A DNA stretch of 27,561 bases, from NCBI GenBank assembly GCA_934630385.1, contig CAKTWE010000018.1, forward strand, positions 1 to 27,561, in the 5' to 3' direction. Under the pieces are notes generated by a model. That model made no database searches. It saw only the letters and a program-made list of their open reading frames with translations, and was not told the DNA's origin. This DNA comes from an uncultured Collinsella sp. GTDB lineage: Bacteria > Actinomycetota > Coriobacteriia > Coriobacteriales > Coriobacteriaceae. A program made the position numbers and the translations under genes. Shown piece after piece: positions 1-27,561 of this stretch (positions are counted from its first letter, which is position 1; each line of letters starts with the position of its first letter).

Positions 1-620
1 GTACGCTGCTGGGCACGTCGCAAAAACGTCACGCTCGGCTCTTCGAGCAGATCGTCAACCATACTGGGTAAGCCGGCAAAAACCAGCGCAAGACCGCGCT
101 GGTCGCTATCGGACAAGCCCGTAGCGTCCTGGTCTCCGAGCACCTGCTGATAGAGAACGGCAAGAGCCGCCAGTTCCTCGATAGACGCCGATTGCGCCTC
201 GTCAATCGCAAACAGTAAGCCCTTTCCCGGCCCGAGTTTCTTGAGGCGCTCGTTGACCAGGCCTCGCAACGTCTCGCCTTTTGCTCGCGCCGCCTCAACC
301 GACATCCGACCAAACGACGGACCGAACTCCATTGACGTCACAACGGGTTTATTCGAGCGAAGCGCCTCGGCCAAGCGGTCGCATAAGCCAAGCGAAGCGG
401 AATCGGAAACAACCGCCCATCCGCGCTCGCTAGCCAAACGTTGCAGCTCCCGCAGGAGAACCGTTTTGCCGCAGCCGCGGTTTCCCGTAATGAGCATGAG
501 TCTGCCCGGCGCTCCAGCGCCGTTGTCGAGCCCTTCCTCAAAATCTTCGATGACCGACTCGCGGCCGATGAGTACCGGGGGCCGCTTGCCAGCAGTGGGC
601 TTAAAGGGATTTGGATTCAT
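1..620 (-). CDS. AAA-type ATP-binding protein, C-terminal part beyond the left edge
   Basis: The first 206 residues are present and the frame runs off the window without a stop. The ATG at 620-618 follows TGAGGAG, a good ribosome binding site. Residues 46-53 read GNRGCGKT, a Walker A loop. A hydrophobic strand ending in Asp140-Glu141 (LLFAIDEAQ) is the Walker B motif, and a later LVFAGLP stretch resembles the sensor strand of AAA/STAND ATPases (AAA_16/AAA_22 type). Such proteins couple ATP binding to conformational change, and the missing C-terminal part normally carries the specific function, often a DNA-binding domain. Its target therefore cannot be named. Three phased TTATACC boxes in its promoter suggest control by a dedicated regulator or by itself. 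The preceding gene on this strand, the Tet-like GTPase, ends 93 bp upstream with a hairpin between. Confidence 0.85.
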   Translation of the reverse strand, partial: MNPNPFKPTAGKRPPVLIGRESVIEDFEEGLDNGAGAPGRLMLITGNRGCGKTVLLRELQRLASERGWAVVSDSASLGLCDRLAEALRSNKPVVTSMEFGPSFGRMSVEAARAKGETLRGLVNERLKKLGPGKGLLFAIDEAQSASIEELAALAVLYQQVLGDQDATGLSDSDQRGLALVFAGLPSMVDDLLEEPSVTFLRRAQQR

Positions 621-655
621 GTCGGACTCCTCAGATTGGCAAACGCTGCCTATAG

Positions 656-682
656 TTATACCAACTTATACCGAGTTATACC
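656..682 (-). promoter_or_regulatory. Three 10-bp-phased GGTATAA boxes in the AAA ATPase promoter
   Basis: On the plus strand TTATACC occurs at 656-662, 666-672 and 676-682, exactly 10 bp apart. On the coding strand these read GGTATAA three times. The downstream copy could supply an extended -10 (TGG TATAAC), and the upstream copy a TTGGTA -35 with an 18-bp spacer. The promoter would then be built from the repeats themselves, which suits an operator for a protein binding one face of the helix. No regulator is identified. Confidence 0.5.
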
Positions 683-688
683 AACAGC

Positions 689-719
689 AGGTGACAAAGG
701 GACCGTCCCTCTATCACCT
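689..719. repeat. GTCCC-core hairpin element, arms AGGTGA/TCACCT
   Basis: Arms AGGTGA (689-694) and TCACCT (714-719) enclose an inner stem AGGGA-CCG-TCCCT. The right arm contains the TGA stop codon of the Tet-like GTPase gene (714-716). The element lies between that gene and the downstream ATPase gene, where it could act as a processing or weak termination hairpin. It shares the GGGAC/GTCCC core with the elements at 5567, 6477 and 19088. Confidence 0.7.
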
Positions 720-2717
720 ATGGCCGAAAAACTCGGCGTCTGCTGCTCGCCAGGGACGAAAGGTGGCAGGATCGATCTTTACGTGCGCTGCGGCGGGCAC
801 GTCATACCATTTGACCGTGTAGCCGGTGCCGTGAGAGCAAAAGACCGAGTCGGGCGTGTTGGACAGATCGGCCTCGGGCTCATAGGCGGCCGTCTCGATT
901 ACGCGCTCGGCATCATGGCAAGGCGCATAACCGGCGAACTCCAGGTACAGATGACCGCGACCGCTCGTGTAGGTAGCCACCTCCAGCGCGTAATCCTGCA
1001 CCTCGGATGCCGGCACGCGACCCACAAGCTTCGCCCGGTCTTCCACCATCGTCGGCGGCTCGTACTCGGCACCCATGCGCGTGGCATCTGAGAGCGCCCG
1101 GCCCACACACTCCCCCGGCACCTCGAGCTCAAAGCGATACCACGGCTCCAACAGTACCGCCGCGCCGGCCTCACGCGCCTGCATGAGCCCCTGGCGAATC
1201 GCGCGGTACGTGGCCTGGCGAAAATCGCCGCCCTCGGTGTGTTTGGCATGCGCGCGGCCGCCCGTGAGCGTAATGCGTACATCGGTGATGGGCGAGCCGG
1301 TCAGCACGCCCAGGTGATCGCGCTCCATGGCGTTAGTGAGTGCCAGACGCTGCCAGTTAAGATCGAGCTCGTCGGTCGAGGTCACGGTGCCAAACTGCAC
1401 GCCCGAACCCGCTGGCAACGGCTCCAGGCACAGATGTACCTCGGCATAGTGGCGCAGCGGCTCAAAGTGGCCCACACCCTCGACCGGCTGCGAAATAGTC
1501 TCCTTATAGAGAATGCCGCCGGGTTCAAACGCAATCGATAGACCAAAGCGATCGGCCAACACCCGCTGCACGACCTCGAGTTGCACAGCGCCCATCAACT
1601 GCAAATGAATCTGCTCAAGATGCGTATTCCAGCTTACGCCGAGCATAGGATCTTCGTCCGCCAACTCAGTCAGTGCTTTGAACACCGCATGGACATCGTG
1701 TTCGCCCGAAAGCACCGTATAGGTGAGGACCGGAGCGATGACGGGTGCATCGCCCGCGGGTTCCGCGCCCAGGGCGTCCCCTGGGCGAACGTGCGCAAGA
1801 CCCGTCACGGCGCAAATACCGCCAGCAGCAACTTCTTGGGCAAGCTCATACTTCTCGCCGTTATAGATGCGCACCTGATCGACCTTCTGTTCCCACGCCT
1901 CGGCACTGGAACGCCCGCTGATCATCTGTTTTGCGCGCAGCGTGCCGCCGGTCACTTTAACCCAAGCCAAGCGCTCGCCACGATCCCCGCGGCTGACACG
2001 ATAGACGCGCGCGGCAAACTCCGGGAGCCACGCCTGCTCACGCATCAGCGCGCATATGCCATCCAGCAGCTCGTCAACGCCTTGGTCCTTGAGCGCCGAG
2101 CCGGCAAAGCAGGGAAAGAGCTTGCGCTCGGCAACCATGCGCGACAGCGTTGCGACAGAAAGCTCACCCGCTTCAAGAAACTCCTCGAGCGCCGCTTCGT
2201 CCAACGCAGCAGCGTCCTCCTGAACGGCGCCGCCCGCCAGCAGTTCGTTGGCATCCAGGCAGCCCTCGGAAAGACGCTGCCCGAGTTGTGCCAGCAAAAC
2301 ATCGCGGCCGGGATTCTCCAAATCGATCTTGTTGATGAAGATGAACGTCGGGATGTCATAGCGTGCAAGCAGGCGCCACAGGGTTTCAGTGTGCCCCTGC
2401 ACGCCATCGTTGGCGCCCACAACCAAAATCGCATAGTCGAGTGCGCGCAGCGTGCGCTCCGCCTCGGCAGAAAAATCGACATGCCCCGGTGCATCCACGA
2501 GCATGACGTGGGTATCACCGTGGTCGAACACGGCCTGCGACGAGAAAATCGTGATGCCACGCTCGCGCTCGATCGCGTCAGTGTCCAAATGCGAATCGCC
2601 ATCGTCCACGCGGCCGCGCTTGCGAATGCGACCCGCGTTGAACAGTATGGCCTCGGCCAACGTGGTCTTGCCGGCATCGACATGCGCCAAGATTCCAACG
2701 ACCGCTTGCTTCGACAT
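714..2717 (-). CDS. Tet(M)/EF-G-like translational GTPase (ribosomal protection family), resistance role unproven
   Basis: The 667-residue protein starts at the ATG at 2717-2715, behind AGGAGGG. An in-frame extension of 23 codons upstream has no ribosome site. GTPase motifs are complete: G1 AHVDAGKTT (11-19), the RGIT switch (54-57 region), G3 DAPGH (75-79), NKID (129-132) and a GSAL-type G5. EF-G-like domains II-V follow, including LLEPWYRFELEVPGE and TSGRGHLYLEF, which align with Tet(M) by eye. Ribosomal protection proteins (about 640 residues) bind the ribosome and evict tetracycline through a domain IV loop. At the corresponding place, near residue 492, this protein reads KHTEGGDFR instead of the YSPVSTPADFR of Tet(M/O/W). 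It therefore looks like the less-studied chromosomal branch related to TetB(P)/OtrA. Translation factor function is likely, tetracycline resistance uncertain. A hairpin element overlaps its stop codon. Confidence 0.85.
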   Translation of the reverse strand: MSKQAVVGILAHVDAGKTTLAEAILFNAGRIRKRGRVDDGDSHLDTDAIERERGITIFSSQAVFDHGDTHVMLVDAPGHVDFSAEAERTLRALDYAILVVGANDGVQGHTETLWRLLARYDIPTFIFINKIDLENPGRDVLLAQLGQRLSEGCLDANELLAGGAVQEDAAALDEAALEEFLEAGELSVATLSRMVAERKLFPCFAGSALKDQGVDELLDGICALMREQAWLPEFAARVYRVSRGDRGERLAWVKVTGGTLRAKQMISGRSSAEAWEQKVDQVRIYNGEKYELAQEVAAGGICAVTGLAHVRPGDALGAEPAGDAPVIAPVLTYTVLSGEHDVHAVFKALTELADEDPMLGVSWNTHLEQIHLQLMGAVQLEVVQRVLADRFGLSIAFEPGGILYKETISQPVEGVGHFEPLRHYAEVHLCLEPLPAGSGVQFGTVTSTDELDLNWQRLALTNAMERDHLGVLTGSPITDVRITLTGGRAHAKHTEGGDFRQATYRAIRQGLMQAREAGAAVLLEPWYRFELEVPGECVGRALSDATRMGAEYEPPTMVEDRAKLVGRVPASEVQDYALEVATYTSGRGHLYLEFAGYAPCHDAERVIETAAYEPEADLSNTPDSVFCSHGTGYTVKWYDVPAAAHVKIDPATFRPWRAADAEFFGHR

Positions 2718-2777
2718 GGCCCTCCTCTTATTACAAGCCCATCGCACGCGGCAACGGGCGTTCACGCTCCACACTGG

Positions 2778-2783
2778 ATGATA
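2778..2783 (-). promoter_or_regulatory. Possible -10 element of the Tet-like GTPase gene
   Basis: The coding strand reads TATCAT about 60 bp before the ATG, within TTGTATCATCC. No convincing -35 is seen at 16-18 bp. The rest of the 2718-3023 gap holds only this site and the terminator at 2962-2990. I see no leader peptide of the type that attenuates tet(M). Confidence 0.35.
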
Positions 2784-2961
2784 CAATTTACGGGCCGGCG
2801 GGCGAAGCGGGCCCTATCCCCCGACCGAGCTCATCGCCCCGCGTTGCCGCGCGGCGATTTTCGTAGGTTCGCGCCTTGCGAAAGCCGGCACCTCCCCTTT
2901 TTGTCTGCCCGGGTTCATCTGGGGCAGTAACAACGCGAGTCCCACAACGACGCGTTTTACC

Positions 2962-2990
2962 AAAAATGGCCCCACTCGGGGCCATTTTTT
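2962..2990 (-). terminator. Rho-independent terminator after the GNAT gene
   Basis: AAAAATGGCCCC-ACTC-GGGGCCATTTTTT forms a 12-bp stem with a 4-nt loop and T tracts in both orientations. It lies 34 bp past the stop of the minus-strand acetyltransferase gene and isolates it from the Tet-like gene downstream. Confidence 0.85.
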
Positions 2991-3023
2991 ATTTGAGCTG
3001 GGTGATGATACGTGCCTTGGCTC

Positions 3024-3512
3024 CTACGCCTCGCGCAGCCAGTCGAACGCAACACGCGGCGTGCCGTCCGACACATGCACGATGCCGACACGCTCGAACC
3101 CCGCCTTGGCGATGGCGCCCTGCATGGGCAGGTTGTCCTGATGCGTGTCGATACGCAGGTGATCGGCACGCTCTTTGGCAAAGGTAAACATCGCAGCCGC
3201 GATACCGTGCACGGTGCCGTCGGATGCCACACGGTGCAGCACGGCGTACGGAGTGTCGCTACGCCATTGACCGTCCTCAATTACGTCATAGCACTCGTCC
3301 GGGCCCGGTAAAAAGGCAAACGTCGCCACCACGCGGCCGTCGACTTCGCACACATAGCTGCCACCGGCGGCGATATCGGCAGCCAACTGCTCGGCAGAAG
3401 GCGTGCCCTCGGGCCACTGCGTGGCGTTGCCATGCGCACGCATAAAGGCGCGGGCCGCGTCATAGATAGCCATGACGGCGGGAATGTCGGTATCGAGGGT
3501 TTTTCTGATCAT
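3024..3512 (-). CDS. GNAT family N-acetyltransferase
   Basis: About 162 residues with the GNAT fold. The N-terminal strand-helix reads MIRKTLDTDIPAVMAIYDAAR. A central YVCEVDGRVVATFAF strand pair follows. A conserved LRIDTHQDNLPMQGAIAKAGFERVGIV block corresponds to motif B, where acetyl-CoA-dependent enzymes of this family read D-x-x-N and end in the GF-x-x-x-G turn. The family transfers an acetyl group from acetyl-CoA to an amine, and the substrate cannot be predicted. An in-frame GTG lies one codon upstream of the chosen ATG, and GAGGT sits 6-9 bp before either. It is transcribed alone, with an extended -10 (TGCTATCAT) upstream and a strong terminator downstream. Confidence 0.88.
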   Translation of the reverse strand: MIRKTLDTDIPAVMAIYDAARAFMRAHGNATQWPEGTPSAEQLAADIAAGGSYVCEVDGRVVATFAFLPGPDECYDVIEDGQWRSDTPYAVLHRVASDGTVHGIAAAMFTFAKERADHLRIDTHQDNLPMQGAIAKAGFERVGIVHVSDGTPRVAFDWLREA

Positions 3513-3555
3513 CACGCGGCGACCTCACGTTTATTGGTATCACTTTGATTGAGCA

Positions 3556-3561
3556 ATGATA
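3556..3561 (-). promoter_or_regulatory. Extended -10 element for the GNAT gene
   Basis: The coding strand reads TGC TATCAT, a five-of-six match to TATAAT with an extended TGN. It lies 44 bp before the ATG at 3512. The -35 is not clear. Confidence 0.4.
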
Positions 3562-3589
3562 GCAACGTTTGGAGAGGGGCGCGAAGCAG

Positions 3590-3886
3590 ATGGGGAGCAA
3601 AAAGCGAGCCGCCTGGTCAAAAGCCAAAAGCGAGTTTTTGGGCGCTGCTACCGGCGGCGATATGAGCGACCTGTTTGCACGCGAGGACGAGCGCCGCGAC
3701 GCTCTGGACGCCGAGCGCGATGAAGCCTGGCGCTACAAGTCGTGCGAGCGCAAAAACCGTTACGACACGCGCGCCGAGGCCGAGGCCGTTATGGCCGACT
3801 GCGAAAACCGCGGGCGGCGTGGTTTGGCCTGCTACAAATGCGAATACTGCGGCGGCTGGCACCTGACGTCGCACCCTTGGAAATAG
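3590..3886 (+). CDS. Small charged protein with a C-terminal CxxC...H...H zinc-type motif
   Basis: The 98-residue product starts at the ATG at 3590, 10 bp after GGAGAGGGG. An upstream in-frame TTG at 3569 overlaps that ribosome site and is disfavoured. The N-terminal half is very rich in Lys, Arg, Asp and Glu and probably helical. The C-terminus reads CYKCEYCGGWHLTSH, with closely spaced Cys and His residues typical of a small zinc ribbon. Similar Y-C-x-x-C-x-x-WHLT tails occur in small actinobacterial and phage proteins of unknown role. A nucleic-acid-binding role is possible but not shown. It diverges from the acetyltransferase gene and converges on rsmJ. Confidence 0.75.
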   Translation: MGSKKRAAWSKAKSEFLGAATGGDMSDLFAREDERRDALDAERDEAWRYKSCERKNRYDTRAEAEAVMADCENRGRRGLACYKCEYCGGWHLTSHPWK

Positions 3887-3934
3887 ACCCCGCATCGGCA
3901 CGGCACCGACGGAGCGCCAGCCATCGCACGCAAG

Positions 3935-4639
3935 CTACGGGCGCGGCGGCACCAAAACATCGTAGCGGACGGCCTTGCCCGCAAGCTGATAGCTCGGCTT
4001 AACGCCGGCAAGCAGTGGTCCCTTCACCGGCCGCTTGATAACGACCTTGCGCGGGTGCACCGCAAGCGCGGCTTCGACCAGCGTCTTCTCATCGGCACAC
4101 GGCTGTTCCAGATGGTGCAAGAGTTGGAACTTCTTTTTCACCGCCGCGCTCTTGGTGCGCCCGGGAAACATGGGATCCAGATACACCACGTCGGGAACGG
4201 CGAGCTCGCCTTGCTCGACCAGCTCGGCAGTCTGGTTCAGGCCGGCAATGCTGTCCTCGCCCGCATGTAAGCGCATGCGCGACACGGCAACCGCAAGCGC
4301 CGGATCATCTACCGCGCGATCCAAGGCATCCTTGAGGAGCGCCGCGATTACGCAGTCCTGTTCATATAGATCGACGGTAAAGCCCGCGGCCGCCAGCAGC
4401 AGCGAATCCTCGCCAAAACCTGCCGTGGCATCGATTGCCCACGGATGCTCAACGCCTTTCGCGCGCGCGGCCTTTACCAGCAGCTCTTGCTGCAGACGAC
4501 CCTGCTTGAGCCGTGGAAGCATGCGAGCAAAATCGGCACGCAGCTCCATCGTGCCGTCGGTGAGCGTGAGGCCCTCGGACGTCCCGGTCAGCTCAAGCCC
4601 CGCGGCCCGAGCAACAGAAAAGGGATCGACGACGCCCAT
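3935..4639 (-). CDS. rsmJ: 16S rRNA (guanine1516-N2)-methyltransferase, RsmJ type
   Basis: The 234-residue product starts at the ATG at 4639-4637, 5 bp after AGGAG. The GTG two codons upstream touches that site and is too close. SAM-binding motif I reads AIDATAGFGEDSLLLAAAGF. The catalytic-site signature VVYLDPMFPGRTKS, with Asp155, is nearly the VVYLDPMFPHKQKS of E. coli RsmJ. A later KVVIKRPVKGPLL stretch also matches RsmJ's VVVKRPDYAPPLA. RsmJ makes m2G1516 in helix 45 of 16S rRNA using S-adenosylmethionine. Length is close to the E. coli protein (about 250). The reading of the family is confident, but the exact target base in this organism is inferred. The small membrane peptide gene lies 63 bp upstream on the same strand and may share its transcript. 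Confidence 0.85.
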   Translation of the reverse strand: MGVVDPFSVARAAGLELTGTSEGLTLTDGTMELRADFARMLPRLKQGRLQQELLVKAARAKGVEHPWAIDATAGFGEDSLLLAAAGFTVDLYEQDCVIAALLKDALDRAVDDPALAVAVSRMRLHAGEDSIAGLNQTAELVEQGELAVPDVVYLDPMFPGRTKSAAVKKKFQLLHHLEQPCADEKTLVEAALAVHPRKVVIKRPVKGPLLAGVKPSYQLAGKAVRYDVLVPPRP

Positions 4640-4702
4640 GGACACTCCTTAACAAGCAAAACGAATACGTGAGCGCCGTTTATGCCAGCACCCAACCGTC
4701 CG

Positions 4703-4846
4703 TTATTGTCCCACATGCGACATGGTCCACAGCATCCCAATGCAAAGCACCGCCATCAATCCCGTGCACACGGCAGCGATCACGGAATCGCCCATACGCC
4801 TTCCTAACGAACGCGGCTCACGCACTTGCTTGGCTCCGTACATCAT
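4703..4846 (-). CDS. 47-residue single-span membrane peptide
   Basis: This short gene is supported by a near-perfect AAGGAGGAG six bases or fewer before its ATG at 4846-4844 (ATGATG start). It ends at TAA 4705-4703. The product begins MMYGAKQVREPRSLGRRMGD, a basic N-terminus, followed by one hydrophobic span at about residues 21-42 (VIAAVCTGLMAVLCIGMLW) and a short tail. Orientation is probably N-in. I do not recognise a family. It precedes rsmJ on the same strand, and the GACAAT box of the putative rsmJ promoter overlaps its stop codon. Confidence 0.65.
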   Translation of the reverse strand: MMYGAKQVREPRSLGRRMGDSVIAAVCTGLMAVLCIGMLWTMSHVGQ

Positions 4847-5000
4847 GGCTCCTCCTTCGGTCCAACTCTTACCATGGCCTCATCATCGCAGCGCCGCGCA
4901 TGCGCTGCCATCGATTTGACTTACGCCCAGCTTTCCTTTTTGAAAGGTTGGACCGTACAGGCAAGAGACGCTTTCAGACGCATGCATCGCCCCGTTGAAC

Positions 5001-5006
5001 TACAAT
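5001..5006 (+). promoter_or_regulatory. Possible -10 element for the four-helix membrane protein gene
   Basis: TACAAT in the context GAACTACAATG lies about 69 bp before the ATG at 5075. The same CTACAAT form appears before prfC and the ClC gene. The -35 is unclear. The rest of the 4847-5074 gap holds only short imperfect palindromes. Confidence 0.35.
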
Positions 5007-5074
5007 GTGCTTCACAATATGTGCCGCAACCTGGGTGCGACAGATTCTCCGCGCCCGCATCGAAAGGACCAGCC

Positions 5075-5476
5075 ATGAGCGCCGCTCGCAAGACACTCAA
5101 AATCCTTGCCCTGATTTATTTTGTTCTGGGCATCGCCAGTCTCGTCATTGGAATCGCCGGTATCGCGACCGGCAAGCTCGAGTCCGCCTACGGATCGAAC
5201 GCCATGCTCGCCGCGGTCGTGCTTGTCGCCAAGGGCCTCATTGATCTCGCCGCGGGCGTTGCGGGCATCAAGGGTGCCAACAAGCCTTCGCAGGTAGACG
5301 GCGCGTTTAAGCTCGGTATTGTTGCCGCGGTCGCCACGCTTGCGCAGGCCGTGCTCACGCTTCCCGCGCTCGGCGGCAGCTCCGTCAATATCGTCGCCTT
5401 TGTCATCGTGGTCTACGACCTGTTCTTTATTCAGCAGGCGCACGCCGTCAAGGCCGAGAACAAGGACCGTCTGTAA
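5075..5476 (+). CDS. Small four-helix integral membrane protein, function unknown
   Basis: The ATG at 5075 follows GAAAGGA. The open frame extends upstream to 4826 but without another ribosome site. The 133-residue product has four hydrophobic segments: about 8-32 (ILALIYFVLGIASLVIGIAGI), 43-66 (NAMLAAVVLVAKGLIDLAAGV), 78-98 and 103-121 (VNIVAFVIVVYDLFFI). Charged loops (GANKPSQVDG) and a basic tail separate or end them. It has no enzymatic motif. Proteins of this kind are common, unannotated membrane proteins in Coriobacteria, as far as I recall. It is a single-gene unit closed by the terminator at 5515. Confidence 0.8.
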   Translation: MSAARKTLKILALIYFVLGIASLVIGIAGIATGKLESAYGSNAMLAAVVLVAKGLIDLAAGVAGIKGANKPSQVDGAFKLGIVAAVATLAQAVLTLPALGGSSVNIVAFVIVVYDLFFIQQAHAVKAENKDRL

Positions 5477-5514
5477 GCGCTCACTTCTCACAACCTCTGC
5501 AGCCAAGCAACTAA

Positions 5515-5550
5515 AAAGGGCCGATCGCGCATCTCCGCGGTCGGCCCTTT
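5515..5550 (+). terminator. Rho-independent terminator after the membrane protein gene
   Basis: AAAGGGCCGA and TCGGCCCTTT form an outer 10-bp stem, with a partial inner CGCG/CCGCG pairing. The stem lies 38 bp after the stop codon and ends in a short T run. Confidence 0.75.
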
Positions 5551-5566
5551 ACGTTTGCCCAGATAA

Positions 5567-5603
5567 AACCTGCCAAAATAAACCTGTCCCTTTTTGGTAG
5601 GTT
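5567..5603. repeat. GTCCC-core hairpin element, arms AACCTGCC/GGTAGGTT
   Basis: AACCTGCCAAAA (5567-5578) pairs with TTTTGGTAGGTT (5592-5603) with one G-U wobble. Between them lies a TAAACCTGTCCC core. The element begins one base past the TAA of the rlmA-type gene, so it sits exactly at a gene end like the one at 689. Confidence 0.65.
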
Positions 5604-5604
5604 G

Positions 5605-6420
5605 TTAGCTGTGGCGGTACTCGGCGATGATGAAGTCGATATCGGTCTGGAGCGTGTCCAAATTTGCCAAGCGCTCTTTGTCGGCAGGGCGCGTGCGATA
5701 GTAGTATGGCGTCATCTGGAACACCGCCTCGATGTCGACCTGGGTCTGGAGCGTAATATTCGCAGATACCCGCTTCGTTCCGACCAACTCGAGCTCGGTA
5801 GTCTTCGGCAGCTTCTCGTCGTTAAGGTACGGCGTATCGTAGAGCACTTCCTTAAGCCCAAACAGATGACGGGCACCCGGCACCACGGTATAGAGTGAGC
5901 CCTCTGGTGCCAGCACGCGGGCAAACTCGCGCGCGTGGAAGGGGGCAAAGAGCTCGGTCACCATATCAAAGGTGCCATCGGCCACGGGGATATCCTTCAT
6001 GTTGGCCACAAAATAGGTCGCATCGCCGCGCTTGGCGGCCAGGCGCACCATCTCTTTGCCCAGGTCGAAACCGTAAGCGTCCACGCCCGGCACCGCACCC
6101 ATGGCACTCGTGTAATAGCCCTCGCCACAGCAAATATCGAGCAGCGTCATGGGGTCGTTCGTAGACGCGGCACGCCCAGACACCCGCTCGCGCACCAGCT
6201 CGACCATCGCATCGCGCAACGGCGCATAGTATCCGCGGTTCAGAAAGTCACGACGGCTGCGCGCCTGAGACTTGGGATCGCCCATGGAGTCGCCGCTCTT
6301 GGACGAGCGCAGCAGATACAGATAGCCCTCGCGCGCACGGTCAAACCGGTGTCCGCCCGCACATGCAGCACCGCGCTCGTCATCCACCAACGGCTCATGG
6401 CAAACGGGACACAACAACAT
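5605..6420 (-). CDS. rlmA: 23S rRNA (guanine-N1)-methyltransferase, RlmA family
   Basis: The 271-residue product begins MLLCPVCHEPL, with a zinc site formed by Cys4, Cys7, Cys20 and His24. That N-terminal finger is diagnostic of the RlmA/TlrB family. The following REGYLYLL and the DS..M..AR..FL..GYY.PLRDA block match E. coli RlmA closely. The SAM site reads LLDICCGEGYYTSAMG, and MTPYYYRTRP near the C-terminus matches the family's MTPFAWRARP. The enzyme methylates N1 of G745 (RlmA-I) or G748 (RlmA-II) in the peptide exit tunnel. Gram-positive members are usually the G748 type, which can contribute to tylosin resistance. That last point is family knowledge, not seen here. The ATG at 6420 follows AAGGAG. 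It is divergent from the MATE gene. Confidence 0.9.
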   Translation of the reverse strand: MLLCPVCHEPLVDDERGAACAGGHRFDRAREGYLYLLRSSKSGDSMGDPKSQARSRRDFLNRGYYAPLRDAMVELVRERVSGRAASTNDPMTLLDICCGEGYYTSAMGAVPGVDAYGFDLGKEMVRLAAKRGDATYFVANMKDIPVADGTFDMVTELFAPFHAREFARVLAPEGSLYTVVPGARHLFGLKEVLYDTPYLNDEKLPKTTELELVGTKRVSANITLQTQVDIEAVFQMTPYYYRTRPADKERLANLDTLQTDIDFIIAEYRHS

Positions 6421-6476
6421 GGCAACTCCTTAGCGCGAACAACACAACGCCCACCATTGTCGCACGCCTTCCCCAC

Positions 6477-6534
6477 CTAGTCATTGGGGACGTTCTTGAA
6501 TGACTAGTCGTTTAAGAACGTCCCCAATGACTAG
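6477..6534. repeat. Double GTCCC-core hairpin element, arms built on TGACTAG
   Basis: CTAGTCATTGGGGACGTTCTT (6477-6497) and AAGAACGTCCCCAATGACTAG (6514-6534) are perfect 21-bp inverted arms around a 16-nt centre. The centre holds another TGACTAGTC (6501-6509), so two tandem hairpins can form that share the middle arm. AATGACTAGTCG-(T/A)-TT is repeated directly at 6499 and 6526. The element lies in the divergent promoter region of rlmA and the MATE gene. Its layout matches that of the 19088 element with different arms. Confidence 0.85.
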
Positions 6535-6598
6535 TCGATTAGGAGTATCATCGTCTGCGCAAATAAGCACGGAATAGCATATTAGAGATTGAGAGCGT

Positions 6599-7981
6599 AT
6601 GGCTGATACCGCATCTAAGCACATTGACATGACCACCGGCTCGCTATGGCGCAATATTCCCCTGTTCGCCTTCCCCGTAGCCGCCACGAGCATCTTAGAG
6701 CAGCTGTCGAACCTCATCGCCACGGTCATCATCGGTAACTTCTCGGGCGACCAGGGAACCCTTGCCATGGCGGCGGTCGGCTCCAATGTTCCGCTTACCA
6801 GCCTTATGCTCAACCTGTTTATTGGCATGTCGCTTGGCTCCAACGTGGTCATCGCCAACGCTATCGGCCGCAACGACCAGAACATGGTCAAACGCGCCGT
6901 CCATACCTCGATTTTAATGGCCCTCGTGGGCTTTGTCGTCATCGCGCTGGGCGAGATCTTTGCCGAGCCCATGCTCGCCGCGCTCAACGTTCCCGCCGAA
7001 ACCATGCCGCTCGCCTCGCTCTACCTGCGCGTCTTTTTGCTCAGCATGCCCTCGATCTTGCTCTACAACTTTGAGGCCGCGATCTTCCGCTCCGTCGGCA
7101 TCACCCGCATGCCGCTGCAGGCACTTGCCGTGTCCACCGTCCTCAACATTGGCCTGGACCTCATCTTTGTCCCCGTACTCCACTGGGGCGTCGCGGGCGT
7201 CGCCATCGCCACCGCCATCGCCTACACCGTCAGCGCCGCTACGCTCTTTATCCGCCTGCTCAAGACCGACTCCGTCGTCCGCGTCACCCCACGCGACTTA
7301 GGCTTAGACCCCGCCGCCCTCAAGCGCATCGTCAAGATCGGCCTGCCCGCCGGCATCCAAAGCGCCGTCTTTGCCGTCGCCAACATCATCATCCAGTCCG
7401 CCATCAACAGCTTGGGCACCGAGGTCATGGCGGCATCGAGCGCTGCTATGAGCCTGGAGTACGTGTGCTACAACCTGCTCAACAGCTTTAGCCAGGCCTG
7501 CACCACCTTTGTGGGACAAAACCACGGTGCCCGCCAAATCGACCGTTGCACCAAGACGCTCAAGGTCTGCCTGGTCGAAGGCGGTATCGTCGCGCTCACC
7601 ACCATCGTCATCATCGTAGGCTTGGGACGCGAAATCCTGGCGCTGTTCAACAGCGACCCCAACATCGTCTCGATCGGCTATATCCGCGTGTGCTCGATCT
7701 TCCCTGCCTACGCCTTTAGCATGTTCTACGAAAACATGTCCGGCTACCTGCGCGGCTTTGGCATCTCGCTCATGCCCGCCCTCATCACCATGATCTGCGT
7801 CTGCGGCATTCGCTTCTATTGGGTATTCTGCGTGTTCCCGCACTTCCGCACCTTTGCGAACATCATGATGGTCTACCCCATCAGTCTGGGCACCACGGCG
7901 TTCTTTATGGTCGTGGCGGTACTACTCTGCCACCCGGCACGCACCTATCGCGTCGCCCAAGCCAAAGCGACAGCCCGCTAA
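6599..7981 (+). CDS. MATE family multidrug/Na+-coupled efflux transporter
   Basis: The 460-residue protein has about 12 transmembrane segments in two related halves, each beginning with the MATE pattern. The first half opens ITGSLWRNIPLFAFPVAATSILEQLSNLIATVIIGNF. The second half contains VKIGLPAGIQSAVFAVANIIIQSAINSLG. Such exporters expel cationic drugs or metabolites in exchange for Na+ or H+. The substrate cannot be deduced. The ATG at 6599 is preceded by a weak GAGAG ribosome site, and a TATCAT box lies 46 bp upstream next to the hairpin element. It converges on the LysR gene with a 27-bp gap and no obvious terminator. Confidence 0.9.
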   Translation: MADTASKHIDMTTGSLWRNIPLFAFPVAATSILEQLSNLIATVIIGNFSGDQGTLAMAAVGSNVPLTSLMLNLFIGMSLGSNVVIANAIGRNDQNMVKRAVHTSILMALVGFVVIALGEIFAEPMLAALNVPAETMPLASLYLRVFLLSMPSILLYNFEAAIFRSVGITRMPLQALAVSTVLNIGLDLIFVPVLHWGVAGVAIATAIAYTVSAATLFIRLLKTDSVVRVTPRDLGLDPAALKRIVKIGLPAGIQSAVFAVANIIIQSAINSLGTEVMAASSAAMSLEYVCYNLLNSFSQACTTFVGQNHGARQIDRCTKTLKVCLVEGGIVALTTIVIIVGLGREILALFNSDPNIVSIGYIRVCSIFPAYAFSMFYENMSGYLRGFGISLMPALITMICVCGIRFYWVFCVFPHFRTFANIMMVYPISLGTTAFFMVVAVLLCHPARTYRVAQAKATAR

Positions 7982-8008
7982 ACACCGCACTCAATGTCAC
8001 GCCAGTCA

Positions 8009-8875
8009 TTAATTGACAATATGCGAGCTCATATAGTCGATAAAACGCCTCGTGGCGATAGGCATGGTGTCCCAGCTGCGCCAAGCTGCCACCACGTCGC
8101 GCGAGGGAGCATGCACGATGGGACGTACGCGAATATCGGCCCGCATGCCCTCGACGGTACGGCGATACAGCATGCTCACGCCTAGGCCCTCCTCCACCAT
8201 CGCCATGATGGTGTAGTCGTCGGTAACCTCACTCGTCACGTGCGGCGACAGCCCGTACGCCGCGAATGCATCGAGCACCAGGCTCTGTTCGCCCTCGTCC
8301 AGCAGCACAAACGACTCTGACGCCAGGTCAGCAAGCGTCACCTTTTCCTTTGCCGCCAGCGGATGCGCGGCCGGCAACAGCGCCACCAACTCGTCGTGAT
8401 AGACCACGCGTTTCTCGAGCCCAGCGGTAAAACCGCGTGCCGTAAAGCAAAAGTCAACCACGCCATCGTGCACCCACTGGGCGTTGCGCGTGTAATCGCC
8501 CTGCTTGAGGGTAAAGTGCACGCCCGGATGCAGGGCCCCAAAGTCGCGGATCACTCGCGGCAGCACGGTACGACTCACGTTGGTAAACGTCGCGATACGA
8601 ATATCAGTCGAGGAGAGCCCCAGCAGCTCCTGGCGCTTGCCCTCAAGCTCGGCCTCGGCAGTTACGATTTGGCGCAGATACGGCAGGTACTGTTTGCCGT
8701 CGCGCGTAAGCGACACACCCTGCTTGCCGCGCTCGATAAGCGTGGTACCCAGCTCGCGCTCGAGCGCCTTGACGGCCTGGCTCACCGCACTTTGCGTATA
8801 GCCTAGCTCGTCGGCCGCGCCCTTAAGACTGCCGCGATCGACCACCATACACACAATCTGATACCGCGATGCCAT
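8009..8875 (-). CDS. LysR-type transcriptional regulator
   Basis: 288 residues. The N-terminal winged helix-turn-helix reads YQIVCMVVDRGSLKGAADELGYTQSAVSQAVKALERELGTTLIERG, a classic LysR start. A linker helix follows, then a two-lobed effector domain (about 90-285) with the usual IRIATFTNVSRTVLPRVIRDF opening strand. The effector is unknown. The ATG at 8875 follows GAGGAGG by four bases. It is divergent from the EamA permease gene, the standard LysR arrangement, so the permease is its most likely target. A dyad with T-N11-A geometry at 9002-9020 supports this. Confidence 0.9.
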   Translation of the reverse strand: MASRYQIVCMVVDRGSLKGAADELGYTQSAVSQAVKALERELGTTLIERGKQGVSLTRDGKQYLPYLRQIVTAEAELEGKRQELLGLSSTDIRIATFTNVSRTVLPRVIRDFGALHPGVHFTLKQGDYTRNAQWVHDGVVDFCFTARGFTAGLEKRVVYHDELVALLPAAHPLAAKEKVTLADLASESFVLLDEGEQSLVLDAFAAYGLSPHVTSEVTDDYTIMAMVEEGLGVSMLYRRTVEGMRADIRVRPIVHAPSRDVVAAWRSWDTMPIATRRFIDYMSSHIVN

Positions 8876-9001
8876 CGTGCCTCCTCATCGATGTAGCCGT
8901 AAAACGTTTTGCCAGGGCTTTTTCTTCCGACATTAGCATTTCTTAATCATACTGAAGATACATTCGCTTTACTACATCCACATCTGGGAGCAGAATCCTT
9001 T

Positions 9002-9020
9002 TTACGAAACCGTTCTGTAA
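9002..9020. promoter_or_regulatory. Candidate LysR box in the EamA leader
   Basis: TTAC-N11-GTAA with 7 of 9 paired positions fits the T-N11-A dyad of LysR operators. It sits just before the EamA ribosome binding site, so binding there would more likely repress than activate the permease gene. A perfect 10-bp palindrome AAAACGTTTT at 8901-8910, in the regulator's own leader, could be a second contact. Confidence 0.4.
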
Positions 9021-9033
9021 CAAAAGGAGTCCC

Positions 9034-9936
9034 ATGGATCGCAAAAAAGCAATCGCGCTCTCGTTTTCCGTTCCCGTCGCATGGGGCTTTTCGTACCCCC
9101 TCATGAAGATCGGCATGGACAGCATGAACGCCACGAGCATCGTTGCGCTGCGCTGCATCATCGCCTTTGTGGCCTGCCTGCTGCTCTTCCACAAGCACGC
9201 GCTGCGCATCAACCGCGACCTCATGGTTCGCGCCGCCATCATCGGCGCCATCATGGCAACCGAGCTCACCTGCATGTGCTTGGGCTCCAGCCTCACCTCT
9301 GCCTCCACCGCCGGCTTTTTGCAGAGCCTGACGGTCGTGATCGTGCCGTTTGCCAACGCCGCCCTACTGCGCCGCGCCCCCGAGCGCAAAGTGCTCATCG
9401 GCACGGCTATCGTCACCTGCGGCATGCTGCTGCTCTCGGGCGCCGACTTCACCAGCCTGAAACCGGGCGCGCTCATCATGCTGCTCTCCGCCTTTGTCTA
9501 TGCCGGTCATATCATTGTGGCGAAGCGCTTTGTCGAAGATGTCGACCCGCTGGCCCTGGGCGTTTGGCAGCTGGGCTTCGGCGGCTTATTCTCGGGTATT
9601 GCCGCATTCTCCTTTGGCGGCTTCACGCTTCCCAGCACGCCCAGCGAGATCGTCGTTATCGTCGCGCTCGCACTCATCTGCTCTGCCTATGGCTTTATCA
9701 CTCAGACACTCGTGCAGCCCCACGTGCCCGCCGAGACCACCGGCTTCGCCTTCTCGCTCGAGCCGGTCTGCTCGGCCGTCTTCTCGTTCTTCTTGGTCGG
9801 CGAGGTCCTGAGCCCCATCGCCTTCTTTGGCGCCGCCCTCATCCTCATCGGCGTCATGGTGGCAACCGTCGAGCTTCCGCGCCTTCGCGCGCATGGACAG
9901 GCTCGTATGGCAGGAGCGCCCGAGCGCGTCTCGTAG
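9034..9936 (+). CDS. EamA (DMT) family permease
   Basis: 300 residues with about ten transmembrane helices in two EamA repeats. The first begins FSVPVAWGFSYPLMKIGMDSMNATSIVALRCIIAF, matching the W-G-x-x-(Y/F)-P start and R-(F/C) signature of the drug/metabolite transporter family. The second begins LKPGALIMLLSAFVYAGHIIVAKRFV. It ends in a short basic cytoplasmic tail. Members export amino acids or small metabolites. No substrate can be assigned. The ATG at 9034 follows AAAAGGAG. It is probably controlled by the divergent LysR protein. Confidence 0.9.
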   Translation: MDRKKAIALSFSVPVAWGFSYPLMKIGMDSMNATSIVALRCIIAFVACLLLFHKHALRINRDLMVRAAIIGAIMATELTCMCLGSSLTSASTAGFLQSLTVVIVPFANAALLRRAPERKVLIGTAIVTCGMLLLSGADFTSLKPGALIMLLSAFVYAGHIIVAKRFVEDVDPLALGVWQLGFGGLFSGIAAFSFGGFTLPSTPSEIVVIVALALICSAYGFITQTLVQPHVPAETTGFAFSLEPVCSAVFSFFLVGEVLSPIAFFGAALILIGVMVATVELPRLRAHGQARMAGAPERVS

Positions 9937-9983
9937 ACCCCACTCCTTATGCAGCCGCGGCATAAAGGCAACCGGTGCGCCTT

Positions 9984-9989
9984 TACAAT
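9984..9989 (+). promoter_or_regulatory. Possible -10 element and hairpin leader of ung
   Basis: TACAAT lies 36 bp before the ung ATG. It is preceded by AAAGGC/GCCTTT (stem near 9965-9984), possibly the EamA terminator, and followed by AGATGC/GCATCT (9990-10008). No good -35 is seen. Confidence 0.35.
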
Positions 9990-10024
9990 AGATGCCAACA
10001 GAGCATCTGCCATAAAGGAGCCCC

Positions 10025-10750
10025 ATGGACACCGCAACCCGCGACCGCAACATAGCAACTTGGTTGGGCGATGCGCCGCAGCCGGTACGTGACACGACGA
10101 ACCAGCTGCTCGAGCGCATCGCCCTTTTGCGTGCCGAGCAAACCATCTACCCGGCACAAGACGACATCCTCAATGCCCTCGCCTATACGCCGGCCGACCA
10201 GGTCAAAGTTGTCATTTTGGGTCAAGATCCCTATCACGGACCCAACCAGGCCATGGGGTTATCGTTCTCGGTCCCCGCGACGCAAACCAAGTTGCCGCCG
10301 AGCCTGCGCAACATCTATAAGGAACTCAAAGCCGATCTGGACTGCCCCATTCCTGCCACGGGAGACCTAACCCCATGGGCACAACAGGGCGTCCTGCTCC
10401 TTAACACCACGCTCACCGTGCGCGAGCATGCCGCCAATTCGCACGCCAAGCTGGGCTGGAGCACGCTCACCGACTATATTATCGAACGCTGCTGTCAACT
10501 GCCCCAGCCGGTCGTCTTTTTGGCATGGGGCCGCTTTGCCCAGCAAATGGTTGAGGGCAAGCTCGACGCGATCGGCGCGGGCAAGGCAACCGGCAAGTTC
10601 TGCCTGGCTTCTACGCACCCCTCGCCGCTTTCGGCCAACCGCGCCACGGCAGAACTCCCCGCCTTTATAGGGTCGCGCCCCTTCTCGGCAGCCAATCGGC
10701 TACTCGAACAGCACGGCTCGACCCCCGTCAACTGGACTTGCCTCGGCTAA
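10025..10750 (+). CDS. ung: Uracil-DNA glycosylase
   Basis: The 241-residue enzyme removes uracil from DNA in base excision repair. The water-activating motif GQDPYHGPNQAMGLSFSV places the catalytic Asp at residue 68. The minor-groove loop STHPSPLSANR places the catalytic His at 198. Both are hallmarks of family 1 UDG. The strand VVFLAWG precedes the usual helix. Length is normal for the family (220-240). The ATG at 10025 follows AAAGGAG by five bases. The gene is closed by the shared terminator at 10764. Confidence 0.96.
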   Translation: MDTATRDRNIATWLGDAPQPVRDTTNQLLERIALLRAEQTIYPAQDDILNALAYTPADQVKVVILGQDPYHGPNQAMGLSFSVPATQTKLPPSLRNIYKELKADLDCPIPATGDLTPWAQQGVLLLNTTLTVREHAANSHAKLGWSTLTDYIIERCCQLPQPVVFLAWGRFAQQMVEGKLDAIGAGKATGKFCLASTHPSPLSANRATAELPAFIGSRPFSAANRLLEQHGSTPVNWTCLG

Positions 10751-10763
10751 AAATCAATACATC

Positions 10764-10804
10764 AAAAACGCGCCCGACGGCAATCTTGCCATCGGGCGCG
10801 TTTT
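10764..10804 (+). terminator. ung: Bidirectional terminator between ung and the SDR gene
   Basis: AAAACGCGCCCGA pairs with TCGGGCGCGTTTT, with a further GGCAA/TTGCC extension inside, giving a long stem with A and T tracts on both sides. It ends directly at the stop codon of the minus-strand SDR gene (10805), so it serves both convergent genes. Confidence 0.85.
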
Positions 10805-11485
10805 CTACTCGGGCCAGATAAACTGGGTGCGGCCGGCCTCGCCGCCATCGATCAGCAGGCTCTGCCCGGTCATAAACCGGTTGATCACGCCCACAAAGTA
10901 GATCCACTCGGCGATCTCTTGGGCGGTGGCCCAGCGTTTAAGCGGCGTGAGCTCCATAATCTGGTTCCACAGGCGCTCGTCTTCCATCACGCAACGGTTG
11001 AGCGGCGTGATAACGCCGCCCGGGTCCACACTGTTGGCGATGGCCTGCGGTGCCAGGCGGTTTGCAAGGTTCTTGGTGTAGGCGATAACGCCGCCCTTGC
11101 TGGCGGCATAGGCGGGAAACTCCGATCCCGTATGCCCGCTCGCCGACCCCACATTGACTACGGATTTGATAGCCGGCGCCGGCTTGGCGGCAAGCCCCTC
11201 CCCCACAAAGGCGTAACGCTCGGTCACGTTGATGGTGCCACACAGGTTGGCGGCGATGTCGTCGGCCGAATCCTGCGTACCGGCAACGTTCACGATTACC
11301 TGGGGTTCAAGATCGCCTGGAAACGAGTTCGGCTCGCGTACATCAACGATCAGATGGCGGTAGCGCTCGTGTTCGATCGCCGCCGGCAGCAGATCAAAGC
11401 CCACGACCTCGTGGCCCTCGTCCAAAAAGCGCTGCACGCACGCAGCTCCGATACCGCCCGAAGCGCCCGTGATCAAAACCCGCAT
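10805..11485 (-). CDS. Short-chain dehydrogenase/reductase
   Basis: 226 residues of classical SDR. The NAD(P) loop is TGASGGIG at 6-13, NVAG follows the fourth strand, and the catalytic set is Asn111, Ser114, Tyr126 and Lys130 (YAASK). It ends with the PGGVITPLN and SLLIDGG segments typical of the family. An Asp at the end of strand 2 (VVGFDLLP) suggests preference for NAD(H). The substrate is unknown. The protein is short for a classical SDR (about 250), with reduced loops. Its AAGGAG overlaps the TAA of the upstream VUT transporter gene 9 bp away, so the two are almost certainly co-transcribed and translationally coupled. Confidence 0.88.
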   Translation of the reverse strand: MRVLITGASGGIGAACVQRFLDEGHEVVGFDLLPAAIEHERYRHLIVDVREPNSFPGDLEPQVIVNVAGTQDSADDIAANLCGTINVTERYAFVGEGLAAKPAPAIKSVVNVGSASGHTGSEFPAYAASKGGVIAYTKNLANRLAPQAIANSVDPGGVITPLNRCVMEDERLWNQIMELTPLKRWATAQEIAEWIYFVGVINRFMTGQSLLIDGGEAGRTQFIWPE

Positions 11486-11494
11486 ACTTGCTCC

Positions 11495-12217
11495 TTAGGC
11501 GGTTGCGTGGCGCTCGAGATACTCGGAGCCCACATTCTCGCGCTCCCAGCCACGCACGACCTTGTAGCCCACGGGGCTCAGGAAGACCTCGCACAGTAGC
11601 TCGGCAACAGCGCCGGTCAGCGAGCACATAAGGACCTGCACCCAGGTCCAACCAAAGAACGTATGGCTCACCACAATGGCAAAGACCAGGTTGTCGACAA
11701 ACTGGCCAACACCCGTGGACACATAGGAGCGGAAGGCGAAGCTCGCAAAGTTATTCTTTTTGAGCATACGGCCGAGCGACTGGTTGAGCGTGGAGTTGAC
11801 CACGGCAGAAACGAGCATTGCCAGCGAAGAGCCCAGCACCACGTACCAGGTGCCGCCGATGGTGGCGTTAAGGGCGGTGTTGACCTCGATCATACCCGTG
11901 TCGTAGTAGGCGCCCCACATGCCGGGCGTGAGCGAGCATGCCCAAAAGCACAGGCTAACGGCCAGGTTGACCAGCAGCGCGAGGATAGAGATTTTGATGG
12001 ATGCCTTGGCGCCAAAGCGCTTGCAGATCATGTCCTGGCACAAAAACGAAACCCAGCTCACCACAAAGCCGCAATCGAGTGCCAGATACGGCAGGCTGAT
12101 GAGCTCTTTGTTGGCCAGCAGGTTCATCATGATGACGCTCACGAAAAACAGCGAAACCGTTGCCGCGGGAATGCTCCGCAACAGGACCTTATAGTCCTCC
12201 ATGACCTTCTTGATCAT
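11495..12217 (-). CDS. VUT/YhhQ family transporter, probable queuosine-precursor importer
   Basis: 240 residues with six or seven transmembrane helices. The family signature is visible: LANKELISLPYLALDCGFVVSWVSFLCQDMICKRFG near residues 34-70, and RSYVSTGVGQFVDNLVFAIV near 165-185. The latter corresponds to the conserved S-x-x-G-x-x-x-D-x-x-(I/V)-F segment of YhhQ (DUF165). YhhQ/QueT-type proteins import preQ0, preQ1 or queuine for the tRNA wobble nucleoside queuosine. The role here is inferred from family. It heads a two-gene operon with the SDR gene. Transcription starts from a recognisable promoter at 12303-12331, and the leader contains a hairpin with an A-rich tail that could be regulatory. 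Confidence 0.85.
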   Translation of the reverse strand: MIKKVMEDYKVLLRSIPAATVSLFFVSVIMMNLLANKELISLPYLALDCGFVVSWVSFLCQDMICKRFGAKASIKISILALLVNLAVSLCFWACSLTPGMWGAYYDTGMIEVNTALNATIGGTWYVVLGSSLAMLVSAVVNSTLNQSLGRMLKKNNFASFAFRSYVSTGVGQFVDNLVFAIVVSHTFFGWTWVQVLMCSLTGAVAELLCEVFLSPVGYKVVRGWERENVGSEYLERHATA

Positions 12218-12221
12218 TATG

Positions 12222-12274
12222 TACTCCTTTGGTTTTAGGTTTAACGAGCAGGATATCGGACCCGAACTGCTCGG
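12222..12274 (-). promoter_or_regulatory. Structured leader of the VUT transporter gene, candidate preQ1-type switch
   Basis: On the transcript CGAGCAG (12274-12268) pairs with CUGCUCG (12252-12246) around a 15-nt loop. An A-rich tail, UUAAACCUAAAACCAAAGGAG, follows and runs into the ribosome site. Loop GGGU can pair with tail ACCU to make an H-type pseudoknot, the topology of preQ1 riboswitches. A competing CCGA/UCGG hairpin overlaps the first arm. The loop does not match the preQ1-I consensus, so this is a hypothesis based on topology and gene context. Confidence 0.35.
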
Positions 12275-12302
12275 ACGCCCCGGTCTTGAGACGACGGTGG
12301 GT

Positions 12303-12331
12303 ATGATAGCCGCTCACACGGCATCAGGCAA
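12303..12331 (-). promoter_or_regulatory. Promoter of the VUT-SDR operon
   Basis: The coding strand reads TTGCCT, a 17-bp spacer, then TATCAT. This is the clearest sigma-70-type promoter in the window. It gives a leader of about 80 nt containing the hairpin at 12246-12274. Confidence 0.65.
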
Positions 12332-12337
12332 GTAAAT

Positions 12338-12367
12338 GGCGCGGCAGCCCCGCAGGGTCACCGCGCC
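12338..12367 (-). terminator. Possible terminator after prfC
   Basis: GGCGCGG (12338-12344) and CCGCGCC (12361-12367) form a 7-bp stem. It starts a few bases past the prfC stop and is followed on that strand by ATTTACTT, a weak T-rich stretch. Confidence 0.45.
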
Positions 12368-12373
12368 GATGCG

Positions 12374-13987
12374 TTAAAAGGCTACGTTGCCAAACTCCGA
12401 CAGGATAAGGTCGGGGTTGTGGTCGGTTGCCCAGTCCACGTTCCACGGGCTCGTGAACAGCAGCAGCTTACCGCCGCGCATATCCTCGACACGCAGCGTG
12501 TCGCGCGTGAGCGAAAGGGCCGGGATATCGATAGTATCGGGGTCGTTCTGGATCCAGCGGATGTCCGTATAGGGCAGTGGCTGGCGACGAACCTCAACAC
12601 GGTACTCGGCCTTGAGGCGGCGCTCGAGCACCTCAAACTGCAGCACGCCGACCACGCCCACGATGACGCTCTCCATGCCGGCACCCAGCTCGCGGAAGAT
12701 CTGGATGGCGCCCTCCTGGGCAAGCTCCTCCATACCCTTGACGAACTGCTTGCGCTTGAGCGTGTCAACCTGCGTAATGCGAGCGAACATCTCGGGGGCA
12801 AACGTCGGGATCTGCGGGTACTGCACGTGGCGCTTGCCGGAGCACACGGTGTCGCCGATGCTAAAGATACCCGGGTCGAACAGGCCCACGATATCGCCCG
12901 CGTACGCCTCGTCCACGATGGCGCGGTCATCGGCCATCATCGACGTGCCCGTGGCAAGCTTGAGCTTGCGGTTGCCCTGCATGTGGAAGGCGTCCATGCC
13001 GCGCTCGAACTTGCCCGAGCAAATACGCACAAAGGCGATGCGGTCGCGGTGGTTCTTGTCCATGTTGGCCTGGATCTTAAACACAAAGCCGCTAAAGTCA
13101 TCGCGGCAGGGATCGACCGGTTCGCTGGTGAGCGTATCGGTATAGGCGCGCGGCGTCGGGGCCAGACGCAGGAACTCCTTCAGGAAGGGCTCCACGCCAA
13201 AGTTGGTGAGCGCCGAGCCAAAGAACGCCGGGCTCAGCTTGCCGCAGGCCACGGCATCCAAGTCGAGCTCATCGCCGGCACCATCGAGCAGCTCGATATC
13301 GTCCATCAGGTTCTTATGGTTCTCCTCGCCGATGAGCTCATCCATGGAAGGATCACCCAGCTCGGCCTCGACCTCGGCAACCTTCTTGGTGGCGTTGGCG
13401 TGACCGTCGCCCTCAAAGGCAATGACGCGACGGGTCTGACGATCGAACACGCCGCGGAAGTTGCGGCCGCTGCCGATCGGCCAATTCATAGGATACGTAT
13501 TGATACCTAGGACGTTCTCGATCTCTTCCATGAGCTCAAACGGATCGCGAGCCTCGTGGTCAAGCTTGTTCACAAAGGTGAAGATGGGAATGTGGCGCAG
13601 CGTACAGACCTTAAAGAGCTTTTTGGTCTGGGCCTCGACGCCCTTGGCGCCGTCGATGACCATGACCGCGGCGTCGGCGGCCATAAGGGTACGGTAGGTA
13701 TCCTCCGAGAAGTCCTGGTGGCCGGGGGTATCAAGGATGTTGACGCAGGCACCGTTGTAAGTGAACTGCAGCACCGAGGAGGTAACGGAGATACCACGCT
13801 CCTTCTCGATGTCCATCCAGTCCGAGACGGCATGCTTGGCCGAGCTCTTGCCCTTAACCGAGCCGGCAGTCTGGATACTGCCGGTATAGAGCAGCAGCTT
13901 CTCGGTAAGTGTGGTCTTACCGGCGTCCGGGTGGCTGATGATCGCGAACGTGCGGCGCGACGAGATTTCATCCGACAGGCTTGCCAT
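12374..13987 (-). CDS. prfC: Peptide chain release factor 3
   Basis: The 537-residue GTPase recycles RF1 and RF2 from the ribosome after termination. G1 reads SHPDAGKTT at 18-26. KGKSSAKHAVSDWMDIEKERGISVTSS is the RF3-specific switch I region. G3 is DTPGHQDFSEDTYRTL and G4 is NKLD (TFVNKLDHEARDP). The C-terminal LQFEVLERRLKAEY block is also typical of RF3. Length matches the E. coli protein (529). The ATG at 13987 follows AAAGGATCC. The nine-codon in-frame extension upstream has no comparable site. It is transcribed away from the repeat array, with a TACAAT box at 14035-14040. Confidence 0.95.
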   Translation of the reverse strand: MASLSDEISSRRTFAIISHPDAGKTTLTEKLLLYTGSIQTAGSVKGKSSAKHAVSDWMDIEKERGISVTSSVLQFTYNGACVNILDTPGHQDFSEDTYRTLMAADAAVMVIDGAKGVEAQTKKLFKVCTLRHIPIFTFVNKLDHEARDPFELMEEIENVLGINTYPMNWPIGSGRNFRGVFDRQTRRVIAFEGDGHANATKKVAEVEAELGDPSMDELIGEENHKNLMDDIELLDGAGDELDLDAVACGKLSPAFFGSALTNFGVEPFLKEFLRLAPTPRAYTDTLTSEPVDPCRDDFSGFVFKIQANMDKNHRDRIAFVRICSGKFERGMDAFHMQGNRKLKLATGTSMMADDRAIVDEAYAGDIVGLFDPGIFSIGDTVCSGKRHVQYPQIPTFAPEMFARITQVDTLKRKQFVKGMEELAQEGAIQIFRELGAGMESVIVGVVGVLQFEVLERRLKAEYRVEVRRQPLPYTDIRWIQNDPDTIDIPALSLTRDTLRVEDMRGGKLLLFTSPWNVDWATDHNPDLILSEFGNVAF

Positions 13988-14034
13988 GCGGATCCTTTCT
14001 TGCATTGAGTGCATTACGTCGTTGTAACCGCACT

Positions 14035-14040
14035 ATTGTA
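14035..14040 (-). promoter_or_regulatory. Possible -10 element of prfC
   Basis: The coding strand reads TACAAT in GGCTACAATAG, 47 bp before the ATG. A TGCCCT at 18 bp spacing is a poor -35. The stretch 14041-14120 upstream shows no gene or other clear site. Confidence 0.4.
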
Positions 14041-14120
14041 GCCGCGAAATCCCGCCATAGGGCACCTATCAGGACAAATTCATCAGCTGAGCTCGCTGCG
14101 CCGGGCAGCCGCCTCAAGGA

Positions 14121-14419
14121 TTGTCTCGATCTGTAACAGTAAGACGGGTTTTGAGCCCCTACCTGTTACAGATCGAGACAAACCGGCAGGCCCGCCGGCA
14201 CAATCTCGATTTGTAACATCTGACCGCCCAAATTGGGTCTAGCTGTTACAAATCTAGATAAACGGGAAGGCGAGCCGCCAATGTCTCGTTCTGTAACATC
14301 TAGCCGCGCAAATCGACTCTTACTGTTACAGATTGAGACAAATAGGCAGGCGGACAAATAACATCTCAATCTGTAACAGCAAGCGACCCAAAACGGACCT
14401 AGGTGTTACAGATTGAGAT
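14121..14419. repeat. Array of eight alternating 15-nt half-sites, four 80-bp dyad units
   Basis: Forward half-sites (TCTCGATCTGTAACA and variants) lie at 14124-14138, 14204-14218, 14284-14298 and 14364-14378. Reverse half-sites (TGTTACAGATYGAGA and variants) lie at 14164-14178, 14244-14258, 14324-14338 and 14404-14418. Every spacer is exactly 25 nt, so the half-site period is 40 and the unit period 80. Unit 1 arms extend to 18 bp and are perfect. Units 2 and 3 have one and two mismatches. Spacers between units share the pattern AAA--GG-AGGC, and spacers inside units share a central CAAA, so the array probably grew by old 80-bp duplications. Each half-site core TGTTACA is itself a TGT-N-ACA dyad. 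The array sits between outward-facing promoters of prfC and the gntR operon and contains no plausible gene. Function unknown. Confidence 0.95.
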
Positions 14420-14466
14420 TGTTTTGGAGCAAGCGCGGTGCCGGCGGGCCATTCCACGTTTAGCTC

Positions 14467-14517
14467 TTGCATAACTGTGCATAGTGTATATATACTGTGC
14501 TTACCGGTTATATACAC
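14467..14517 (+). promoter_or_regulatory. Promoter and probable operator of the GntR-ABC operon
   Basis: TTGCAT (14467-14472) is followed by TATACT (14491-14496, 18 bp) or TATATA (14489-14494, 16 bp). A perfect inverted pair GTGTATATA (14484-14492) and TATATACAC (14509-14517), centres 25 bp apart, covers the -10 and start region. This suits autorepression by the YtrA-type regulator encoded next, whose family binds AT-rich dyads in its own promoter. Confidence 0.6.
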
Positions 14518-14544
14518 GTGTAGCCCAACAGCTAAGGAGCCGCT

Positions 14545-14925
14545 GTGGACATTATCCTATCCAATTCGAGCGACAAGCCCATCTACGAGCAGATATCCTC
14601 GCAGGTCAAAGCTCAAATCCTTTCGGGCACGCTCGCCGCGGGAGCCAAACTCCCCAGCATCCGCGCACTCGCGAGCGACCTGGGCGTGAGCGTCATCACC
14701 ACCAAGCGCGCCTACGCCGATCTGGAGCAGCTCGGGTTTATCTGTACCGTGCAGGGCAAGGGCTGCTTTGTTGCCGACGGCAACCAAGAACTCTTGCGTG
14801 AAAACCAGCTCTGCCATATCGAAGAGCTGCTTACGCAGGCGGCAGAACAAGCCGAAGCCCTGAGCGTCACGCGCGACAAACTGCACGAGATGCTCGACCT
14901 GGTAGCCCCCGAAACCATGCAGTAG
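14545..14925 (+). CDS. GntR family regulator, YtrA subfamily
   Basis: 126 residues starting with GTG at 14545, five bases after AAGGAG. The winged helix-turn-helix (about 10-76) reads PIYEQISSQVKAQILSGTLAAGAKLPSIRALASDLGVSVITTKRAYADLEQLG, a standard GntR domain. Only about 45 residues follow, as in the YtrA subfamily, where the short tail dimerises and there is no full effector domain. YtrA-type proteins repress adjacent ABC transporter operons and respond to cell-envelope stress such as some peptide antibiotics. That is family knowledge. The ABC ATPase gene starts 23 bp downstream, and the promoter carries a perfect 9-bp inverted repeat. Confidence 0.92.
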   Translation: MDIILSNSSDKPIYEQISSQVKAQILSGTLAAGAKLPSIRALASDLGVSVITTKRAYADLEQLGFICTVQGKGCFVADGNQELLRENQLCHIEELLTQAAEQAEALSVTRDKLHEMLDLVAPETMQ

Positions 14926-14948
14926 CCATCTGCAAGAAAGGCTATACC

Positions 14949-15830
14949 ATGCAAAACTTGTTAGAACTCAAAGGTGTCTCACGCCGCGTGAGCGACCGTT
15001 TTTCGCTGCGTGATGTCACGTTCGCCGTGGAGCCCGGCCAGATTATTGGCTTTGTGGGCGCTAACGGTGCCGGCAAGACAACGACCATTCGCGCCGCGCT
15101 CGGGCTTATCAAGCTCGATGCCGGCGAGGTGCGCCTGTTTGGGCAGCGCTGTGGCGCCGACGCGCCCGATGAGACACAGCGCTGCCTGCGCTCCCGCGTC
15201 GGTCTCGTCCTGGACACATGCCCCTTCCCTTCAACGCTCAAGGTGGGCCAGATCGAGGCACTCGTAGGCCAGGCGTACCCCACGTGGGACCGCAAAACGT
15301 TCGCCGGATTCATCGACCGATTTGGCCTCGATCCCAAGACAAAGGTCAAGGATCTCTCCCGTGGCATGGGCATGAAACTGCAGCTTGCCTGTGCACTCAG
15401 CCATAATGCCAAGCTACTCCTTTTGGACGAAGCCACCGCGGGCCTCGATCCCATGGCGCGCGAGGAACTGCTCGATGAGCTGCTTGCTTTTGTCGCCGAC
15501 GGCCAGCACAGCGTGCTGCTCTCGAGCCACATTACGTCCGACCTCGATCGCGCCGCCGACCGCGTCATCTGCATCGATAACGGCTCGATTGTGTTTGACC
15601 TGCCGCGCGAGGACATTACCGACCGAGCCGGCATCGCCCACTGCACCCAAGCGCAGGCCGCCGAGCTTATGGCTTGCGTCGAAGGTGCCCATGCCGCCCG
15701 CCACGCCTACAGCGTGGACGTGCTCGTGCCCAACCGTCGCGAAACGCTCGAGGCCTTTCCCGAGATTCCCTGCGATCGGGTAACCATTGACGACTATCTT
15801 CGCCTCACGCTGAAAGGGGCTTCAAAATGA
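14949..15830 (+). CDS. ABC transporter ATP-binding protein, YtrB/BcrA-like
   Basis: 293 residues. Walker A is GANGAGKTTT at 37-46. The signature loop is LSRGMGMKLQLACAL, a variant of LSGGQ with Arg-Gly-Met. Walker B is LLLLDEATAGLDP, followed by the H-loop SSHITSDLD. A C-terminal extension of about 70 residues follows, as in BcrA/YtrB-type ATPases. It powers the permease encoded next, whose start overlaps its stop by ATGA (15827-15830). The set is a typical GntR-controlled exporter or envelope-stress ABC system. Which compound it acts on is unknown. Its ribosome site AAGAAAGG lies 8 bp before the ATG. Confidence 0.92.
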   Translation: MQNLLELKGVSRRVSDRFSLRDVTFAVEPGQIIGFVGANGAGKTTTIRAALGLIKLDAGEVRLFGQRCGADAPDETQRCLRSRVGLVLDTCPFPSTLKVGQIEALVGQAYPTWDRKTFAGFIDRFGLDPKTKVKDLSRGMGMKLQLACALSHNAKLLLLDEATAGLDPMAREELLDELLAFVADGQHSVLLSSHITSDLDRAADRVICIDNGSIVFDLPREDITDRAGIAHCTQAQAAELMACVEGAHAARHAYSVDVLVPNRRETLEAFPEIPCDRVTIDDYLRLTLKGASK

Positions 15831-16525
15831 AACGCGCCTTTATGTCCGAGCTCGCCATCGCTCGCACGCTCATCCCGAGCATTGCGGGCGTCGGCCTGTT
15901 CATCTTCGTCGTGCTAACCCTTGCCAACGCATCGGACGGCGATTCCGGTATGAGCGCCGGCGCCTGCGCGGTCAGCGCCATGTCACCCATCATAATCATG
16001 AACTCACTGGCTGGCTACGATAACCAAAACGGTTGGGAGCGCTATCGGGCAACGCTGCCGTTCTCGCGCAAAGACATCATCTGCGCACGCTACCTGTGCA
16101 TTATTGCTTTCTCGGCCGTCATGGCATGCGCCGCCGTGCTTTTGAACATCATCGCCCTTCCGTTCTTCGATCACACGGGCATTCCCTCGACGGGACAGAC
16201 CGTCTTTGAGATCACAATAGCCTCCGCCGCATCGATGCTCATCTCCCTCATGATGGTGTTTTTAGCACAGCCGCTGTTCTTTCGATTTGGACACATGGAG
16301 GCGCTGCGCCTTTCCGTCGGCCTGTTTGCCCTGATGGGCTGCGGTACCATGGCAATGCTGAGCTCTTCCAACCCCATCAGCAACTGGCTCATGTCGATTG
16401 CCGGAGCGAATCCCGATCCTGCCGTTCTGGGCTGTCTGTGCGCAGGAATTGCCGTGCTGGCCCTCGCGCTATGTGCAATCAGCTGCACCGTCAGCACCAA
16501 GGTCTATCGAGCACGCGATCTGTAG
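15827..16525 (+). CDS. ABC-2 type permease of the GntR-controlled transporter
   Basis: 232 residues with about six transmembrane helices. The first spans roughly 13-33 (IPSIAGVGLFIFVVLTLANA) and the last 208-228 (LGCLCAGIAVLALALCAISC). The segment NQNGWERYRATLPFSRKDIICARYL between helices 2 and 3 is the cytoplasmic coupling region seen in ABC-2 permeases of the YtrC/ABC2_membrane_5 type. It overlaps the ATPase gene by four bases and ends the operon. The 90-bp gap to the convergent ClC gene has a few short GC-rich dyads but no clear terminator. Confidence 0.88.
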   Translation: MKRAFMSELAIARTLIPSIAGVGLFIFVVLTLANASDGDSGMSAGACAVSAMSPIIIMNSLAGYDNQNGWERYRATLPFSRKDIICARYLCIIAFSAVMACAAVLLNIIALPFFDHTGIPSTGQTVFEITIASAASMLISLMMVFLAQPLFFRFGHMEALRLSVGLFALMGCGTMAMLSSSNPISNWLMSIAGANPDPAVLGCLCAGIAVLALALCAISCTVSTKVYRARDL

Positions 16526-16615
16526 CCACGCGAGTCTCAATGCACGAAGGGCGCGATCGCCGCCCCTCCCCGCAAATCCGTGGCAAACGGCATGTCCCTG
16601 GCGTGCGCCACCGTA

Positions 16616-17914
16616 CTACTTGCGCAGCGGCTTGGGCAGCGGAATGCCGGCGGCGATGACGGCCGCGATGATCATGCAGACAATGCCCTTGAGCGGGAAG
16701 CACATAAGCAGCAGGCCCACGACCATGACGGGCTGACGCATAACGGCGCCCATCGTCGAGGCCGTGCAGACGGCGACGCAAAAGACCGGATCGGCGCCGG
16801 TGAGGATGGCAAGGCCGTAGCCCAGGCTTACGCCCGAGAAGATAACCGGGAAGAAATGGCCGCCACGCCAGCCCATGTTGATGAGGGCGGGTGTCAGCAT
16901 GGCCTTGACAAGACCGGTCGCGATGAGCACGCCGGCGGGGATGGTCAGATAGGTTTCCATGAGCACATCGGCCTGCGTCTCGCCGGCAAACATGGTGTAG
17001 GGCAGGGCCGTGCCGCAGATGGCGAGTGCCAGACCGGCCAACATGGCCTTGACGACGGGGCGCTCCCCTATTGCATGGGACAGCGCCTCGCTTGCATGCT
17101 CGGAGACAAAGTACAGCCAGCCGCATACGGTGCCGACCAACGCCAGCGGAATGAGCCAGACAAGTTCCAGGTTGCCCACCTCGGCGGACTCGAACCTGGG
17201 CATGCCCATGCCGCCACCCATAAGCTGGCCAAGCAGCAGGTAGGTACCCAGACCGCCGGCAATCGCAATGCCGTAGACCACGGTCTTTTGCGCCTTGGGC
17301 AGCTTGATGGTGATCTCGTCGGACGCGAAGTCCTCGCCAGCGCCCTGGCCATCGGCGCTACCGGCGAGCGGCGCCACAAAGCCAAAGGCAGGTGCGGTGA
17401 AGAGCGCCGTCAGGGCAGCCTGGGTACCCAGCAGCGTGAGCTGCCTAAACTCGGTGCCAAAGCGACGCATGCGGTCGCCGACCCAGCTGCACAGGCCCGC
17501 GATAACGCCGGTCAGGCCGGCCTCCGGTCCAATGCTTCCGCCAAACAGCAGCGGCAGCAACGCCGCGAGCGAAAGCTTGCCCAGGTTGTCGTACGGATAG
17601 CGACCGTCTTGCTTAACCCTGGCCATTACCTGGTTGAGGTCATCGGTCTTGGTGCCCGTCATCTTTTCGTACAGGCCGATCAGCAGGCCGCCCAGCAGGC
17701 AGACGAAAAACGGGTACGGCAAAAAACCGAACGGCCCGCTGGCAAGCTCGGGCGAAGCGACGCCCAGCGCGTGCGGAATCTCGGTCCATAGATAGTCGAT
17801 GCCGTGCTCCATCGCAAAGAAAAACAGCCAGACCGCGGCGCCCGCAAACGCACCGGTCACGGCCACGCTCACTAAAAACAGCGCACGGTTTTTGGGTTTT
17901 GCAAGGTTATCCAT
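16616..17914 (-). CDS. ClC family chloride channel/transporter
   Basis: 432 residues with the repeated-helix ClC architecture. The ion-path segment reads LLFGGSIGPEAGLTGVIAGLCSWVGDRMRRFG, a variant of the G-(K/R)-E-G-P motif with the glutamate after the proline. The later GWRGGHFFPVIFSGVSLGYGLA corresponds to the conserved G-x-F-x-P segment near the second gate. It lacks C-terminal CBS domains. ClC proteins move Cl- passively or exchange it for protons, and some move fluoride. The mechanism cannot be settled by eye because the gating glutamate is shifted. The ATG at 17914 follows GGGAGG by five bases. It is a single-gene unit. Confidence 0.88.
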   Translation of the reverse strand: MDNLAKPKNRALFLVSVAVTGAFAGAAVWLFFFAMEHGIDYLWTEIPHALGVASPELASGPFGFLPYPFFVCLLGGLLIGLYEKMTGTKTDDLNQVMARVKQDGRYPYDNLGKLSLAALLPLLFGGSIGPEAGLTGVIAGLCSWVGDRMRRFGTEFRQLTLLGTQAALTALFTAPAFGFVAPLAGSADGQGAGEDFASDEITIKLPKAQKTVVYGIAIAGGLGTYLLLGQLMGGGMGMPRFESAEVGNLELVWLIPLALVGTVCGWLYFVSEHASEALSHAIGERPVVKAMLAGLALAICGTALPYTMFAGETQADVLMETYLTIPAGVLIATGLVKAMLTPALINMGWRGGHFFPVIFSGVSLGYGLAILTGADPVFCVAVCTASTMGAVMRQPVMVVGLLLMCFPLKGIVCMIIAAVIAAGIPLPKPLRK

Positions 17915-17953
17915 CGGGACCTCCCGTGGTCAAAATCGACAAAGATACGTTTT

Positions 17954-17959
17954 ATTGTA
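17954..17959 (-). promoter_or_regulatory. Possible -10 element of the ClC gene
   Basis: The coding strand reads TACAAT in CTCTACAATAAAA, about 40 bp before the ATG. The -35 is weak. Confidence 0.4.
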
Positions 17960-18039
17960 GAGCGAGCGTTGCCCGAACGAGCCAACCATCTGCGCCGCAA
18001 ACGGCACCATTGGGAGTCATAACGGAGCAGGCTCAAGAC

Positions 18040-18573
18040 TTACCCGTTGATAATCGAGGCAATCTCGCGCAAATCGTCGGCGAAGTAGATGCCGTGCTGG
18101 CGCCTCGGGCTCGAAAGCCCCTTATCAATCATGTGCCCGAGCAGCGCCTTGAGGTCGTTGTAGTAACCGTCCAGGTTATACAGGATGCATGGCGCACTCA
18201 GATGCCCCAGTGACACGGCCGACATGACCTCGGCAATCTCCTCGAGCGTGCCCGTGCCACCCGGGAAGGCGACGAACGCGTCACCGAGCTCAATCATCTT
18301 GGCCTTGCGCTCGGCCATATCACTCGTCACGATGAGGTCGTCGATGCCATCGTGCTGAAACTCGGCCTCGATAAAAAAGCTCGGCTCCACGCCCGTCACA
18401 TGACCGCCAGCATCGAGTACGCTATCGGCGAGCGCACCCATCAGGCCCGATTTGGACCCGCCGTATACCAGCGCGTGCCCGTTAGAGCCAATCCAGTTGC
18501 CCAGCTCTTGCACCGCAGGCAAAAATGCTGGGTCGTTACCAACGCTGGCGCCCAGGTATACCGTGATGTTCAT
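18040..18573 (-). CDS. LOG family protein (cytokinin riboside 5'-monophosphate phosphoribohydrolase type)
   Basis: 177 residues, starting at the ATG at 18573 seven bases after GAGGGGG. A TTG two codons upstream is closer to the site and less likely. The LOG nucleotide-binding fold is clear: ITVYLGASVGNDP at the N-terminus, LVYGGSKSGLMGALAD, the catalytic-type MAERKAKMIELGDAFVAFPGGTGTLEEI with M-x-x-R-K and P-G-G-x-G-T-x-x-E, and a C-terminal helix. These enzymes release the base from nucleoside monophosphates. They were once annotated as lysine decarboxylases. The substrate here is unknown. It follows the ion-channel gene by 36 bp on the same strand and is probably co-transcribed. Confidence 0.9.
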   Translation of the reverse strand: MNITVYLGASVGNDPAFLPAVQELGNWIGSNGHALVYGGSKSGLMGALADSVLDAGGHVTGVEPSFFIEAEFQHDGIDDLIVTSDMAERKAKMIELGDAFVAFPGGTGTLEEIAEVMSAVSLGHLSAPCILYNLDGYYNDLKALLGHMIDKGLSSPRRQHGIYFADDLREIASIING

Positions 18574-18609
18574 ATGCAATCCCCCTCATCGTGACGCGCG
18601 GCGCCCGTT

Positions 18610-19035
18610 CTAGCGTTGGCGGCGGCGATATTCGCGCACACGGCGCGACAGGTCGGCGAGCTCGTCACGATCGAGCTCTTCCAAATGCTCAAGATCGTCC
18701 ATAAAGCGCGCCATGGTGTCCTTTTGGCGCAGCTTGATGAGCGTATTGCAGTAGTTCACCGCCACACCCGTGAGCATGGCGATGTAGAAGATGCTGATGA
18801 CGCTCAGGACGACGGTAATCGCGCGGGCAACCGGCGTCTCGGCCGGAATATCGCCAAAGCCGATGGTCGAGACCGTCTCAAAGCTAAACCACAGGCCATC
18901 GCCAAACGTGAGGGTCGTAGGCTCGGACAGCCAGACAGCCGTCGAGCACAGCAGGTAAAAGATAAGAAACAGGCCCGTGATGCGTGCAAAGCCAGCCTGT
19001 CGCAGCACATCGGCAAGCGTCCTCAACCTGTTCAT
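18610..19035 (-). CDS. Two-helix potassium-type ion channel
   Basis: 141 residues. Helix 1 spans about 19-37, a pore helix and selectivity filter read TVSTIGFGD (filter 57-62), and helix 2 spans about 71-93. This is the Ion_trans_2 fold, which tetramerises to conduct K+. The filter has GFGD rather than GYGD, a substitution known in functional channels. The C-terminus (95-141) is a strongly charged helix that may form a coiled coil and contains no RCK domain. The chosen ATG at 19035 follows GGAAGGGG. An in-frame GTG upstream lacks a site. A GACAAT box 39 bp upstream adjoins the hairpin element at 19088. Confidence 0.88.
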   Translation of the reverse strand: MNRLRTLADVLRQAGFARITGLFLIFYLLCSTAVWLSEPTTLTFGDGLWFSFETVSTIGFGDIPAETPVARAITVVLSVISIFYIAMLTGVAVNYCNTLIKLRQKDTMARFMDDLEHLEELDRDELADLSRRVREYRRRQR

Positions 19036-19087
19036 TGCGGCCCCTTCCACGGACAACCAATCACGTTCGCTCGGTATTGTCCCACAA

Positions 19088-19145
19088 CCGGCAATTAGGG
19101 ACGTTCCTTTTGTGCCGGCAGAAAGGGACTGTCCCCAACTGCCGG
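19088..19145. repeat. Double GTCCC-core hairpin element, arms CCGGCA/TGCCGG
   Basis: Three arms, CCGGCA (19088-19093), TGCCGGCA (19113-19120) and TGCCGG (19140-19145), enclose two cores, ATTAGGGACGTTCCTTTTG and GAAAGGGACTGTCCCCAAC. Two tandem hairpins share the middle arm, exactly as in the 6477 element. It occupies the divergent region between the ion-channel and sensor-kinase genes. Confidence 0.85.
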
Positions 19146-19232
19146 GCGGGACCGTTTAGCGGTGCAGCTGCCGACTGGGCAGGCTGAGCTGGTATCCTTA
19201 TGCGGTAATGTCTCGATTCGTTAGGATTGCAT

Positions 19233-22037
19233 GTGAGAGCTTCCGCTGTCCTTCGTTCAGTTATATATCGCGCCCTGGCCATTGTGCTTGCCGCGCTTGC
19301 CGTGCTGAGTTCTATCGCGCCTGCCCAGGCTTTTGCCGATGACTCTAGTCAGCCAGTCAAAACGGTCCGCGTTGGTTGGCTCGTCAACAATGAGGGCTTC
19401 CAGGACGGCACCCCCGGCGAGCGTCTCTCGGGATGGGGTTACGAGTACCTCCAGACCCTCTCGTACTACACACCCGGCTGGCAGTACGAATACGTCTCCG
19501 GCACCTTCACCGAGCTTATGGAGAAGCTCGAAGCCGGCGAGATTGACCTCATGCCAAACATCTCCTACTCCGAAGAACGCGCCCAAAAACTGCTCTTCTC
19601 GTCGAACCCCGAGGGCACCGAACGCTACTACATCTACGCTAGGCCCGACCGTGACGACCTCGCAAAGGGTGACCCTCAAGCACTCCAGGGTCTCACTATC
19701 GGTTTCAACCCCGGCGTCATGCAAACCATCGTTGGCCAGCAATGGCTCGCCAACGAGGGCATTACCTGTACCTATAAGGAAATCAGCAGTAACGGCGACC
19801 TTTTCGATGCGCTGGCAAACGGCGAGGTCGACGCCATCATCATGAACGACACGACCTCGTCGCCCAACGCCTCCCCCATGTTCTACATTGGTTCGAGCGA
19901 CTACTACTTTGCCGTTCCCAAAAGCCACCCCGACCTGATGAACGACATCAATGCTGCCATGACGGCAATCGCTCGCGTCAACCCACGCTATAACGACGAA
20001 GTCAAATCTAGCTACTCGACCCAAAACAGCGGTTCATCATCGCTCAACGGCCCCGAATGTTCTTGGCTCAAAGCAAACAACAACACCATCACGCTCGGCT
20101 ACATTACGGGCAAACTCCCCTACTGCAACGAGGACGAAGACGGCGAAATGGAAGGATCGCTCGCATCGCTTGCGACGACGCTACACGATAAATTTGGCAT
20201 TACGGTCAAAACCGTCGCCTTTGATAGCTACAAGATGATGTCAAAGGCTCTGTCAAAGGGAAGTATAGACGTTGCGCTGCCGGTATACCGAGATTACTGG
20301 TTTGCCGAGCAAACAGGCGTTGTGCAGTCGATATCGTTGGGGACCATATCCCTCACCGCCATCCACACCGGCAGCAACCTGAACAAAGACCTTCAGAACA
20401 TCGCCTGTACCAAATCATCGTTTGTCAACAAAAATGCACTTGAAAGTCTGTTCCCCACAGCGACCGTAACCGAATACCAATCCGACGATGAAGCGTTCGA
20501 TGCCCTCAGGAAGGGAACGGCGCACTGCATCGTCGCTCCCAGTTCACGCGTAAAAACCATCGGTGACCGTTACGATCTCGAGGACTGCGAGACGACCGAG
20601 CTCCCTGACACCTGTGAGCTCTCGTGCTGGATTTCGCGCGGAAAACCCGAGCTGTTGGGAATCATCAACAAGGGCATCATCAATGCCGGAGAATCGCTCT
20701 CCGCAAGCAATTTCTCCTCCACGTCGTACACGGCCCAGGAATCCAACACGCTTCAATTCCTTTATCGCAACCGCACCGCCATTGCAGCTACCCTCATCGG
20801 TATGTTGTCGGTCGGCGTCGTCCTGCTCATCTGGGCGCTCGTGCGCGCTCGAACCGAGCGCAAAAAAGCCGATGCTGCCAACGCCGCTAAGACGGCATTC
20901 CTCACGCGCATGAGCCACGACATCCGCACGCCGCTCAACGGCATCCTGGGCCTTATCGAGATCGAGGAATTGAAGGAAGGCGATATGCAAGTCGCCCGCG
21001 AGAGCCGTGCCAAGGCGCGCGTTGCCGCCAGTCACCTGCTCTCGCTGATCAACGACATCCTCGAGATGGGAAAAATCGAAGACCGCAAGCTAACACTGGA
21101 ACATGCGCCTTTTAACCTCAAAGAGCTCTGTGACGATACGCTGGTGCTGTGCAAGCTCCGCGCGTCCAGTAACGGCATCACAATGCAGGACAATAGTCTG
21201 CCGTACGCCACGGGGCCATACATGATCGGCAGTCCCACCCATATCCGACAGATCATGATCAACCTGTTAGACAACAGCATTAAGTACAACAAGCACGGCG
21301 GCTCCGTCACCTTTAGTTCAAAGACCAAGCCACTCGATAACGGGCGCGCGCTCTTTTGCTTTAGCGTTTCGGATACCGGCATTGGCATGGCTCCCGAGTT
21401 TTTAAAGCATATCTATGAGCCGTTTGCCCAAGAAGGTGACGATGCGCGCAGCAAGTTCCAAGGAACCGGCATGGGCATGCCAATCGTCAAGTCGCTTATT
21501 GAACTGATGGGCGGCACGATTGAGATTTCGAGTGAGGTGGGCGTGGGAAGCACGTTCAACGTCCAGATTCCGCTCGATATCGACAAAAACCCTCAGGCAA
21601 GAGAGGCTGCGAACAGGCCGGCAAACAGCTGCTCGCTTGCCGGGATGAACATCCTTTTGGCAGAAGATAACGAGCTCAATGCCGAGATTGCCCAGGCTCT
21701 GCTCGAAAGCGAAGGCATCGTCGTTACTCGTGCCGCCGACGGCAACGAAACGGTCGACCTATACATGGGGCGTCCTGCCGGCAGCTTCGATGCGATCCTG
21801 ATGGACATCATGATGCCGGGCATGGATGGCTACGAGGCAACCCGCGCGATTCGTCTGAGCGAGAAGGCCGATGCGGCCGACATCCCCATCATCGCACTCA
21901 CCGCCAACGCCTTTGCCGAAGACGCCAAGGCGGCACACGACGCCGGCATGAACGCCCATCTGCCCAAACCGCTCGACTTTAGCAAGCTCAAAAACATACT
22001 CGCCTGTATCAAGAAAAACGGAGCCGTTTCGCTATAG
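19233..22037 (+). CDS. BvgS-like hybrid sensor histidine kinase with two fused solute-binding domains
   Basis: About 934 residues. A GTG at 19233 lies six bases after AGGA. The TTG at 19227 abuts that site. A signal peptide of about 35 residues ends near APAQA. Two SBP_bac_3 (periplasmic amino-acid-binding) domains follow at about 45-255 (VRVGWLVNNEGF) and 283-500 (ITLGYITGKLPYC). One transmembrane helix lies at about 517-537. The phospho-acceptor His562 sits in MSHDIRTPLNGIL, and the ATPase domain has NLLDNSIKYN, DTGIGM and GTGMGM. A receiver domain carries phospho-acceptor Asp858 in LMDIMMPG. Ligand binding outside the cell would set autophosphorylation and transfer to the receiver. No Hpt domain or output regulator is encoded nearby. 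It reads towards the second hybrid kinase. Confidence 0.92.
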   Translation: MRASAVLRSVIYRALAIVLAALAVLSSIAPAQAFADDSSQPVKTVRVGWLVNNEGFQDGTPGERLSGWGYEYLQTLSYYTPGWQYEYVSGTFTELMEKLEAGEIDLMPNISYSEERAQKLLFSSNPEGTERYYIYARPDRDDLAKGDPQALQGLTIGFNPGVMQTIVGQQWLANEGITCTYKEISSNGDLFDALANGEVDAIIMNDTTSSPNASPMFYIGSSDYYFAVPKSHPDLMNDINAAMTAIARVNPRYNDEVKSSYSTQNSGSSSLNGPECSWLKANNNTITLGYITGKLPYCNEDEDGEMEGSLASLATTLHDKFGITVKTVAFDSYKMMSKALSKGSIDVALPVYRDYWFAEQTGVVQSISLGTISLTAIHTGSNLNKDLQNIACTKSSFVNKNALESLFPTATVTEYQSDDEAFDALRKGTAHCIVAPSSRVKTIGDRYDLEDCETTELPDTCELSCWISRGKPELLGIINKGIINAGESLSASNFSSTSYTAQESNTLQFLYRNRTAIAATLIGMLSVGVVLLIWALVRARTERKKADAANAAKTAFLTRMSHDIRTPLNGILGLIEIEELKEGDMQVARESRAKARVAASHLLSLINDILEMGKIEDRKLTLEHAPFNLKELCDDTLVLCKLRASSNGITMQDNSLPYATGPYMIGSPTHIRQIMINLLDNSIKYNKHGGSVTFSSKTKPLDNGRALFCFSVSDTGIGMAPEFLKHIYEPFAQEGDDARSKFQGTGMGMPIVKSLIELMGGTIEISSEVGVGSTFNVQIPLDIDKNPQAREAANRPANSCSLAGMNILLAEDNELNAEIAQALLESEGIVVTRAADGNETVDLYMGRPAGSFDAILMDIMMPGMDGYEATRAIRLSEKADAADIPIIALTANAFAEDAKAAHDAGMNAHLPKPLDFSKLKNILACIKKNGAVSL

Positions 22038-22078
22038 TTTGTGCTCAACCACCATGCACCGCAGAAAGGAAGCTAACG

Positions 22079-22558
22079 ATGTTTAGGCCCTTACGTCGAA
22101 AGAAACGCGCCATCACTGACGAGGAGGCGCGCGAGCTGCTGGTCACTTGCAAGCGCGGCGTCTTTGCCGTCAACGGCGATGACGGCTACCCTTATGCCAT
22201 TCCCGTCAACTACTTCTTTGACACCGAGCACGACAAGATTTATTTCCATGGCGCCAAGGCTGGTCACAAGGTCGATTCACTCAAGCGTGATGACAAAGTC
22301 TGCTTTACCGTTTACGGCAACGAGTGGTACAAGGACGGCGACTGGGCTCCCTACGTTATGAGTACCGTTGTCTTTGGTCGTTGTCGCCTGGTAGATGAAA
22401 CGCCCGCGTTTATCGAGGACAAAGTCCGTCAGCTCGCGCTTAAGTACTACCCTTCTGCCGAAGAAGTCGAGGAGGAGATCGCCAAAGACATAAAGGGCGT
22501 CCAACTCTACGAGATTACGATTGAGCATCTTTGCGGTAAGCAGATTCAAGAAAAGTAA
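22079..22558 (+). CDS. Pyridoxamine 5'-phosphate oxidase-like flavin protein (NimA-type)
   Basis: 159 residues of the split-barrel FMN-binding fold. A basic start, MFRPLRRKKRAITDEEARELL, leads to GVFAVNGDDGYPYAIPVNYFFD and KIYFHGAKAGHKVDSLKRDDKVCFTVYG. The GYPYAVP and YFHGA-x-x-G-x-K patterns are typical of NimA/5-nitroimidazole-reductase-like members. These bind FMN and reduce small molecules. A resistance role is only a family possibility. The ATG at 22079 follows AGAAAGGAAG. It lies 41 bp after the first hybrid kinase gene and may be its operon partner, though a functional link is not evident. Confidence 0.87.
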   Translation: MFRPLRRKKRAITDEEARELLVTCKRGVFAVNGDDGYPYAIPVNYFFDTEHDKIYFHGAKAGHKVDSLKRDDKVCFTVYGNEWYKDGDWAPYVMSTVVFGRCRLVDETPAFIEDKVRQLALKYYPSAEEVEEEIAKDIKGVQLYEITIEHLCGKQIQEK

Positions 22559-22585
22559 GCCCCTCAGCAGGCCTCATCAATAGCA

Positions 22586-22625
22586 ATATGGCCCGGTTCC
22601 AACCCACCTTGGAACCGGGCCATAT
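22586..22625. terminator. Perfect 17-bp hairpin between convergent genes
   Basis: ATATGGCCCGGTTCCAA and its exact complement enclose a CCCACC loop. It sits between the PNPOx-like gene and the second hybrid kinase gene, whose stop is 3 bp away. There is no real T tract, so it may block read-through or protect 3' ends rather than act as a canonical terminator. Confidence 0.65.
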
Positions 22626-22627
22626 GC

Positions 22628-24820
22628 TTATGAAGCGTCGGCGGCTATGTGCGCAAGCGCCTCAACGAGCTCTTGCGAGCTCACAGGCTTGCTCAGGTGC
22701 GCGTCCATGCCTGTCTCACGCGAAAGTCTACGGTCGTCGGCAAAGGCGTTGGCGCTCACGGCGATAATCGGCGTGGTCGCGGCATCCTCGCGATCGAGCG
22801 CTCGAATCCGACGCGTGGCCTCAAGACCATCGATACCGGGCATCATGATATCCATCAACACCACGTCGTACTCGTGCGGCGCGCTCGCGGCAAACATCTC
22901 GACGGCAGACTCACCATCCTTAGCATGCGTCACGACGGCACCGGCACGGGTGAGCGTAAACTGTGCAATCTCGGCATTCAGGTCGTTATCCTCTACGAGC
23001 AAAACGCGCAAGCCCTGGAGCGCATCGCCGTCCCCCGCGTTCACGCGCACAGCCTGAGGAATCTCGGAGCGCTTGCACTTCTCAAACGGCAGACGGATGG
23101 TAAACGTCGTCCCCTGTCCCAAGATGCTCGTAAAGCTCATGGTTCCGCCCATAAGCTCGACCAACTGCTTTGCGATAGGCGCGCCCAGGCCAGTTCCCGA
23201 TGAAGCACCTTCCACCTGTTGCTCCTCGCGACAAAACGGCTCGTAGAGGTGCTGCTGGAACTCCTCGCTCATGCCAATACCGTTATCGGCGATCGTGTAT
23301 TCATAGACGGGGACGCCATCCACCGGTTCCACCTCGCGGCACGTCAGGCGAACATAGCCGCCTTGGCGGTTGTACTTGACGGCATTACCGGCAATATTGA
23401 CCAACAAGCGCTTGAGGTGCGTTACGCTCACCCGAGCATAGGGATGATCAAGCGTCTGCTGATCGCAGATAATTGTCACCAGGCGCTCCTCGGCCTGGCG
23501 CTCCAGAATATCGCACACTTCGCGGTTGAGGGCCACCAAATTGGTGGGCACAAGAACCAGGTCGACCTGCCCGCTCTCCAGGCGACTCATATCGAGCGCC
23601 TCGTTGGCAAGGTCGAGCAGCAGTCCCGATGCCGTCCAGATCTTCGAGCGGCACTCAGTCTGTTTTTGCAAGTCGTCGGCATTGGCATCGCCGACCTCAA
23701 CCATACCGCGAATGCCGTTGATGGGCGTGCGCAGATCGTGGCTCATGCGACGCAAAAACTCCGTCTTTGCCGAGTTGGCAGACGAGGCATCACGCGCCGC
23801 CTTTGCCAGCTTGTCACCATAGTCGCGCTCCTGCTGCAGCAAGTCCGTCAAACGTCGACGATCAGCGCGGCGACGCACCATCACAACAGTGGCTACAACA
23901 CCGCTGTAGAGCACCAGCACGCCGGCAGCAACAGCCGCGACAGTCTCGAAGTAACGCCGCGCGGGGGCATAGGTGTACACGTAGAATTTGCGTGCTTTAC
24001 CAAATGTGCCCAGATACCACTCGCCGTTGGCGTTGACCAGTCGGACTTTGCCGGGCAGGCATCGATCCTTAATTTCGTCGACAATGATGGCGTCCGTCGC
24101 AGGCAGATTGAACACGCCCAATACGGTGGGTTCAACGGCATTGGTCGCAACGACCTTGCCATCGTTTTCGATCACGATATTGCCGCTATCGATGGTTTCA
24201 TAGCCTTCGAGCAGACTCTGCAGTTTGAGCGTATTGCTTGCAACCGCCTTCGTGCTCTGATGCCTTACCGCGATAACGATACCCTCGCCATCCTGCCGGG
24301 TCACGCAACCAATGTCTGCAACCGAATCATCCGCAAGCGTAATGCGGGCGGTATAGGACTTAAGCGGATAGGCCGCCACCTCCAATACAGGCGTTTCTTT
24401 GAGATACGTGGCGAGCGACTCGTAGCCCACGTCATCCGTCGAGGACTCGGACACCAGGTTGCCCGATGCGTCCGTCACGATCAGCGCGCTCACGTTGAAC
24501 TGGTCGGCATATTGCTCCAGCGCGACGTTATCCACCGAGCCGTCGCGCTCCATATCGCGCGCCGCCTCTCCGGCGATCTCCATAACGCGAATCAGGTTTT
24601 TGGTCGTATAGGCGCTATTGAACGCATCATAGGAAAGGCTCTGCGTCGCCACGTAATCGACAACGTCGGCAAAGCGCTGCTCGGCTTGGGCTGTCGTGTA
24701 ACCGTAGCTCATCATGCCGGCAACAACCGAGAGCGCTATCCCCAGCAGGGCGGCAATGAGCCATATCCAGGTCGAATGATTGCCACGCTCCTGAGCGAAG
24801 TGGTCGGGCGCATCGATCAT
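22628..24820 (-). CDS. Hybrid sensor histidine kinase with its own extracellular domain and receiver
   Basis: 730 residues. A transmembrane helix at about 16-41 and another at 293-315 bracket an extracellular sensor of about 250 residues with a PAS/Cache-like pattern (ALIVTDASGNLVSESS, GNIVIENDGKVVATN). A linker helix leads to His361 in MSHDLRTPINGIRG. The ATPase domain carries NIAGNAVKYN, DNGIGM and GTGLGAP. The C-terminal receiver has phospho-acceptor Asp657 in LMDIMMPGIDG and the conserved Lys in HLSKP. Its ATG overlaps the stop of the solute-binding protein gene by ATGA, which predicts tight co-expression and suggests that the two proteins work together. No Hpt or DNA-binding partner is present in the window. 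Confidence 0.92.
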   Translation of the reverse strand: MIDAPDHFAQERGNHSTWIWLIAALLGIALSVVAGMMSYGYTTAQAEQRFADVVDYVATQSLSYDAFNSAYTTKNLIRVMEIAGEAARDMERDGSVDNVALEQYADQFNVSALIVTDASGNLVSESSTDDVGYESLATYLKETPVLEVAAYPLKSYTARITLADDSVADIGCVTRQDGEGIVIAVRHQSTKAVASNTLKLQSLLEGYETIDSGNIVIENDGKVVATNAVEPTVLGVFNLPATDAIIVDEIKDRCLPGKVRLVNANGEWYLGTFGKARKFYVYTYAPARRYFETVAAVAAGVLVLYSGVVATVVMVRRRADRRRLTDLLQQERDYGDKLAKAARDASSANSAKTEFLRRMSHDLRTPINGIRGMVEVGDANADDLQKQTECRSKIWTASGLLLDLANEALDMSRLESGQVDLVLVPTNLVALNREVCDILERQAEERLVTIICDQQTLDHPYARVSVTHLKRLLVNIAGNAVKYNRQGGYVRLTCREVEPVDGVPVYEYTIADNGIGMSEEFQQHLYEPFCREEQQVEGASSGTGLGAPIAKQLVELMGGTMSFTSILGQGTTFTIRLPFEKCKRSEIPQAVRVNAGDGDALQGLRVLLVEDNDLNAEIAQFTLTRAGAVVTHAKDGESAVEMFAASAPHEYDVVLMDIMMPGIDGLEATRRIRALDREDAATTPIIAVSANAFADDRRLSRETGMDAHLSKPVSSQELVEALAHIAADAS

Positions 24821-25686
24821 GACAGGCCCTCCGTATTCAAAAATGGCGCGGGGTCATCAAAATACTTTGACACCAGGCGTTCCATGGTGCCATCGGCAAG
24901 CATTTCTTGGTAGGCATGGGTGAGTTTGACGTCGATGCCGCGCGTATCGTTGATATCGAAAGCGGTGCCCAAACCAACCTCCAGCAGCGGCTCGTTCAGA
25001 ATGCGATACGTCACGCCATAGTCTTTTTCATAGGTGAGCAGCGAGGACTCATGTGCGGCGATAGCGTCGACCAGGCCCTCGACGAGCGCCGGGTTCAGGC
25101 ACGAGCGATCCGAGAAGCTGTAGAGCTCCTTGATCTGCGGAACGTTTTCATTGGTACGATTGAGCAAAATGCCCTCGGGCTTGGTGGTGGACTGAACTGC
25201 CACGATCTTATCCTCAAGATCGGCAAGCGTGTAGATATCGCTCTGGGGATCGACCGCGACCACCTGGCGGCTCGCAAGGTACGGGCCGGCCCAACGATAC
25301 TCGTTTTCGCGACCCGTCATGCTAAAGCTACCCATGACGCAATCGAGCTCGCCGCTCGCCAGCAGCTCTTCCTTCTTTTCCCAATCGATCAGCTGGTATT
25401 TTGGCTTGTAACCAATGCGGGCCAAAGCCTCGGTCAATATCTCGACATCCAGGCCAACGATATCGCCGTACTCGTCGGTATACACAAACGGTGGATAGAG
25501 GTCGCTTCCGACGTTGAGCGTCTTAAGAGTGTCGTCCTTGACCTGCGAGGCGTCCGCGCCTTTTGATGCAGACGTCGAGGCTTCGTCATTACGCCCGGAA
25601 CAGTCAGCTATCGCCATGACAAAAGCACTCGCCACTACAAGCGCAACGAACAACAATATGGCAACCGAGCGACGGGGTCTTTTCAT
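24817..25686 (-). CDS. Extracellular solute-binding protein (SBP_bac_3), partner of the sensor kinase
   Basis: 289 residues from the ATG at 25686, four bases after GGAG. A 17-codon extension upstream has no ribosome site. The basic N-terminus and long hydrophobic stretch (8-27) are a signal peptide. The following IADC-SG resembles a lipobox but has Asp before the Cys, so lipidation is uncertain. The fold is the amino-acid-binding family 3: LNVGSDLYPPFVYTDEYGDIVGLDVEILTEALARIGY, GELDCVMGSFSMTGREN and ADLEDKIVAVQSTTKPEGIL. No ABC permease or ATPase follows. Instead the gene overlaps a hybrid kinase gene by ATGA, so sensing rather than import is the likely role. Confidence 0.9.
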   Translation of the reverse strand: MKRPRRSVAILLFVALVVASAFVMAIADCSGRNDEASTSASKGADASQVKDDTLKTLNVGSDLYPPFVYTDEYGDIVGLDVEILTEALARIGYKPKYQLIDWEKKEELLASGELDCVMGSFSMTGRENEYRWAGPYLASRQVVAVDPQSDIYTLADLEDKIVAVQSTTKPEGILLNRTNENVPQIKELYSFSDRSCLNPALVEGLVDAIAAHESSLLTYEKDYGVTYRILNEPLLEVGLGTAFDINDTRGIDVKLTHAYQEMLADGTMERLVSKYFDDPAPFLNTEGLS

Positions 25687-25727
25687 CGAGCTCCAGACGA
25701 TCCTGTTTACAGACTGAAATGCTAAAA

Positions 25728-25733
25728 ATAATA
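25728..25733 (-). promoter_or_regulatory. Extended -10 of the solute-binding protein/kinase operon
   Basis: The coding strand reads TGC TATTAT, 41 bp before the ATG. It sits within a 5-bp dyad TGCTA-N7-TAGCA (25720-25736) that could be an operator. Confidence 0.5.
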
Positions 25734-25781
25734 GCAAATGAAACCACTCGAGCGCCCAATGGTTACAGATGCCTTACCATA

Positions 25782-25815
25782 CGGGGCCTTCTAGCCGACC
25801 TGGCACAAGGCCCCG
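25782..25815 (-). terminator. Possible terminator after the aminotransferase gene
   Basis: CGGGGCCTT (25782-25790) and AAGGCCCCG (25807-25815) form a 9-bp stem with a 16-nt loop, 14 bp past the stop codon. No T tract follows, so intrinsic termination would be weak. Confidence 0.45.
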
Positions 25816-25829
25816 CATGCAGCACACGC

Positions 25830-27044
25830 CTACCGTGCATTAAAAACGTAGCGGTCCAAGCGGTCGCACGCTTCCCTTACGCGCGAAAGCGGCAGCGCCA
25901 GATTCACGCGAATGTGGCAGGGCCCGTGGAACGGGCGGCCGTCCTGATACCCCACGCCCACGCGAGCCCCCTCGTCGAGCAGCCACTGAATATCGCAGCC
26001 ATGCTCGCGGCACCACTCGGTGCAGTCCAGAAACACCATGTAGGTGCCCTGCGGACGCGAATAGGACACGCCCGCAAAATGCTTATCCACGTAATTGCAG
26101 AAGTAGTCGACGTTGCCCTCGATGACCTCATTGAGCTCATCGAGCCACTCGTAGCCTTGCGGCTGGTAGGCACCGATAAGCGCATGCATGGAGAGGACAT
26201 TCATCTCGTTGTAGTGGGTCTTGTTGGACACGGCGCACACGCGGTCGCGCAGCGTCTCGTTATAGATGATGTGGTAGCTGCCGACCAGGCCCGCCAGGTT
26301 AAACGTCTTGCTGGGCGCATAGAGGGCAACCGTGCGCATGCGGGCATCCACGCTCACCGACTGCGTCGGGATATGCTTGTGACCCGGCAGGATGATATCG
26401 GACCAAATCTCATCCGAGATCACCACGCAATCGTGCTGGCGATAGATGTCCATGGCGCGCTCGATCTCGTCGCGCTCCCATACGCGGCCGCAGGGATTGT
26501 GCGGCGAGCAGAACACCGCGGCGTGGATGTGGTTTTGGGCGAGCTTTCGCTCCATGTCCTCAAAGTCCATGCGCCACACGCCCCGATCGTCGAGCTTAAG
26601 CGGGCTGTGGACAATGCGATAGCCCGCGGCTTCGATAGACTTGGTAAAGCCGATGTAGGTGGGGCTGTGGACCAGTACCGCATCGCCCGGCTGGACATAC
26701 GCGCGCAGCGTCGACACGACACCGCCCAGCACGCCGTTTTCGTAGCCGATGTGCTCAGGGCGCAGGCCCTCGACGCCATTGCGGCGACTCTGCCATTCGA
26801 TGATGCGGCCGAAATACTCGGGGCGCGGATTGAAATAGCCAAACATGGGGTGCTGGGCACGCTGAATGATGTACTCCTGGACCGTGGGCACCGTGGCGAA
26901 GTTCATGTCCGCCACCCACATGGGGATGCGGTCGAAGCCCTCGTCGGGTGCGTTCGGGGCCATACCGGGGATCTCACCCCAAGAGTCAACAGCGATAGAG
27001 TCCATGCCGTGGCGGTCGATAAGCGAAGTAAAGTCGTATTTCAT
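25830..27044 (-). CDS. PLP-dependent aminotransferase, MalY/PatB (cystathionine beta-lyase) family
   Basis: 404 residues from the ATG at 27044, seven bases after GGGAG. The 16-codon extension upstream is not needed. It is a fold-type I PLP enzyme: IPMWVADMNFATVP near the start is the MalY/PatB hallmark (P-M-W-V-A-D-M-D/N-F). CSPHNPCGRVW follows, ISDEIWSDI holds the PLP-binding Asp, and the Schiff-base Lys246 lies in APSKTFNLAG. A C-terminal Arg motif, HIRVNLALP, binds substrate carboxylate. Family members split cystathionine or cysteine S-conjugates, and E. coli MalY also modulates the maltose regulator. C-S lyase activity is the best guess, but some members are transaminases. It lies 81 bp downstream of trmO on the same strand. 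Confidence 0.9.
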   Translation of the reverse strand: MKYDFTSLIDRHGMDSIAVDSWGEIPGMAPNAPDEGFDRIPMWVADMNFATVPTVQEYIIQRAQHPMFGYFNPRPEYFGRIIEWQSRRNGVEGLRPEHIGYENGVLGGVVSTLRAYVQPGDAVLVHSPTYIGFTKSIEAAGYRIVHSPLKLDDRGVWRMDFEDMERKLAQNHIHAAVFCSPHNPCGRVWERDEIERAMDIYRQHDCVVISDEIWSDIILPGHKHIPTQSVSVDARMRTVALYAPSKTFNLAGLVGSYHIIYNETLRDRVCAVSNKTHYNEMNVLSMHALIGAYQPQGYEWLDELNEVIEGNVDYFCNYVDKHFAGVSYSRPQGTYMVFLDCTEWCREHGCDIQWLLDEGARVGVGYQDGRPFHGPCHIRVNLALPLSRVREACDRLDRYVFNAR

Positions 27045-27125
27045 GCTGAGCTCCCGTGCAAAGTGATTGTTTTGGTAGGCGTTATTGTCCACCAGCGTGG
27101 GCGGTTTTGGCGCGGGGTTTGGCGC

Positions 27126-27561
27126 TTAATTTGACGGGTGCGGACGAATGGCTGGTTGGTCTCGCGCGTCGGTGATGGCGGTTATCGTCAACCTGGTTCC
27201 GTCGACCGTAAACGATATGTCGAGCCCAGCGTAAGCCAAATGGTAAATGCGGTTTGGCTCGCGTTTGCTGCCCGCGCGGCGCGGATCCTGGTGAAGAACC
27301 TCAACCAAGCCAGGAATCTTTGCGGGCGGGACCATGTCTTGAAGCGCTTGCGGGAACTCAACATCGAGCTCTTGCCACGGCGCGTCCTCAATCCAGCCGC
27401 CCGTCGCATCCGGGTGACAGTCGGCAAACGGAATGTAGGGCTTGATGTCGTAGATGGGCGTGCCGTCGCGCAGGTCGGCCCCCAGCACATGGATGATGGG
27501 GCCGTCGTCGGTGAGCTCGACACGGCTGAGCTTGACGCAGGTGAGCCCGATGGGATTAGGG
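27126..27561 (-). CDS. trmO: tRNA (adenine(37)-N6)-methyltransferase TrmO, N-terminus beyond the right edge
   Basis: The last 145 codons are present and the frame is open to the window edge. A short internal GTG start would give 120 residues, but the family match continues upstream of it (PNPIGLTCVKLSRVE). SPNPIGLT and GADLRDGTPIYDIKPYIPFAD are the central signatures of the TrmO/YaeB/TsaA beta-barrel family (E. coli: V-D-L-x-D-G-T-P-V-x-D-I-K-P-Y). The C-terminal DPRRAG-S-KREPNRIYHL block is also conserved. TrmO uses S-adenosylmethionine to N6-methylate t6A37 in certain threonine tRNAs, improving decoding and attenuation control. The product ends at TAA 27128-27126. Confidence 0.9.
   Translation of the reverse strand, partial: PNPIGLTCVKLSRVELTDDGPIIHVLGADLRDGTPIYDIKPYIPFADCHPDATGGWIEDAPWQELDVEFPQALQDMVPPAKIPGLVEVLHQDPRRAGSKREPNRIYHLAYAGLDISFTVDGTRLTITAITDARDQPAIRPHPSN

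Follow-up and report, generated by a model that had tools for sequence, protein, structure and literature searches.

REPINs of Pseudomonas fluorescens SBW25 are doublets of REP sequences which form hairpins and occur together with RAYT transposases (PMC3116915). As that account describes them, REPINs have conserved inverted ends and a fixed spacer, and they are explained as mobile elements. BIMEs consist of regularly spaced sequences in alternating orientation, and REPs and BIMEs have been described as binding sites for several proteins (PMC2817692). The GTAG/CGTC-tagged palindromic repeats are short dispersed families of 20-40 bp palindromes, and not all of them have a dedicated transposase; the main text of the paper that describes them contains neither the word Collinsella nor the word Actinobacteria (PMC3733652).

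We analyzed a stretch of 27,561 nucleotides (the window) from an uncultured Collinsella sp., which contains an array of inverted half-sites belonging to a dispersed family. Like the REPINs of the SBW25 account, which have a ~16-mer in this place, the Collinsella units are inverted pairs of a highly conserved sequence at a fixed distance with a variable interior, and they are extragenic, multicopy and clustered in tandem (PMC3116915). Unlike REPINs, which are mostly solitary in the same account, the Collinsella units lie mostly in tandem arrays. None of the RAYT genes examined has the Collinsella repeat at its flanks. The arms of this repeat are complementary through conserved sequence while their variable positions do not covary overall, and its orthologous copies do not decay. 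The regular spacing and alternating orientation recall BIMEs, but the Collinsella half-site is not a palindromic REP, the interior length is almost invariant, and interiors and linkers are as diverged as the flanks. In contrast to the GTAG/CGTC repeats, the Collinsella dyad is 55 bp long with a 25-bp interior and carries neither tag at its end; its conserved TAG sits inside the dyad. Of the known kinds, REPIN/BIME elements come closest. Arrays of operator or parS-like duplex sites also have long conserved half-sites, fixed geometry and clustered repeats, a likeness which the Collinsella arrays share. We know of no family with this sequence, and among the open-licence PubMed Central papers listed none was recognized as describing the repeat.

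Geometry of the dyad unit

The window array (14124-14418) consists of eight 15-nt half-sites, TCTCGATCTGTAACA or its reverse complement, in strict alternation (+-+-+-+-) at a pitch of 40 bp. They start at 14124, 14164, 14204, 14244, 14284, 14324, 14364 and 14404 and carry 0-2 mismatches each. The paired pattern TCTCRATCTGTAACA-N25-TGTTACAGATYGAGA (≤3 mismatches) matched the window four times and was found in none of 100 dinucleotide shuffles. At the same tolerance the single half-site gave 10 matches in the window, 8 of them inside the array, compared to 0.66 expected. These match positions and shuffles confirm the seven exact 40-bp steps described in a sequence-only reading of this DNA. Its placement of the array between outward-pointing genes was also correct, as prfC lies on the minus strand and a gene for a GntR-family regulator on the plus strand (Table 1).

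Table 1. Features of the array and its surroundings (positions in the window)
Feature	Position	Strand	Description
Dyad unit 1	14124..14178	+	half-sites 14124-14138 (+), 14164-14178 (-); 25-bp interior; 0 mismatches to paired consensus
Linker, units 1/2	14179..14203	.	25 bp
Dyad unit 2	14204..14258	+	half-sites 14204-14218 (+), 14244-14258 (-); 25-bp interior; 3 mismatches to paired consensus
Linker, units 2/3	14259..14283	.	25 bp
Dyad unit 3	14284..14338	+	half-sites 14284-14298 (+), 14324-14338 (-); 25-bp interior; 1 mismatch to paired consensus
Linker, units 3/4	14339..14363	.	25 bp
Dyad unit 4	14364..14418	+	half-sites 14364-14378 (+), 14404-14418 (-); 25-bp interior; 0 mismatches to paired consensus
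prfC, peptide chain release factor 3 (flanking gene, context)	12374..14014	-	NCBIfam NF001964 and TIGR00503 above cut-off
GntR-family regulator gene (flanking gene, context)	14545..14925	+	Pfam GntR above cut-off
ABC ATPase and ABC-2 type permease genes, downstream of GntR gene (context)	14949..16525	+	ATPase 14949-15830, permease 15827-16525; Pfam

The top NCBIfam match of the GntR-family regulator is PmtR (NF047563), whose 138 bits are under that model's cut-off of 200. Just 5' of its gene, positions 14474-14520 hold an imperfect direct repeat (ACTGTGCATAGTGTATATAT / ACTGTGCTTACCGGTTATAT) which is nearly constant across 20 aligned loci and is perhaps the operator of this regulator, separate from the array. 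Elsewhere in the window, 19227-22037 encodes a hybrid histidine kinase that combines an extracellular solute-binding domain (SBP_bac_3) with a receiver domain.

The geometry of the unit was examined in three genomes, with 45 units in 19 arrays in G001 (the genome nearest to the window among those searched), 42 units in 17 arrays in G015 and 56 units in 20 arrays in G083. The interior of the dyad measures 25 bp in 141 of these 143 units, the exceptions being one of 26 and one of 24 bp. Linkers between dyads (n = 87) measure 25 bp in 54 cases, 26 bp in 32 and 24 bp in one. Interiors and linkers differ in how often they are 25 bp long (Fisher 4e-14, with orthologous units not independent). Because the interior is rigid and the linker may be 25 or 26 bp, the unit is the 55-bp dyad (~63 bp counting flanking conserved bases) and not each 40-bp step. 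The earlier suggestion of an oligomer reading sites every 40 bp is therefore unsupported as stated, since the rigid distance lies within the dyad. Arrays contain 1-5 dyads, beginning with a + half-site and ending with a - half-site save for a few with damaged units. At one G001 locus (L073), which carries a remnant of a Mutator-type transposase, the dyad at 5058-5113 has a broken right half-site.

The aligned half-sites read WWTR-TCTCRATCTGTAACA-NNTAG, followed by six mainly G/C bases and a central AAA. Each position of the core TGTAAC is conserved at 96-100% (172 half-sites, G001 and G015), and the most variable half-site positions are 5 (a purine, G or A) and the preceding C at position 4. 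Within the interior, two features are conserved family-wide: a TAG 8-10 bp away from the dyad centre and an A-tract at the centre itself. The base before the TAG, counted on one side of 141 units, is most often C (77), then T (39), G (19) and A (6). Thus the spacers, which had been called widely diverged, do drift, but not at the TAG and the central A-tract.

Distribution and turnover of the arrays

The sequence-only reading had treated the array as a unique locus. Instead, it is a member of a dispersed intergenic family, with ~20 arrays per genome, almost confined to the Collinsella aerofaciens group. In G001, 93 half-sites were found (≤2 mismatches), nearly all within the 19 arrays, and a reversed control sequence gave none. 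The count of CTGTAACA-N25-TGTTACAG pairs (≤2 mismatches) is bimodal among 43 genomes of the genus: 22 have 26-67 pairs (the array-bearing genomes) and 21 have 0-1. In 35 genomes outside the genus there were 0-2 pairs. A stricter 55-bp pattern matched 23 of 396 genomes of the class, every one in this genus; these are 21 array-bearing genomes plus G014 and G031 with one unit apiece. Orthologous loci with organism names assign the array-bearing group to Collinsella aerofaciens and its close relatives in the genus. Counts of 0-1 pairs were obtained for C. massiliensis, Collinsella sp. An7, Candidatus C. stercoripullorum and Enorma massiliensis. Named and unnamed counts overlap, as G083 and G080, which were reached via named loci, share match coordinates with G019 and G011.

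Phages gave no match to the repeat, and among plasmids one record matched, at 17 places, a C. aerofaciens replicon of 900 kb. No relatives of prfC were found in viral contigs. One sequence classed as viral (IMGVR_UViG_2857861838, L061) begins with 1.1 kb (1-1118) which is 88% identical to a chromosomal G001 array locus and contains two dyads; this part is probably host DNA. The chromosome positions of the arrays are uneven in G001 and G015 (Rayleigh p 0.022 and 0.028, tests not independent), a signal too weak to use, and chromosome position was dropped as an argument.

Six other genomes had one loose match. The matches in G016, G023 and G026 were chance-like and those in G029, G031 and G014 were real. 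In both G029 and G031 a single unit lies between a TetR gene and clpB sequence; the unit of G014 lies beside a tRNA and runs on into C. aerofaciens-like DNA. The G029 clpB shares 97-98% identity with the clpB of the array-bearing genomes and 85-91% with that of other species. In G031, the clpB similarity at the unit locus stops early, and a second, complete clpB match is present elsewhere in the genome. The fragment with the TetR gene, the dyad unit and C. aerofaciens-type clpB sequence (L057, L044, L290) in these two other Collinsella species is apparently transferred DNA. That C. aerofaciens-type DNA adjoins all three outside units fits transfer, and we rejected the idea that they are ancestral sites. 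One arm of the G029 and G031 units is altered at positions which hardly vary within the clade, a change to be expected if these genomes lacked the binder; since both share the same fragment, these changes count as one observation.

Within the clade, arrays come and go. Among 19 loci orthologous to the window locus, 10 carry arrays, each of 2-4 units, and the other 9 have a common empty allele. Seventeen of the 19 loci are in searchable genomes, all of which have 38-67 pairs regardless of the array at this locus. At the clpB locus an array is present in 17 of the 22 array-bearing genomes, with varying sets of whole units, and is missing from five, one of those loci being interrupted by a contig end. 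These absences suggest that no single array is essential, and the arrays seem individually dispensable. The sequence-only reading had regarded irregular spacing at orthologous loci as a sign against selection on phase; the 10 orthologous arrays at the window locus proved equally regular, with linkers of 24-26 bp. Shorter arrays stay in register at both loci, as expected from recombination between like half-sites, and such in-register gain and loss of whole units partly explains the regular 80-bp period.

Presence at the window locus requires 6 changes on either flanking-gene tree, a number matched by 194 and 172 of 500 shuffles, and the pattern likely reflects recombination or repeated gain and loss. 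Between the closest paralogous spacers, at least 5 of 25 positions differ in G001, at least 3 in G015 and at least 1 in G083, where the closest spacers belong to two glycosidase loci with similar flanks. In G015, the units of one pair at 0.21 and 1.82 Mb are alike past the unit limits (8 of 81 mismatches). Judged from these alignments, a recent burst is not evident, yet exchange or copying between loci appears to occur.

Half-site conservation, arm covariation and RAYT genes

The last unit at the clpB locus, beginning with TCT, was compared among 14 of the 22 array-bearing genomes (14 of the 17 loci with an array). Half-sites diverge by 2.6% without positions 4 and 5 and by 5.8% with them. The inner spacer diverges by 35%, the left linker by 28% and the right flank by 35%; the whole 25-nt interior, TAG and A-tract included, differs by 20%. 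In a wider set of 60 unit pairs the ranking was unchanged, with 5% at half-sites, 12% in the inner spacer and 36% in linkers, the spacer value being biased downward because units were matched by shared flank and spacer similarity. Nearly constant half-sites at an orthologous locus where linker, flank and inner spacer drift argue that selection acts in place. This does not look like the pattern of copies merely decaying after insertion. Conservation in place and the fixed interior length support the earlier proposal of a DNA-level role with selection on spacing.

The same proposal had offered hairpins, either as four cruciform units or in an RNA from an unseen promoter. Single strands of the window units gave much better folds than shuffles did (z -5.9 to -8.9), a result to be expected of any inverted repeat. 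Among 115 non-redundant units, however, arm agreement was 1580 compared to 1574.5 with shuffled partners (p = 0.21), that is, there is no overall covariation. Position 8, one of seven testable arm positions, leans to agreement (z 2.2), whereas in 52 of the 115 units the paired arms disagree at position 5, and inner positions 12 and 5 bp away from the centre avoid complementary bases (G001, G015, G083). No promoter-like site was found in 13950-14560, and a search for intrinsic terminators (GC-rich stem and T run) gave one weak match, with 0.5 expected by chance. Rfam 15 gave five matches, all far below gathering score, so that the exact match to a catalogued repeat family which had been named as a possible counter-argument did not appear there. 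The lack of covariation argues against RNA hairpins and cruciforms and is the pattern of duplex sites. We consider hairpin-rich RNA or cruciform units, bidirectional terminators included, highly improbable.

Half-site conservation in place, fixed geometry and arms that do not covary point indirectly to protein binding. We see an even chance that the dyads are putative duplex DNA sites for dimers of one sequence-specific, clade-specific protein. Each protomer would read one long half-site and the dimer would span the fixed interior with its central A-tract; 1-5 dyads in a row would load several dimers side by side. Of the explanations weighed, this duplex protein-binding reading appears the most likely and a REPIN-like mobile family comes next, and the two are not exclusive.

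In the mobile explanation, the units are a selfish REPIN/BIME-like population copied by a transposase, possibly RAYT-B, and their ends are conserved because only intact-ended units spread. The inverted conserved ends, fixed interior, tandem clusters, extragenic location and presence/absence polymorphism are all REPIN-like (PMC3116915). Relatives of REP-associated tyrosine transposases (RAYTs) are common in the genus, and the RAYT-B lineage (≥75% identity) is found in 21 of the 22 array-bearing genomes and in none of the other 21 Collinsella genomes. Since the array-bearing genomes have the same type of clpB (97-98% identity to the G029 query vs. 85-91% in other species), this co-occurrence is confounded with a single clade and indistinguishable from shared descent. 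No half-site (≤2 mismatches) was found in 40 RAYT loci of ~3.4 kb, 23 of them from array-bearing genomes, a subset of the RAYT copies present. In G007, which is without RAYT-B, the half-sites are intact, with a mean of 0.82 mismatches per unit (hand count) compared to 0.63-0.86 in three other genomes. The RAYT-B copies of G003, G010 and G004 (L201, L203 and L214) have serine at the expected catalytic tyrosine, which three other copies keep, and the genomes with the serine copies retain 48-54 units. The dN/dS of RAYT-B is 0.15-0.26 in all 10 pairs of five copies (L214 not among them).

Some RAYT genes do have palindromic neighbours. In array-free Collinsella, 9 of 10 scanned RAYT loci are flanked by other palindromes, some with core GGGACAGGCAC. 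These palindromic or inverted repeats (L216, L218, L219, L222, L224, L226, L229, L230, L232) comprise several unrelated sequences. A GACAGGCAC-core palindrome, like those at the RAYT genes of some array-free Collinsella, was found no more than 150 bp away from 5 arrays in G001 (of 19), 3 in G015 (of 17) and 4 in G083 (of 20), and is absent at the window array. In the sampled 52% of G001, 7 of 16 GACAGGCAC-core copies are beside arrays compared to 0.08 expected under even spread; the sample holds all array loci by design, so that 7/16 overstates the genome-wide share, and the expectation ignores intergenic preference. Array-bearing genomes contain a second dispersed family, whose members are near-perfect palindromes of ~38 bp (AAACCACCACAAAGGGGACAGGCACCTTTGTGGTGGTTT) and often stand no farther than 80 bp from an array. 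It was seen beside arrays at L062, L071, L072, L074 and L075, and in G001 at 69991, 441971, 954763 and other positions. Arrays and RAYT-type palindromes thus share a niche, and a role of the arrays as RAYT substrate is only a candidate.

The near-copy between two G015 loci, the close spacers of G083 and the second-family palindromes beside arrays point to mobile-element behaviour or exchange. Observations that bear on REPIN-type mobility comprise this one near-copy and presence/absence at loci, with no transposition event among them. Orthologous copies which do not decay at their half-sites, together with spacers that give no sign of a recent burst, speak against a selfish population, and we regard it as possible, if on the doubtful side. 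Under the protein-binding reading, a repeat that once was mobile may have been co-opted as a binding site.

Neighbouring genes and a possible role

Genes beside 18 G001 arrays and the window array were found with a simple ORF script and Pfam searches of 39 proteins (6 without a match), and names such as thrS and gltB were read from Pfam domains. Script ORFs overlapping the array were replaced by hand at L067, L071 and the window, and the broken unit at L073 5058 was excluded from the orientation count. The neighbours are mainly housekeeping, metabolic or regulatory genes with no common theme. If the arrays were operators of an ordinary global transcription factor, the adjacent genes would be its regulon. 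At least one gene start faces 12 of the 19 arrays (6 divergent, 6 tandem), for example at prfC/gntR, clpB and gltB/Nramp, but 7 arrays lie between convergent genes. This mix is not significantly different from that of sampled G001 gaps of ≥150 bp (14 convergent, 11 divergent, 31 tandem; tandem vs. rest, Fisher p 0.11). Given also neighbours without a functional theme and arrays that come and go at given loci between close relatives, we judge the operator explanation improbable.

A gene for a 364-amino acid protein (P0001; L066 4743-5837 and L236-L249) stands between dyads at 12 of the 14 array-bearing loci retrieved, and at the other two a contig end interrupts the locus. Its Pfam search gave no match; from a motif recognized by eye, we take it to be possibly a PD-(D/E)XK nuclease. 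P0001 is not required as the cognate protein, as G010, G011 and G015 have only distant relatives (17 array-bearing genomes searched).

Neighbours without a common theme, given that an array can be missing, weakly suggest an architectural role over the control of particular genes: the dyads, read as duplex protein-binding sites, may bridge the nucleoid or insulate transcription units from one another. We tentatively propose, as a rather unlikely picture, a species-complex-specific chromosome-organising system in which ~100 half-sites in ~20 arrays would be bound by dimers of a dedicated protein, with the arrays bridged or insulating. Redundancy among arrays would make each dispensable while every half-site would still be under selection. 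In a variant of this picture the binder could be a domesticated RAYT, without the catalytic tyrosine in some strains.

Short dispersed inverted repeats of bacteria are often read as selfish REP-type elements. With the Collinsella arrays, the question whether such repeats benefit the host becomes tractable, and the arrays offer a clean bait for a new DNA-binding protein in a common human gut commensal.
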